Source: Nitrosopumilaceae archaeon | GTDB taxonomy: Archaea; Thermoproteota; Nitrososphaeria; Nitrososphaerales; Nitrosopumilaceae | DNA: 58,034 nucleotides | Assembly (NCBI GenBank): GCA_011523285.1 | Contig: WTHC01000051.1 | Coordinates: forward strand, 1-58,034 | Direction of reading: 5' to 3' | Part shown: one piece after another, positions 1-58,034 of the stretch | How the letters are laid out: the number at the start of each line of letters is the position of its first letter | Position numbering within the stretch: the stretch's first letter is position 1 | Translations under genes and position numbers: made by a program | The notes under the pieces: model-generated | What the model was told of the DNA's origin: nothing | What the model saw: the letters and a program-made list of their open reading frames with translations, nothing else | The model's database searches: none

Positions 1-312
1 ATCGATAATTGATTTAATTTTCTCTATACTTCCTACATTATTTTGATTTTCACATTCACTAATTTCATTAGATACAAAATCTAAGCTTTTGTGACATTTT
101 TTTAGTAATTGTATATGCTGCTGATCATTTTTACTTTTTGTGTTATTTAGATGGTTTATCATTTTATCAATAAAATTTTGTTTAGTTTTTAAATACATCA
201 TATGATTTAATCTTTGGTTAGAATTACGTTTTGTATTTTTTGTAATTTGAATTATTAAAACCATGATAACTGATGTTATTAATATACTAAAATAAATCGC
301 AATTTCATGCAT
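1..312 (-). CDS. Partial small membrane-anchored protein of unknown function (runs off the left edge)
   Basis: The minus-strand frame is open from an ATG at 312 to the window edge, so only the first 104 residues are present. Residues about 4-22 are a hydrophobic helix of Ile, Leu and Val, followed by a Lys/Asn-rich, probably cytosolic, helical part with two Cys residues. It looks like a single N-terminal membrane anchor with a charged tail. The ATG directly follows the L37e stop (TAA then ATG), so it is probably the third gene of the LSm-L37e transcript. I do not recognise a family. The ORF reading is secure in the sense that no stop interrupts it, but function is unknown. Confidence 0.6.
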   Translation of the reverse strand, partial: MHEIAIYFSILITSVIMVLIIQITKNTKRNSNQRLNHMMYLKTKQNFIDKMINHLNNTKSKNDQQHIQLLKKCHKSLDFVSNEISECENQNNVGSIEKIKSIID

Positions 313-480
313 TTATATGTACCATTTCACCCACGCATATTTTCGTAATTTCGATTCTGGAAAACCACAATTCGAGCAATGCCCATGTCTTTTATGGTAT
401 GAATTATTACCACATCTTCTACATCTTATATGGGTCTTTTTTTTTGTGAAACCGCCCATTGATGTTGTGCCTTTTACCAT
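313..480 (-). CDS. rpl37e: 50S ribosomal protein L37e
   Basis: This 55-residue zinc-ribbon protein is too short for many gene callers. The N-terminus reads [10 protein letters not shown] and continues with the L37e hallmark HIRCRRCG, then HCSNCGF and the RKYAW tail. The two CxxC pairs (about residues 20-23 and 35-38) form the zinc site that binds 23S rRNA. It starts 4 nt after the LSm stop; LSm-L37e is a classical archaeal gene pair. The stop abuts the next ATG. Length matches the family (about 55-65 residues). Confidence 0.95.
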
Positions 481-484
481 AAAA

Positions 485-721
485 TCACTTCGGCGGTGGA
501 GAAATCATAATTACATTATCTCCTCTCACTACTATAGTTCCTAGGTTTTTTGTATCTTTGTTGGAAATTTCTTCAGATTGAGATAGCAATAAATTCATAT
601 GCTGATCAAACCCTAGCAAATTACCTCGTATCGTTTTATTACCTTTTAGCTTAATAAGCACAACTTTATCGATACTTTCATTCAATACTTTTACTGCCAT
701 ATCTACAGACATTTTACTCAA
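485..721 (-). CDS. Sm-like archaeal protein (LSm/SmAP)
   Basis: A 78-residue Sm-fold protein. The Sm1 motif is visible ([25 protein letters not shown] split over residues about 20-45: hydrophobic-x-LK-G, then G-x-L-x-G-F-D-x-H-M-N), followed by the Sm2 motif [15 protein letters not shown] near the C-terminus. Archaeal LSm proteins form rings that bind U-rich RNA. It is the first gene of the pair with L37e. The start is a TTG at 721; an in-frame ATG at 712 is an alternative. An AT-rich TATA-like stretch lies at about 740-751. Confidence 0.93.
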
Positions 722-764
722 TCAATTCTCTTAAATGCATTATATTAAAATTTCATTTTAATAT

Positions 765-1496
765 TTATGATTGTAGTTTAATAAAATTATTGAAATTTTT
801 AACGATTTCATGAATTATTTTCTTACCAGCTGCGACATTAGCAGCACTAGGGTCTCCAATAACTCCATTTTTTGTGATTCTAGGAAATGATTTCGTCAAC
901 ATCTTTTTATATAGACGTAGTTTTTCACCATGTAAATCATTTAGAATTATGCCTTTTTTAGCAAAAGACATTCTAGTTTTGGTTGATGTTGCTAGCATTA
1001 AAGATGTCTCCACAAAACCACCATGATCCATTCTCTCACTCATAAAATCCCAATATGAGCAAATATTTACTTCCAAATCTTTTATATTTATTTTTTTTCT
1101 TAATTGTATGATGTATTTTTTATTCCCATAATGTCCATTTAAAATTATTATTCTATCTATTTTATTTTTATGTAACGATGTACATATGTCAACCAATATT
1201 TTTTGTAAAGTGTTTGGTTGTAAACTTATGTTAAAATACGGCGTATGTTCTGAAGAGCATCCATATCTTAGTGTTGGAAAAAGCATTAAATTGTATTTTT
1301 TAGCTAAAATTTTAGATATTTTAGATACAATATCTGAATCAGTAGATATAGGGAGATGCATTCCATGCTGTTCTATTGATCCAATTGGTATTAATGCAAT
1401 TATATTATTTTTTGAAATTATTTTACGTAAGTCTGGATCATATTGATTTTGTATTTCAATAACTTTTGTTAATTTTTTATATGAACTTTTCTCCAA
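765..1496 (-). CDS. Creatininase-family amidohydrolase (possibly ArfB-like)
   Basis: A 243-residue protein with the creatininase-fold metal-binding motifs: IPIGSIEQHGMHLP plus STD near residue 40-55, NGHYGN in the middle, and HGGFVETS in the second half. Family members hydrolyse cyclic or formyl amides with a binuclear metal centre; the archaeal ArfB branch deformylates an intermediate of riboflavin and F420 synthesis. I infer ArfB-like activity only from lineage, since thaumarchaea make F420. The usual NGHGGN has Tyr for the first Gly. The ATG at 1496 overlaps the end of the upstream PurU-like gene by 28 nt, indicating co-transcription. Confidence 0.8.
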   Translation of the reverse strand: MEKSSYKKLTKVIEIQNQYDPDLRKIISKNNIIALIPIGSIEQHGMHLPISTDSDIVSKISKILAKKYNLMLFPTLRYGCSSEHTPYFNISLQPNTLQKILVDICTSLHKNKIDRIIILNGHYGNKKYIIQLRKKINIKDLEVNICSYWDFMSERMDHGGFVETSLMLATSTKTRMSFAKKGIILNDLHGEKLRLYKKMLTKSFPRITKNGVIGDPSAANVAAGKKIIHEIVKNFNNFIKLQS

Positions 1497-2311
1497 TTCA
1501 CAGATAATTTATTGTTTAGATGTAATTTTACTGCTTGTAATAATGTTTTTGATTCTAGTTTTTGTCCTTTGTTTTTAATTGTCATAAATGAATCATGAGA
1601 TTTTATTTTGAATGAATCTTGAATTATAATTGGACCTTGATCCAAGCTCTCCGTAACATAATGTGCAGTGACACCAATGATCTTAGTACCTCGTTCATAT
1701 GCTTGTGCATATGCATTGGCGCCAGGAAAAGATGGCAATAAAGATGGGTGTATGTTAATTATTCGATTTGGATATCTCCATACAAAATTTGGTGTTAAAA
1801 TACGCATATATCTAGCCAACACTATTAAATTAATTTTATATTTTTTATTTAATTTTAATAATTTTTCTTCTGCCTTGGTTTGATCTTTTTCTTCAATTAT
1901 AAACAAAGGGACGTTATACGTCTTAATTTTATTACGTATAGATCTATCTGTCCCAATCACCACACATACTTTGCCTTTTAGTATATTTCTAATATTTGCA
2001 TCCAAAATAGCATTAATGCAATGTACTTCTTTGGTTACTAATATAGCTATATTCTTATTCGAACCACTCTCATTAAATATATCTACTTCCATTGTGTACA
2101 TAGTAGCTAATTTTTTTAATTCTGTGTTTAAAATTTTGAATTTTATTTTTTGATCAAATGATGCCGAAATATACATTCCAAAAAAACCTTTTATTACATT
2201 TTGATTAATTTTTTCTATATTGCCATCATTTTTGAATATGCAATTTGTAAATGCCGCCACTACACCTTCTCTATCTTGACCTACTACTACTATACTTACA
2301 ATTTTTTTCAT
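1469..2311 (-). CDS. purU: Formyltetrahydrofolate deformylase (PurU)
   Basis: A 280-residue protein with an N-terminal ACT domain (begins KKIVSIVVVGQDREGVVAAF) and a C-terminal formyltransferase-fold domain. The catalytic Asn-His-Asp triad is visible as NIHPSLLPSFPG and, downstream, SLDQGPIII. It hydrolyses 10-formyl-THF to THF and formate, which in archaea can feed formate-dependent purine synthesis. Length equals the family norm. ATG at 2311 is preferred over TTG at 2314; a TATA-like TATTAATAAAG lies about 27 nt upstream. Its end overlaps the creatininase-family gene. Confidence 0.92.
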   Translation of the reverse strand: MKKIVSIVVVGQDREGVVAAFTNCIFKNDGNIEKINQNVIKGFFGMYISASFDQKIKFKILNTELKKLATMYTMEVDIFNESGSNKNIAILVTKEVHCINAILDANIRNILKGKVCVVIGTDRSIRNKIKTYNVPLFIIEEKDQTKAEEKLLKLNKKYKINLIVLARYMRILTPNFVWRYPNRIINIHPSLLPSFPGANAYAQAYERGTKIIGVTAHYVTESLDQGPIIIQDSFKIKSHDSFMTIKNKGQKLESKTLLQAVKLHLNNKLSVNWRKVHIKN

Positions 2312-2354
2312 CAATTACATTTTGAAAATATCACTTTATTAATACTTGTAGCTA

Positions 2355-2438
2355 TGCGGAAAATGGGATTTGAACCCATGAACCACTTAGGACAAGGTCC
2401 TAAGCCTTGCGCCTTTGACCAATCTTGGCAACTTCCGC
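2355..2438 (-). tRNA. tRNA-Leu (anticodon TAG)
   Basis: The reverse complement folds as a class II tRNA. Acceptor GCGGAAG pairs with TTTCCGC (last pair G-T), the anticodon stem CAAGG/CCTTG closes loop CTTAGGA (anticodon TAG), there is a long variable arm, and the T-arm contains GGGTTCAAATCCC. The discriminator is A. CCA is not encoded. It reads CUA-type leucine codons. Confidence 0.95.
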
Positions 2439-2486
2439 ATTTTTTAACACATAAACACAAATTTATCTATTATTGATATTATAATA

Positions 2487-3881
2487 TTGGCAAAAAGGAT
2501 TTTTGGAACAAATGGAATACGAGGAATATTTGGAGATATTCTAACATTGAATTTTATATGTAATATCTCTTTGGCTATAGCAACATATTTCAATAAAGGC
2601 ACCATCTTGATTGGATATGATTGTAGGCATTCTAGTAAATTAATTTCCAAAACAATATGTTCTGTATTAAATTATTATAATTTGAATTGTAAATTAGCAG
2701 GCATGATCCCTACCCCATGTTTACAATTATCTGTCAAAAAGCTGAAATATGATGGCGGAATAATGGTAACAGCATCTCATAACCCACCTGAATATAATGG
2801 AATTAAAGTCATATCGAATGATGGGATAGAAATTTCAGAACAAGATCAATTGAAAATAGAGGATATTTATTTCACTCAAAAATGGAATCCACCAAAAAAT
2901 TTTGGCATAACAGAAATTGAAAATAGATCAATTCAAACTTATATTGACGCGATAAAGTCAAATGTAAACATCAATAGAATTATCTTGAAAAAATTTACTG
3001 CAGTGCTAGATCTAGGCAATGGCATGCAATCTATAACCGCGCCAAAAATTTGTGAAGATCTTGGTTGTAAAACCATTCAAATAAACAAAAATATAGATGG
3101 ATCTTTTCCAGGACGTGGATCAGAACCTACCACTACTAATCTTGCACAATTATCAAATGCAGTTATTAAGAATAAAGCTGATTTTGGTGTGGCTTTTGAT
3201 GGAGATGGCGATAGGTGCATATTTTGTACTGATAAAGGAAAAATTATCCCAGGCGCAAATTCTGCACTTTTATTAACAGATCATATATTAAAACAAAACC
3301 CTATTTCAACTATAATAACATGCGTAAATACTCCATCCAACATTGAAAAAATCGCATTAAAAACAAACTCAAATGTGATTAGAACTAAAGTTGGAAGTGT
3401 ATCTGTGTCTAGAAAAATGAAATCAACAAACGCAATAATCGGATTTGAAGAAAACGGAGGATTTATGTTTGCCCCACATCTTGAAGTTCGTGACGGTGCT
3501 ATGTCTATGGCATTGATGTTGGATATGTTATCATCTTCTGCCAAAACATTATCGCAACAAATATCTGAATTACCACATGTATATATAGCAAAAACTAAAG
3601 TATTTTGCCCTAGTAATATTGGCAAAAAGATAATTTTAGCACTTAAAAAAACTAACTATAATTTTGATGAACTGGACGGAATCAAAATATTCATTAACAA
3701 AAAAAGTTGGATAATGATAAGGTTGAGTGGAACAGAACCATTACTAAGAATTTACGTTGAAAGCAACAGTCAAAAAAAACTAACTGCTATAATTTCTGAA
3801 TACATGAATAAAATCAATATTTTGCAGACAACATTTTTAAACCAAAAACTAAAACACCACACATGCAAACAAATGATCTAA
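2487..3881 (+). CDS. glmM: Phosphohexomutase (phosphoglucosamine/phosphomannomutase family)
   Basis: A 464-residue alpha-D-phosphohexomutase. The start IFGTNGIRG is typical. The active phosphoserine loop is VTASHNPPEYNG, the Mg2+ loop is DGDGDRC, the sugar-binding loop reads GFEENGGFMF, and the C-terminal phosphate loop reads RLSGTEPLLRIYVES. It interconverts hexose 1- and 6-phosphates; archaeal members act on glucosamine, mannose or glucose phosphates and substrate cannot be told from sequence alone. Start is a TTG at 2487; AATTTATC about 25 nt upstream could be its TATA box with a leaderless transcript. L7Ae begins 12 nt downstream. Confidence 0.9.
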   Translation: MAKRIFGTNGIRGIFGDILTLNFICNISLAIATYFNKGTILIGYDCRHSSKLISKTICSVLNYYNLNCKLAGMIPTPCLQLSVKKLKYDGGIMVTASHNPPEYNGIKVISNDGIEISEQDQLKIEDIYFTQKWNPPKNFGITEIENRSIQTYIDAIKSNVNINRIILKKFTAVLDLGNGMQSITAPKICEDLGCKTIQINKNIDGSFPGRGSEPTTTNLAQLSNAVIKNKADFGVAFDGDGDRCIFCTDKGKIIPGANSALLLTDHILKQNPISTIITCVNTPSNIEKIALKTNSNVIRTKVGSVSVSRKMKSTNAIIGFEENGGFMFAPHLEVRDGAMSMALMLDMLSSSAKTLSQQISELPHVYIAKTKVFCPSNIGKKIILALKKTNYNFDELDGIKIFINKKSWIMIRLSGTEPLLRIYVESNSQKKLTAIISEYMNKINILQTTFLNQKLKHHTCKQMI

Positions 3882-3893
3882 TTGGTGATCTAC

Positions 3894-4277
3894 ATGGCTA
3901 AAGCTTATTATGTAAAATTTGATGTTCCGCATGATTTAGTGGGGCCAATATATGAGGCTTTAAGAATAGCATTACAAACAGGCAAAGTCAAAAAAGGAAC
4001 TAATGAGACTACCAAGGCTATAGAACGTGGGGTGAGTAAATTAGTAATAATTGCTGAAGATGTAGAGCCACCTGAAGTTGTTGCTCATATACCAATAATA
4101 TGTGAAGAACAAAAAGCTGAGTATGTATTTGTACCGAATAAACATGAGTTAGGTAAATCATTAGGTATGGATATTATGGCTTCTGCAGCTGCCATTTTGG
4201 ATCCTGGAGATGCTCAACATATAGTGGAACAAGTAGTTACTTCTATCTCTAAAATAAAAAAAGGAGATAGTGGTTGA
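3894..4277 (+). CDS. rpl7ae: 50S ribosomal protein L7Ae
   Basis: A 127-residue L7Ae/L30e-fold protein that binds kink-turns in rRNA, box C/D and H/ACA guide RNAs and RNase P RNA. Diagnostic stretches are [14 protein letters not shown] and [19 protein letters not shown] choose ATG at 3894, preceded by GGTGAT as a Shine-Dalgarno-like element, rather than TTG at 3882 which would add four residues. It opens the conserved archaeal L7Ae-S28e-L24e-NDK-aIF5B operon. Confidence 0.95.
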
Positions 4278-4483
4278 GTGAAGAAATAAAACCAACTCCG
4301 GCCGAAGTTATACAAATAATCGGGAGAACAGGTCTTGCAGGAGAAGTTATACAAGTTCGAGTAAAATTGATATCAGGAAAAGATAAAGGCCGAATAATCA
4401 CTAGAAATGTAAAAGGCTCGATACGAATGTCTGATATACTAATGTTGAGAGAAACAGAACGAGAAGCTAAAAAGATTAAATAG
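4274..4483 (+). CDS. rps28e: 30S ribosomal protein S28e
   Basis: A 69-residue OB-fold ribosomal protein. The core [16 protein letters not shown], the middle [10 protein letters not shown] and the terminal [10 protein letters not shown] are S28e signatures. TTG at 4274 overlaps the L7Ae stop by 4 nt and is preceded by AAGGAG. Second gene of the L7Ae operon. Confidence 0.96.
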
Positions 4484-4489
4484 TGACTA

Positions 4490-4684
4490 TTGTTGGTTCA
4501 AACTTGTAAATTTTGTGGTGGAAATGTACTTTTAGGGTCTGGAATAATATTTGCCAAAAATGACGGCACTATTTTAGTATTCTGTTCTTCTAAATGCAAA
4601 AAAAACATGTTAGTATTGAAAAGAGATCCTAGAAAATTAAAATGGACTTCTAAATATGTAAAAGGTGGCATCAAGGTAAGATAA
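4490..4684 (+). CDS. rpl24e: 50S ribosomal protein L24e
   Basis: A 64-residue zinc-ribbon protein with CKFCGG at the N-terminus, FCSSKCKKNM in the middle and the family motif DPRKLKWT. Start is one of two adjacent TTG codons (4490 or 4493). It lies between S28e and NDK, the usual archaeal order. Confidence 0.95.
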   Translation: MLVQTCKFCGGNVLLGSGIIFAKNDGTILVFCSSKCKKNMLVLKRDPRKLKWTSKYVKGGIKVR

Positions 4685-4685
4685 A

Positions 4686-5081
4686 TTGGAACAAACGCTT
4701 TTTATAATTAAACCTGACGGAGTTACACGTCATCTTATAGGCGAAATCATAACAAGATTCGAGAACAAAAATTTTAGATTCGTCAAATTGAAAATGTTCA
4801 CTTTCGATCAAGATACTGCCACAAAATTCTATCATGTACATGCAGATAAACCATTTTTTAATGAATTAATTTCATTCATAACCTCTGGGGAAGTAGTTGC
4901 AGCAATAATAGAAGGCAATAACGCAATTCAGGCAACTAGGATTTTAGTAGGTTCTACAAAATCATTTGAGGCAGAACCTGGATCTATTAGAGGGGATTAC
5001 GCATTAGAACTAACTTCAAATATAATCCATGCATCTGATTCGAAACAAAATTTTGAAATGGAATCTAAAATAATATTTTAA
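4686..5081 (+). CDS. ndk: Nucleoside diphosphate kinase
   Basis: A 131-residue NDK that transfers the gamma phosphate between nucleoside triphosphates and diphosphates by a phosphohistidine ping-pong mechanism. It starts LFIIKPDGV, has the RG-rich substrate loop near PGSIRGDYAL and the active-site histidine in NIIHASDS. TTG start at 4686, 2 nt after the L24e stop. Fourth gene of the operon; length is slightly shorter than bacterial homologues but complete. Confidence 0.94.
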   Translation: MEQTLFIIKPDGVTRHLIGEIITRFENKNFRFVKLKMFTFDQDTATKFYHVHADKPFFNELISFITSGEVVAAIIEGNNAIQATRILVGSTKSFEAEPGSIRGDYALELTSNIIHASDSKQNFEMESKIIF

Positions 5082-5090
5082 CTATTTAAA

Positions 5091-6875
5091 ATGAGACAAC
5101 CAATAGTAACTGTATTAGGTCATGTAGATTCTGGTAAAACATCTCTATTGGATAACATAAGAGGAACAAAAATACAAAAAAAAGAAGCTGGGGGAATCAC
5201 ACAACATATAGGTGCTAGCTTTTTAGATCAGAGTACAATAAAAAAAATCTGCGGAGAATTATATGAAAAATTAAATCAAGGTAATAAATATAATTCTCAA
5301 AAATCTACAGGTATTTTATTAATAGACACACCAGGGCATGAAGTATTTACTAATTTAAGAACACGTGGAGGATCTGCTGCTGATCTTGCAATTTTAGTTG
5401 TAGATGTTACTTGTGGTTTTCAACCTCAAACAATTGAAAGTTTAAAAATTCTCGAAAGCCGTAAAGTTCCATTCATTGTGGCTTTGAATAAAATAGATAT
5501 GATCAAAGGATGGCAAAAAACAGATAACAAATTATTGTTACAAGTAATGGAACAACAGAATAAACACACAAAACTAATTTTTGATGAATATTTATATAAT
5601 GTAATTGGTGAATTATCCAAATTTGGTTATAAATCTGAAATGTTCTCGCGTATTAGAGACTTCAGCAAAGAAATATCTATCATACCTGTAAGTGCAATGT
5701 TGGGTATAGGCATACCTGAACTCATGATGGTATTAATAGGTTTGACACAACAATATATGCAAAAAAAACTATCAGAACATAACAAAGTTACTCGTGGAAT
5801 TGTGATTGAAATAAAAAATGAAGAAGGATTAGGATCTACAGCTAATGTTATTCTAATAGATGGAACAATTCATAAAACTGATTTTATCGTAATGGCCAAA
5901 CCTGATTCTGTTATTACAACTAAATTAAAGGCTATATTACTACCAAAACCATTAAACCAAAAATCCGATCCAAAAGATAAATTAATGCATGTGAACCAAG
6001 TAAACGCAGCTGCTGGAATAAAAATAATATCGCAAGATCTAGATGATGTTTTACCTGGAAGTACAATTTATGCCACAAATAATAAATCGGATCTACCTAA
6101 TTTACAAAAAATGCTAAAATCTGAATTAAACACAGTTTTTATTAAAACTGATGCAGTTGGAGTTATATTAAAATGTGATACGATAGGTTCTCTAGAAGTA
6201 CTTACTGCAATGTTGCAACGTGAAAATATTCCAATCTCATATGCAAATATAGGACATGTAAATAAACGTGATGTCATAGATGCTAAAACAATAAAAGAAA
6301 ATGATAGGCATCTTGGAGTTATTTTATCATTCAACGTCAAAATTCTGACAGATGCTAAAACAGAAGCTGATAATTATCATATTAAAATATTTGATAACAA
6401 TGTTATTTATGCATTAATTGATAATTATACTAAATGGGTTAGATCTGACATTTCAAATGAAGAAGCATCAATATTTGCAGAAATTACACCCATCTCTAAA
6501 TTCACATTTATTGATGGTTGTGTGTTCAGAAATAGTAATCCTGCTGTTTTTGGTATTAGAATAGATGTTGGAATATTAAAACAAAAAGTACCAATTATGA
6601 ATAAACATGGAACTAAAATTGGAATTATTCATCAATTGCAAAAAGATGGTAAAACTATAAATTCTATAAAGCAAGGGCAAGAAGCAGCTTGTTCTATACA
6701 TGATATAGTTATAGGCAGACAAATTTTCGAAAATGATATTTTATATACATCTCCTAGCTCTTATGACATAAAACGATTGCAGAAACTTATGCATAAATTA
6801 AGTAATGCAGAAATACAAACTTTAAATGAAATTATTGAAATAAAAAGAAAACTAGATCCTTCATATGGTTATTAA
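5091..6875 (+). CDS. infB: Translation initiation factor aIF5B (IF-2 homologue)
   Basis: A 594-residue translational GTPase. G1 is GHVDSGKT (residues 10-17), G3 is DTPGHE, G4 is NKID, followed by a beta-barrel domain II, domain III and a helical C-terminus typical of aIF5B. Length matches archaeal rather than bacterial proteins, which carry long N-terminal extensions. It promotes subunit joining during initiation. It ends the L7Ae operon, 9 nt after NDK. No intein or frameshift is visible. Confidence 0.95.
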   Translation: MRQPIVTVLGHVDSGKTSLLDNIRGTKIQKKEAGGITQHIGASFLDQSTIKKICGELYEKLNQGNKYNSQKSTGILLIDTPGHEVFTNLRTRGGSAADLAILVVDVTCGFQPQTIESLKILESRKVPFIVALNKIDMIKGWQKTDNKLLLQVMEQQNKHTKLIFDEYLYNVIGELSKFGYKSEMFSRIRDFSKEISIIPVSAMLGIGIPELMMVLIGLTQQYMQKKLSEHNKVTRGIVIEIKNEEGLGSTANVILIDGTIHKTDFIVMAKPDSVITTKLKAILLPKPLNQKSDPKDKLMHVNQVNAAAGIKIISQDLDDVLPGSTIYATNNKSDLPNLQKMLKSELNTVFIKTDAVGVILKCDTIGSLEVLTAMLQRENIPISYANIGHVNKRDVIDAKTIKENDRHLGVILSFNVKILTDAKTEADNYHIKIFDNNVIYALIDNYTKWVRSDISNEEASIFAEITPISKFTFIDGCVFRNSNPAVFGIRIDVGILKQKVPIMNKHGTKIGIIHQLQKDGKTINSIKQGQEAACSIHDIVIGRQIFENDILYTSPSSYDIKRLQKLMHKLSNAEIQTLNEIIEIKRKLDPSYGY

Positions 6876-6936
6876 ATGTAAAAATAAATACATTCACAAC
6901 AAATTACAGTAAATGTGATTTAATATTATTTAATTT

Positions 6937-7359
6937 TTATATATCCAAAATAAACTTCATATTAATTTTGGTGTTGTTAACATTAATTTCCATTAAATGA
7001 AATGTTGGAGACTTGATTTCTAATTTGAATTGGTGTTTTTGTATATCTAATTTGTCTCCAATAATCATAGCTTGTAATTTATATGAAGTATTTTGCTTCA
7101 TTATTTTGATCATAATGTAATGAATCGCAAAACAATCTGTTATAGTTAATATTATTACCTCTTCTAACCAATCGTATAATAATTGCTCTAAATCAATTGC
7201 ATCTACTGTTATTATTTTTCTTACTTTATTTTCTATTTTGGTTCTATTTATCATAGCTTCTATTGCAGCATATGCAGAAATTATGAATGCCTGTTCTAAC
7301 GTATTTGCAGTAACTTCGATAAATATATCTGTACTATGTTCTAAGTATTTGTAGGACAA
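6937..7359 (-). CDS. Archease (RNA ligase RtcB activator family)
   Basis: A 140-residue protein with the archease signatures: YLEHSTDIFIE at the N-terminus, LEQLLYDWLEEVI in the middle and FILDI at the extreme C-terminus. The Asp of HSTD and the last Asp match metal/GTP-site positions in the family. Archease speeds guanylylation of RtcB, which ligates tRNA exon halves. The start is TTG at 7359. It is convergent with aIF5B and divergent from HisRS. Confidence 0.88.
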   Translation of the reverse strand: MSYKYLEHSTDIFIEVTANTLEQAFIISAYAAIEAMINRTKIENKVRKIITVDAIDLEQLLYDWLEEVIILTITDCFAIHYIMIKIMKQNTSYKLQAMIIGDKLDIQKHQFKLEIKSPTFHLMEINVNNTKINMKFILDI

Positions 7360-7439
7360 TTGTAGTTTAATTAATTTTGATTAATTGTAATTAAAGCTTT
7401 ATCAAAGTCTAAATCAATTGAATTGAAATTTTCACTAAT

Positions 7440-8711
7440 TTGAATTTACCACGAGGAATGAAAGATTTTGATTTTCAAAATTATGCAAAAATTGAATATG
7501 TAAGGCAGAGATTCATTGATACATGTTATACTTTTGGATTTAGATTAATGGAGCCCTCTCCGATAGAATTACTTTCAACATTAGAAATGAAGAGTGGTGA
7601 ATCAATCAAAAATGAAATATATTTTTTTAAAGATAAAAGCTGTAGAGAAATAGCATTGAGATTTGATTTTACTATGGGAATAACAAGATATGTAACATCT
7701 AACAAATCAATGCGATTGCCAATTAAAACTGCTACATTCGGTGGAGTGTGGAGATATGACGAACCACAAAAGAATAGGTATCGATTTTTTCACCAATGGA
7801 ATATTGAAGTTTACGGTCAACCAAATATGGCTAATGATCATGAAATTATAGAATTTGTCATTAATTTTTTTAATAATCTTGGATTATATAATGTGACAGT
7901 ACATATATCTCACAAAAAATTAATTGAATCATACATAAACAAAATATTTAATTCGAATGATCCTGAAATCGTTACTGATTTATGCAGAGCAATAGACAAA
8001 ACTCAAAAACAAAGCAAGGCTAAAATTTTACAAGAATACAAGAACAAAGGCTATGGTATAAATAAATTACAACAAATTTTAAAATTTGCAAGCATATGCG
8101 GAACCCCAATTGAAATAGAACAAAATTTCCAAGTACAAGATCTTGAAAGTTGGAATGAGTTAAAAAAATTATTTTACCTATTACATGACGACCTCAATAT
8201 AGATAACATTAGAATAAATTTTGGCATAGTACGTGGCTTGGATTATTATTCTGGGATTATTTTTGAGGCATTTGAAAATAGTTCAAATATTGCCTTGCTC
8301 GGCGGCGGAAGATATGACATGCTGCTTAAGGCGTTTGGAAGAACAGATTTAGCTGCAATTGGAGTTGCTGGCGGAATTGAACGTATGATAACATTATTGG
8401 ATAAACAAAATAAACTAAATCTTAATTTACGATCTAGAATTCTAATAGTTTCTGTAAATAACGAAATACGTAAAAATGCATTAATTCTAGCATCTAGATT
8501 AAGGAAAGATCAAATCCCAGTTGATGTATCTGAACCAAAATCTTTTAAAAAACAATTAGATCGTTTTGTAGATTACAAATTCATGATCATTATAGCTCCA
8601 AAAGAATTTTCTTCCGGGTTTGTGATAGTAAAAAATAAATCAAATAATGAATATAAAGTCTCACTTTCAGAAATATCTACACATCTAAAAATTATTCTAT
8701 CTGATAAATGA
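7440..8711 (+). CDS. hisS: Histidyl-tRNA synthetase
   Basis: A 423-residue class II synthetase. It starts LPRGMKDFD, has the ATP/histidine motif LRFDFTMGITRYV, WRYDEPQKNRYRFFHQWNIE (motif 2), RGLDYYSGIIFE (histidine A-type motif), LGGGRYD and a C-terminal anticodon-binding domain. The anticodon domain argues against the HisZ paralogue. Start is TTG at 7440. The 3' end overlaps the convergent aIF6 gene by 15 nt. Confidence 0.94.
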   Translation: MNLPRGMKDFDFQNYAKIEYVRQRFIDTCYTFGFRLMEPSPIELLSTLEMKSGESIKNEIYFFKDKSCREIALRFDFTMGITRYVTSNKSMRLPIKTATFGGVWRYDEPQKNRYRFFHQWNIEVYGQPNMANDHEIIEFVINFFNNLGLYNVTVHISHKKLIESYINKIFNSNDPEIVTDLCRAIDKTQKQSKAKILQEYKNKGYGINKLQQILKFASICGTPIEIEQNFQVQDLESWNELKKLFYLLHDDLNIDNIRINFGIVRGLDYYSGIIFEAFENSSNIALLGGGRYDMLLKAFGRTDLAAIGVAGGIERMITLLDKQNKLNLNLRSRILIVSVNNEIRKNALILASRLRKDQIPVDVSEPKSFKKQLDRFVDYKFMIIIAPKEFSSGFVIVKNKSNNEYKVSLSEISTHLKIILSDK

Positions 8712-9380
8712 TCTATTTATGGTAATCATTTCTGATCCATTAGTTAACTGACCTACAATAACAGATTTATTGTTAATTAACATGCCTGAAGATACAAATT
8801 TGACTCCGCCATTTACTGTAGTTTGTTCTATATTTACTTTTAATATGTCAGAAATAGTTTGGATGTCTGTTTCATTAGCATCTGGATTAATTATTCCACC
8901 ATGTGCATTAGCAGAAATCATAGCTCCAACTTGATGGTATCCTGCAATTTCTATTTGTATCATTTCGACTCCCATAGAATCTTGAATACATCTAATTTGT
9001 TGCTTCGAAATACGTGGTGATATTATGCCGCCATTATCATTAACAGCAATTATATTTCCTAACGCAGTATATTTACTATCTAATACATGAATATTCAGGT
9101 CTGTGTTCTTCTTGAAATACTCAATTTCTTCTTCTAAACAAGTTTTTGGTAATAACATACCGTAATTATTAACAACCATTAAAATTCCTATTAACCTAGT
9201 GTTGGCTATAGATGTAAAGATGAAATTATTTTTAAGATATGCTGATAATTTTTTAGCTTTAGTTTTAGCAAATCCATTAGGTACAAAAACAAATTCATCA
9301 TTTGTATTTATGTATATTCCAACATTGGAATTCCTATATACATCATACCTAATTATGTCCAATGTTTGATTTGTCAACAT
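8697..9380 (-). CDS. eif6: Translation initiation factor aIF6
   Basis: A 227-residue pentein-fold protein that binds the 50S subunit and prevents subunit joining. The five-fold repeated structure is visible in similar segments such as VVNNYGMLLP, AVNDNGGIISP and SANAHGGIINP. Length is typical. ATG at 9380. It overlaps the HisRS gene tail to tail and is divergent from the ferredoxin gene. Confidence 0.95.
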   Translation of the reverse strand: MLTNQTLDIIRYDVYRNSNVGIYINTNDEFVFVPNGFAKTKAKKLSAYLKNNFIFTSIANTRLIGILMVVNNYGMLLPKTCLEEEIEYFKKNTDLNIHVLDSKYTALGNIIAVNDNGGIISPRISKQQIRCIQDSMGVEMIQIEIAGYHQVGAMISANAHGGIINPDANETDIQTISDILKVNIEQTTVNGGVKFVSSGMLINNKSVIVGQLTNGSEMITINRSFIR

Positions 9381-9415
9381 GAATATATTTTATTTATAGT
9401 AATTTATTATTATGC

Positions 9416-9427
9416 TAGATTTAAATA
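9416..9427 (+). promoter_or_regulatory. Promoter box (TATA/BRE) of the ferredoxin gene
   Basis: TAGATTTAAATA lies upstream of the ferredoxin ATG. The TTTAAA centre is 27.5 nt before the A of the ATG at 9450, so transcription should begin at the start codon and yield a leaderless mRNA. Alba and the 47216 gene have the same box and spacing. Confidence 0.7.
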
Positions 9428-9428
9428 A

Positions 9429-9986
<558 letters not shown>

Positions 9987-10006
9987 CTTCTTTCTTTTTT
10001 ATTTTT
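9987..10006 (+). terminator. T-rich terminator after the ferredoxin gene
   Basis: A pyrimidine tract CTTCTTTCTTTTTTATTTTT begins directly after the ferredoxin TAG. Archaeal intrinsic termination uses such T-runs without a hairpin. It separates the ferredoxin from tRNA-Ser. Confidence 0.5.
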
Positions 10007-10052
10007 AAATTATAATTTAAACAAATTTTAATTAGTATTAATAATCATACAT

Positions 10053-10137
10053 GCAGAGATCGCTTAGCTTGGTATGGCGCGGGCCTTGAGAGCCTGTGTG
10101 TTATTAACACTCGAGGGTTCAAATCCCTCTCTCTGCG
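10053..10137 (+). tRNA. tRNA-Ser (anticodon TGA)
   Basis: Class II fold. Acceptor GCAGAGA/TCTCTGC, anticodon stem CGGGC/GCCTG closing loop CTTGAGA (anticodon TGA), long variable arm, T-arm GAGGG/CCCTC with loop TTCAAAT, discriminator G. The last 19 nt overlap the antisense 3' end of rfcS, whose stop codon lies in the T-loop. Confidence 0.95.
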
Positions 10138-11087
10138 TCATTTAAAGTACTTAATTCTGACAATAGTGCAGTTAATTGAATTTCAGGATTTGCTCCAACT
10201 AAAACCCTATAATCGTACTTTGCAATTGTTGTTATGATTTTATTCAAATTGTTTATTTTAATCTTAAAAACTGCTTGGTTCATAAATTTTAAAAAATCTA
10301 TTTCTGACATTCCATGCACTTTGATTAATTCAATCATTTTGTTACGTGCTTGTAAAATTTTTCCACCTAAAGCCAATGTTAATATTGTTTCTACTTCGTT
10401 TGTTTTGGTTAATCCTAGCACAGTCTTCACATTTTTTTTATTTATGCCGCCAATACTTGAAGTAGCTTGTAGTATATTTATAGCATGACGTAGATCTCCA
10501 TTAACGTAATCTGCTATCATTTTTAACCCCTCTTCATCATTTTTTATATTTTCGTTTTTAGATACAACACGTAAATGGGCAATAAGATCAACAGACAATA
10601 TTTTTGTAAATTTGAATACAGCGCATCTGCTTTGTAAAGGCTCTATAATTTTTGAAACATTATTGGCGATCAGGATGAATCTACAATATCTAGATGCATC
10701 CTCTATTATTCTACGTAACGCTGTTTGTGCATCAGACGTCATTTCATCTGCTTCATCTAATATTATCATCTTGAACGGAATGTCTACACTAAGTCCAGAA
10801 AACCTAGAAAATTTTTTGATTCTTTCCCGTACCATATTGATTCCTCGTTCATCTGATGCGTTTAATTCTAAAGTAAAATCTCTCCAATTTTCGCCTAAGA
10901 TTTCTTTGACAACACATAATGCTGTTGTAGTCTTACCAATTCCAGCAGAGCCTGAAAATAACAAATGTGGTAGCTCTCTTTCTTTTTTACAAAACGATAT
11001 TAAACTATGGATTATTTCTTTCTGATTAACAATTTCTGACATCTTAGAAGGTCTGTATTTTTCCACCCACATAATATTATCATACAT
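10119..11087 (-). CDS. rfcS: Replication factor C small subunit
   Basis: A 322-residue AAA+ clamp-loader subunit that loads PCNA. It opens WVEKYRPSKMSEIV, has Walker A GSAGIGKTT (residues 46-54), Walker B IILDEADEM, sensor 1 LIANN and the RFC box SRCAVFKF (Arg finger region), with a C-terminal collar domain. The partner large subunit is at 26255. The last six codons and the TGA stop lie inside the convergent tRNA-Ser gene, with the stop supplied by the antisense T-loop. Length matches archaeal RfcS, so the end is probably genuine. Confidence 0.96.
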   Translation of the reverse strand: MYDNIMWVEKYRPSKMSEIVNQKEIIHSLISFCKKERELPHLLFSGSAGIGKTTTALCVVKEILGENWRDFTLELNASDERGINMVRERIKKFSRFSGLSVDIPFKMIILDEADEMTSDAQTALRRIIEDASRYCRFILIANNVSKIIEPLQSRCAVFKFTKILSVDLIAHLRVVSKNENIKNDEEGLKMIADYVNGDLRHAINILQATSSIGGINKKNVKTVLGLTKTNEVETILTLALGGKILQARNKMIELIKVHGMSEIDFLKFMNQAVFKIKINNLNKIITTIAKYDYRVLVGANPEIQLTALLSELSTLNDAERGI

Positions 11088-11192
11088 TTAATTCATATTG
11101 AATAGTACACCATAATAAACAATACCTGGATCGCATAATTAGAACTATTAATTGAACTAACTAATAAATTCATTAAACCGTTATAATTAATA

Positions 11193-11702
11193 ATGATAAT
11201 GTATGCACAGATCAAATTGCACAAAATAAAATATAAACTTCAAAATGTTAAAGTATTATTTAAAACAGATCTTCAAATTGAGATCTCTGATATTAAAATA
11301 TATGGTAAGTATGGCGACATGTTAAATATACCTGGATGGGTTGCTGATATACTTGAATCTGGGAACTATGTGACAATTCAAAATGATAACATTGCAGATG
11401 AACTAAAACAATCATTGGTAAAAGAAAATTCTCAAGATGAATTTAATTTATCTACTCTTGACAAATATTTTTATATAAAAGTTAATTCATACCTTAAAAG
11501 GCTTCAATCTCAAGAACATAATGTGTTAGAAAGTTTATTGAAATCATTATTTAGGAAAAGACACGGTAAAATAATCAGACTTGCTGATTCTTCTAAACTG
11601 ACAAATGAATTATCTCATAAATTAACAATAGAAGAAATAGAATTTTATAACCAAATTTATGATACTAGCAAGCTTTTTACAAAACAAATATTTGATGATT
11701 AA
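11193..11702 (+). CDS. gins23: GINS complex subunit (probably Gins23)
   Basis: A 169-residue protein directly upstream of mcm. The N-terminal part looks like the GINS beta domain (stretch NIPGWVADILESGNYVTI), followed by a helical alpha domain around LKRLQSQEHNVLESLLKSLF. Beta-then-alpha order and mcm linkage fit Gins23 (the Psf2/Psf3 type) rather than Gins51. GINS joins MCM and the Cdc45/RecJ-like protein in the replicative helicase. ATG at 11193; a second ATG two codons later is possible. Sequence similarity is weak, so the assignment rests partly on context. Confidence 0.7.
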   Translation: MIMYAQIKLHKIKYKLQNVKVLFKTDLQIEISDIKIYGKYGDMLNIPGWVADILESGNYVTIQNDNIADELKQSLVKENSQDEFNLSTLDKYFYIKVNSYLKRLQSQEHNVLESLLKSLFRKRHGKIIRLADSSKLTNELSHKLTIEEIEFYNQIYDTSKLFTKQIFDD

Positions 11703-11706
11703 AAAC

Positions 11707-13788
11707 ATGAGTATCACTAAAACATATACACCATCAGCACTATCTGATTTAGCAAAAAACTTTTTAGTTCAATTTAAGGATAAAACTGACTCGTACAAAT
11801 ATGTTGAACAAATAGATGTTATGATGGCCAAAAATCTACATTATGTTGTAATAGATTATAACGATCTTGTATCAAATAGAGAAATAGAGATAAAATTTGA
11901 AGAACAAGCTGACAAAATTCTAGATGCTTTTAAAAGAGCAATCACAGAAATACTTAGAGAAAGATTCCCGCAATATGCAGAAAAGATAAAAAACGAAATA
12001 CGTGCCCGCATCACTAATTATCCAATTCAACGGAGTATTAGACAAATTAATGCAGAAATAATTAGTAAAATGACTAGTATATCTGGAATGGTAGTACGTG
12101 CATCTGAGATAAAACCACTTGCCAAAGAATTAGTTTATGTATGTCCTGAAGGCCACATTACTAATATTATTTTAGAAAGAGGATTGCGAATAAGCCCTCC
12201 TATGAAATGCTCTCATGATAAATGCACACATAGAGAACTAGGAATAGAATCTGAATCAAGTAAATTTATAGACTTCCAAATTGTTAGATTACAAGAACTG
12301 CCAGAAGATCTCCCTCCTGGTCAATTACCACATTATATTGATGTTACAGTTAAGCAAGATTTAGTTGATAATGCTAGACCTGGTGACCGTATAATATTAA
12401 CAGGTATAGTTAGAATAGAACAAGATCCTATACCTGGAGCTAAAACAAATAATGCTTTATACAGATTAAGGATAGATGGAAATAATATAGAATTTCTTGG
12501 AGGTCGTGGAACTAAAACGTCACGAAGTATTGAACGCGAAGAAATTTCTTTAGAAGAAGAAAAAATAATAAAATCATTATCAGAGTCTTCGGATATATAT
12601 AATAAATTAATAAATTCATTTGCGCCTCATATTCATGGACATTCATTAATCAAAGAAGCTATATTATTATTAATTGTAGGATCTACTAAAAAAATTCTTG
12701 TTGATGGAACAAAAATACGTGGTGATATTAATATTTTCTTAGTTGGGGATCCTGGCACAGCAAAAAGTGAAATGCTAAAATTCTGTGCCCGAGTAGCTCC
12801 GAGAGGACTATATACTTCTGGTAGAGGATCCACAGCAGCTGGTCTAACTGCAGCTGTAGTTCGCGATAAAACTGGTATTATGATGTTGGAGGCAGGAGCT
12901 GTTGTTCTTGGTGATCAGGGACTAGTATGTATAGATGAATTCGACAAAATGAAACCAGAAGATCGAAGTGCTCTACATGAAGTTATGGAGCAACAAACAG
13001 TTAGTATTGCAAAAGGTGGTATAGTGGCAACATTAAATGCTAGGACATCTATATTGGCAGCAGCAAATCCGATGTATGGAAAATATGATCCATTTAAAAA
13101 TATTACTGAAAATGTCAATTTGCCTATTCCGTTGTTAACTAGATTTGATCTAATATTTGTAGTTCGTGATATACCGTCACGAGAAAAAGATACGCAAATT
13201 GCCAAGCATATAATCAATTTACATTCATTAACAAATTATGATGAACCTGCTGCATCTATAGATGTTGACATTTTAACTAAGTATCTATCTCATGCACGAA
13301 AAATTAATCCTATGCTTACAAAAGATGCTGAACAAAGAATCTTGAAATATTATATGAAAATGAGGAATGTTGAATCTGAAGACATGATAACTGTTACTCC
13401 TAGACAATTGGAAGGATTGATCAGATTGGCCACAGCAAGAGCTAAGATATTGATGAAAGATCAAGTTGACGCTGATGATGCTGATAACGCAATACATCTA
13501 ATTCAGAGTATGCTCGAAAATGCTGGAGTTGATGTTAATACTGGTAAAGTTGATCTTGGAGTATTACAAGGCAAACCTAGAAGTGAGATATCAAAAATGC
13601 AATTTTTTATGGATGTATTGAAAGCATTGGAAGGAGATAATAAAAAACCAGTAGAAGAGAGATTATTCATAGACGAATTAATTAAATCTAATAGATTTAA
13701 AGAAGACGAAGCCAAAAATTACATCAGAAAGATGCTTTACGAAGCATCAATTTATGAATCAAAACCTGGTTATTATAATAGAGTTTAA
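11707..13788 (+). CDS. mcm: Replicative DNA helicase MCM
   Basis: A 693-residue hexameric 3'-5' helicase. The N-terminal domain carries a zinc-binding site starting at CPEGH (about residue 146) with CSHDKC downstream, then an OB fold. The AAA+ domain has Walker A GDPGTAKS (about residue 348), Walker B CIDEFDKM (about 409), sensor 1 AAANP and Arg-finger region TRFDLIFVV, with a C-terminal winged helix. I choose ATG at 11707, 4 nt after the GINS stop; the frame is open further upstream inside GINS. No intein is present. Confidence 0.97.
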   Translation: MSITKTYTPSALSDLAKNFLVQFKDKTDSYKYVEQIDVMMAKNLHYVVIDYNDLVSNREIEIKFEEQADKILDAFKRAITEILRERFPQYAEKIKNEIRARITNYPIQRSIRQINAEIISKMTSISGMVVRASEIKPLAKELVYVCPEGHITNIILERGLRISPPMKCSHDKCTHRELGIESESSKFIDFQIVRLQELPEDLPPGQLPHYIDVTVKQDLVDNARPGDRIILTGIVRIEQDPIPGAKTNNALYRLRIDGNNIEFLGGRGTKTSRSIEREEISLEEEKIIKSLSESSDIYNKLINSFAPHIHGHSLIKEAILLLIVGSTKKILVDGTKIRGDINIFLVGDPGTAKSEMLKFCARVAPRGLYTSGRGSTAAGLTAAVVRDKTGIMMLEAGAVVLGDQGLVCIDEFDKMKPEDRSALHEVMEQQTVSIAKGGIVATLNARTSILAAANPMYGKYDPFKNITENVNLPIPLLTRFDLIFVVRDIPSREKDTQIAKHIINLHSLTNYDEPAASIDVDILTKYLSHARKINPMLTKDAEQRILKYYMKMRNVESEDMITVTPRQLEGLIRLATARAKILMKDQVDADDADNAIHLIQSMLENAGVDVNTGKVDLGVLQGKPRSEISKMQFFMDVLKALEGDNKKPVEERLFIDELIKSNRFKEDEAKNYIRKMLYEASIYESKPGYYNRV

Positions 13789-13820
13789 CAAATGTATGCA
13801 TGATCATTAAAATAATAATT

Positions 13821-14090
13821 TTATATATGCCATGGAAGAGCATTATTAATTATTTTACCAGGCAATCTTTCTTTATTATCTATTAGAAATTTTTTTTCGA
13901 CTTCTTCAGATCTAAATTCGTCTGGAAGCATTATGGGAATTTCATCTATTATTGGATAAAATCTATTGCATTTTCTACAATATAAAACACCTTGTTCTAT
14001 GTTATCAGCTCTCAATTTTAATTCAAAGCATTCTAACGGAAAATATTTATCCATTGGACATACTAAAATGTCAAGTAATATTTTTTTCAT
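13821..14090 (-). CDS. Trm112-like zinc-ribbon protein
   Basis: An 89-residue protein with the Trm112/UPF0434 pattern: ILVCPMDKYFPL at the N-terminus, VLYCRKCNRFYPIIDEIPIMLPDE in the middle. It has an early Cys and a later CxxC, where family members can have four zinc ligands. Trm112 activates several RNA and protein methyltransferases in archaea and eukaryotes by covering their hydrophobic face. The start overlaps the end of the upstream gene by 20 nt, so it is the last gene of the minus-strand ilvE operon. Confidence 0.85.
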   Translation of the reverse strand: MKKILLDILVCPMDKYFPLECFELKLRADNIEQGVLYCRKCNRFYPIIDEIPIMLPDEFRSEEVEKKFLIDNKERLPGKIINNALPWHI

Positions 14091-14982
14091 GTTCTATATC
14101 TAAATAAATTGGAATATACTTCTTGCTAGATATTACTATTGCATTTATTATATTTTCTATATTTAGCATTTTATTTACATTGGCAACGTTATGATTATTT
14201 AATTCTACAGCAGACAAAAATTTTTGTATTTCTACTGATCGCACATACTTTACATATTGATCTAGATGTTGATACATTGGTAATAGACTATGATATGTTA
14301 TTGTACCATTATCGTAAATTACACTAAAATTTTTGTCATTAAAATGCATAATTAAATCTGATGAAACAATTGCAATTTTATTATTTTTAAATTCTAATGT
14401 TGTTGATATAAAATCATTGTATTTATGTTGTATTTTGTTTGTTATTGCATTTACCATTTCTGGCATTTCTGTAAATAACCATATTGTAGAAATTATGTTA
14501 GGTATTATTGCATCGTATATGCACTTGTAATTGTGATGTTTATTTTTACACATATTATGTGATTGTAGCATTAATAAATTTCCATGTTTTTTGGAATCCA
14601 GATAATTTTTAATTTGAATTGCGTTGTAATCTATACAATCTATAAAGCTATAATCTATTACGATTTTACTTTTGTCTACTGAATATTTTAATTTATTCCA
14701 ATAGCCAATTATTACATTTGGGTTTTCTATAAAAATATTTTTACCTAATGATATAAGATGATTTATTATTGATATTTCTTTTGTATTTTTAATCCATATA
14801 AATACAGTATTCAATTTTTCTAACTCTGGTAATTCATCTATTGTTAGACAATCTACAGATATTATATTATTGGATTTTCTATTTGATTTTTTGATTTCGT
14901 TGAATAATGTGTTGTGATCGATTGTCTGTATTAACATACGTGTATATTTATCCATCAACAATTCGTTGTTGTTAACATACAT
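14071..14982 (-). CDS. Gfo/Idh/MocA-like oxidoreductase homologue lacking a clear NAD motif
   Basis: A 303-residue protein. The segment TVFIWIKNTKEISIINHLISLGKNIFIENPN matches in layout the Gfo/Idh/MocA pattern in which a substrate-facing loop is followed by GKxVxxEKP (here ENP instead of EKP, which removes the catalytic Lys). The N-terminal GxGxxG dinucleotide motif is not seen. The C-terminal half fits the alpha/beta substrate domain only loosely. It may be a catalytically changed or non-enzymatic derivative. It lies between ilvE and the Trm112-like gene in one operon. Family call is tentative. Confidence 0.5.
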   Translation of the reverse strand: MYVNNNELLMDKYTRMLIQTIDHNTLFNEIKKSNRKSNNIISVDCLTIDELPELEKLNTVFIWIKNTKEISIINHLISLGKNIFIENPNVIIGYWNKLKYSVDKSKIVIDYSFIDCIDYNAIQIKNYLDSKKHGNLLMLQSHNMCKNKHHNYKCIYDAIIPNIISTIWLFTEMPEMVNAITNKIQHKYNDFISTTLEFKNNKIAIVSSDLIMHFNDKNFSVIYDNGTITYHSLLPMYQHLDQYVKYVRSVEIQKFLSAVELNNHNVANVNKMLNIENIINAIVISSKKYIPIYLDIEHEKNIT

Positions 14983-14992
14983 TATCTTTATG

Positions 14993-15904
14993 CTAATACA
15001 CCCTGGTAATCCAATTATAGAATTTTCTATCTTTGCCAGTGGTGATTTTGTTATACATGCACATTAACTCTTTTGTTATCTTGCCGCATTTTCCATCACC
15101 TATACTTTTATTATCTATTTCAATAATCGGAGTTATTTCTGCTGCAGTTCCTGTAAGGAAAATCTCATCTGATAAATATAATTCACTCCTAGTTATTTTT
15201 TTTTCTATCATATTGTAACCCATACTGTTAGATAATTTTATTACGGTATCTCTAGTTATGCCATCTAATGCTGAAGAACTTAAAGATGGTGTGATTATAC
15301 AATTATTTTTGATTATGAATATATTTTCTCCCGGGCATTCGCTCACATTACCTTGACTATCTAATAAAATAGCTTCGTCATATCCGTTGCGTTTTGATTC
15401 TTGTGTAGCTAAAATTGAATTAAGATAGTTGCCGCCTATTTTAGCTAATGGAAATAAATATGAATCATTTAATTTTCTCCATGATGATATACACGCAGTT
15501 ATCCCATTTTTATCAAATAGATCTTCCATAGGAAACATAAATATTCCAACTACTGTAGGGGCATTTTTAGTAACATGTAGATTTATACCATATTCTCCAA
15601 TAAAATAAACCGGTCTTATGTAACATGATTTATTCATTTTATTTTTAATACATAAATTAATTATAGCTTTTTTTATTTCTATATTGGAAAATTTTAGTGA
15701 TATTGAATAAAATTTACCCGAATTCCTAAATCTAATGATGTGATCATCTAATCTGAATATATATAAATTGTTAGAATTCCAATATGCTCTTATCCCCTCA
15801 AAAATAGAAGTTCCATAATGTAATGCATGTGTAGTGATAGGTACCATAGCTTTATTTTTTACTACATATTTTCCATTAAACCAAACAACTTTAGATATAT
15901 TCAT
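14993..15904 (-). CDS. ilvE: Branched-chain amino acid aminotransferase
   Basis: A 303-residue fold-type IV PLP enzyme that transaminates the 2-oxo acids to Val, Leu and Ile. It shows ITTHALHYGTSIFEGIRAY at the N-terminus, the PLP Lys in AKIGGNYLNS, NVSECPGENIFI, and DGITRDTVI plus FLTGTAAEITPI in the C-terminal half. Length is standard. The ATG at 15904 lies 16 nt after the stop of the upstream nucleotidyltransferase gene, in one operon. Confidence 0.95.
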   Translation of the reverse strand: MNISKVVWFNGKYVVKNKAMVPITTHALHYGTSIFEGIRAYWNSNNLYIFRLDDHIIRFRNSGKFYSISLKFSNIEIKKAIINLCIKNKMNKSCYIRPVYFIGEYGINLHVTKNAPTVVGIFMFPMEDLFDKNGITACISSWRKLNDSYLFPLAKIGGNYLNSILATQESKRNGYDEAILLDSQGNVSECPGENIFIIKNNCIITPSLSSSALDGITRDTVIKLSNSMGYNMIEKKITRSELYLSDEIFLTGTAAEITPIIEIDNKSIGDGKCGKITKELMCMYNKITTGKDRKFYNWITRVY

Positions 15905-15920
15905 TAGCTCTGATGCTCTT

Positions 15921-16538
15921 TTAGTTTTTTATATTTTTTGACCAGTATCCATTCATAGGAAACTTCATTCCTGTAATTCTTATTGTTGAGTCCTTTATAT
16001 CTGCAAATTTTTTTACTACGCGCCAATTTTCATTTATGATCCCAGCAACTTCTTTAGGAACATCTGACTCCCAATCCATTTTTTTGCCAATTGCAGATCT
16101 GTATATTTTATCTTTTACCGTTGTAGCAGATAGAATTCTTCTTGTTCCTTTTTTTGGTTTAAATCCATATATTTTTAGTAGACACCATTCGGCTTTATCT
16201 CCAGTATATGTAAGATAATTTTTTTCTATCCCTTTTAATATATTCTGCTTTAAAATCCATGATAGTGGTGATATTATTGGTGGCAGGTATCTCCAATATG
16301 GTGCATGAAAAGTATAATTTGAAGATATTGATATAGAATTTTTAAAAATAGATTGTAACATTTTTTTCCTGGTTTCGAAATTAAAAGGAAAACTACGACT
16401 ATTAACCTCAACGTCATTTTTTAGAAATATTACTGGCATTACAACCACATTGCTATAATTATTTATTAATTCGCTGATTATTTCTATATGTGAATTTGTT
16501 AATGGATTCAAATGAGCTAAATAAATGATTGTGGTCAT
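15921..16538 (-). CDS. Nucleotidyltransferase (cytidylyltransferase-like) superfamily protein
   Basis: A 205-residue alpha/beta protein. The N-terminus IIYLAHLNPLTNSH occupies the place of the G-x-F-x-P-x-H-x-G-H active-site motif; the Pro and last His are kept, but the first His is Thr and the Gly is Ser. A late SATTVKDKI resembles the ISxTxIR phosphate motif, and YTGDKAEWCLLKIYGF is an intermediate conserved-looking element. NMN adenylyltransferase-like activity is possible but the altered HxGH makes it uncertain. First gene of the ilvE operon. Confidence 0.6.
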   Translation of the reverse strand: MTTIIYLAHLNPLTNSHIEIISELINNYSNVVVMPVIFLKNDVEVNSRSFPFNFETRKKMLQSIFKNSISISSNYTFHAPYWRYLPPIISPLSWILKQNILKGIEKNYLTYTGDKAEWCLLKIYGFKPKKGTRRILSATTVKDKIYRSAIGKKMDWESDVPKEVAGIINENWRVVKKFADIKDSTIRITGMKFPMNGYWSKNIKN

Positions 16539-16554
16539 AACTAATGATATTATA

Positions 16555-16628
16555 TGGGGATGATGGGACTTGAACCCATGAACTCCAGTACCCGAAACTG
16601 GCAGTATACCATGCTAACCTACATCCCC
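16555..16628 (-). tRNA. tRNA-Pro (anticodon CGG)
   Basis: Acceptor GGGGATG/CATCCCC, anticodon stem CCAGT/ACTGG closing loop TTCGGGT (anticodon CGG), T-arm ATGGG/CCCAT with loop TTCAAGT, discriminator A. Confidence 0.95.
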
Positions 16629-16649
16629 AAAAACTACAAATCTATTACA

Positions 16650-17492
16650 TTAACCATAAGATTCGTATTTGACTTCAAAACTACCATCTTCTCTTTTCTC
16701 CCTCTCAGTAACAAAACCTTTTGGTTTTAGAAAATCCATCACTCCATCAATTGTTCCCTGCCATCCGCAAATGTAGAATATTGTATTTTCTTTTGTTATT
16801 TTTTCACCCACCAATAATTCTAGTGGTGATTTATCTCCATCTGTAGATCGTAGAAATGTTTCAACTCTACCATTTTGACCAGACCATGATCTGTTAGTAT
16901 GTTCTTGCGGTCTACTTATAGCTGCTCTATATTTAAAATTCCATTTGTCTCTACCTTTGTCAATGCTTTTATATTCCAAATCTGTTAGAACATCTCTGTA
17001 ACTTAGTTCATCTACATAGCTTGCGCCATGTAGTACTACTATTTCCCTCTTATCACTAGTTTCGTGTAAATGCTTCGCATAACTTACAAAAGGGGCAAGT
17101 CCTGTACCGCCTCCTATACAAATAATTCTTCTGCTGTCCTTTTCCCCATTAGCTAACTTCTCATTAATAGTAAACGCGCCTGTAGGCTTCAACCAATTTA
17201 TCTCATCTCCTGATTTTGCATTAAATAGCATTGTAGTAAGCCTTCCTGGCAATGGTTTTCGCACCCATCTTATGTATAACTCTATGTATTTTCTATTTTC
17301 AGGATTTGATGCAATCGAATATGCACGTCTTACCATCTTATTATTTTCTGCCGGGTTCTCCAGTCCTATTGTTATAAACTGACCAGCTTTGTACTCTGGT
17401 ACTACTTTATCCACAGGCTCCAATCTAAAAATAGATAAATCTTCTTTCAGTACTTGTATGAAAGAAATTACTGCTTTATTATCTGTAACCAA
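16650..17492 (-). CDS. Ferredoxin-NADP+ reductase-like flavoprotein
   Basis: A 280-residue FNR-family protein. The FAD domain has RRAYSIASNP (RxYS motif) and GRLTTMLF, and the NADP domain has CIGGGTGLAPFVSY and the terminal CGWQGTIDGVMDFL. There is no built-in iron-sulfur or haem domain, so it probably exchanges electrons with a separate ferredoxin, such as that at 9450. Start is TTG at 17492; a palindromic TATTTAAATA centred 25.5 nt upstream is its likely TATA box. Bacterial-type homologues are about 250-280 residues. Confidence 0.85.
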   Translation of the reverse strand: MVTDNKAVISFIQVLKEDLSIFRLEPVDKVVPEYKAGQFITIGLENPAENNKMVRRAYSIASNPENRKYIELYIRWVRKPLPGRLTTMLFNAKSGDEINWLKPTGAFTINEKLANGEKDSRRIICIGGGTGLAPFVSYAKHLHETSDKREIVVLHGASYVDELSYRDVLTDLEYKSIDKGRDKWNFKYRAAISRPQEHTNRSWSGQNGRVETFLRSTDGDKSPLELLVGEKITKENTIFYICGWQGTIDGVMDFLKPKGFVTEREKREDGSFEVKYESYG

Positions 17493-17605
17493 TTACTATA
17501 CCTACCATACAATATTTAAATATCTTGTGTTAATTAAGCGCATTTGGTCTATTTGGCTATATATACAAAGATTAAAATTTTATTCGATGCTGATATATTT
17601 TTCAT

Positions 17606-17679
17606 GGGCCGATCGTCTAGACTGGCAAGATGCGCCCTTGGCATGGGCGAGATCGTGGGTTCAAATCCCACCCGGTCCA
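17606..17679 (+). tRNA. tRNA-Ala (anticodon GGC)
   Basis: Anticodon stem CGCCC/GGGCG closes loop TTGGCAT (anticodon GGC). T-arm GTGGG/CCCAC, loop TTCAAAT. The acceptor GGGCCGA/CCGGTCC contains the G3-T70 wobble that identifies alanine tRNA, plus an A7-C66 mismatch. Discriminator A. Confidence 0.93.
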
Positions 17680-17998
17680 TTTAATATATTTAATATCAAA
17701 CAATTGTTTTTATCTCGTTTTAATTAAGTTTAATATACCTCATATTACATATTTATAAATGCTAGATCATTTTAACAATATATTTAGTTTCTAAACAGAT
17801 TTTCAAAAACTTAATTTTTTGTTTAACAAAAATCGTATTTTATGTATTGGATGATGATTATTCTATTCGAAATTTAATTTTATTTTTTTATTCGTGATTT
17901 AATGCAACATCCATTCTAATTTTTGTTCAAAAACAAGTTTATCATAACCAAATAACCTTATTCTTAGATTTAAATTATCCACAATATGATGAAATGAT
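17680..17998. other. 319-bp AT-rich gap before Alba with repeated TTTTTGTT motif
   Basis: No ORF or RNA fold was recognised. It holds a perfect inverted repeat TTTTTGTT-T-AACAAAAA (17816-17832) and a second copy of TTTTTGTT followed by CAAAAACAA (17920-17936), plus the Alba promoter near the right end. A TATA-like TTTATAAAT at about 17750 could serve an unannotated RNA, but nothing supports one. Confidence 0.5.
17966..17976 (+). promoter_or_regulatory. Promoter box (TATA/BRE) of Alba
   Basis: TAGATTTAAATT with TTTAAA centred 27.5 nt before the ATG at 17999, identical in box and spacing to the ferredoxin promoter; implies a leaderless mRNA. Confidence 0.7.
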
Positions 17999-18286
17999 AT
18001 GTCTAACGACAACAGAGACACCATATTCATTGGTAAGAAACCATTGATGGCTTATGTGACCTCGACATTGATTCAACTGGCAAATTTACCAGCAGTAAAT
18101 ATTAAAGCTAGAGGTCTTAGCATAGGTCGTGCAGTTGATGTAGCGCAAATCATATCACGCAAAACAGAAAATGCCGGATATTCTATAGGAGATATTAAAA
18201 TCGGTTCCGAAACTCTCGAATCTAAAGACGGCAAAACTAGAAATGTTTCAACTATAGAAATAGAAGTAAAACGTAATACATCATAA
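17999..18286 (+). CDS. albA: DNA/RNA-binding protein Alba
   Basis: A 95-residue Alba-fold chromatin protein. It begins with IFIGKKPLMAYVTSTL, has the nucleic-acid-binding core INIKARGLSIGRAVDVAQI (seen here as VNIKARGLSIGRAVDVAQ) and ends in a beta hairpin with ETLESKDGKTRNVSTIEIEV. Alba coats and bridges DNA and binds RNA. The Lys usually acetylated in Sulfolobus lies in the GKKP loop region. It is monocistronic, with its own promoter and a T-rich tract downstream. Confidence 0.95.
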   Translation: MSNDNRDTIFIGKKPLMAYVTSTLIQLANLPAVNIKARGLSIGRAVDVAQIISRKTENAGYSIGDIKIGSETLESKDGKTRNVSTIEIEVKRNTS

Positions 18287-18304
18287 AAACGCTCTTCACT
18301 TGAA

Positions 18305-18316
18305 TTTTTTCTTTTT
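18305..18316 (+). terminator. T-rich terminator after Alba
   Basis: TTTTTTCTTTTT lies 19 nt after the Alba stop, in the short convergent gap with padR; a typical archaeal T-tract terminator. Confidence 0.5.
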
Positions 18317-18358
18317 CTAAATTTTCATAATTTGATATAAAAAAATAATTTTGGTGGT

Positions 18359-18862
18359 TTATTCTATAGGTATATTTTTCCAATCGCCATTTTTTGTGTT
18401 GTTAATTTTTTCTAGCTCTCCCTGTAAAAATTCTTTATATCTTGTAGCTTCGTCTTTTGTCAGATTTGATACATTTGAGCTAAGCATCGTTCCCATGATT
18501 TTTACTCTTTCCAAAATATCCATAGCTATGAACCTACCTACATTACCAACTCTAAAAAGCACATCTAATTGTTTTTTAACTATGTCGTTTATTGTATCCA
18601 AATCCTCAGTTGTAGATTTACCTTTTATAGTGATTTTATACTTGTTATCTTTTTCTTCTATTAATTCTTCTTCTTGTAATCTTTTTAGTAGTGGGTATAT
18701 TAATCCTGGAGACGGTCGCCATATTCCATTACTCTGTTCTATAGCTATGTTTATGATCTCTTTACCCGTGCATGTTCTATTTTTTAATAAGTCTAATATG
18801 AAATACCGTGAAAAACCTCTGGGCACAGAACTGCCAACACGTTTTAACCATTCGTTAATCAT
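18359..18862 (-). CDS. PadR-family transcriptional regulator
   Basis: A 167-residue winged-helix protein. RGFSRYFILDLLKNRTCTGKEII and GIWRPSPGLIYPLLKRLQEEELIEEKDNKYKITIKGK form the PadR DNA-binding domain (the PSPGxIYPxLxxLE motif), followed by a helical C-terminal dimerisation part. I choose ATG at 18862 rather than GTG at 18877: the TATA box TTTATATT is centred 27.5 nt upstream, fitting a leaderless transcript. Two tandem ATCACTAG-type repeats cover 18861-18884, suggesting autorepression. The divergent neighbour is the sdh operon. Confidence 0.88.
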   Translation of the reverse strand: MINEWLKRVGSSVPRGFSRYFILDLLKNRTCTGKEIINIAIEQSNGIWRPSPGLIYPLLKRLQEEELIEEKDNKYKITIKGKSTTEDLDTINDIVKKQLDVLFRVGNVGRFIAMDILERVKIMGTMLSSNVSNLTKDEATRYKEFLQGELEKINNTKNGDWKNIPIE

Positions 18863-18884
18863 CACTAGTGATATCACTAGAGAT
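18861..18884. promoter_or_regulatory. Tandem palindromic operator candidate in the padR promoter
   Basis: The 12-bp perfect palindrome ATCACTAGTGAT (18861-18872) is followed immediately by a near-copy ATCACTAGAGAT (18873-18884). They fill the space between the padR TATA box and its start codon, where a bound repressor would block transcription. Confidence 0.6.
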
Positions 18885-18885
18885 A

Positions 18886-18893
18886 AATATAAA
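18886..18893 (-). promoter_or_regulatory. TATA box of padR
   Basis: TTTATATT on the minus strand, centred 27.5 nt before the ATG at 18862. Confidence 0.6.
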
Positions 18894-18915
18894 TCTAACG
18901 TGGTAGTGTTACATA

Positions 18916-18923
18916 TTTAAACA
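18916..18923 (+). promoter_or_regulatory. TATA box of the sdh operon
   Basis: TTTAAACA with TTTAAA centred 27.5 nt before the ATG at 18946, the same geometry as the ferredoxin, Alba and 47216 promoters. It lies 22 bp from the padR TATA box, facing the other way. Confidence 0.65.
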
Positions 18924-18945
18924 ATTAAGAAATGTTAATGTTTTG

Positions 18946-20658
18946 ATGACAGAATATATTGAATATGATTTATTGATTGTTGGATCTGGAATAGCTGGTC
19001 TTAGAGCTGCTATAGAATCCGCAAAACAAAATAATACTTTGAGAATTGCAGTAATTTCTAAAGTCCAAGTTATGCGTTCTCATTCAGTTGCCGCTGAAGG
19101 CGGAACGGCAGCAGTGCTTTTTGAAAATGAAGGTGATAATATGGAATCTCATGTATATGACACAATCAAAGGCAGTGATTTTCTAGCAGATCAAGATGTT
19201 GCTGAAAAATTATGCTTAGAAATACCAAAAGAAATATACCAATTAGAGCATTGGGGTATGCCATGGTCTAGAAGGCAAGACGGTAAAATATCTCAACGAA
19301 ATTTTGGTGGGTATAGTTACCCTAGAGCTACATATGCATCAGATAAAGTTGGGTTTTTTGAAATGCAAACATTATATGATACGTGTTTAAAATTTGATAA
19401 TATTGAATTCTTTAACGAATGGTATGTAACCTCAATAATACATGACGATAAAAAATTTCTAGGCATAACAGCTATTGAAATATCTACAGGTACATTTTAT
19501 GCAATTAAAGGCACGGCCTTAATAATAGCTAGCGGAGGAGCTGGTAGAATGTATAGCTATTCAACATATGCTCTATCTTCGACTCCAGATGGGTTAGATA
19601 TGGCATATCGTGCAGGTCTGGCATTGAAGGATATGGAATTTGTGCAATTCCACCCTACTGGAATTTTACCATCTGGAATTTTGATTACGGAAGGTGCAAG
19701 AGGAGAAGGTGGATATCTTCTAAATAATAATGGTGAAAGATTCATGAAACAATATGCTGCAGAAAAGATGGAACTTGCACCAAGAGATATAGTTTCTCGT
19801 GCTATTATGACAGAAATTAAACATAAACGTGGATTTACTCATGAAACAGGTGTACAATGCATGCAATTGGATTTAAGGCATATTGGTGACGATGTACTCA
19901 AAGAAAAATTAGGTGCGATTAGAGAAATATCTTTCAAATTTTCAAACATTGATCCAGCACAAGAACCATTATACATAAGACCTGTATGCCACTACATGAT
20001 GGGTGGTATACATACTAATATTGATGGTGCTACAGAACTAAATGGAATATGGGCTGCTGGTGAAGCTGCATGTAATAGTACTCATGGCGCGAATAGATTA
20101 GGAGCAAATTCAACATCTGAATGTATAGTATGGGGTAAAATCACAGCAAACATGGCAGTCAATTATATTGCTAATGCGCAATCTGAATCTCAGTTTCCGA
20201 ATCATTTAGTAGACGCAGAAGAGAAAAGAATTTATGATGGTATATTCCGCGGCAAAGGAAAAATAAATCCATATGAAATACGAGAACAAATAACTAATAC
20301 ATTAAATGATAAAGCCTATGTATATAGAAACGAATCTGAATTAATCGAAGGATTAAAAAAAATCCGTGAACTACAAAAAACTTCATGGATGCATGTAGAT
20401 GATCATGCCAAAGAATATAATACAAATTTTATTAATGTGATGGAATTAGATTCTATGTTCAGAGTTGCTGAGGTAATTTTACTTGGTGCGATACATCGTA
20501 AAGAATCTAGAGGTTCACATGCTAGAATAGATTATCCTTACCGTGACGATAATAATTTTCTCCATCATACGCTTGTTTATTATGGTTTAAATGACCCAAT
20601 TATGAAAAAATATCCAGTTACAATAACTAAATACAAACCTGTGGAGCGTAAATATTAA
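18946..20658 (+). CDS. sdhA: Succinate dehydrogenase flavoprotein subunit
   Basis: A 570-residue FAD subunit oxidising succinate to fumarate. The N-terminal dinucleotide fold reads LIVGSGIAGLRAA; the FAD-linking His is in RSHSVAAEGGTAA; active-site elements include QFHPTG, TEGARGEGG and HGANRLGANS. ATG at 18946 is preferred over the adjacent TTG at 18943 because of promoter spacing. It heads sdhA-C-D-B, with the next ATG directly after its stop. Confidence 0.96.
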   Translation: MTEYIEYDLLIVGSGIAGLRAAIESAKQNNTLRIAVISKVQVMRSHSVAAEGGTAAVLFENEGDNMESHVYDTIKGSDFLADQDVAEKLCLEIPKEIYQLEHWGMPWSRRQDGKISQRNFGGYSYPRATYASDKVGFFEMQTLYDTCLKFDNIEFFNEWYVTSIIHDDKKFLGITAIEISTGTFYAIKGTALIIASGGAGRMYSYSTYALSSTPDGLDMAYRAGLALKDMEFVQFHPTGILPSGILITEGARGEGGYLLNNNGERFMKQYAAEKMELAPRDIVSRAIMTEIKHKRGFTHETGVQCMQLDLRHIGDDVLKEKLGAIREISFKFSNIDPAQEPLYIRPVCHYMMGGIHTNIDGATELNGIWAAGEAACNSTHGANRLGANSTSECIVWGKITANMAVNYIANAQSESQFPNHLVDAEEKRIYDGIFRGKGKINPYEIREQITNTLNDKAYVYRNESELIEGLKKIRELQKTSWMHVDDHAKEYNTNFINVMELDSMFRVAEVILLGAIHRKESRGSHARIDYPYRDDNNFLHHTLVYYGLNDPIMKKYPVTITKYKPVERKY

Positions 20659-21093
20659 ATGAACAAACACCAAAACAATAGAGCTGGAATACGAGCATGG
20701 TTAAATCCATGGCGTTACGGCATAGAACGTTTTGCTTATTGGTTAATGCGAATAACAGGAATTGGACTGCTTATATATTTTATAATCCATATCTATGAAA
20801 CAAGCTCAATACTTGAAGGAAAAGAAATCTGGAATAAAATGTTAGATCTTACTCAAACAACGGAAGGACATATCATATTAATTTTGGTTATCGGAATGGC
20901 TACATTTCATACAATTAATGGGATTAGAATAATGTTAGGCCATGGAGGAATTGGTATTGGTAACGCCAGCCGTCCTGACTATCCATATATCCCCAAATCA
21001 CAAAATATGAAAAATAAACTTTGTATTTATGCTTCTGTTGGTTTGGCTGCATTAGCGATGCTATATGGCGCTGAAGTAATGTTTGGTGAATAA
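20659..21093 (+). CDS. sdhC: Succinate dehydrogenase membrane subunit C (cytochrome b type)
   Basis: A 144-residue protein with three hydrophobic helices (about residues 28-48, 70-92 and 115-138). Candidate haem-ligating histidines lie in FIIHIYETS (helix 1) and TFHTINGIR (helix 2), matching the SdhC/FrdC layout. It anchors SdhAB in the membrane and helps bind quinone. It starts directly after sdhA (TAA then ATG). Confidence 0.85.
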   Translation: MNKHQNNRAGIRAWLNPWRYGIERFAYWLMRITGIGLLIYFIIHIYETSSILEGKEIWNKMLDLTQTTEGHIILILVIGMATFHTINGIRIMLGHGGIGIGNASRPDYPYIPKSQNMKNKLCIYASVGLAALAMLYGAEVMFGE

Positions 21094-21099
21094 AATAAT

Positions 21100-21447
21100 A
21101 TGATACGTGAAAGCACAATAATGAAAATTCATTATGCTACTGCTCTTGGATCTGTGGCATTAGTAGTCATACATATCTTATTTAGATTCACACAAAATTT
21201 TCATGATTCTCTAAAATTTGAAAATGTACTTATAAATTATTCACTATTGCCATATTCAATTCTGCTAGAATTGATCTTGATATTAATTTCCATACATGGT
21301 TTTAATGGTCTGCGTATAATTTTATTAGAGTTGAATCAGGGCAAAAACTATGAAACTCTAGTTACATATAGTTGCTTAGCTTCCATGATAGCACTTATTA
21401 CTTATGGCTCTAGAACAATATTAATGGCAAGTATGGGTATGATATGA
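21100..21447 (+). CDS. sdhD: Succinate dehydrogenase membrane subunit D
   Basis: A 115-residue protein with three predicted membrane helices. Histidines in LVVIHILFRF and SIHGFNGLR mirror those of SdhC and may ligate haem b. Position between sdhC and sdhB supports the call. ATG at 21100; a second ATG at 21121 is an alternative start. Confidence 0.8.
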   Translation: MIRESTIMKIHYATALGSVALVVIHILFRFTQNFHDSLKFENVLINYSLLPYSILLELILILISIHGFNGLRIILLELNQGKNYETLVTYSCLASMIALITYGSRTILMASMGMI

Positions 21448-21448
21448 A

Positions 21449-22231
21449 ATGGCAGCAATTAAAATACCTGCAAATAATAGAAATATCGCAAATGAAATAG
21501 TTGATAGACCAAAGAATAAAATTTTATTTCGAGTTGCCAAGTTTAATCCACGTGTTGACACTCACACTAAATATGTTGACTATGATATTGAATATGATCA
21601 TTGGAATACTGTATTGGACGCATTACTAACGATAAAACATAATCTAGATCCATCTTTAGCTTTGAGATATTCATGTAGACAAGCTGCATGTGGATCTTGT
21701 GGAATGATAATTAATGGCAAACCTGCACTGGCGTGCTTTACAAAAATAAACGAACTTGGTTCTGATTTAGTTAAAATAGAACCTATGTCTAATTTTCCAA
21801 TACTTCGAGATCTAGCTGTAGACTTTACTCAAATGTTTGATGCACATAAAAAACTAAAACCATATATTATTAGAAGCGACTCTGAAATATCTTCATCTGA
21901 TGAAACTAAAGAATTTATACAAGATCCATCTTCTGTAGAAAAATATATTCAATTTGCAAATTGTATTAAATGCGGTTTATGTAACTCTGCATGTCCTACA
22001 ATGGCAACAGATTCATTATTCTTTGGACCACAAGCACTCACACAGGCTTATAGATATTTGACTGATAGTAGAGACCAAGGCAAAAATACGCGACTTAAAA
22101 TAATTGATGATCGACATGGTATATGGAGATGTCACTTTGCAGGTTCATGTAGCAAAGTATGTCCCAAAGGAGTAGATCCAGCAATGGGAATACAATTTCT
22201 ACGTGGTTATTTATTGGGATTTAGGGATTAG
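21449..22231 (+). CDS. sdhB: Succinate dehydrogenase iron-sulfur subunit
   Basis: A 260-residue subunit with a [2Fe-2S] motif SCRQAACGSCGM plus a later Cys (PALAC), a [4Fe-4S] motif CIKCGLCNSACP and a third cluster region CHFAGSCSKVCPKG. All standard Cys positions are present, so it can relay electrons from FAD to quinone. The 3' end overlaps the convergent DUF59 gene by 11 nt. Confidence 0.95.
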   Translation: MAAIKIPANNRNIANEIVDRPKNKILFRVAKFNPRVDTHTKYVDYDIEYDHWNTVLDALLTIKHNLDPSLALRYSCRQAACGSCGMIINGKPALACFTKINELGSDLVKIEPMSNFPILRDLAVDFTQMFDAHKKLKPYIIRSDSEISSSDETKEFIQDPSSVEKYIQFANCIKCGLCNSACPTMATDSLFFGPQALTQAYRYLTDSRDQGKNTRLKIIDDRHGIWRCHFAGSCSKVCPKGVDPAMGIQFLRGYLLGFRD

Positions 22232-22556
22232 ACCCGCTTTTAATTTTTGGATTGTTACTATTATTAACTTGATTGTTTATTTGTTCAGCCATAAAATGAT
22301 TAGACACATTTACTTTAACATTATCAATACCATCAATTTGTAACAGATTGTCATGTATATCTTGACATATCTTAAAACCAAAAACAGCTGGGCAAAACGG
22401 ACTTGTCAGATGCAAATCCACTTTTACTTTATCATCATTTATATCTACTTCATCAATTAATTCCAGTTCTGTAATAGATGTATTGATCTCAGGATCTACA
22501 ATTTTAGATAAAGCATCAAAAATTTTAATTCGCATTTCATTTACATTTTTGTCCAT
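22221..22556 (-). CDS. DUF59/MIP18-family iron-sulfur assembly protein
   Basis: A 111-residue protein with the DUF59 core ALSKIVDPEINTSITELELIDEV, VDLHLTSPFCPAV (active Cys in the TSPxCP motif) and a C-terminal KVNVS strand. Family members (SufT, MIP18) help mature Fe-S proteins, consistent with lying next to sdhB. The tail is polar and Asn-rich. It shares a palindromic TATA box with argH. Confidence 0.85.
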   Translation of the reverse strand: MDKNVNEMRIKIFDALSKIVDPEINTSITELELIDEVDINDDKVKVDLHLTSPFCPAVFGFKICQDIHDNLLQIDGIDNVKVNVSNHFMAEQINNQVNNSNNPKIKSGSNP

Positions 22557-22575
22557 GTGACAAAAACGTTGACAC

Positions 22576-22583
22576 TATATATA
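22576..22583. promoter_or_regulatory. Shared palindromic TATA box between the DUF59 gene and argH
   Basis: TATATATA is centred 23.5 nt from the first base of both start codons (22556 minus, 22603 plus). A single symmetrical element could direct transcription both ways. Confidence 0.45.
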
Positions 22584-22602
22584 ACCATTTTAAATTAAAA
22601 CC

Positions 22603-24075
22603 ATGTATAGATCTAGATTTAATGTAGATATGAATAAATCATCCTTTAATTATACATCTTCTACTGTAAATGATACACAAATAATGTTTTATGATATTAT
22701 AGGAAGTCAAGCTCATGTTCTCATGTTATATAAAAATAATATTATAACAAAAACTGACACCAACAAAATTTTGAAGGCACTAGAAGAACTTAAAACCACA
22801 ACAATCACAAACGAATCAAATTCTGATGATATACACGAATTAATTGAATCTCTTGTTGTTTCCAAAATTGGACTCGTTTGTGGTGGAAAAATGCATACTG
22901 CACGTTCTAGAAATGATCAAATATCATTTGATTTAAGATTGAAGCTGCGTGATGATGTGAATACATTATGTATAAATATACTAGATCTGATCGAAGTTTT
23001 GGTTTTACTAGCTAATAAAAACAAAAGAACAATTATGCCACTTTATACACACCTTCAACAAGCACAAATAGGATTATTCTCACATTATCTATTGTCATAT
23101 GCAGATTCATTATTTCGAGACTTTGATAGATTATATTACGCATATGATAGGATCAATGAATCTCCATTAGGAGCTGGGCCTATAGGTGGTACTAGTATTG
23201 CTATTGACAGAAAATTTGTAGTAGATATATTAAATTTTAAACAATCAATACACAATTCTATAGATGCAGTTAGCACCAGAGATTTTATAGCTGAATATGT
23301 TTCAGTAATATCTATTTTAATGACAAATATTAGTAGGCTTTCTGAAGACTTCATAATTTGGTCAACTTCTGAATTCGCATTCATCGAATTAGATGATGCA
23401 TTTACATCAACATCTAGTATAATGCCCCACAAGAAAAATTGCGATGTACTTGAAATAGCACGTGGGAAAACTTCTCGTGTTATTGGCAACATGATTTCAA
23501 TTTTTACAATTTTAAAAGGGCTTCCATCAGGGTATAATAGAGATTTACAAGAAATAAAACTCCCATTATGGTCATCATCTGAAATGTCAATTCAAACCAT
23601 TTCAGTGATTAAAATATTGTTAGAAAATATAATTGTTAAAAAATCTAACATGGAAAATATGGTGTTAGGAGGATATTTAACTTCATTAGATATTGCAGAA
23701 GAATTGGTCAAGCATAAACTCACATTTCGAATAGCGCATAAAATTGTAGGTAAATTGGTACAAGCTGCTTATGATCTTAATAAACCATTATCTACCCTCA
23801 CAAATGTTGATCTCTCAAAATCTATTGGAAATTATGAGCAGTATATCAGCATTAGTTCATTAATTAAAATAATAAAATCAATAACTACAAACTCATCTTT
23901 ACGTAACAGAACGTCTTATGGCTCTTCAGGTTTTAATGAGCAATACAAAATGATTAAATCCAGATTACAGAAAATTGAAAAATATAAACTCAAAATGACT
24001 AAACGCAAAAATAAAGTAAATGAAGCAACTTCTCGTCTTTCTGCAGAAGTTAATAAAATAATTAAACGGGTCTAG
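22603..24075 (+). CDS. argH: Argininosuccinate lyase
   Basis: A 490-residue fumarase/aspartase-superfamily enzyme that splits argininosuccinate into arginine and fumarate. It shows GKMHTARSRNDQ, TPLYTHLQQAQ-like MPLYTHLQQAQ, SPLGAGPIGGT and the signature TSSIMPHKKN (here the usual GSSxMPxKxN loop). The N-terminus lacks the LWGGRF motif and begins YRSRFNVDM. The TAG stop lies within the acceptor end of the convergent tRNA-Lys gene (9-nt overlap). Confidence 0.93.
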   Translation: MYRSRFNVDMNKSSFNYTSSTVNDTQIMFYDIIGSQAHVLMLYKNNIITKTDTNKILKALEELKTTTITNESNSDDIHELIESLVVSKIGLVCGGKMHTARSRNDQISFDLRLKLRDDVNTLCINILDLIEVLVLLANKNKRTIMPLYTHLQQAQIGLFSHYLLSYADSLFRDFDRLYYAYDRINESPLGAGPIGGTSIAIDRKFVVDILNFKQSIHNSIDAVSTRDFIAEYVSVISILMTNISRLSEDFIIWSTSEFAFIELDDAFTSTSSIMPHKKNCDVLEIARGKTSRVIGNMISIFTILKGLPSGYNRDLQEIKLPLWSSSEMSIQTISVIKILLENIIVKKSNMENMVLGGYLTSLDIAEELVKHKLTFRIAHKIVGKLVQAAYDLNKPLSTLTNVDLSKSIGNYEQYISISSLIKIIKSITTNSSLRNRTSYGSSGFNEQYKMIKSRLQKIEKYKLKMTKRKNKVNEATSRLSAEVNKIIKRV

Positions 24076-24140
24076 AGGGAGTCGGACCCTCGACAGCCGG
24101 ATTAAAAGTCCGGTACTCTACCTGGCTGAGCTATAGACCC
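24067..24140 (-). tRNA. tRNA-Lys (anticodon TTT)
   Basis: Acceptor GGGTCTA/TAGACCC, anticodon stem CCGGA/TCCGG closing loop CTTTTAA (anticodon TTT), T-arm GAGGG/CCCTC with loop TCCGACT, discriminator G. Its 3' end overlaps argH on the opposite strand. Confidence 0.95.
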
Positions 24141-24223
24141 ATAACATTCTTGACTGTTTTTGTCTAAATTAGTCTTTTCAATTAGTAAAGTTTTAAAATA
24201 ATATTGCTATTAAGTTATAACAC

Positions 24224-24298
24224 GCCCTTGTAGTATAGTCTGGTCTAGAATTCGGCCCTGTCACGGCTGAGACGCGTGTTCAAATCCCGCCGAGGGCG
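24224..24298 (+). tRNA. tRNA-Asp (anticodon GTC)
   Basis: Acceptor GCCCTTG/CGAGGGC, anticodon stem CGGCC/GGCTG closing loop CTGTCAC (anticodon GTC), T-loop TTCAAAT, discriminator G. The T-stem GCGTG/CCCGC has a T52-C62 mismatch. Divergent from tRNA-Lys by 83 bp. Its last 19 nt overlap the antisense end of the IMPase-like gene. Confidence 0.93.
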
Positions 24299-25083
24299 TT
24301 TATACGTTTTGATATATATTTTATCATATTTTTATTAATTGCGATGAAAGATAATTTCCTGTTGCTGAAATTTCCTACCAATGGTTTTAACTGGCAATCT
24401 AAAATTACTCCTCCCGCTTCCTTTATTAGTAAATACCCAGCTGCTATATCTTGTATTCTAACTTTTGGCCTCAAACCTAAAATGATATCTATTAAACCAC
24501 GAGAAAAAAAAGCCATTTCTAAAGCATTAGCTCCTAAGTGTCTTATATGATTACGTGTTTTAAATATTGACAATAATTTTATTAGTAATTCAATTGAACC
24601 AGATGTATTTATACTGATTATTTTATTTGTTGTTTTACGTATTGTGATCTTTTGGTTGTTATAATATGCCCCCCTACCTTTTGTTGCACGATATATATCT
24701 TTTGAAACTAGATCAATTATCACGCAATCTGTTATATCTTCAAATTCATTTCCATTCGAATATGCCAAAGAACAACAAAAAAACGGAAACCCTCTAATTG
24801 CATTAGCTGTTCCGTCCATTGCATCCATTATAACCATTCCTTTTGATTTTTCAAATATCTTGATTCTTCCGCATTCTTCACCTAGTATAGTGCATGCAAA
24901 ACCAATTTTTTGAAAATAATTGATAACAGCTTCTTCTGCAACTATATCTATTTTTCTTGATACGTCTCCACCTGCACCTTTGCCATATTTTATGGAAGCT
25001 TCATCCGTACCTATAATTTTGTTAACTGTATCGTATACTACTAAAGATGCATTTATGAGAATCTCAATTATTTCCACATACAC
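24280..25083 (-). CDS. Inositol monophosphatase-family phosphatase
   Basis: A 267-residue FIG-superfamily enzyme. The metal-binding motifs are LGEECG (Glu), MDAMDGTANAIRGFPFFC (WDPIDGT-like, here MDAMDGT) and, near the C-terminus, IQDIAAGYLLIKEAGG. Archaeal members hydrolyse inositol phosphates, fructose 1,6-bisphosphate or NADP; the substrate is undetermined. The TGA stop is formed by the antisense of the tRNA-Asp T-loop, so the last six codons read through tRNA sequence. ATG at 25083. Confidence 0.88.
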   Translation of the reverse strand: MYVEIIEILINASLVVYDTVNKIIGTDEASIKYGKGAGGDVSRKIDIVAEEAVINYFQKIGFACTILGEECGRIKIFEKSKGMVIMDAMDGTANAIRGFPFFCCSLAYSNGNEFEDITDCVIIDLVSKDIYRATKGRGAYYNNQKITIRKTTNKIISINTSGSIELLIKLLSIFKTRNHIRHLGANALEMAFFSRGLIDIILGLRPKVRIQDIAAGYLLIKEAGGVILDCQLKPLVGNFSNRKLSFIAINKNMIKYISKRINALGGI

Positions 25084-25154
25084 AGTCTAGTTTTTAGTAA
25101 TTTAATTTTAATTAATGATTGAAAACATAAATAATAATATGTGACTTCATTACT

Positions 25155-26255
25155 GTGAGTAGTAAAAATGATATCGTATTTAAGAAAGAATCATTATTAA
25201 ACACCAAACCTGGACAACAAATAATTAAAAATAGATTATTCAAAACCAAGGGATACGAACAATTTATTAAATATCAAAAGGAGTCTGCTATAGAATTTAC
25301 CAAATTATCATCTAAGTTTACTAACGATCTATCTTTTTTAATTAAAACTGACTCTGATATGTATGATACACAACAAAAATTCTCTGATTTATACGGTTCA
25401 GAATTTGAATTAGAATCTTCTGTAATAGATTCAATTCGATCAAAATTAACAAATATAACCACTTTATCTGATCGAGTCTCACGTATACTTGATTCAAATT
25501 TTATCAAAATGACAATGCCAATATTTATGGCACTATATGATTCTGCGTCTATTTTCTATGACGATAATAATTCAACACTCCGTGAAAATCTTATATATGG
25601 TCATTTGGTTGCAATTGATCTAAGTGAACCTATGGATAGAATAATTGATAAAGATGAAGATTTAGATTATTTGAATGATTATAAATTCATGAATCCATAT
25701 ATTCTTAAATTAGCTAACGATCAAATATCTAAATGTGGTAATAATGTACTACGTGAATTCAATAATGGATTCAAAGAGGCTATAAACGGACAAAAAGCTG
25801 ATCGAGACTTAAAACTAAAACACGAAAATATTAAATCAGAAGAAATGGATTATTGCTATAAAAAATACCGTGCAGTTATTGGAACTGCTGGAAAAAATAT
25901 GGCTCTATGTCGATCTCCTCTGGGCGAGATATTCTACTTAGGTATGGCCAAAGCAGCAGAATGCACTGGATGTGGAAATGAAATTGAAGATGCTATAAGA
26001 AATAAATCGATTAAAGTACCATCTTGGCCTTTATATTTTTATTCGTTGACTGGAGATGTAGCAAAATGTTTTGAACTCACACTAAAAAAAAGCGAAATAT
26101 ATATCGAGGAAGCTCAAATTGCACTAGACATGCTCCCAGAAGATTTTTCACACAAAGAATTTCTCAAGTTTTTATTTCTTACTGTGAGACATTATAACCA
26201 TTTCTGGTATAATCAATTGAAGAAAGAAAATCTACAACAATTCGTGGCATCCTAA
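25155..26255 (+). CDS. Unknown protein co-transcribed with RfcL
   Basis: A 366-residue soluble, mostly helical, charged protein. I do not recognise a family. Features are a C-terminal half with AECTGCGNEIEDA (one CxxC), an aromatic stretch VPSWPLYFYSLTGDVAKCF and a late RHYNHFWYNQL. Start is a GTG at 25155. The stop TAA shares its last A with the RfcL ATG (26255), so translation is probably coupled. The context suggests a role tied to the clamp loader or replication, but nothing in the sequence proves it. Confidence 0.75.
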   Translation: MSSKNDIVFKKESLLNTKPGQQIIKNRLFKTKGYEQFIKYQKESAIEFTKLSSKFTNDLSFLIKTDSDMYDTQQKFSDLYGSEFELESSVIDSIRSKLTNITTLSDRVSRILDSNFIKMTMPIFMALYDSASIFYDDNNSTLRENLIYGHLVAIDLSEPMDRIIDKDEDLDYLNDYKFMNPYILKLANDQISKCGNNVLREFNNGFKEAINGQKADRDLKLKHENIKSEEMDYCYKKYRAVIGTAGKNMALCRSPLGEIFYLGMAKAAECTGCGNEIEDAIRNKSIKVPSWPLYFYSLTGDVAKCFELTLKKSEIYIEEAQIALDMLPEDFSHKEFLKFLFLTVRHYNHFWYNQLKKENLQQFVAS

Positions 26256-27400
26256 TGATCTGGTCTGATAAATATAGGCCCAGAAATATCTTCGATATGG
26301 TAGGTAATGAACAAGAGCGATTAAAAGTAGTAAACTGGCTCCAAAATTGGGACAAAGGTACAAAACCTCTTATGTTGATAGGGCCAGCTGGTGTTGGTAA
26401 AACTACTCTCGTAGATATATTGGCACAAAAATTAGAATATGATGTAATATCTCTCAATGCTAGTGATCTTCGAAATAAACAACAAATCACTGATATTCTA
26501 AATCCTATTTTAAATAATTTGAGCCTATTTGGCAAAGCTATTATCTTCATCGATGAAGTTGATGGAATACATGGAAGACATGATTATGGTGGAATAGACG
26601 CATTGATTAAAATTTTAAAAACACCTTTAATCCCAATAATATTAGCTGCAAATTCTGTAATTGCTGATAAAATGCAAAATATTAAAAAAGCTACTAAACA
26701 GATATATTTTCATAGTATACCTCCAAGACTTCTTTTATTATATTCTCTAGATATATTACAACATGAACAAACTACACTACCATATGATAAAATTAAACAC
26801 ATTGTTATTAACTCGAATGGTGATGCGCGATTCATGATTAATTCATTACAAACAGCAGTTACTGGCTCTAATCCTATACAAAAAAAATCATTCATAGATC
26901 AAAACATCGAAGAATCCATAAACAATTTTTTTGCAACGTCATCTGTGGATCAAGCTAGACAAATTTTGTATTCGTTCCAACTTGATCCATACATGAAGAT
27001 TAATGCATTTTATTCTAGTGTCATTAGTAATGTAATACATACTAATATGTTAAATAAAATACTACAATGTTTGTCAGAAGCAGATATTCTATATAAGCAA
27101 ATTTTAAAAACTCAATCGTGGCATTTGCTTAGGTATTTAAACGAAATACTCTTAGATATGTATATACCATCATCACATATAACATATGCAAAGTATAACT
27201 TACCGTGGCAATTAATCAACAAGATTAGGTTCAAGGGTAATAAAATTAAAAGACTTTCATTAGTTTTAGCTAAAAAATTTCATGTTTCATCTACCACATT
27301 CAGAATGTTCTATCTTCCATACTTGTTATTTTATTTAAATAACACAAAATTACACGATATAGACGAAAATCTTCAGGAGGAATTACATGAGTTGGCGTAA
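26255..27400 (+). CDS. rfcL: Replication factor C large subunit
   Basis: A 381-residue AAA+ protein. It starts WSDKYRPRNIFDMVGN, has Walker A GPAGVGKTT (residues 43-51), Walker B IIFIDEVDGIHG and sensor 1 AANS; the SRC motif of small subunits is absent, as expected for RfcL. The C-terminal collar domain is shorter than in many archaea and there is no PIP-box-like tail visible. It overlaps both neighbours. Works with RfcS (10119) to load PCNA. Confidence 0.93.
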   Translation: MIWSDKYRPRNIFDMVGNEQERLKVVNWLQNWDKGTKPLMLIGPAGVGKTTLVDILAQKLEYDVISLNASDLRNKQQITDILNPILNNLSLFGKAIIFIDEVDGIHGRHDYGGIDALIKILKTPLIPIILAANSVIADKMQNIKKATKQIYFHSIPPRLLLLYSLDILQHEQTTLPYDKIKHIVINSNGDARFMINSLQTAVTGSNPIQKKSFIDQNIEESINNFFATSSVDQARQILYSFQLDPYMKINAFYSSVISNVIHTNMLNKILQCLSEADILYKQILKTQSWHLLRYLNEILLDMYIPSSHITYAKYNLPWQLINKIRFKGNKIKRLSLVLAKKFHVSSTTFRMFYLPYLLFYLNNTKLHDIDENLQEELHELA

Positions 27401-27686
27401 AATAACTATCAAATTTACTGGAAAGTGTATTATTTGTAATAAACCTGTTAGCAGAGGTGAGACAGGACTATGGGCTAAAAATATAGGAATAAAACATACA
27501 AAATGTGTTAATAATAATGATGATGTAACTTGCATAATTTGTAAAGATAAAATTGCATGTTCTAGATGTGAATTTCATAATTATTGTAATACACAACTAG
27601 TCTCATATTGTATGTGTCAAAATTGTATGACAAACAATAAACTTATGGACGCATATAAAAAATCGTTGCACAATATTAAAATTTAA
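27387..27686 (+). CDS. Cysteine-rich small protein with two zinc-finger-like regions
   Basis: A 99-residue protein with 12 cysteines. The first module is C14xxC17 with H37xxC40 around WAKNIGIKHTKC; the second is dense: C49xxC52, C58xxC61, H64, C67, C75, C77 and C80. The spacing suggests two or three zinc sites, as in treble-clef or PARP-like fingers. No family recognised. ATG at 27387 lies inside the RfcL 3' end and follows AGGAGG, one of the best Shine-Dalgarno sequences in the window, so translation is probably coupled. Confidence 0.75.
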   Translation: MSWRKITIKFTGKCIICNKPVSRGETGLWAKNIGIKHTKCVNNNDDVTCIICKDKIACSRCEFHNYCNTQLVSYCMCQNCMTNNKLMDAYKKSLHNIKI

Positions 27687-27699
27687 CTATGATAACAAA

Positions 27700-28032
27700 A
27701 TGCGTATGGATGAAATAAAACCAAAAAATGAAAATAATGTAATGATAAACAATAATGCAGAAAAATCTACTTACTTGGTGCCAAATTATTCTCCACACCA
27801 TATTTTGAGTCCTGAATTCGAAGGGAAATCAAATTATGAAATGGGAATACAAGATCTTATAGCAGATTCTAATAACAAATTGAAAAGTTTAACGAACAGG
27901 AAATCATCGTCATCTAAAACGCAGCAACTAGTAGAAGATCTAAAAACTTTAAACTGTTTGTATGAGAATTATCATATAGGCATGAATGTATTCAGAACTG
28001 CAAAAGGTGGACGTGATAAACTACGTGTATGA
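27700..28032 (+). CDS. Unknown small polar protein downstream of RfcL
   Basis: A 110-residue protein rich in Asn, Lys and Ser, with a predicted disordered N-terminus and a C-terminal helical part ending TAKGGRDKLRV. No domain recognised. It follows the Cys-rich gene by 13 nt on the same strand and precedes the carboxylase operon by 38 nt. Codon use looks like its neighbours. Confidence 0.6.
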   Translation: MRMDEIKPKNENNVMINNNAEKSTYLVPNYSPHHILSPEFEGKSNYEMGIQDLIADSNNKLKSLTNRKSSSSKTQQLVEDLKTLNCLYENYHIGMNVFRTAKGGRDKLRV

Positions 28033-28070
28033 AATATGTTTCTGTGGTTATATTATTAGGTGATTGAAAG

Positions 28071-29624
28071 ATGTCTTCACATTTTGATAAAATAAATGAA
28101 TTGTTGCAAAAAACTAAACAAGCAGATAATGGCGGAGGTGCTAATAGAATTCAATCTCAACACGACAAAGGCAAACTAACAGCAAGGGAAAGACTGGATG
28201 TTTTATTAGACAATGATAGTTTTATTGAACTAGACAAATTAACCACCCATCACTATCATGAATTCAACATGCAACAGAAAAAATTTTTCGGAGACGGTGT
28301 TATTACTGGATATGGTAAAATAGCAGGCAGACAAGTTTGTGTATTTGCATATGATTTTACTGTACTTGGAGGTACTTTGAGCGATATGGGTGCAAAAAAA
28401 ATAACAAAATTGATGGATCATGCTATCAGAATAGGCTGCCCTATTATAGGAATAATTGACTCTGGAGGTGCAAGAATACAAGAAGGTATATTGAGTTTAG
28501 ATGGATTTGCTGATATTTTTTATCATAATGAATTGGCGTCTGGAATTGTACCTCAAATAACTGCGAGTATAGGTCCTTCTGCAGGTGGCGCGGTTTATTC
28601 GCCAGCTATGACTGATTTCGTAGTTATGGTTAATAAAACAGCTAGTATGTTTGTCACTGGACCTGATGTAGTCAAAACAGTACTTGGAGAAAGTGTATCA
28701 TTTGATCAATTGGGCGGTGCTATTACGCATGGTACCAAAAGTGGTGTGGCTCATTTTGTAGCGCAAAACGAATTTGAATGTATGGATTATGTTAAAAACC
28801 TACTTTCATTTATACCTCAAAACAACACAGACGTACCTTTGATTATTACTAACAAAGATGATCCAAATAGAATTGATAACAATTTAATAACTTATATCCC
28901 TGAAAACCCATTACAACCATACGATGTTATTAAAATCATTTCGTCTATTCTAGATAACAATCAATTCTTTGAGGCCCATAAACTATTTGCACAAAACATC
29001 GTTGTAGGGTTTGGGCGACTACATGGCAGATCTATAGGTATTGTAGCAAATCAACCAATGCATTTAGCAGGAGCATTAGATATAGATTCATCCAATAAAG
29101 CTGCACGTTTTATTAGATTCTGTGATTGTTATAATATACCAATTATTACTATAGTGGATACACCTGGATACATGCCTGGAACTGACCAGGAACATAATGG
29201 AATAATAAGACATGGAAGCAAATTACTTTACGCTTATTGTGAAGCTACTATTCCAAAAATAACATTAGTTATAGGAAAAGCATATGGTGGAGCTTATATT
29301 GCAATGGGAAGTAAAAACCTTCGAACAGACATAAATTATGCATGGCCTACAGCTAAAATAGCCGTATTGGGATCTGAAGCAGCAGTAAAAATAATGAATA
29401 GAAAAGATCTAGCCAATGCTGAAAATCCTGACGAACTGAAAAAGCAACTCACAGATGATTTCACCAAAAAATTCTCGAATCCATATGTTGCAGCTTCGCA
29501 TGGTAAAATAGATTCTGTTATTAATCCTGCTGAAACACGACCTATGTTGATTAAAGCTTTAGAACTACTTTCAAGTAAAAGAGATAAACAATTACCACGT
29601 AAACATGGTAACATTAACTTATGA
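28071..29624 (+). CDS. pccB: Acetyl-/propionyl-CoA carboxylase, carboxyltransferase subunit
   Basis: A 517-residue crotonase-fold carboxyltransferase (PccB type, fused alpha/beta halves). It opens with KGKLTARERLDVLLD, has the oxyanion elements GGARIQEG and SAGGAVYSPA in the N-half and PGYMPGTDQEHNGIIRHGSKLLYAY and GKAYGGAYIAMGSK in the C-half. In ammonia-oxidising archaea this enzyme carboxylates acetyl- and propionyl-CoA in the 3-hydroxypropionate/4-hydroxybutyrate cycle. ATG at 28071 follows GGTGAT. First of three genes. Confidence 0.93.
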   Translation: MSSHFDKINELLQKTKQADNGGGANRIQSQHDKGKLTARERLDVLLDNDSFIELDKLTTHHYHEFNMQQKKFFGDGVITGYGKIAGRQVCVFAYDFTVLGGTLSDMGAKKITKLMDHAIRIGCPIIGIIDSGGARIQEGILSLDGFADIFYHNELASGIVPQITASIGPSAGGAVYSPAMTDFVVMVNKTASMFVTGPDVVKTVLGESVSFDQLGGAITHGTKSGVAHFVAQNEFECMDYVKNLLSFIPQNNTDVPLIITNKDDPNRIDNNLITYIPENPLQPYDVIKIISSILDNNQFFEAHKLFAQNIVVGFGRLHGRSIGIVANQPMHLAGALDIDSSNKAARFIRFCDCYNIPIITIVDTPGYMPGTDQEHNGIIRHGSKLLYAYCEATIPKITLVIGKAYGGAYIAMGSKNLRTDINYAWPTAKIAVLGSEAAVKIMNRKDLANAENPDELKKQLTDDFTKKFSNPYVAASHGKIDSVINPAETRPMLIKALELLSSKRDKQLPRKHGNINL

Positions 29625-29633
29625 GGAGATAAA

Positions 29634-31127
29634 ATGATCAAAAAAATTCTGATAGCAAATAGGGGCGAAATAGCTCTTAGAATAATTAGAACATGTAATG
29701 TTTTAAATATAAAACCAGTGAGCATATATTCAGATGAAGATGTTAATTCTTTACACGTCAAAAAATCTCACGAATCATATTATGTTGGTAGCGCATCTCC
29801 TGCACAAAGCTATTTGAACCAAAACAAAATTATCGAAATAGCATTATCATCTGGTGCAGACGCAATACATCCAGGTTATGGCTTTCTGTCTGAAAACTCT
29901 GACTTCGCAGAACTTTGTGAAAAAAACAATCTTATATTTATAGGTCCAACCTCTAACTCTCTACAATTATGTGGAGATAAAATGCAATGTAAAAAAATAA
30001 TGAGAGATGCGCACGTTCCTACTGTTCCTGGAAGCTTTGATCTAGTAAAAAATGTTGAAACTGCATTAGATAATGCTAATAGCATTGGATATCCAGTTTT
30101 ACTTAAGTCTGTTTTCGGAGGAGGTGGACGTGGTATTCGTTTAGTGAACAATGATGACGAACTTAGAAATGCATTTGATCTAGCTACCAAAGAATCAATC
30201 ACGGCGTTTGGCAAATCTGCATTACTAGTCGAAAAATTCTTGCCTAAAATAAGACATATAGAATTTCAACTAGCACGTGATAAACAAGGTAATACCGTAC
30301 ATATATTTGAACGTGAATGCTCTATACAACGACGACATCAAAAATTAATTGAATTATCCCCGTCGCCAGTAGTATCTCAAAAAGTTCGCGATGAAGTAGG
30401 ACAATTAGCAATAAATGCAGTTGAAGCAGTCGAATATAGTAATCTTGGAACTGCTGAATTTCTTAGACTTGATGACGGAACATTCTATTTTATAGAAATA
30501 AACGCGCGTTTGCAAGTAGAACATCCTGTGACTGAGCTAGTATCTGGACTAGATCTGGTTAAATTACAAATAGATATAGCTAATGGCGAAACTATACCAT
30601 TTAAACAAAGTGATCTGAAACTTAATGGATGTGCAATAGAATGTAGAATAAATGCCGAAAATACATTTTTAGATTTTGCTCCATCTACAGGATTAGTTAA
30701 TGATGTTGTTTTACCATCTGGACCTGGAATAAGAACAGATACTTATCTATACACGCAATGCACAGTATCTCCATTCTATGATTCTTTAATCGCTAAATTA
30801 AATTCATGGGGCTCTGATTTTGATCAGGCTAGAAAGAGAATGGTTAACGCATTAATTGATTTTCATATACGTGGAATAGACACATCAATATCTCTATATA
30901 AAACAATTCTTACTAGCGACGAATTTATTAATGGTGACCTCTCTACAGACTTTCTTGATAGATTTGACATTTTAAACAGACTTGAAGATAATATAAAAAA
31001 TGAAATTGCTAGCAAACAGGATATAGCATTAGCAGCAGCCTCATTACATTCTATGCTTTATAATTCAAAAATATCAAAATACCATAAGCAAAATACAAAT
31101 TGGGATCATCAGATGTATGGCTTATGA
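29634..31127 (+). CDS. accC: Acyl-CoA carboxylase, biotin carboxylase subunit
   Basis: A 497-residue ATP-grasp biotin carboxylase. It begins KKILIANRGEIALRIIRTC, has the Gly-rich ATP loop GGGGRGIR, the HIEFQLARD and ERECSIQRRHQK region (catalytic Glu/Arg), EINARLQVEHPVTE and ECRINAE. It carboxylates the biotin on the BCCP encoded next. ATG at 29634 follows GAGGAG. The stop overlaps the BCCP start (ATGA). Confidence 0.95.
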   Translation: MIKKILIANRGEIALRIIRTCNVLNIKPVSIYSDEDVNSLHVKKSHESYYVGSASPAQSYLNQNKIIEIALSSGADAIHPGYGFLSENSDFAELCEKNNLIFIGPTSNSLQLCGDKMQCKKIMRDAHVPTVPGSFDLVKNVETALDNANSIGYPVLLKSVFGGGGRGIRLVNNDDELRNAFDLATKESITAFGKSALLVEKFLPKIRHIEFQLARDKQGNTVHIFERECSIQRRHQKLIELSPSPVVSQKVRDEVGQLAINAVEAVEYSNLGTAEFLRLDDGTFYFIEINARLQVEHPVTELVSGLDLVKLQIDIANGETIPFKQSDLKLNGCAIECRINAENTFLDFAPSTGLVNDVVLPSGPGIRTDTYLYTQCTVSPFYDSLIAKLNSWGSDFDQARKRMVNALIDFHIRGIDTSISLYKTILTSDEFINGDLSTDFLDRFDILNRLEDNIKNEIASKQDIALAAASLHSMLYNSKISKYHKQNTNWDHQMYGL

Positions 31128-31639
31128 CTGAATACAAAATAGAAAATATTAATAATACCATCTCTAATGCTGATATAATTAAACAATTATCAGATCATGA
31201 ATTCGTTATCAATATTAATAATACTGAAAAAAATATCAATGTAATTAGTGTATTTGCTGATTCCATTGAGTTCATGTTGTCTAATACTTATCATATAGCA
31301 AAATATGTAGAACGATCAAGCTCTAAGATCAAATTGATAGTTGACGGAATACCAATTACATTAACAACTCATCACAAACTTAACGATGTGGTTTATAAAA
31401 ATTCTGGGGGATCTGTGGCTGATGCACAAACAAATCTAATTAGCCAAATACCTGGCAAAGTTATTTCTGTCAAAGTTGATGAAAATACAGAAGTAAAAAA
31501 AGGAGATATTATATGCGTATTAGAATCAATGAAAATGCAAGTTTCTGTTAAATCTCATAAAGATGGGGTCGTCAAGAAGATTAATGTCAAAACTGGATCT
31601 GCTGTAGCTAAGAATGACACAATTGCAGAAATTGAATAA
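31124..31639 (+). CDS. Biotin carboxyl carrier protein of acyl-CoA carboxylase
   Basis: A 171-residue protein with a C-terminal biotinyl domain. The biotinylated Lys is in VLESMKMQV, flanked by the expected IPGKVISVKVDENTEVKKGD and a terminal TIAEIE. The N-terminal 90 residues resemble the linker domain that docks on the carboxyltransferase. ATG at 31124 overlaps the accC stop by 4 nt; the frame continues upstream inside accC. Confidence 0.93.
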   Translation: MTEYKIENINNTISNADIIKQLSDHEFVININNTEKNINVISVFADSIEFMLSNTYHIAKYVERSSSKIKLIVDGIPITLTTHHKLNDVVYKNSGGSVADAQTNLISQIPGKVISVKVDENTEVKKGDIICVLESMKMQVSVKSHKDGVVKKINVKTGSAVAKNDTIAEIE

Positions 31640-31646
31640 CTAATTA

Positions 31647-32117
31647 TTATTGATTCTCCAAAAATTTCTTTATTTCATTATAGTTTGGTTCTACTAAAGG
31701 ATCATCCGAAATCCATATGTATGTAATTATTCTTTTCTCATTTATTATAAATATTGATCTTTTAGCTGCGTTATAATTTTTGATATGCAAAAGGTCACGC
31801 ATCAAAACTCCATATTCAATTATTGTTTTACTATTGTAGTCTCCTAAAATAGGAAATTCTATGTTGTATTTATCAGCAAAAGCTTTATTGGCAAAAGGGC
31901 CGTCGTTACTTATACCAAGTGTTTGGACATTTAAGTTTGATATATAATTTAATGATTTTTGAAATTCACATATTTCATTTTTACATACTGGTGAATGTGC
32001 TGCTACAAAAAAAACTAGCATAATTTTTTTACCTGCGAATTCATCTATTGTTCTTATCTTCAATTCGGTATCTACTAATTCAAAATAAGGAGCTTTATCG
32101 CCAATTTTTAATCCCAT
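31647..32117 (-). CDS. Peroxiredoxin (AhpC/TSA, BCP-like)
   Basis: A 156-residue thioredoxin-fold peroxidase. It starts IGDKAPYFEL; the active-site region is AAHSPVCKNEIC, with Ser in place of the usual Thr of PxxxTxxC and a second Cys five residues on, as in atypical 2-Cys/BCP types. It reduces peroxides, fitting an aerobic respirer. ATG at 32117. It is divergent from the nuo operon. Confidence 0.88.
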   Translation of the reverse strand: MGLKIGDKAPYFELVDTELKIRTIDEFAGKKIMLVFFVAAHSPVCKNEICEFQKSLNYISNLNVQTLGISNDGPFANKAFADKYNIEFPILGDYNSKTIIEYGVLMRDLLHIKNYNAAKRSIFIINEKRIITYIWISDDPLVEPNYNEIKKFLENQ

Positions 32118-32182
32118 GAATCAAATTATACTCGCATGTATATATCAATTATTCATAAGCAATAATTTTCAGTAAATAGATT

Positions 32183-32190
32183 TTTATATA
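32183..32190 (+). promoter_or_regulatory. TATA box of the nuo operon
   Basis: TTTATATA is the strongest TATA-like element before nuoA. Its centre is 26.5 nt before the TTG at 32213, suggesting transcription starts near there rather than at the TTG at 32201. Confidence 0.5.
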
Positions 32191-32200
32191 ATCTCTTAGG

Positions 32201-32587
32201 TTGTTAGCTGCTTTGGTAGGGGAAATAGTAAGTAATTATAGTAATGTTCTGATGATGTTTGGATTTGCTATAACTGCTACGGCACCAGCTTTATTATTAT
32301 CCAAAATGATATCTCCTAAAAAACGTAATAATCCTGTTAAATTTTTGCCTATGGAATGTGGCCAAGTGCCAAAAGGAGAAGGAAGAACTCATTTTATGAT
32401 GCAATACTATGCTTATGTTCTAATGTTTGTAGTGTTTGATGTTATGGCAATATTCTTATATTCGTGGGGTAGTACAATATTGAATCTAGAAAGAACTGCT
32501 ACGTTGCCAATAATTATATTTTTAGGAATTATGTTTGCTGCTATGGCTTTTGCCTTATATCAATCTAAAAGGCGTAATATATGGTAA
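32201..32587 (+). CDS. nuoA: NADH-quinone oxidoreductase-like subunit A
   Basis: A 128-residue membrane subunit with three helices and the conserved loop FLPMECGQVPKGEGRTHFMMQYY (ECG motif, seen as MECGQ). Start is uncertain: TTG at 32201 or TTG at 32213, the latter fitting promoter spacing. First of eleven genes in the order A-B-C-D-H-I-J-K-M-L-N; E, F and G are absent, so the complex cannot oxidise NADH by the usual module. Confidence 0.9.
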   Translation: MLAALVGEIVSNYSNVLMMFGFAITATAPALLLSKMISPKKRNNPVKFLPMECGQVPKGEGRTHFMMQYYAYVLMFVVFDVMAIFLYSWGSTILNLERTATLPIIIFLGIMFAAMAFALYQSKRRNIW

Positions 32588-32627
32588 TTTTTTATAGTAC
32601 ATCATTGTACATTAGGGTGAGTTTGAT

Positions 32628-33143
32628 TTGCTAAAAGATCTATTGATACCACAAAATGCTAATGCATTTGTTTCTAAATTAGGCGATATTTTAGTCAAAG
32701 CTGTAGATCAACCATTGGGATACGCCATTAATTGGGGTCGTATATGGTCATTATGGCCAGTACATATAGAAACAGCATGTTGTAGTGTAGAATTTGGAGC
32801 AGCTTCTGGACCGCGTTATGACGTTGAAAGATTTGGAATAATAGAAGCTTTTGGATCTTTGAGACAATGTGATTTGGTTGTAGTACAAGGTACAATAACA
32901 CGTAAAATGGCACCACGACTTCGATTGGTATATGATCAAATGCCAGATCCGAAATATGTGATAGCTATGGGAGCATGTGCAATAACTGGCGGATTGTATT
33001 TTGATTCATATAATGTTTTACCTGGTATAGATGGAGTTTTACCTGTAGATGTATATGTTCCTGGATGTCCTCCTAGACCTGAAACATTAATACAAGGATG
33101 TATGTTGCTTCAAGAAAAAATAAAACGTATGAACATTAGGTAA
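32628..33143 (+). CDS. nuoB: NADH-quinone oxidoreductase-like subunit B
   Basis: A 171-residue subunit holding cluster N2. Cluster ligands are ETACCSVEFGA (paired Cys), MGACAITGG and YVPGCPPRPE; all four Cys are present. N2 hands electrons to quinone at the NuoB/NuoD interface. Start is TTG at 32628. Confidence 0.95.
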   Translation: MLKDLLIPQNANAFVSKLGDILVKAVDQPLGYAINWGRIWSLWPVHIETACCSVEFGAASGPRYDVERFGIIEAFGSLRQCDLVVVQGTITRKMAPRLRLVYDQMPDPKYVIAMGACAITGGLYFDSYNVLPGIDGVLPVDVYVPGCPPRPETLIQGCMLLQEKIKRMNIR

Positions 33144-33148
33144 ATAAA

Positions 33149-33721
33149 ATGAACGCCAATATTCCAAATAAAGTAAAAACAGATATTGATGGAGATAAAG
33201 ACAACGAAATCGAAAAACATGATGTAGATCTTCCTGAGCTTGAAAAGGATATTGCTAATAAATTAACAGATAAGTTTGATACAAAAATAAAAGTAATTTT
33301 CATAAAAAAAAATAGAATTAAAGTAGACACTAACAAAAATAATATTTTAGAAATAGCGAAGTTCATTAACCAGAATCTGAAATTTGATCATGTTGAATCA
33401 GTTTCTGGTGTTGATTATCCTGACCAAAATGAAATCGAAGTAGTTTATCATCTTGGGTCTTATGATCCAAGTATTTCTAACCAAATTTTAGCTTTGTCTA
33501 CCAGAACAATCAGAGAAACTACTCCACATCCTGGTTTTGATCGTACTAGATTACCCAGTCTTAGAGATATATTTTATAGTGTCGAATTTCATGAAAGAGA
33601 ATGTTTTGAAATGTTGGGAGTTTATTTTGAGAATCATCCTGATAATCGAAGATTATTATTACCAGAAGATTGGGCAGATCTGCCTCCTCTCAGAAAGGAT
33701 TTCAAAATAAAAGGTAGATAA
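33149..33721 (+). CDS. nuoC: NADH-quinone oxidoreductase-like subunit C
   Basis: A 190-residue peripheral-arm subunit. The N-terminal 50 residues are highly charged (Lys, Asp, Glu). The signature is in the C-terminal half: YSVEFHERECFEMLGVYFENHPD and LLPEDWADLPPLRKDF. It is separate from NuoD, unlike the enterobacterial fusion. ATG at 33149. Confidence 0.94.
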   Translation: MNANIPNKVKTDIDGDKDNEIEKHDVDLPELEKDIANKLTDKFDTKIKVIFIKKNRIKVDTNKNNILEIAKFINQNLKFDHVESVSGVDYPDQNEIEVVYHLGSYDPSISNQILALSTRTIRETTPHPGFDRTRLPSLRDIFYSVEFHERECFEMLGVYFENHPDNRRLLLPEDWADLPPLRKDFKIKGR

Positions 33722-33722
33722 A

Positions 33723-34856
33723 TTGGTTTTAAAATTACCTCCAGGCATTAAATTGGAAAAAGAAGATGATAAAATAATGACTCTTAATGTCGGTCCTCAA
33801 CATCCTGGTTCTGGACATATGCGTATTATAGTAAAAATAGATGGAGATTATATCGTCTCATGCGATCCAGATCCTGGTTATGTTCATCGAGGTGAGGAAA
33901 AAATGGCTGAATATAGAAACTACATAACTAATATACCGCACCTAGAAAGGCCTGTAATACATGACTCATGTAACATATTATATCCATATTGTTTAGGTGT
34001 GGAAGAAATACTTGGTATTGAGGTTCCAGAACGAGCAAAATATGTACGTGTTATAGCATCAGAGTTAAACAGATGTGTTTATACATTGTATTGGCTTGCT
34101 ATTTATGGTATCTTCCTAGGCCACTCTACTATGTTTATGTGGCCTGCTGGAGATCGTGAATTATTAATAGATCTATTAGAAAAATTGAGTGGAGCTAGAG
34201 TCACACATGCGTATTTTGTTCCTGGAGGAGTAAGGAATGATATGCCAGCTAATTTTGAAGATGTATGTTTAAGACAAATCAATTATTTCGAAAAACGAAT
34301 CAAACAATACGATTCTATTTTTTATAGTAACCCTATTCTAAAATCCAGAACCATTAATACTGGAGTACTTGGAAAAAAAGATGCCATTAGACTTGGGTCT
34401 ACAGGTTCTGTTTTGCGTGCAAGTGGGGTTGATTTTGATATACGTAAAAAAGAACCATATGATGTATATGACAATCTTGACTTTCAAACTAACGTACTGA
34501 AAAGTGGTGATTCATATGCTAGATCTAAATTACCTTGGTTGGATATGCTAGAAAGCTGTAGGATTATTAGAAATGCACTAGAAAAAATTCCAAAATCTGG
34601 TTCAGTACGAGTTAAATTAAAACCAAATCCAAAAGCTGGTAATGTTGAAACGTACAAAAGAGTAGAATCTGGCAGAGGATCTCTTGGCATGCATATCATT
34701 TCTAATGGTAAACCAGAACCATATAGAGTAAAGATTAGCGTAGGTTCATTTAGAAATCTTATATGTCTCCCATATTTATTAAAAGGTGAAAAACTTGGAA
34801 ACATGCCTTCGGTTTATTGGAGCCTAAATTATTGGCCGGTGGAAGCTGATAGATAA
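33723..34856 (+). CDS. nuoD: NADH-quinone oxidoreductase-like subunit D
   Basis: A 377-residue subunit related to the large subunit of NiFe hydrogenases. NVGPQHPGSGHMR, PGYVHRGEEKMAE, RVIASELNR, FVPGGVRND and PEPYRVKISVGSF are typical, with quinone-site His and Tyr positions near the first motif. Start is TTG at 33723; the stop is followed at once by the nuoH ATG. Confidence 0.95.
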   Translation: MVLKLPPGIKLEKEDDKIMTLNVGPQHPGSGHMRIIVKIDGDYIVSCDPDPGYVHRGEEKMAEYRNYITNIPHLERPVIHDSCNILYPYCLGVEEILGIEVPERAKYVRVIASELNRCVYTLYWLAIYGIFLGHSTMFMWPAGDRELLIDLLEKLSGARVTHAYFVPGGVRNDMPANFEDVCLRQINYFEKRIKQYDSIFYSNPILKSRTINTGVLGKKDAIRLGSTGSVLRASGVDFDIRKKEPYDVYDNLDFQTNVLKSGDSYARSKLPWLDMLESCRIIRNALEKIPKSGSVRVKLKPNPKAGNVETYKRVESGRGSLGMHIISNGKPEPYRVKISVGSFRNLICLPYLLKGEKLGNMPSVYWSLNYWPVEADR

Positions 34857-36155
34857 ATGTCAATAATAGCCCCTAAATTCAGATTAGGATATTTCATCAA
34901 ATCTTTGCTAGATAATGTTTTTTGGATAATCATCCTGCTTACTCTTGTTGGAATACCAACAATTCAAGTGGCGTTATTTTTTATTGATTTACCAGTCATA
35001 GACGGTGATCTATTAACTCCATTTCTTGCTTTGACATGGCTAGCAGATCCTTCACGTACTCTACCTATAGTTAAAACTTTAATGCAGACTGATTTTTTTA
35101 AAATCGCTGTATTTCCTGGGTTTGGCTTTGCTGCTTTGTTAGCTGCAGGCACAATATTTGTAGAAAGAAAGCTATTGGCAAAACTTCAATTGCGCGTGGG
35201 GCCTTTTTATTGTGGTAAAATAGAAGGACTTTTACAACTTATGGGTGATGGACTTAAACTAATATCTAAAGAAATAATAATACCTGCTAAAGCTGATAAA
35301 CCAATATTCTGGATTGCACCATTATTGTTCGTAGGAACTGCAGCTGCGTTTATTTCTTTAATACCAGTATCTCCAGGATGGGTAATTGCAGACTTGGATG
35401 TAGGATTACTTGCATTCTTTGTAATAATAGGATTTTTTCCAATTATAACAGTTCTATCATCTTGGTCTGCTAACAGTAAATTTCCATTTATCGGTGGTAT
35501 TAGAGCACTACATCAAATGGTTTCATTTGAAATTCCATTAATACTTTCATTACTAGGAATAGTGATATTGACAGGTTCATTAAATTTATCAGAGATTGTA
35601 GAAAGCCAATATAATTATCCGTGGATAATATTTATGCCAATAGGAGCTATTGTTTTCTTTATAGCTATGTTGGCAGAACTTGAAAGAATCCCATTTGATT
35701 TACCAGAAGCAGAAAGTGAAATAGTTGCTGGATGGTTAACTGAATTCTCTGGCATGATGTATGGTCTTGTACAATTAGGTTCATATCTGAAGTTATACGC
35801 TTTCGCCGCACTATTTGTTGTATTGTTTTTAGGTGGTTGGAATGGTCCAATGGTGATACCTCCATTTCCACAAGAAATAATTACTGACGGCATAGAACTA
35901 GGACCTATTTCAGTTACAGTTCCTGGTTTACCATTATTTACACCAGAAATGTTGAATGGCACATTTTGGTTCACGATAAAAACAGTTGGAGTTATATTTT
36001 TTATTTTGATGCCGAGAGGAGTATTTCCTAGGATAAGAATAGATCTCTTATTGCATATTGGGTGGTATAAACTCATAGGATTGGCATTTGTTAACATCTT
36101 TATATCTCTAAGCTTGTTATATGCTGGAGTATTAGGTCCTGGCGGAATGATATAA
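34857..36155 (+). CDS. nuoH: NADH-quinone oxidoreductase-like subunit H
   Basis: A 432-residue membrane subunit linking the peripheral and membrane arms. The quinone-channel loop ERIPFDLPEAESEIVAG, RVGPFYCGKIEGLLQLMGDGLKL and PRIRIDLLLHIGW are diagnostic. It is about 100 residues longer than bacterial NuoH, with an extra N-terminal helix and loop (residues 1-80) and an extracellular-type loop near 330-370. The last base of its stop is the first base of nuoI. Confidence 0.95.
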   Translation: MSIIAPKFRLGYFIKSLLDNVFWIIILLTLVGIPTIQVALFFIDLPVIDGDLLTPFLALTWLADPSRTLPIVKTLMQTDFFKIAVFPGFGFAALLAAGTIFVERKLLAKLQLRVGPFYCGKIEGLLQLMGDGLKLISKEIIIPAKADKPIFWIAPLLFVGTAAAFISLIPVSPGWVIADLDVGLLAFFVIIGFFPIITVLSSWSANSKFPFIGGIRALHQMVSFEIPLILSLLGIVILTGSLNLSEIVESQYNYPWIIFMPIGAIVFFIAMLAELERIPFDLPEAESEIVAGWLTEFSGMMYGLVQLGSYLKLYAFAALFVVLFLGGWNGPMVIPPFPQEIITDGIELGPISVTVPGLPLFTPEMLNGTFWFTIKTVGVIFFILMPRGVFPRIRIDLLLHIGWYKLIGLAFVNIFISLSLLYAGVLGPGGMI

Positions 36156-36652
36156 TGGGTACTGCAAGCGGAATAATTAAAGCATTGAATTCTGGAATTA
36201 AGCATATAGCAATTAAAAGATTTACTTTAAGATATCCAGAACAAAAATTGAAATTTGTTGGTGACGGATATCAATTTGATCCTGTTTCTGGTGTGGGAGT
36301 AGCTGGGCTCAAAGGCAGACATATGCTTTTTCATGATAAATGTACTGGATGTCAATTGTGTTCTATAGCATGTGAAGGTATTGCAGAAGCTATTTCTATG
36401 GTTAAGGTTGATGAAAAATGGAAACAAAATAAAAAATCAATAATGCCGCAGATTGATTATGGTAAATGTGTGTTTTGTGGTTTGTGTGTAGATGCATGCC
36501 CATTTTATGCTTTGTACATGACCAATGATTATGAACTATCTTCTTTCAGCAAAGAAGGATTAATTTATACCCCTGCTCAATTACAAGTTAAACCAAACAT
36601 TAAACAGGACGCAGAAATAAAAATAAGTGATAGAGGTGCAACGCATGGCTGA
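36155..36652 (+). CDS. nuoI: NADH-quinone oxidoreductase-like subunit I
   Basis: A 165-residue ferredoxin-like subunit with two 4Fe-4S motifs: CTGCQLCSIACEG (Cys spacing intact; Glu replaces the usual Pro) and CVFCGLCVDACPF. It relays electrons (N6a/N6b) to N2. ATG at 36155. Confidence 0.95.
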   Translation: MGTASGIIKALNSGIKHIAIKRFTLRYPEQKLKFVGDGYQFDPVSGVGVAGLKGRHMLFHDKCTGCQLCSIACEGIAEAISMVKVDEKWKQNKKSIMPQIDYGKCVFCGLCVDACPFYALYMTNDYELSSFSKEGLIYTPAQLQVKPNIKQDAEIKISDRGATHG

Positions 36653-37157
36653 CATTACTTTTTTGATAATTGCTATATTTACTGTAGGCTGCGCTATCGC
36701 ATCTTTAGAATTACGTTCATTAATTTATGGCTCTATATCATTAATGGGTTCTCTTCTTGGTATTGCTTTTTTTTTCTTATTACTAGATTCTCCTTTCGTA
36801 GCAATGTTTCAAATTGCTGTGTATGTAGGATCTATAGCGGTACTTATTTTATTCACTGTGATGCTAGTTAAAAGAGAATTGATCTTTAATAAAATTGAGG
36901 ATCCAAAAAGGAAATATGTTGGAATAGTACTAATGCTAGTTTTGATCACAGGACTAGGATCTGTTATAATTGATTCTGGGCTTAAATTTCTAAATACGAA
37001 TACTGCCCCAATTGATTTTAGTGAAATTGGAGAAGACTTTGTAACTTACTATTGGCCTGCATTAATAATTATGGCGTTGATATTATCTAGCTCAATTACG
37101 GGCGCACTTGTTTTGGCAAGAAGAGAGGATATTGAAAATGAACAACACACTAATTGA
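36645..37157 (+). CDS. nuoJ: NADH-quinone oxidoreductase-like subunit J
   Basis: A 170-residue membrane protein with five predicted helices. AVYVGSIAVLILFTVMLV (pi-bulge helix motif) is typical. ATG at 36645 overlaps the nuoI stop by 8 nt and is preceded by GAGGTG; the frame is open up to 36627 but the ATG is better placed. Confidence 0.93.
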   Translation: MADITFLIIAIFTVGCAIASLELRSLIYGSISLMGSLLGIAFFFLLLDSPFVAMFQIAVYVGSIAVLILFTVMLVKRELIFNKIEDPKRKYVGIVLMLVLITGLGSVIIDSGLKFLNTNTAPIDFSEIGEDFVTYYWPALIIMALILSSSITGALVLARREDIENEQHTN

Positions 37158-37443
37158 TTTTGTCATAGTGTCAATCACATTACTTAGTATTGGAATTTAT
37201 GGGCTTGCAGTGAAACGAAATGCTATTAGAATGCTTTTCGCAATAGAAATCATCATCAACGCTGCTAACTTAAATTTAATTTCTTTTGCTAGATTTTTAC
37301 CTCACAGTAGTGGACAAACATTAGCACTATTCTCTATCGCCATAGCCGCGGCTGAGGTCGCAGTTGGATTAGCGTTAATCATAGTAGCATATAGAATGTA
37401 CAAAAATGTGGACATTGCTGAATTTAGGAGCTTGAAAGGTTAA
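37138..37443 (+). CDS. nuoK: NADH-quinone oxidoreductase-like subunit K
   Basis: A 101-residue three-helix subunit with the conserved membrane Glu residues in MLFAIEIIINAANLN and AIAAAEVAVGLALI, part of the proton path. ATG at 37138, overlapping nuoJ by 20 nt and preceded by GAGAGGAT, gives the normal length of about 100 residues. Confidence 0.95.
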   Translation: MNNTLIDFVIVSITLLSIGIYGLAVKRNAIRMLFAIEIIINAANLNLISFARFLPHSSGQTLALFSIAIAAAEVAVGLALIIVAYRMYKNVDIAEFRSLKG

Positions 37444-39017
37444 TGGAATATTTAGCGTTACAAGTTGTATTCTTACCATTGCTATTATCGCCATTAGCAT
37501 ATTTATTAGGTAGAAAATTTGGCCCTACAACCACAATGTGGTTTACGTTTGGCATTCTTGCTTATTGTACTTCTATTATAATCCACCAATTTACAATCGG
37601 TGATTATGAAGAACATTATAAGTGGACTGAACAATTTGGAGAATTTGGATTTTTATTTGACGGATTGTCTTCCATATTTGCAATCATTATCTATCTTTTG
37701 TGTACTATACTCACATTATATTCTAAACCATACATGATTCACAAATTTCAGGAAAATTTTAAACTAGAAAATAAAAATGAGCAACAATCTCAATTACAAA
37801 ATAAACAAACTATGATTGTTCAAACTGATCAAACGGAATATATTAACAAAAACTCTGGTGTATATTTTGCATTATATCTAGTCTTTGCTATGGGTATGTT
37901 GGGTACAGTACTGGCAACCAATTTGATAGAATTCTATGTCTTTTTTGAAGTAATGTTGGTACCTGCATTTTTTTTAATTGCATTTTATGGAGATGGTAAT
38001 AAACGTAGAATCTCCTTGATGTTCTTTTTTTGGACTCATGTAGGAGCTGTAATATTACTACTAGGCTTCTTGACAATAGGTCTGAGTATAGGAAGTTTTG
38101 ATTTTGTAGATATAGACGAATCTGAAATTCCAGAAGATATTCTTCTGCTATCTGCTAGTGCTATTATAATAGGACTGGGAGTTAAATTAGCAGCTTTCAT
38201 GTTTCATATATGGTTGCCTTATGCACATGGATCTGCACCGACGCCAATAAGTGCTTTATTATCTCCTGCTATGATCGGAATAGGTGCATATGGATTATTT
38301 AGATTGATAATTGAATTTTTGCCTGGTGCTTATCATGAATTGGCTATATGGTTGCACATATGGGGTCTATTAACTATGATATATGGTGGAATAATGGCGT
38401 TAATGCAAGATGATATAAAACGCTTATTTGCTTATTCGAGTATAAGTCAAATGGGTTATTTGTTATTTGGCATCGGTTCATATTCTGTGTTAGGCATGAC
38501 TGGAGCAGAAATGATGTATATCACACATGCGCTAGGTAAAGGATTGCTTTTTATGAGTGCCGGTGTATTAATAGTACAAGTTAAGACTCGTAGTATTTCT
38601 AAGCTTGGTGGATTGGCGAATAAACTACCTGTTACTGTTGTATGTGCAGTAATCGGTGCACTTACAATAATGGGAGTACCTCCAACTAGCGGATTCATGG
38701 GCGAATGGATGTTATTCTATGGTGCTATAGACACAGCTATTGATGAAGATTCTACATTGAGAATCATAATATTCAGCCTTGGACTAATATCTACAGTTAT
38801 TACTATGTCATACATGCTATGGATGCTTAAAAGAGTATTTTTTGGAAAATTGCCTGAAAATCTAACACATGTAAAAGACGGGAATTGGTATATGTTATCT
38901 CCTATGATAGTATTGGCAGGCCTTACAATTATTTTAGGAATATATCCAGATATATTCTTAAATAAAATAGTTCCATATATGAGTGAAATAACCACGAGGA
39001 TATTGAGCATCAATTAA
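37443..39017 (+). CDS. nuoM: NADH-quinone oxidoreductase-like subunit M
   Basis: A 524-residue Mrp-type antiporter-like subunit. The conserved Glu is in FEVMLVPAFFLIAF, the proton-path Lys in LGVKLAAFMFHIWLPYAH, and the family motif ALMQDDIKRLFAYSSISQMG follows. Residues about 98-132 form a hydrophilic Gln/Asn/Lys-rich insert between helices that standard NuoM lacks. ATG at 37443 overlaps the nuoK TAA by 1 nt. Confidence 0.95.
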   Translation: MEYLALQVVFLPLLLSPLAYLLGRKFGPTTTMWFTFGILAYCTSIIIHQFTIGDYEEHYKWTEQFGEFGFLFDGLSSIFAIIIYLLCTILTLYSKPYMIHKFQENFKLENKNEQQSQLQNKQTMIVQTDQTEYINKNSGVYFALYLVFAMGMLGTVLATNLIEFYVFFEVMLVPAFFLIAFYGDGNKRRISLMFFFWTHVGAVILLLGFLTIGLSIGSFDFVDIDESEIPEDILLLSASAIIIGLGVKLAAFMFHIWLPYAHGSAPTPISALLSPAMIGIGAYGLFRLIIEFLPGAYHELAIWLHIWGLLTMIYGGIMALMQDDIKRLFAYSSISQMGYLLFGIGSYSVLGMTGAEMMYITHALGKGLLFMSAGVLIVQVKTRSISKLGGLANKLPVTVVCAVIGALTIMGVPPTSGFMGEWMLFYGAIDTAIDEDSTLRIIIFSLGLISTVITMSYMLWMLKRVFFGKLPENLTHVKDGNWYMLSPMIVLAGLTIILGIYPDIFLNKIVPYMSEITTRILSIN

Positions 39018-39021
39018 ATCA

Positions 39022-41088
39022 GTGAAATATATGGAACAAAATTTTAACGAATTAATTGCGTGGTTGATTTGGATTTTACCATTTGTTGCAGCAATAATAA
39101 TACCTGCCATAGGAAAAAGATATAATAACTTAGTTGGTTATGTTGCAAGTGCTATTGCATTATTTAGCGCAATAACAGCTGCATCAATTTTACCTAACGC
39201 AATAGAGTCTCATGGAATACATAATCAAGTATTATGGATTTCTACCATTGATCTAAAAGCCGGCGTATTGGCAGATCCTCTCTCTATAATAATGTCTAAC
39301 ATTGTTGCTTGGATATCATTTCTAATCACAGTGTATAGCATTGGTTACATGAAACATGATAAAGATCAAGTAAGATTTTGGTTTTGGATGATGTTTTTTA
39401 TAGGTTCTATGCAATTGATAGTTTTATCTGATAATTTACTCCAAATGTTTTTTGGTTGGGAAGGTGTAGGTCTTGCATCGTACGCATTAATTAGTTTTTG
39501 GTATAGAGATAAGAAACAACATCATGTTGGAACAGAAAATCATAGTGTGTTGGGATTAGTTGAATATTATTCTCCCACTCATGCTGGAATGAAAGCTTTC
39601 ATCATGACTAAAGTTGGAGATATAATGATGCTAGCTGGAATGTTTTTAATTTTTTCATTCGCAGGAACTTTCGGATTTAGAGAATTGATTGATGATACAA
39701 CTTGGGCAACTAATATGGCAACTGATGGTCTATTGATCCCTGCAATTGTTTTACTATTCGGAGGCGCCATAGGAAAATCGGCACAATTTCCATTAAATGA
39801 ATGGCTGCTTGAAGCTATGACAGGCCCTACTGCAGTTTCTGCATTAATACATGCAGCTACCATGGTTAAAGCAGGTGTATTTTTGGTTGCACGATTAGGC
39901 CCAATATTATTCTCCTTGAGTATGGCTGGAATACTAGTAGATCAATTTTTCGAAATCGTTGCTCTCACAGGTGCGATTACGGCACTGTTGCTGGCAACTC
40001 AAGGTATGGTTAATATGGAATTAAAAAAAGTTCTAGCATATTCTACAGGATCTCAAATTGGATATATGATGATGGCTTTAGGTATGGCTGGTTTATCTGA
40101 TCAATTTGTGGATGGTTATACTGCCGGTTTTTTCCATCTAATGTCTCATGCTATGTTTAAAGCATCATTATTTATGGCAGCTGGATCATTGATACATGTG
40201 GTAGGATCTAGATTTATGACTGATATGGGTGGGTTAAGAAAACATGTGCATAAAACATATATTTTCGTTTGGGCATCTGGTTTGGCACTAATGGGAGCAC
40301 CATTTATTACTACAGGATTTTGGAGCAAAGATGCAATATTCGCATCTATATATGAATCAGGACATGTTCTTGCATTACCAATTTTCATAATTGCAGTTTT
40401 GACAGCGATCATAACTGCTTTTTACACTACTAGAATGATTGGGATTATATTTTTTGGTGAGCGTAGTCAACACATAATGAAAATGGAAAAATCTGGGGAT
40501 CATATACACGAAGTAGATAAATTAATGTGGTTGCCATATGGCATATTAGCTATCTTAACAATAGGCGTTGGAATTTTTGGATTGTCTGCAGAGAATAATA
40601 TCCATAGCATATTTGCAGAATATCTTGAACATTCATTTGGTATACACTCAGCTCATTTAAATACTGAAGAACATAATGATATCAATTTATTTAGTGGACT
40701 CAATGCTCTTGCAGTTGCATTTTCATTATTGGCTTTCGTTGTTGGGTTCGTATTGGGTTATATTTTTTATATTGGTAGGTATATTGATCCTACTAAATTT
40801 GTAAATTCAAATTTGTTGTTTTATTCATTGCATAAATTAATGCTAAACAGATGGTACTTGAATACGCTAATTTACTGGTGTTTTGTGATTTCGCCATTAC
40901 TAATAGCAAGAAGAATATGGAGATATTTTGAACAAACCGTTGTTGATTTGGGTATGAATAACGGATTTGAATATGCTATCAAATGGAGCTCGTCTATCAT
41001 CCATAAAACGCAAACAGGAGTAGTACAATCTTATCTGTACGTATTTGGAGCTGGACTTCTTTTTGTTATTCTAATATTGTTAGTATAG
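39022..41088 (+). CDS. nuoL: NADH-quinone oxidoreductase-like subunit L
   Basis: A 688-residue antiporter-like subunit, the distal proton pump. It has FGWEGVGLASYALISFWY, GKSAQFPLNEWLLEAMTGPTAVSALIHAATMVKAGVFL and AYSTGSQIGYMM, and a long C-terminal region that should form the lateral helix. GTG at 39022 or ATG at 39031 may be used. It lies between nuoM and nuoN, an order different from L-M-N in bacteria. Confidence 0.95.
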   Translation: MKYMEQNFNELIAWLIWILPFVAAIIIPAIGKRYNNLVGYVASAIALFSAITAASILPNAIESHGIHNQVLWISTIDLKAGVLADPLSIIMSNIVAWISFLITVYSIGYMKHDKDQVRFWFWMMFFIGSMQLIVLSDNLLQMFFGWEGVGLASYALISFWYRDKKQHHVGTENHSVLGLVEYYSPTHAGMKAFIMTKVGDIMMLAGMFLIFSFAGTFGFRELIDDTTWATNMATDGLLIPAIVLLFGGAIGKSAQFPLNEWLLEAMTGPTAVSALIHAATMVKAGVFLVARLGPILFSLSMAGILVDQFFEIVALTGAITALLLATQGMVNMELKKVLAYSTGSQIGYMMMALGMAGLSDQFVDGYTAGFFHLMSHAMFKASLFMAAGSLIHVVGSRFMTDMGGLRKHVHKTYIFVWASGLALMGAPFITTGFWSKDAIFASIYESGHVLALPIFIIAVLTAIITAFYTTRMIGIIFFGERSQHIMKMEKSGDHIHEVDKLMWLPYGILAILTIGVGIFGLSAENNIHSIFAEYLEHSFGIHSAHLNTEEHNDINLFSGLNALAVAFSLLAFVVGFVLGYIFYIGRYIDPTKFVNSNLLFYSLHKLMLNRWYLNTLIYWCFVISPLLIARRIWRYFEQTVVDLGMNNGFEYAIKWSSSIIHKTQTGVVQSYLYVFGAGLLFVILILLV

Positions 41089-41096
41089 TGGATTAA

Positions 41097-42569
41097 ATGA
41101 TAGAAATTACATCTACTCCAATTGTTTTAATAATTGTTCTAGGAATTGCAGGTGTAATATTGCCAATAATAAGCATAACCAGAAAAAACGTCTCTTCAAA
41201 GTTGTATGGTGCAATCTCTTTGGCAGTTTTAATATCGTCTATATTATTTGTTATATATCAATTAACTTCATCTGCAATATTGTCGTCGTTTTCTGAAGAT
41301 GTATTAACTGTAGATCTTCTTGGAGATTTATTCGCTATTTCCATGTTGTTGGTAGCAATTATGACTACCGTAGGCTCATTTGATTTTATACGTAAAAAAT
41401 CTTATTCTTCAATATATTTCTCATTGATTTTACTATCCACAATTGGTATGGTATTGGTTGCATACTCTACAGATTTGGTAATGCTTTTTGTTGCATGGGA
41501 ATTAATGAGTATTCCTACTTACATATTAGCTGGATTTTTGAAAAAGAATCCCAGTTCAAATGAAGCGGCATTAAAATACTTTTTATTCGGAGCATTATCT
41601 TCCGCAATAATAATTTATGGGATATCTATTACATATGGCATTACTGGTTCCACTAACATATCTGAAGTTATACGAGTTTTTTCCACAATAGATGCCGAAA
41701 TGTTGCCGTTGGCATTATTAGCAGTATCTATGTTTATAGCTGGATTTGGTTTTAAAATGGGGCTCGTTCCATTTCACATGTGGCTTCCAGATACATATGA
41801 AGGTTCTCCTCCCACTATAACGGCTTTATTAGCTGCAGGCACTAAAAAAGCTGGATTTGCAGCTGCTATAAGAATAATAATAATTGGTACGATTGCCTTA
41901 AATTTTGATTGGACTTTAGCTCTAGGAATTATTGCAATAATGACAATGACGATTGGTAATATAGCTGCCATCATGCAAAAAAATCTCACAAGAATGTTAG
42001 CTTATTCTAGTATAGGACATGCTGGCTACATATTAATTGGCTTAGCCACGTATCCATTGTCCAATATTGGACTTCAAGGATCATTGTTTCATATAATTAA
42101 TCATGCTGTGATGAAATGTGCTGCTTTTATTGCAGTAACAGGTATCATAATTACAATCAAAACAACTTATATAGATAAAATAAAAGGATTAGGCGTTAGA
42201 ATGCCAATAACCGCATTGGGGCTTACTATTTCTTTATTGGCATTAGCTGGAGTGCCGCCTCTAAACGGATTTTGGAGCAAATTAATGTTATTTGGTGCTG
42301 CACTTGATGCAGGATCTACGTATTCATGGATATATTGGCTTGCGATAGCAGGTGTTCTTAACAGTGCTTTGTCTTTAGCATATTATGGATGGGTTATAAG
42401 GAAAATGTATTTTGAGGGTGATCGCACAATCTCAATTAAAGAACCTAAATCTATAATCTCAGTAATGATATTTTCTATATTGTTTATTGTTGGAGTTGGA
42501 GTTTATCCAGATCTAATAATTCAATTTACAGAAAAAATAATATTTCAACTAACTATGGCACTGAATTAA
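41097..42569 (+). CDS. nuoN: NADH-quinone oxidoreductase-like subunit N
   Basis: A 490-residue antiporter-like subunit. It shows AWELMSIPTYILAGF, FKMGLVPFHMWLPDTYEGSPP, and IMQKNLTRMLAYSSIGHAGY. ATG at 41097. Last gene of the nuo operon; its 3' end overlaps the convergent prenyl synthase by 17 nt. Confidence 0.95.
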   Translation: MIEITSTPIVLIIVLGIAGVILPIISITRKNVSSKLYGAISLAVLISSILFVIYQLTSSAILSSFSEDVLTVDLLGDLFAISMLLVAIMTTVGSFDFIRKKSYSSIYFSLILLSTIGMVLVAYSTDLVMLFVAWELMSIPTYILAGFLKKNPSSNEAALKYFLFGALSSAIIIYGISITYGITGSTNISEVIRVFSTIDAEMLPLALLAVSMFIAGFGFKMGLVPFHMWLPDTYEGSPPTITALLAAGTKKAGFAAAIRIIIIGTIALNFDWTLALGIIAIMTMTIGNIAAIMQKNLTRMLAYSSIGHAGYILIGLATYPLSNIGLQGSLFHIINHAVMKCAAFIAVTGIIITIKTTYIDKIKGLGVRMPITALGLTISLLALAGVPPLNGFWSKLMLFGAALDAGSTYSWIYWLAIAGVLNSALSLAYYGWVIRKMYFEGDRTISIKEPKSIISVMIFSILFIVGVGVYPDLIIQFTEKIIFQLTMALN

Positions 42570-43419
42570 ATTTAGTAAATTCAATCAAATTTTCTAAACT
42601 GGTTTTTGCACTATTACTATCAAATCTGGCTAGATTCTTTGTAGCCCTATTTGAGTATATATTAAGCAAATTCTCCATATGATCAAAAATATTACGTGGA
42701 TCCGAGCTGTTTTTTATTAATAGATTGAATAATTTTTCTTCGTTATTCCAATCATGTAGATCATCATTTATTTGGTATGCTATCCCAATATTCTTACCAT
42801 ATTCAGATATAGCTTTAATTTCGTTCTCGTTTCCACAATTTATTATACCGCCTAGTTTAGACGCAGCTTCAAACACACTGGCAGTTTTGTATTCTATCAC
42901 TTTGATATAATCGTCAAATGTTATATCTTCATTTGTTTGTAATCTATTTTCCATCATCTCTCCCTCACTCATTAACATTGCAGTTGATGCTAAATTCTTA
43001 GTTACAATATGATTGTTGATTTTGGATGATATGTTTAATATTAGCCCTAGCACAAAGTCGCCAGTTAGAATGCTTGTATTATAACCATATTTTATGTGAA
43101 AAGGCTCTTTACCTCTTCTTCCATATTCGTTATCTATTATATCATCATGTATTATAGATTCTGTATGAAGTAATTCTACTGCACATGATGCCATATATGC
43201 TGTCTTATTTGCTGTGCCAATACATTCTGCACTTAATATAAGAATTAATGGTCTGATCCTCTTGCCATTATCTATTGCATATCTCAGAGGGCCTATAAAT
43301 TCTGAATTAGAATATGTGTTTAACTCATCATACAGTGTAGTATTAATATTATTGATATATTTTTCATAGTTATTGATTAATGAATTGATAGCAAAGTTTT
43401 TGTCCAAAAACCAACACAT
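42553..43419 (-). CDS. Polyprenyl (geranylgeranyl-type) diphosphate synthase
   Basis: A 288-residue all-helical trans-prenyltransferase. The first Asp-rich motif is HDDIIDNEYGRRGK (DDxxD plus RRG) and the second is NDDLHDW. It elongates allylic diphosphates with IPP; C20 products would feed archaeal ether lipids. Residues before the first motif (VELLHTESI) lack large aromatics right before DDxxD (Ile-His), compatible with a longer product, but chain length is a guess. Confidence 0.9.
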   Translation of the reverse strand: MCWFLDKNFAINSLINNYEKYINNINTTLYDELNTYSNSEFIGPLRYAIDNGKRIRPLILILSAECIGTANKTAYMASCAVELLHTESIIHDDIIDNEYGRRGKEPFHIKYGYNTSILTGDFVLGLILNISSKINNHIVTKNLASTAMLMSEGEMMENRLQTNEDITFDDYIKVIEYKTASVFEAASKLGGIINCGNENEIKAISEYGKNIGIAYQINDDLHDWNNEEKLFNLLIKNSSDPRNIFDHMENLLNIYSNRATKNLARFDSNSAKTSLENLIEFTKFNSVP

Positions 43420-43455
43420 TGTGAATATTTTTGATTAATATTAATATTTTGATAT

Positions 43456-43531
43456 TGCTCCCGCCGGGATTTGAACCCGGGATCACCGCCTTGAAAGGGC
43501 GGTATGCTTGACCGGTCTACACCACAGGAGC
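43456..43531 (-). tRNA. tRNA-Glu (anticodon TTC)
   Basis: Acceptor GCTCCTG/CGGGAGC, anticodon stem CCGCC/GGCGG closing loop CTTTCAA (anticodon TTC), T-arm CCGGG/CCCGG with loop TTCAAAT, discriminator A. Confidence 0.95.
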
Positions 43532-43665
43532 GTATACGTTTGCACGTATCATTTTGTTAATAAAATCTTTTGGAATCAATTTCATGATTTTTTCTACATT
43601 ATATTTTATCATTTCGTATCTAACTTAAAATATGACATTAGATATTGAAATATGGTATTTTTACT

Positions 43666-43739
43666 GGGCCCGTAACTCAGCTTGGTAGAGTAACCGGCTC
43701 ATAACCGGTAAGTCAAGGGATCGAAGCCCTTTGGGCCCA
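43666..43739 (+). tRNA. tRNA with CAT anticodon (elongator Met or Ile2)
   Basis: Acceptor GGGCCCG/TGGGCCC, anticodon stem ACCGG/CCGGT closing loop CTCATAA, T-arm AAGGG/CCCTT with an unusual loop ATCGAAG (A54 in place of T), discriminator A. The acceptor is not the AGCGGG-type start of archaeal initiators, so it is either elongator Met or the Ile2 tRNA whose C34 is changed to agmatidine. Divergent from tRNA-Glu by 134 bp. Confidence 0.9.
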
Positions 43740-43829
43740 TTTTCGAAACAATTTTTAAACTGAATGTTGGTGTCAATATGGCCTGCAATGAAGAATTAGA
43801 GTTATTTCTGAACTATGATGTTAAGGCAT

Positions 43830-44414
43830 TTATCTGAGCTTGCCAATATTAAATCTTGGATCTGTGGTATTAAGATACTGGAAAACTTCGTTTATATGAA
43901 TCACTTCGTGTGTGGAAATCTTACTTGATTTTATAAATTCATTATCTGATACACTCCTGTTTATTATTGTGTATATGCCAGTAATAATTATATTATTTTT
44001 ATTAAGTGCTTTTATGTTATTCTCAATAGTTTTGCCCGTGGTTATCACATCATCTACAATTATAGTTTTCATGTTATGAAATGTATGTCCTTCTATAGAT
44101 TTTGATGTGCCATGAGATTTATTATCATTTCTTACATAAATTAATGGTTTCATTGATTCTAATGCTAGTGCTGATGTTAATATTAATCCACTTGTAGGTA
44201 TAGCTGTAAAACAATCAAAATTTTCTAAGCCAATTTGATCGTTTATTATATTCAATAAACGGTGTACTACTTTGCGAAATTGGTTAGGATAGCTGTATAA
44301 CATTCTGATGTCTACATAGAAATCACTACTCATTCCACTTGAAAGCATAAAATTTCCAAATTTTATTATTTGATTATAGTACAAGAAAAACGCTAATTCT
44401 TTCTTAAAACTCAT
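43830..44414 (-). CDS. pyrE: Orotate phosphoribosyltransferase
   Basis: A 194-residue type I PRTase converting orotate and PRPP to OMP. The PRPP loop is TIIVDDVITTGKT; the family-specific YVRNDNKSHGTSKSIEG and the early FGNFMLSSGMSSDFYVDIR are present. Length normal. ATG at 44414; divergent from the LarA-like gene, with only 50 bp between starts. Confidence 0.93.
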   Translation of the reverse strand: MSFKKELAFFLYYNQIIKFGNFMLSSGMSSDFYVDIRMLYSYPNQFRKVVHRLLNIINDQIGLENFDCFTAIPTSGLILTSALALESMKPLIYVRNDNKSHGTSKSIEGHTFHNMKTIIVDDVITTGKTIENNIKALNKNNIIITGIYTIINRSVSDNEFIKSSKISTHEVIHINEVFQYLNTTDPRFNIGKLR

Positions 44415-44464
44415 ACTTATAAAACAGATCAGATTTATTTTAGTTTATTTATTATTGTCTATAT

Positions 44465-45535
44465 ATGCCAGAACTATGGTTAAATTATGGAAACGCAGAT
44501 ATTGTTCTTGATATACAAGCAGAAAACTTGCACAGTCAAATACATAATTCTATGAATATAACTCAAACGTCGCATATTCTAGAGAAATTAAACTCCATTG
44601 ACATTAAAGAATCTGCCAATCTTGTAATATTTGAAGATACAAAACCCATCTTACAAATAGTTTTCATGTTGTTTGAAATATGTAATAAAAATTCAAATCC
44701 ATTACCAAAAATTCTAGTTCCTCAGGAAATAATCCATTCTATTAGAAATAAAATATCTCAAACAGAAATCAAAAAATTTTCTAATATATCTGAAGGTAAC
44801 TTTATTTTTATAAATGATTTACATTTTGATGGGCTTTTTGGTTTTTCTACCACCGCCACCAATTTATTAAAAAAATTAGGAAGTAATAATTCTCTTCTTT
44901 CTGCATATAGAAAGAGATCTAATAATTTTCCTATGCCTGGTAAACATACTATTCCATTTAAAATGGCACAAGAATTCACATCAAGCTTTGAAATAGTTTC
45001 AATTGAAATAATTAACAATTCTGATGTAGTATGTGATATTATAATTGGACATCCATCATCTATGTCTACACTGTCAAAATCATTAGTATCAACTCATGTA
45101 AATATAGATAAACAAAATGCTTTGATCATTAATTATGGAAAAGCAAATATTTCAACTCTTGGAAATACGTTAGAGTCTCTTTGGAATTGTAGTTCTGTGA
45201 TCGCAAATAACGGTCTCGCAATATTGATTTCTGACTGTTCATCTGGAATTGGTTCTACTGCTATCCAATATTTAGTAGAAAAGAGATTTAATATTGATTC
45301 ACTCAAAGATCCTGTTGAATATATAGCAGGTATGGAAAATTTATTATTTCTTACTGAACTCCAAAAAAAAATTAGAATTGGATTGGTATCTGTTTTACCT
45401 TATTTTTATTTGAACCAATTAAATATTATCCCATTTCAAAGTGGTAATGATTCATTAAATTATATACTTGATGATAAAACTGTAGGTAAAAAAATAACTG
45501 TTATATTTAATGCAAGTCGCACTTTATTGAAATAG
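44465..45535 (+). CDS. LarA-like (DUF2088) family protein
   Basis: A 356-residue protein whose layout resembles nickel-pincer lactate racemase LarA: N-terminal LWLNYGNADIVLDI (cf. the family's short xYG start), then VIFEDTKPILQIVFMLFEIC in place of DxTRPxP, and a late ANNGLAILISDCSSGIGS like the C-terminal GGxIIxxxxCxxGxG. The Arg of DxTRP is Lys and several catalytic positions cannot be confirmed, so racemase activity is unproven and it may be another DUF2088 enzyme or a derivative. It converges with the M50 protease gene (12-nt overlap). Confidence 0.5.
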   Translation: MPELWLNYGNADIVLDIQAENLHSQIHNSMNITQTSHILEKLNSIDIKESANLVIFEDTKPILQIVFMLFEICNKNSNPLPKILVPQEIIHSIRNKISQTEIKKFSNISEGNFIFINDLHFDGLFGFSTTATNLLKKLGSNNSLLSAYRKRSNNFPMPGKHTIPFKMAQEFTSSFEIVSIEIINNSDVVCDIIIGHPSSMSTLSKSLVSTHVNIDKQNALIINYGKANISTLGNTLESLWNCSSVIANNGLAILISDCSSGIGSTAIQYLVEKRFNIDSLKDPVEYIAGMENLLFLTELQKKIRIGLVSVLPYFYLNQLNIIPFQSGNDSLNYILDDKTVGKKITVIFNASRTLLK

Positions 45536-46612
45536 ATGTATATTTTGTATTGGGGCACAAGCAACCATTAAAATTATTATCATTATGTATATGATTTTTC
45601 TATTGGAAGGTAATTGAGAAACATCATCTAAGATATCTATATTTGGATTTAGTGAATATAATAACAAAATGAATATTCCCATTACAAAATACCCCATCAT
45701 AAATAAAATAGCTATACTTACATATGTTATTATTTTATGTATCTTGTTACCGAGTATTGACCTTGCTATATGCCCTCCATCTAATTGCCATGCTGGCAGT
45801 AAATTTAAAAAAGTTATTAAAAATCCTAACCATGAAGCAAATAATATAGGTGTCATTAATATACGATCTGTATCATTTCTGAAAATATCAAATATTATTG
45901 ACATTATAAAATTTTCTTCAATTTCTATAATCCGATACTCTGAAACAAGATCTATTGATTCGTTATTTAAAACAGGCGCTGTATATATTCCATAAATTAA
46001 TACTATGATTGTTATAATTAAACCTGCTATTGGACCAGCTAAAGCTACATCAAATAATATTTTTCTATTAATTGTTAAACTAGTAGATTTGATAAAAGCA
46101 CCGAAGGTTGGAATTCCAAATATTGGGATTCCAGGTATGAAATACGGCCATGTGGTTTTTAAACCATGCATTTTTGCAACAATTAAATGCCCGAATTCAT
46201 GAGTGCCTAAAATACCAAGTAACGAAATGGTGTAAATAGATGCAATATACATAGGCTCGCCAATGTATATATACGAATTTATTTCTGCAGTCTTATAATA
46301 CCCATCTATCATAACTAGTATGGCAACAACAACAAAAAGAAATCTAGGTGTCCATGATTTAGACCAAAATTTTATAGATTTGGAAACAGATAGCTCGCAT
46401 TCATTTACCAATAAACATAATTCGTCATTGATTTTTCTTAGTCTGCATACGGCGTGTTCTTTCTCAAGTTTCTGTATTAATAATATAAACTTACATGCAA
46501 ATTTTGTATCAGTGATTCTAAATGTCAATCTATTTTGATTTGTAATTATATTTGATACAGTAAAAATAGATGTTACAATCCGAATTATGTTATTTTGTTT
46601 AATTACATCCAC
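45524..46612 (-). CDS. Membrane site-2 protease family metallopeptidase (M50)
   Basis: A 362-residue polytopic zinc protease. A soluble N-terminal domain (residues 1-88) precedes about six membrane helices. The zinc motif HEFGH is at 138-142 and the second metal/active element is LLPAWQLDGGH. The loop FIPGIPIFGIPTFGAFIK is typical of the archaeal/plant EGY-type subfamily. Such proteases cut substrates inside the membrane, often regulators. Start is GTG at 46612; the frame stays open 15 codons further upstream without a standard start. Confidence 0.88.
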   Translation of the reverse strand: MDVIKQNNIIRIVTSIFTVSNIITNQNRLTFRITDTKFACKFILLIQKLEKEHAVCRLRKINDELCLLVNECELSVSKSIKFWSKSWTPRFLFVVVAILVMIDGYYKTAEINSYIYIGEPMYIASIYTISLLGILGTHEFGHLIVAKMHGLKTTWPYFIPGIPIFGIPTFGAFIKSTSLTINRKILFDVALAGPIAGLIITIIVLIYGIYTAPVLNNESIDLVSEYRIIEIEENFIMSIIFDIFRNDTDRILMTPILFASWLGFLITFLNLLPAWQLDGGHIARSILGNKIHKIITYVSIAILFMMGYFVMGIFILLLYSLNPNIDILDDVSQLPSNRKIIYIMIIILMVACAPIQNIHLFQ

Positions 46613-46683
46613 TACATTTCTAGCTAATACCCATATTTGTTTTTTGGTTTAAAATTAAATATTAGTTAACAAAATAATGTATA

Positions 46684-47184
46684 TTGCAAATAGTATCCAC
46701 GTCTGCAGGAAATTATATAATAAGAAATTGTAAGAATGATGATCTACCATCAGTCATAAACGTTAATGTCAAAACACTCCCTGAAAATTATTCTAATTAC
46801 TTCTATGAAACATTGTTAGCGGAATTACCAGAAGCATTCTTAATAGCAGAAATTTCGTGTAATTGTGTAGGATATATAATGTGTACATTAGAATACGGCT
46901 TTTCTAATTTTAAAAAATTAGGGTTTAGAAAAAAAGGCCATGTAGTATCTATAGCTGTTCTTAAAGATCATCGTAACCTAGGTATAGGAACTACACTTGT
47001 ATCTGAGGCAATAGTAAGTATGAAACTTAAAAAATGCGATGAACTCTATTTAGAAGTCCGTTGTAGTAATACGCAGGCGGTAAAATTATACGAACGACTG
47101 GGCTTTGTAGTGAAACATCTATTAAAAACATATTATAAAGATGGTGAAAATGCATATCTTATGGCAGTAGAATTTAACTATTAG
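46684..47184 (+). CDS. N-terminal acetyltransferase, RimI/Ard1-like GNAT
   Basis: A 166-residue GNAT-fold protein. The acetyl-CoA motif HRNLGIGTTLV (R/Q-x-x-G-x-G) follows VVSIAVLKD, and YLEVRCSNTQAVKLYERLGF is the RimI/Ard1 signature. Archaeal homologues acetylate protein N-termini. It carries about 20 extra N-terminal residues. Start TTG at 46684, divergent from the M50 gene. Confidence 0.88.
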   Translation: MQIVSTSAGNYIIRNCKNDDLPSVINVNVKTLPENYSNYFYETLLAELPEAFLIAEISCNCVGYIMCTLEYGFSNFKKLGFRKKGHVVSIAVLKDHRNLGIGTTLVSEAIVSMKLKKCDELYLEVRCSNTQAVKLYERLGFVVKHLLKTYYKDGENAYLMAVEFNY

Positions 47185-47193
47185 ATTTAAATA
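47183..47193 (+). promoter_or_regulatory. Promoter box of the 75-residue membrane protein
   Basis: TAGATTTAAATA begins inside the stop codon of the preceding gene; TTTAAA is centred 27.5 nt before the ATG at 47216, the same arrangement as at ferredoxin and Alba. Confidence 0.65.
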
Positions 47194-47215
47194 AATATCT
47201 TAGCAATTTGTCATA

Positions 47216-47443
47216 ATGGTACTCAAACGACGTCTTCTTGGAATTACTATTTTTATTTTGTGTATAATTACATTCTTCCTATATGCTTATTTAGTAATGT
47301 TATCTGAATGGAGTCCTATAGTATTACAATTATCTATGTTGATGATTGCTGGTGGTATATTGGGAGCATTATCGTGGTTGGGTTATACAATGGCTACAAC
47401 TAGACCATCAAAATCATTTATAACATCTGATGAAAACAAATAA
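47216..47443 (+). CDS. Small two-helix membrane protein of unknown function
   Basis: A 75-residue protein with a basic N-terminus (VLKRRLLG), two hydrophobic helices (about 8-29 and 36-58) and a short polar tail. No family recognised. It has its own strong-type promoter shared with ferredoxin and Alba, which suggests substantial expression. It converges with the Trm5-like gene with 1 nt between stops. Confidence 0.75.
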   Translation: MVLKRRLLGITIFILCIITFFLYAYLVMLSEWSPIVLQLSMLMIAGGILGALSWLGYTMATTRPSKSFITSDENK

Positions 47444-47444
47444 A

Positions 47445-48275
47445 TCATTTTCTTATATTTGCATCTATTGCTATTTGATAATACTTGGGGCCTATAGCAC
47501 GTACTATATTTGAGTGCAATACTGTTGATTTAATTTTGATTGTATTAAAATAATGTTTTGTTGCACGTTCAAGCGCATTTTTTTTATCAGCGTGAATATG
47601 GCAATAATAATGAATAATTCCATTGTTTTTTGTACCTAAAACAGCAGAATCAAGAAAATTATCTGTTCGTTCAGGCAGCAACATTAATGTTCTATCTGCA
47701 GTTTCATCTAATTCATTAATTAAATTTGACGCATCACCACACATAGGAATCACATTTCCTTTCATTTTATTTAATTCTAAATTTTTTTTGCATAATCGTA
47801 TCGCATCAGGATTAATGTCCATATTATAAATATTGCACTTTTTCTTTTTGGCTATTAATATTGAAAACATACCTATGCCACCAAACATATTGATTATATT
47901 TTCTCCATCTTTCACTAAATTCGCGATCCTATTTCTTTCTGTGGATAACCTTGGTGAAAAAAATACTTTTCTAACATCTACATTGAATCTACACCCGTAT
48001 TCTTTATATTCTGTCTCAGTTGTATCAATACCTGCTAATAGTTCCAATTCTCTTATTCTGAAATCTCCTTTCACCACAGATGACTGTCGATATATTGATT
48101 TTGCTTTTTTAATTTTATCTAGAAGAACTTCTCCTATAATTTTTTTACTGTTGGATAATTCGTCCGGTATTCTAATTATCACAATTTCTCCAATTTGATC
48201 AAATGATGAAAATAAATTGTTAATTTCATTTGCTTGTAAAATATTTATTAGATGTCTTTTAAGAAATTTAGTCAA
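47445..48275 (-). CDS. trm5: tRNA (guanine37-N1)-methyltransferase, Trm5-like
   Basis: A 276-residue SAM-dependent methyltransferase. The sequence VRKVFFSPRLSTERNRIANLV, then NMFGGIGMFSILIA (SAM loop; FAGVGPF in most), NMDINPDAIRLCKKNLELN and LLPERTDNFLDSAV follow the Trm5/TYW2 pattern. It probably makes m1G37, preventing frameshifts; a Taw2-like role in wyosine synthesis cannot be excluded. The ATG overlaps the ABCE1 stop by 4 nt. Confidence 0.85.
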   Translation of the reverse strand: MTKFLKRHLINILQANEINNLFSSFDQIGEIVIIRIPDELSNSKKIIGEVLLDKIKKAKSIYRQSSVVKGDFRIRELELLAGIDTTETEYKEYGCRFNVDVRKVFFSPRLSTERNRIANLVKDGENIINMFGGIGMFSILIAKKKKCNIYNMDINPDAIRLCKKNLELNKMKGNVIPMCGDASNLINELDETADRTLMLLPERTDNFLDSAVLGTKNNGIIHYYCHIHADKKNALERATKHYFNTIKIKSTVLHSNIVRAIGPKYYQIAIDANIRK

Positions 48276-50056
48276 TTCATGTAATATAAATTACCATTTT
48301 CTTTTTGTTGTTTGTCTAATCGACTATTGGATTTATTAACTCTTGGCCTTTTGCTATTTTCGTCTCTTCTGAATGAAATATCTAACAATTTTAAGAATTT
48401 GTTCATGGCGCGAACTTTTGATAGTGGTGCTATTGCATGTCCAGAAACATTAGGAGTTCCATCAAAAATAATTATTGAATCTGAAATTAAATCTATTAAT
48501 TGTAAATCATGATCTATAATAACGGCTGCTTTTCCATGATCTTTTATAAATTTTTGAAGGAATTTTGATATTGCGATCCTGTCTTCTACATCTAAAAATG
48601 CAGATGGTTCATCTAATGCAAAAAGATCTACCTTTTGTAATAATGTGGCAGCGATAGCTACTTTCTGTAATTCTCCACCAGACAAATTTTTTATTTGTTT
48701 ATTATATAATTTTTTTATTGTTAATGCATCTATGATTTGTTGTTCTTCGTCGCCATCATTAATATTATTATTAATTTTTTCTAGCAGTGTTAAAACCTCT
48801 GTATCTGTATCATTTGAGAGATATTGTGGTTTGTACGCAATTGATATTTTCTTCGTAGTTTCTCCTTGATCTGGTTCTATATTCCCCGTAATCATTTTTA
48901 GCATGGTGGTTTTACCGAGCGCATTTGCACCTATTACACCAATTAGTTCTCCACGTCTGATATCGCCTTTTTCTATATTGAGTGTGAATTTCTTATAATT
49001 CTTAATTAGGTTAGAATATTTCATTAATATTTCATCACTATGAAATTCATTGATGCTTAATATGGGATCAAAAGTAAATTTTTTGTCACGAAATCTCACA
49101 TTTTCATTATGCAAATATCCATCTAAAAAAACATTGATTCCAACTTTAGTTGATAATATGCCAGATACTATACCATAAGATCCAGGGTTTCCATATATGA
49201 CATTTATATAATCACTGATATAATCCAATAAAGTAACATCATGTTCTACTATCATCACAGTTTTTCCAGATTTAGCTAAATTTCTAATTATTCTTGACAC
49301 TTTTGTGCGTTGATATATATCATTATACGAAGACGGTTCGTCAAAAAAGTACAAATCTGCATTTTTAGATATAGAAGTTGCTATAACTAAACGCTGTAAT
49401 TCTCCACCGCTTAGCTCCCCTACATTCATCTCGATTGATCTTTTTAAATTTAATTCATTGATTAAATTGTTACTAATACCGCGTTCATCATATTTTTCAA
49501 TTAATTCTTTTCCAGTTCCATTAAATGTTTCAAGTAAATTGTATACTTGTTGTGGTTTGATAGAAACTTTAATTTGGTTTTCATTTATTTTTTCAAAATA
49601 AGATTTAAGTTCAGTACCTTTATAATATTTTATTATATTTTGCCAATATGCCTCTTTTTCATTATAATTACCAATATTCGGAATTAATTTACCTGATAAT
49701 ATATTAATAACAGTACTTTTTCCCATGCCATTTCTACCTAACAGCCCTGTCACAGCTCCTTTTTTTAATACTGGTAATTTGTATAACCTGAATGAGTTTT
49801 GATCATACTGATGAATTTTATGATGTGATAACTCTGATGCTAAATTTACAATAGTTATTGCATTAAATGGACATACTTTCACACATATGCCACACCCATT
49901 GCATAAATTTTCATCAATCTGAGCTTTTTTTATATTATTATTTAATGTAATACATTCTAAACCTGATTTGTTCACTGGACAATATTTTATACATTCTAAA
50001 CCACATTTCTTAGGCTGACATAAATCCTTATCTAACACTGCTACTCGATGCGTCAT
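48272..50056 (-). CDS. rli1: Ribosome recycling ATPase ABCE1 (RLI)
   Basis: A 594-residue protein with two N-terminal 4Fe-4S clusters (Cys motif beginning CQPKKCGLECIKYCP, then CNGCGICVKVCPF) and two ABC ATPase domains. NBD1: Walker A GRNGMGKST, signature LSGGELQRL. NBD2: Walker A GANALGKTT, signature LSGGELQKV, then DEPSAFLD. It splits ribosomes after termination. It starts with the usual RVAVLDKDLCQPKKC. Co-transcribed with the Trm5-like gene. Confidence 0.97.
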   Translation of the reverse strand: MTHRVAVLDKDLCQPKKCGLECIKYCPVNKSGLECITLNNNIKKAQIDENLCNGCGICVKVCPFNAITIVNLASELSHHKIHQYDQNSFRLYKLPVLKKGAVTGLLGRNGMGKSTVINILSGKLIPNIGNYNEKEAYWQNIIKYYKGTELKSYFEKINENQIKVSIKPQQVYNLLETFNGTGKELIEKYDERGISNNLINELNLKRSIEMNVGELSGGELQRLVIATSISKNADLYFFDEPSSYNDIYQRTKVSRIIRNLAKSGKTVMIVEHDVTLLDYISDYINVIYGNPGSYGIVSGILSTKVGINVFLDGYLHNENVRFRDKKFTFDPILSINEFHSDEILMKYSNLIKNYKKFTLNIEKGDIRRGELIGVIGANALGKTTMLKMITGNIEPDQGETTKKISIAYKPQYLSNDTDTEVLTLLEKINNNINDGDEEQQIIDALTIKKLYNKQIKNLSGGELQKVAIAATLLQKVDLFALDEPSAFLDVEDRIAISKFLQKFIKDHGKAAVIIDHDLQLIDLISDSIIIFDGTPNVSGHAIAPLSKVRAMNKFLKLLDISFRRDENSKRPRVNKSNSRLDKQQKENGNLYYMN

Positions 50057-50135
50057 AAATTATTATTACGATTCCTATTTTATAATTCTTGAATTAATTA
50101 GTTACATTAATAGATTAGATATGTTATATCCCATT

Positions 50136-50254
50136 AAGCCGGTCATAGCAATGGGGTGCGACCCAGTCCCATTCCGAACCTGGAAGTCAAACCCATTGTC
50201 GCTATTGTGTTACTTAGGTGCGCGAGCTCTTGGAAAGCAATAGTGCTGGCATTT
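50136..50254 (+). rRNA. rrf: 5S ribosomal RNA
   Basis: Helix I ends pair as GCCGG with CTGGC. The internal 5S hallmarks are GGGTGCGACCCAGTCCCATTC-type loop sequence (CCCATTCCGAACCTGGAAGT) and the TTACTTAGGTGCGCGAGCTC region. Ends are estimated to a few nt. It stands alone, with no 16S or 23S nearby, as in other thaumarchaea. Confidence 0.92.
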
Positions 50255-50260
50255 TTTAAA
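50251..50260 (+). terminator. T-tract terminator of the 5S rRNA gene
   Basis: ATTTTTTAAA directly follows the helix I 3' strand of the 5S rRNA. Confidence 0.55.
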
Positions 50261-50339
50261 AATATTTGTTGGTATTTATTATATTGATTCAATATGTTCA
50301 ATAAACCTATAAATATCAAAAATATTGATTGAATATATT

Positions 50340-51794
50340 TTAATTATTTGTTAGATAATCGATAGTCAATCTAACTCCAAACCCTGTAGCTCCTTTCGAG
50401 TTATATGATCTGAATTTAGTAGAAGGTTGTATCCATGATGTTCCTGCAATATCCACATGAATCCAAGGTGTATTTTTATTTATGGAATGAAACAAAAAAG
50501 CTGCTGCAGTTATAGTTCCAGCTGCGCCTTTAGGACCTGTATTTTTAATATCAGCAACATCTGATTTTATCATATCCATGTAGTCATTATTAAGTGGAAG
50601 TTGCCATATCTCTTCATTGCATCTTTTAGAAGATTCTTTAAATTTAGTAGCAAAATCATCATTATTTGTGGTGAATCCTGCTACATTTGTACCCAATGCA
50701 GTTATACACGCTCCTGTTAAAGTTGCAAAATCAATTATTGCTTTCGGAGAATATTTAGTTTCTCCATATGATATAGCATCAGACAAAATTAACCTACCTT
50801 CTGCATCTGTGTTAATAATTTCTACCATTTTTTCATTATACATTTTAATTATATCTCCAGGTCTATACGAATTACCTCCGGGCATATTTTCTACAGATGG
50901 AATTATGCCAACTAAACTTATTGGTAATTTCAATTCAGATACAGCTTTCATAATACCCAAAACGACACAGCCTCCACATTTATCAAATTTCATCTCATCC
51001 AATTTATCACTAGGTTTCAACGATATTCCGCCAGTATCAAACGTAACTGCTTTTCCAACTACAACTATTGGACGATCATTTTTCTTTATATTATATTCTA
51101 ACACAATCAATCTTGGCTCATTTTTACTACCCATGCCTACAGATATTATACCATTAAATTTTTTTTTCTCTAAATAATCTTTTGTAAGAACACGGCATTT
51201 GAGAGTACTCGTAGCTATTGATTTGGCAAATTTAGCCATTTTTGCTGGAGCGCAGTCATTAGGAGGTAAATTAGCAATATCTCTAGCAAATATTACACCA
51301 TTATTTATTTTCTGTGTTTTGATTATTATGTCGTTGATTTTTTTGTCATGAATTAATATGCATAATATTGGAGTTATTTTTTGATTAATTTTGTATTTGT
51401 CAAAATTATACATAGATAGCTCTGCACCTTCAACAATAGATCTAGCAAATTCTTGAGACTCTTTAGGAAGTACTATTGTGTATTCAGGCAATTTCATCTT
51501 TTGTATTTCTCGTGTAATCTTGCCTGTGGACTCTCTTATCTTTTCTGAATTCAAGTTTTTTCTTAATCCTAGTCCAATCAATATAACTTTCTCAGCTAGA
51601 ATTAGACCATGAGTCTCAATAATCCTTATTTCTCCTTCTTTCCATTCGGTATTTGATATTATTTGTTTGATTGTATTTCCAACACGTCCATGTATTTCAT
51701 TAATCCAATAAGGTTTCTCATTCTCATAAATAAAATGGCATAGTGCTTTAGTATTTTTATAGAGATGGTTTTTAACTTCAGTTACTATTTTCAT
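50340..51794 (-). CDS. pepA: Leucyl aminopeptidase (M17 family)
   Basis: A 484-residue cytosolic metallo-aminopeptidase that removes N-terminal residues. The signature NTDAEGRL is intact and metal-ligand motifs VGKAVTFDTGGISLKPS and MKFDKCGG precede it. The N-terminal macro-like domain is short for the family. ATG at 51794. It sits alone, with 5S rRNA downstream. Confidence 0.94.
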   Translation of the reverse strand: MKIVTEVKNHLYKNTKALCHFIYENEKPYWINEIHGRVGNTIKQIISNTEWKEGEIRIIETHGLILAEKVILIGLGLRKNLNSEKIRESTGKITREIQKMKLPEYTIVLPKESQEFARSIVEGAELSMYNFDKYKINQKITPILCILIHDKKINDIIIKTQKINNGVIFARDIANLPPNDCAPAKMAKFAKSIATSTLKCRVLTKDYLEKKKFNGIISVGMGSKNEPRLIVLEYNIKKNDRPIVVVGKAVTFDTGGISLKPSDKLDEMKFDKCGGCVVLGIMKAVSELKLPISLVGIIPSVENMPGGNSYRPGDIIKMYNEKMVEIINTDAEGRLILSDAISYGETKYSPKAIIDFATLTGACITALGTNVAGFTTNNDDFATKFKESSKRCNEEIWQLPLNNDYMDMIKSDVADIKNTGPKGAAGTITAAAFLFHSINKNTPWIHVDIAGTSWIQPSTKFRSYNSKGATGFGVRLTIDYLTNN

Positions 51795-52056
51795 ATGTGA
51801 CGTATTAATATTTTATTGAGATATTATTTGTTGTGTTAAATCTATCAAAATCACTAAAAATATAAATTAATTTTTAATGTGTAATTATTAAAATAATTAG
51901 ATTATCATAAAGAATTAATATAATTTATTGATGTAAACCATTATTAGTAAACTAATAAACTCTGTATAAACTTATTTTATAAATTTATGTTCTTTATTTT
52001 GCTACTTAACTAATCTTCAGTATCTTTTTATTTCATTTTAAAATTGAAAAATAGTG
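51795..52056. other. Intergenic region with inverted repeat, upstream of the pentose-phosphate operon
   Basis: No ORF or RNA recognised. Contains a perfect inverted repeat TTATTAGT-AA-ACTAATAA (51941-51958), a possible operator, and a TATA-like TTTTATT about 28 nt before the ATG at 52057. Confidence 0.4.
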
Positions 52057-53703
52057 ATGAAAAACTATTATTCAATCAAAAAAACAGCCTTGAAAGTACG
52101 TAAATTAATTATAGATTGTATTTCTGATGCTGGCTCTGGTCATCCTGGAGGATCATTATCTATGGTTGAAATTCTTGGATGTTTATTTTATAATCACATT
52201 AAATATAACCCTAAGAATCCTGGGTGGAATAAGCGAGACAAATTAATCTTGTCAAAAGGCCATGCATCTCCAGGACTTTTTTCATATTTAGCAATGATGG
52301 GATATTTTGAAATTGATAAGCTTAGTACATTTCGTAAATTTGGAAGTATGTTGCAAGGGCATCCTAATCTACAATGTCCAGGCGTTGAATTTTGTGGAGG
52401 CTCACTAGGAATTGGACTATCGTTTTCAATTGGTGATGCATTAGCTGCGAGAATAGATAACTCTTCTCGTCGTATTTATACCATTATTGGTGATGGGGAG
52501 TCTGACGAAGGACAAATATGGGAAGCTGCTATGTCCGCAGCTAAATATGGTATTGATAATTTGACAGTGATACTGGATAGAAATTATGTACAACAAGATT
52601 CTCATACTGAAGATATAATGCCATTAGATGTTATCGCTGAAAATACCAATACTGAAAATAGCATTTACACAATTAAAAATAAGTGGAAATCGTTCGGATG
52701 GAATGTGATTGATATAGACGGACATAAAATAGAACAAATAGATTATGCTATAAGGGAATCTAAAAAAATCAAAAATAAACCGTCTATAATAATAGCTAAT
52801 ACTGTGAAAGGCAAAGGAATTGATCATATGGAACATAATCCAAATTGGCATGGACAAGCTCCTCAACGTGAGTTTATACCTCTTATTGATACTGAATTAA
52901 ATTCACAATTCATGATAGCCCCTTCTATTATTGCTGGGTATTCTAGCGATCTACAGAATAAAATCAAATTATGTGAACATGCTAAAGCAGATTACATACA
53001 TTTAGATGTCATGGACGGTATTTTTGTTAATAACAAAACATTTGATTTTAAAAAAATAAAAGAATTACGTAATGTTACAAATTTACCATTTGATGTACAT
53101 TTGATGATCTCAAACCCATTAAAATACATCATGAAATACATAGATGCTGGGAGTGATATAATTAGCGTGCATGTGGAAGCTTGCAATGAATCATCTTTTG
53201 GGGAGATTCATGATATTTTACAAAATCGTGGCATGGGAATAGGCTTAGCAATTAATCCAGACACTAAATTACCTGAATGGTCTTATAATTTTCTCACTAG
53301 TCTTGATCAACTAATAGTAATGTCAGTGCAACCTGGAAAATCAGGACAAAAATACATCGAAACCACTCATGCTAAAACACAATCATTACTTCATATACTA
53401 CATAAATACAAATTTGAAGGTTACATAGAAGCAGATGGTGGTGTTTGTCAAACAAATATAGGTCAATGTTTTATTGATGGGGCACGAATATTTGTAGGTG
53501 GTAATGCTATTGTAGGACAATCTAATGTACAAAATGCAATCACTGAATTCAGACACACAATTTTGTATACCATCAAAAAATTACTTATATCACAAGCTAA
53601 TAAAATAGGCGGAAGTAAATTCATTGAGAAATGGATTAATTTACATAACAAAGAAAAATCTAGTATGATTAATAATATTGCGACTGATTTAGGGTATATG
53701 TAA
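52057..53703 (+). CDS. Fusion of transketolase N-terminal half and ribulose-phosphate 3-epimerase
   Basis: A 548-residue two-enzyme protein. Residues 1-280 are the TPP-binding half of transketolase: GHPGGSLSM, SKGHASPGLFSYLA, and GDGESDEGQ with Asn about 30 residues on. From the Met at 52912 (residue 286) a complete 215-residue Rpe follows: MIAPSIIAG (Ser), HLDVMDG (His, Asp), DVHLMI (His) and EADGGV (Asp), all catalytic positions kept. About 45 extra residues form the C-terminus. There is no stop or frameshift between them. The C-half of transketolase is the next gene, 1 nt away. ATG at 52057 preferred to GTG at 52054. Confidence 0.9.
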   Translation: MKNYYSIKKTALKVRKLIIDCISDAGSGHPGGSLSMVEILGCLFYNHIKYNPKNPGWNKRDKLILSKGHASPGLFSYLAMMGYFEIDKLSTFRKFGSMLQGHPNLQCPGVEFCGGSLGIGLSFSIGDALAARIDNSSRRIYTIIGDGESDEGQIWEAAMSAAKYGIDNLTVILDRNYVQQDSHTEDIMPLDVIAENTNTENSIYTIKNKWKSFGWNVIDIDGHKIEQIDYAIRESKKIKNKPSIIIANTVKGKGIDHMEHNPNWHGQAPQREFIPLIDTELNSQFMIAPSIIAGYSSDLQNKIKLCEHAKADYIHLDVMDGIFVNNKTFDFKKIKELRNVTNLPFDVHLMISNPLKYIMKYIDAGSDIISVHVEACNESSFGEIHDILQNRGMGIGLAINPDTKLPEWSYNFLTSLDQLIVMSVQPGKSGQKYIETTHAKTQSLLHILHKYKFEGYIEADGGVCQTNIGQCFIDGARIFVGGNAIVGQSNVQNAITEFRHTILYTIKKLLISQANKIGGSKFIEKWINLHNKEKSSMINNIATDLGYM

Positions 53704-53704
53704 C

Positions 53705-54667
53705 ATGGAATCCAATTTAACAGACATGAGAACAGTATATGGTAAAACATTAATCGAATTGGGAAAATCTAATCACAGAATAGTTGTTATTGGCGCAGAC
53801 ACAACAAACTCATTAAAAATATCTCAGTTTGGAAAAATATTTAAAAATCGTTTTTTTAACGTTGGAATTGCAGAAGCTAATTTAGTTTCAATTGCTGCTG
53901 GCCTAGCCAATGCCGGCAAAATTGTTTTCGCCGGCACATATGCAATATTCGTTCCTGGGAGATGTGTAGATCAAATTAGAAATGCAATCGCATATCCTTC
54001 ACGATGTAACCAAAAAGGATTAAATGTAAAGCTGGTAGTTTCTCACGGAGGTATTTCTGTTGGTGCAGACGGTGGATCTCATCAACAATTGGAGGATATA
54101 GCAATAATGAGAACAATTCCAAATATGAAAGTCCTTATACCTGCAGACTCCGTTTCAGTTTCTGAACTCACTCGTATAATGTCTGAAAAGTATGGGCCTT
54201 TTTACATGAGAATGGCTAGACCAAAAACACATACGATACATCATACGTCGCAAAAATTTTTACTAGGCAAAGGAATTATTGTAAACGATGGTTCTGATTG
54301 TACTATAGCTGCCTGTGGAATAACTGTTAAAATGGCACTCGACGCTGCTAGATTGTTAAAAAAAGATGGAATTTCTTGTCAAGTTATAGATATGTTTTCA
54401 ATCAAACCTCTTGATAATGATATATTGGAAAAGTCTGCTCGTAAAACTGGATTTATAATCACATGTGAAGAACATAATGTTATTGCTGGTTTTGGTTCTG
54501 CAGTATGTGAAACAATTTCTAATACGTATCCAGTTCCTATAAAAAGAATTGGTATAAATGATAGTTTTGGAGAATCTGCACGAGATTCTGAAATGACATT
54601 ATTATTTAAAAAACATAAATTAACTCCTGAAGATATAGCAAATAATGTTAGGGAGATAAGAAGATGA
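53705..54667 (+). CDS. Transketolase C-terminal subunit
   Basis: A 320-residue pyrimidine-binding plus C-terminal domain protein. It shows VGIAEANLVSIAAGLANAGK (active Glu), FVPGRCVDQIRN, VSHGGISVGADGGSHQ, RMARPKTH and a C-terminal IKPLD, with EEHNVIAGFGSAV. Together with the N-half it forms the full enzyme that moves two-carbon units between sugar phosphates. Starts 1 nt after the fusion gene stop and overlaps the transaldolase ATG (ATGA). Confidence 0.93.
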   Translation: MESNLTDMRTVYGKTLIELGKSNHRIVVIGADTTNSLKISQFGKIFKNRFFNVGIAEANLVSIAAGLANAGKIVFAGTYAIFVPGRCVDQIRNAIAYPSRCNQKGLNVKLVVSHGGISVGADGGSHQQLEDIAIMRTIPNMKVLIPADSVSVSELTRIMSEKYGPFYMRMARPKTHTIHHTSQKFLLGKGIIVNDGSDCTIAACGITVKMALDAARLLKKDGISCQVIDMFSIKPLDNDILEKSARKTGFIITCEEHNVIAGFGSAVCETISNTYPVPIKRIGINDSFGESARDSEMTLLFKKHKLTPEDIANNVREIRR

Positions 54668-55308
54668 AAATATTTTTAGATACCGCGAATATAAAATCCA
54701 TTAAATTTTACAATGATATGGGATTAATAGACGGCGTGACAACAAACCCATCATTACTAGCGAAAGAAAAAGACAATCCTCACAAAATTATGAAATCTAT
54801 ATCTAATATGATGGATAAAGGTGATGTTAGTCTTGAAGTAATAGGCACTACTTCATCTGAAATGATCAAAGAAGGACGTCAGCTAAAACAATACGGTGAT
54901 AATGTGGTTGTAAAATGTCCAATGACTGCGGATGGACTTATTGCATGTAAAAAACTAACTAGTGAAAATATACCAGTTAACATAACTTTGATTTTTTCAT
55001 CTAACCAAGCCATACTAGCAGCTAAATCTGGAGCAAAATACATAAGTCCATTCATAGGACGTTTGGATGATATTGGAAATGACGGTATTAATATTATAGG
55101 TGAAATTAAACAAATTTTTCAAAACTATGATTATAATACACAGATACTTGTGGCTAGTGTCAGACATCCAATGCATGTAATACAATCTGCTAAAATTGGT
55201 GCCGATGCAATTACAATGCCTCCAAAAATTCTAGATAAAATGATTCAACATAATCTTACCACCATTGGATTGAATAACTTTTTATCTGATTGGAAAAAAA
55301 TTAAATAA
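54664..55308 (+). CDS. tal: Transaldolase (TalC/MipB type)
   Basis: A 214-residue TIM-barrel aldolase. It starts MKIFLDTANI, has DGVTTNPSLLAKE, VVVKCPMTADGL (Schiff-base Lys is the K of VKCP) and ISPFIGRLDDIG and ASVRHPMHV. It moves dihydroxyacetone units in the non-oxidative pentose phosphate pathway; small members can be fructose-6-phosphate aldolases, but the operon with transketolase supports transaldolase. Third gene of the operon. Confidence 0.93.
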   Translation: MKIFLDTANIKSIKFYNDMGLIDGVTTNPSLLAKEKDNPHKIMKSISNMMDKGDVSLEVIGTTSSEMIKEGRQLKQYGDNVVVKCPMTADGLIACKKLTSENIPVNITLIFSSNQAILAAKSGAKYISPFIGRLDDIGNDGINIIGEIKQIFQNYDYNTQILVASVRHPMHVIQSAKIGADAITMPPKILDKMIQHNLTTIGLNNFLSDWKKIK

Positions 55309-55347
55309 AATTTAGTTTTTTTTATGTTTGTAATAGTAACCTATTTT

Positions 55348-55908
55348 CTAATTGTAGATCATTAATTTCTTTTCTTCTAGGAGCGAATGTAAATTATGAA
55401 CTGATCTATATACGTCTGATTCTTTCTTGGCACCAGTACATACTAATTTACCAGACGCAAATAATAGAATGACCGTTTTTGGATCTAACATTCTATGTAT
55501 TAATCCAGGAAATTGTTCAGGTTCGTACATACTTCTTGGTAACACTCTAGCTGCATATTCTAAATGTATCTTACCTCCTAAATTTATTGCAGCTACTATA
55601 TTTTGTACAGCTATTACAGCATCATTTTTTATTTTGATGCCTCCCTTACGAAGTTTTTGTACTACGGTCCTCACAGCTTTTATTGCCATTTCTTCTGATT
55701 TTGCCCCAGTACATACCATTTTACCAGTTCTAAATAATAGAGTGGCAGTTCTAGGCATATTTAATCGGAATACTAATCCTGGAAATTGATCTGGGTGATA
55801 TTCTGTGTCGGGGAATTTTTTAGTAACATCATTAAGATCGATTTTTTGATCTACCGAAGCTGATGCCACCACATTTTCAACACTTACAATTGGTTTTGTT
55901 TGTGGCAT
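55348..55908 (-). CDS. tbp: TATA-box-binding protein
   Basis: A 186-residue saddle-shaped transcription factor with two direct repeats. They align at QFPGLVFRLNMPRTATLLFRTGKMVCTGAKSEE and QFPGLIHRMLDPKTVILLFASGKLVCTGAKKES (split for length: the FPGL, LLF-x-x-GK and VCTGAK elements recur). Binds the TATA boxes noted here. ATG at 55908, convergent with transaldolase with 39 nt between stops. Confidence 0.97.
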   Translation of the reverse strand: MPQTKPIVSVENVVASASVDQKIDLNDVTKKFPDTEYHPDQFPGLVFRLNMPRTATLLFRTGKMVCTGAKSEEMAIKAVRTVVQKLRKGGIKIKNDAVIAVQNIVAAINLGGKIHLEYAARVLPRSMYEPEQFPGLIHRMLDPKTVILLFASGKLVCTGAKKESDVYRSVHNLHSLLEEKKLMIYN

Positions 55909-55979
55909 TTATAATCTTATAATTAAACTTTATGTGTACATAATAACCTTTGTATATTGAAACTAATGATTATTAATAT

Positions 55980-57366
55980 TTAAATTACATATCTTGATCT
56001 CCAATACCACATATTTGATCCAGATTCTAATTCTGTAATTTTATTATGAATTATATTTGATCTACCGCTATTGATTTCAATTATATTTTCCTAATTTGCT
56101 GGTTTTTGAATCTGATTATGAGTAAGTCTTTCTATAAACTCATTTTTAGTAAGACCAAATAGTTTATTCTTCTTAATATCTTTTATTGTTATGTATTTAA
56201 TTTTATTTTTATCACAATTTATAAGATATTCTCCACTTTGATGTGCAGGAAATATTTTAATATGTTCTGGTAAATTCAGAATTTTGTTGTGTAATGTATG
56301 GTATAATTTATCTGCTAATATAATTGAATTCTCATGTAGACCCGGTCTGCCTACACCATTAAAAGATATAACATCGCCAGAAAATATATATTCCATATCT
56401 ATAATTAAACACAAACTTCCAATTGTATGACATGGGGTATGAATTATTTTTATTTCTTTGTTGCCTATATTTAATTTGGTATTTTCATTAATGTGATTTG
56501 CATCGAAACTATATTTTTCATATTCGCTAACATGTAATTTTGAATTAGTAATATGGTGCTAATTATCTGGCAGCTGAAATATGATCTGCATGTTGATGAG
56601 TATCTACCACGCCCGTAATTTTTAATTTTTTTACTTTAATCAAATCTACATAATATGAAATAGGATATAAAGAATCAATAATCATAGCTTCGTCTCCAGA
56701 ACAAAATATGTATGATAAGCATCCGTTACCAATTTTCTCAATTCTGATTATTCGTAATTCATTGGTAACAAGCATTTCTTCGTAATTTAAAATTTTATTC
56801 CATTCGGACATTCCACCTATTAATGAAGAAGATTTCATATTGAATTTAGCAAGTATGGCAGAAGCTATAGTTGATCTATTTCCACGACTACAAATGGTTA
56901 CTATTTTTTTATTTAATGGAATATCAGTTTGACGATTTGATAATTCTGATAGAGGTATATTAGTTGCATTTGAAATTTTTGAAGTGATAAATTCATTAGG
57001 TTCTCTCACATCTAATAAAAATAAATTCTGATCCTGCTTATCAATTTCACCAAGTCAAAATTAACAATAGTGGTATTTAGAACATTTTTTACCAATTTTT
57101 CCTTCCATTTTGTTATACCTCCAATTAAAAAATATGCTATATATCCATATTTTTTCATCATGCAGACCATTTCTCTTGATGTAGTTTCATCATAATCCAC
57201 AAATATTATAATAAAATTTAGTGATTTTGTTCAGTATAGTTATATCTGGAATTATATTCGCTGATCCTTCTATATGCCCATTATCATATTGATATTTTTG
57301 TCTAACATCTAAAATCAATCTATTGTCAACTTTGATATTGCTTGCTATAATTCCATCTTCTCTCAT
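55980..57366 (-). pseudogene. Decayed double-rhodanese/MBL-fold hydrolase gene
   Basis: Reads on the minus strand as one gene cut by five lesions. From ATG 57366: rhodanese half RLILDVRQKYQYDNGHIEGSA, frameshift near 57214, then IIIFVDYDETTSREM and GGITKWKE; frameshift near 57050, then QNLFLLDVREPNEF and CSRGNRS (second rhodanese, active Cys kept), the MBL domain with THQHADH; TAA at 56563 and a frameshift near 56556, then HTPCHTIGS and SGDVISFNGVGR; TAG at 56091, after which the frame stays open to TAA at 55980. Intact relatives are persulfide dioxygenase-like. The presence of many lesions in a window otherwise free of them argues for real decay. Confidence 0.85.
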
Positions 57367-57394
57367 ATTCTTATATTTTTGATTTTTGTATTTA

Positions 57395-58034
57395 TTAATT
57401 CTGATCTAAGATATTTAGTATTTTATTAGTTATATCATTCACTTCATTAACAGCTAATATTTTTTCATATCCTAACATTTTCAAATTGTTTGCTATAGTG
57501 ATAGAATGTAGTGTATTGTAACCTAATCCTATTGCAGCCATTCTGATATTAGATAATTTAAAAAACCTTATGGCATTTTTAACTGCGTCTGAATCTGACG
57601 GTTCTCCATCAGTTAATGTTAAAAAAATATCGGGTTTTTGTAAATATAGCATAGATTTTATTTTCATATATACTTCAGCTAAAGGTGTTCCTCCATTAGC
57701 TTCTATCTTTGATAGCCTACGTGCAGATACATTGTCCCATTTCTCTCCATCAGACTTGATTAGCCAACATGTAATTTCCTTATCTGTTGTATTGAAAGCA
57801 TAAATAGAAAATTTAATTTTTAGATATGATAATACTTCACATAATGCTAGTGTTGCTTTTTTGTATTCCAATTTATTTTTCCAAATACTAGAAGAATGAT
57901 CTAACAATATCATAATTCTTGTTTTTATAGTTACTACATTATCTAAAAAAAATGGTTTATGTTCGTCCAGATAAGAGTCAAAATCAAATTCATCTCCTAT
58001 ATTTGCAAATTCTTCTTTTAAGTTTATTTTAAAC
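57395..58034 (-). CDS. vWA-domain protein (partial, runs off the right edge)
   Basis: At least 213 C-terminal residues with no stop up to the window edge; the true start lies outside. A von Willebrand A domain is clear: MIDAS motif LLDHSSSIW (DxSxS), TDGEPSD later, and a Thr in GGTPLAE between them. The preceding segment is acidic (EEFANIGDEFDFDSYLDEH). vWA proteins of this kind often pair with MoxR-type ATPases (as CobT with CobS in metal chelation), but the partner is out of view. Stop at 57395, 29 nt before the pseudogene start. Confidence 0.85.
   Translation of the reverse strand, partial: FKINLKEEFANIGDEFDFDSYLDEHKPFFLDNVVTIKTRIMILLDHSSSIWKNKLEYKKATLALCEVLSYLKIKFSIYAFNTTDKEITCWLIKSDGEKWDNVSARRLSKIEANGGTPLAEVYMKIKSMLYLQKPDIFLTLTDGEPSDSDAVKNAIRFFKLSNIRMAAIGLGYNTLHSITIANNLKMLGYEKILAVNEVNDITNKILNILDQN

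Follow-up and report, generated by a model that had tools for sequence, protein, structure and literature searches.

Replication genes cluster with rfcL, the gene for the large subunit of replication factor C (RFC), in some archaeal lineages; the portions of a 2008 survey available to us describe rfcS-rfcL clusters and cdc6 (PMC2643942). The rfcL studied here is itself ordinary. Unlike in those operons, rfcS lies far from rfcL, and the constant neighbour is a gene for a small zinc (Zn) protein, which the same portions of the survey do not mention (PMC2643942).

The protein encoded 5′ of rfcL, P1, is most comparable to the trans-isoprenyl diphosphate synthases (PF00348), such as FPPS, GGPPS and hexa-/heptaprenyl diphosphate synthase. 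Over almost its entire length P1 is predicted to share their fold, with the helices in matching order, and in weak alignments the GQxxD motif, a Lys and the leading Asp of the second motif coincide. It differs from them in having DRIxD in place of DDxxD and D(A/S)Ixx as the second motif, in lacking the RRG motif, and in an N-terminal extension of about 50 residues. Either DDXXD or DXXXD is typical of trans-prenyltransferases; non-catalytic small subunits have neither (PMC7839719). MoeN5 and YtpB/BalTS, a sesquarterpene cyclase, are precedents for an isoprenoid-synthase fold in which the metal motifs are altered or absent while prenyl coupling or cyclisation is retained (PMC7839719). However, both are missing from the 50 best structural matches to P1, their motifs differ from those of P1, and no sequence similarity between them and P1 was found.

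Results and Discussion

Organization of the rfcL locus

The window, the whole stretch of 58,034 nucleotides analysed here (contig C51 of genome G000), contains rfcL and its three neighbours in the order P1, rfcL, Zn gene, P110 (Table 1). All four reading frames of the preliminary description were confirmed. The identity of RfcL is solid (NF003229, 2e-72 in the NCBIfam profile search). P1, the Zn protein and P110 gave no significant match in the Pfam and NCBIfam profile searches, in line with their earlier listing as unrecognised proteins. RfcL of the window has no C-terminal PIP-like motif.

Table 1. Features of the rfcL locus and other genes of the window mentioned in the text
Feature	Position	Strand	Size	Remarks
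rfcS	10119-11087			Far from rfcL
Gene divergent from P1	24280-25083	-		Inositol-monophosphatase-like by eye
P1	25155-26255	+	366 aa	GTG start; AOA-specific; predicted fold of class I isoprenoid synthases (trans-isoprenyl diphosphate synthase type)
rfcL, replication factor C large subunit	26255-27400	+	381 aa	NF003229 match
Shine-Dalgarno-like GGAGG stretch	27376-27381	+		Inside the rfcL end, just 5′ of the Zn protein start; read from sequence
RfcL-linked zinc (Zn) protein	27387-27686	+	99 aa	CCHC knuckle and C-terminal 8-Cys domain
P110	27700-28032	+	110 aa	Variable N-terminal part and AOA-specific helical-hairpin domain of about 65 aa
Carboxyltransferase gene	28071-29624	+		Family name from sequence motifs
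Biotin carboxylase gene	29634-31127	+		Family name from sequence motifs
Biotin carrier gene	about 31124-31639	+		Family name from sequence motifs
Ordinary short prenyl diphosphate synthase	42553-43419	-	288 aa	HDDIID motif

P1 and rfcL overlap by 1 nt (TAATG), rfcL and the Zn gene by 14 nt, and the gap between the Zn gene and the P110 gene is 13 nt. These tight junctions had been taken as a sign of coupled translation. In the window they are unremarkable, as 20 of the 36 same-strand neighbours lie within 10 nt of each other and nine overlap. Since tight spacing is common in this genome, the weight of the argument rests on conservation across genomes.

The source genome is 0.83 Mb in size, 93.7% complete, and carries amoA; its nearest named relative is the thaumarchaeote MAG COS1_bin_11. 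Genomes of the same genus are 0.8 Mb, and the small size suggests a reduced, possibly host-associated lineage. In most Nitrosopumilaceae loci a divergent gene of about 266 codons stands 5′ of P1, leaving a short shared upstream region (71 bp here).

Distribution of P1 and conservation of gene order

Gene order was compared in four families of ammonia-oxidizing archaea (AOA), f1, f2, f3 and f8. The order P1-rfcL-Zn is retained in all AOA genomes in which the locus is assembled, so the neighbourhood is conserved as the preliminary description had proposed to check. P110 and/or the carboxylase genes then follow, the latter being the next genes downstream in most AOA loci. P1 and rfcL are adjacent in 75 of 75 AOA loci that have both, with a spacing of −4 nt in 38 and of +5 to +8 nt in 30 (68 of 75 together), and at the rfcL-Zn junction 72 of 75 loci show an ATGA overlap of 4 nt. 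The conservation of both the adjacency and the overlap across genomes exceeds chance.

P1 was present in 42 of 61 relatives, and amoA likewise in 42 of 61. Its presence tracks amoA with two exceptions, both explained by assembly gaps: G016 has amoA and misses P1 together with rfcL, and G031, a genome 84% complete, has P1 without amoA. A survey of 300 genomes of the phylum gave an all-or-nothing picture. Where P1 was found, the match was very strong (most beyond E 1e-140), and every such genome belongs to the AOA families; none of the non-AOA genomes sampled has it, though rfcL is universal. When 84,980 species genomes were scanned, 265 relatives were detected. One contig among the best 80 of these (L112, JAGXRG010000077.1), labelled Chitinophagaceae bacterium, encodes an AOA-type P1 with 58% identity and is probably a mis-binned archaeal contig. 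The AOA are a single clade; the co-occurrence of P1 with amoA thus counts as a single event in evolution and does not point to ammonia oxidation in particular.

In non-AOA Nitrososphaeria (L054, L056, L058 and others) the order is endA, the gene of a tRNA splicing endonuclease, then a UbiA prenyltransferase gene, rfcL and the zinc protein gene. AOA carry P1 where endA and UbiA stand in these relatives, and P1 therefore arrived, or replaced both, in the AOA ancestor. The 282-residue protein encoded 5′ of rfcL in non-AOA genomes was considered as a P1 homologue and rejected; it is UbiA (1.9e-37), preceded by endA.

P1 is predicted to have an isoprenoid synthase fold

An AlphaFold (AF2) model of P1, built from an alignment of the window protein and 37 relatives, is all-helical, with pLDDT 89.2 and pTM 0.88. 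In a Foldseek search against the PDB, the 50 best matches consist entirely of bacterial, archaeal and plant isoprenyl or prenyl diphosphate synthases, with probability 1.00, E values of 2.7e-4 to 3.6e-3 and TM scores of 0.42-0.57 by query. Trans-prenyltransferases also rank first and second in an independent viral structure library. By its model, then, P1 has the all-alpha isoprenoid synthase fold.

Sequence comparison by itself does not place P1 in PF00348, and that assignment failed: none of 19 P1 proteins matched the profile even at E 10, and the hhalign score of P1 with prenyl synthases was equalled by 18 of 100 block-shuffled controls. In a HMMER search of PDB sequences with the P1 profile, the sole matches were prenyl synthases, at weak E values of 0.39-0.97. 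The profile searches with the 19 members detected no AAA+ or RFC-collar homology, and the fold differs; one member had a chance-level match (0.042) to a Cdc6/ORC lid model.

The preliminary description viewed the operon as a candidate replication-linked module. If the whole operon were such a module, P1 would be a clamp-loader or replisome component that re-uses a helical fold. In every AOA family it stands directly 5′ of rfcL, in many cases with 4 nt in common; this speaks for such a role, and adjacency throughout the AOA could mean more than co-expression. However, the modelled fold matches prenyl synthases only, and the residues of the putative metal site are conserved. In addition, rfcL is universal but P1 is confined to the AOA, and closely packed genes are usual in this genome. 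With endA and UbiA in its place in non-AOA relatives, P1 is probably not a replication protein, and we consider the replisome role quite improbable.

The putative active site of P1

Nineteen diverse AOA P1 sequences all share D161, D165, D216, K237 and D279, and a strongly conserved acidic block, GHxxAIDLSEPMDRIxDxDED, is kept as well. In the weak HMMER alignment to PDB sequences, G212-Q213-x-x-D216 is paired with GQxLD of the prenyl synthases. The stretch YKKYRAV falls on the KTG stretch by which they bind substrate, and D279 on the leading Asp of the second Asp-rich motif (the SARM position). The FARM-like D161-R-I-x-D165 is paired with DDIID by hhalign and fits DxxxD, in an alignment that is itself non-significant. 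Since shuffled controls score equally, the exact placement of the motifs is provisional.

The second Asp of the first motif is missing in P1, R162 standing in its place. The second motif, DDxxD of helix H, is reduced to D279, with A or S at position 280. Given these two missing residues and the absent RRG motif, P1 could be a non-catalytic subunit. Like HexA, HepS and the plant small subunit, it would pair with an ordinary AOA synthase and set chain length, for example of the menaquinone side chain. Such subunits keep the fold at about 15% identity (PMC7839719), and potential partners are at hand: ordinary prenyl synthases are encoded in every AOA genome searched, one at the least and in almost all cases two. 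Small subunits, however, are described without DDXXD or DXXXD (PMC7839719), whereas P1 keeps an invariant DxxxD, D279 and the acidic block, and in the genomes seen its gene has no canonical synthase gene next to it. We regard a regulatory subunit as unlikely. On balance P1 is more probably an enzyme than a scaffold, and its model makes it an additional, diverged member of the isoprenoid-synthase fold beside the ordinary synthases of the AOA. The source genome itself carries the short synthase of Table 1 and a second, longer one on contig C29.

The enzyme that forms the cyclohexane ring of crenarchaeol is not known (PMC12909067). Because of this, and as both P1 and crenarchaeol are AOA traits, P1 was considered for that role. 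NMR of crenarchaeol assigns A19′ as a ring methylene next to the quaternary carbon A15′ (PMC8361987). These assignments imply that the ring is closed via a former methyl group, which suits the radical-SAM chemistry of Grs (PMC9385802) and not cation chemistry. Together with a co-distribution that spans one clade and so counts as a single event, this ring chemistry makes P1 an improbable cyclohexane synthase of crenarchaeol, at roughly one chance in fifty, and the role was set aside.

The zinc protein linked to RfcL

The Zn protein of the window had been described as having 12 Cys; the actual count is 11 Cys and one conserved His. C14, C17, H37 and C40 form an N-terminal CCHC zinc knuckle of the C1/LIM type, and the C-terminal domain has eight Cys (C49, C52, C58, C61, C67, C75, C77 and C80). 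One CCHC site and eight further Cys would suffice for three metal sites. The AF2 model is mediocre (pLDDT 70.5). The knuckle resembles C1/LIM/RING knuckles (MgcRacGAP C1, LMO2, ZNRF1) over about 40 residues, in weak, short matches with E of 0.01-0.3.

In non-AOA Nitrososphaeria and in the AOA families f2 and f3, the protein has 115-140 residues, an N-terminal domain of another type, and eight near-invariant Cys in the C-terminal domain. In families f1 and f8 the N-terminal domain has been replaced by the CCHC knuckle GKCxxCx..WxKGxGxKHxxC. Neither the C-terminal 8-Cys domain nor the ancestral N-terminal domain has a significant match to anything; one weak match of the latter to a HARP-like domain (0.049) is not claimed as homology.

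The gene stands directly 3′ of rfcL in families f2, f3, f4, f7, f12, f13 and f15. Outside the order, among genomes with a match, it does so in 14 of 14 genomes of f18 and in one genome of f31. To judge from these occurrences, the zinc proteins form an unnamed family whose place behind rfcL is older than the class Nitrososphaeria. In the one-contig genome G007 (L034:7007-8479) the rfcL stop codon is gone, and RfcL and the Zn protein are fused in frame into 490 residues, with the internal MSW start still present. This fusion is seen in a single genome, a search for another of that genus having found none; one base could make or break it, and it could be a sequencing indel.

A PIP box in the zinc protein was hypothesized and rejected, as the strict PIP-like motif is found in the last 45 residues of none of 95 zinc proteins; that of L193 ends QGTLDLFG, one residue short of it.

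The link to rfcL could also be historical operon inertia, with the zinc protein working elsewhere, for instance in transcription or RNA processing. The two-domain make-up has changed freely, the N-terminal domain being replaced in f1 and f8, and a C1/LIM-like knuckle is generic. Yet the adjacency is class-wide and extends to two outside families, the 4-nt overlap is near-invariant in the AOA, and there is one apparent fusion. We hold inertia to be rather unlikely. From the deep adjacency, the fixed overlap and the one apparent fusion, the zinc protein is likely to work together with RfcL, and it is a credible candidate for a clamp-loader partner.

P110

The last 65 or so residues of P110 are an AOA-only helical hairpin ending in LYENYxxGMxxFRxxKGgR, for which family searches gave nothing beyond coiled-coil noise. 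It is probably a protein-interaction module. In f2, f3 and f8 the domain is a free protein of 67-76 residues encoded directly 3′ of the zinc gene. Many f1 genomes instead encode it within a protein of 190-262 residues, up to 6.6 kb away. In many Nitrosopumilaceae (L046:2736-3488, L033:11218-12003 and others) the domain ends this larger protein, which has a long charged, Ala/Glu-rich N-terminal part, and the gene is kilobases from the rfcL operon. P110 is only loosely tied to the operon and has moved away in many genomes.

A proposed composite operon

We propose, with a probability of about 0.6 for the explanation as a whole, that the locus is a composite AOA operon and not one replication machine. 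Its old core would be rfcL and the zinc protein gene directly 3′ of it. Most likely the zinc protein is a clamp-loader accessory whose synthesis is tied to that of RfcL by translational coupling, and it may bind RfcL, DNA or both where the clamp is loaded. The P1 gene would have taken its place just 5′ of rfcL in the common ancestor of the AOA. P1 is most likely a metal-dependent enzyme whose active site has been rebuilt and whose substrate would be a prenyl diphosphate or some other isoprenoid; catalysis, substrate and product are all putative. It would share the operon for co-expression, not for binding to the clamp loader. P110, with its AOA-only helical hairpin, probably serves protein interaction and has loose ties to the rest.

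Of the single replication module first envisaged, the link of the zinc protein to RfcL stands, by its position inside and outside the order and by the one apparent fusion; a place for P1 in it is not supported, and P110 is not obligately linked. The preliminary description had held that neighbours differing in related genomes, or matches to unrelated known families, would speak against such a module. This is the case for P1 and, in part, for P110.

A more specific reading, to which we give somewhat less than even odds, is twofold. P1 would be the founding member of a new class I isoprenoid synthase family, universal in and exclusive to the AOA, that uses a rebuilt metal site for a prenyl reaction peculiar to these archaea. 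The zinc protein would be an undescribed accessory factor of RFC-L in Nitrososphaeria and sister lineages.

The locus thus contributes two new families, one with a predicted prenyl-synthase fold and a presumed enzymatic function, the other a zinc protein linked to RfcL. P1 is better conserved than RfcL (77% against 65% in G001) and is retained even in a genome of 0.83 Mb, and it can now be assigned to a biochemical class open to testing. As for the zinc protein, it is a concrete candidate for an unrecognised partner of the archaeal clamp loader.
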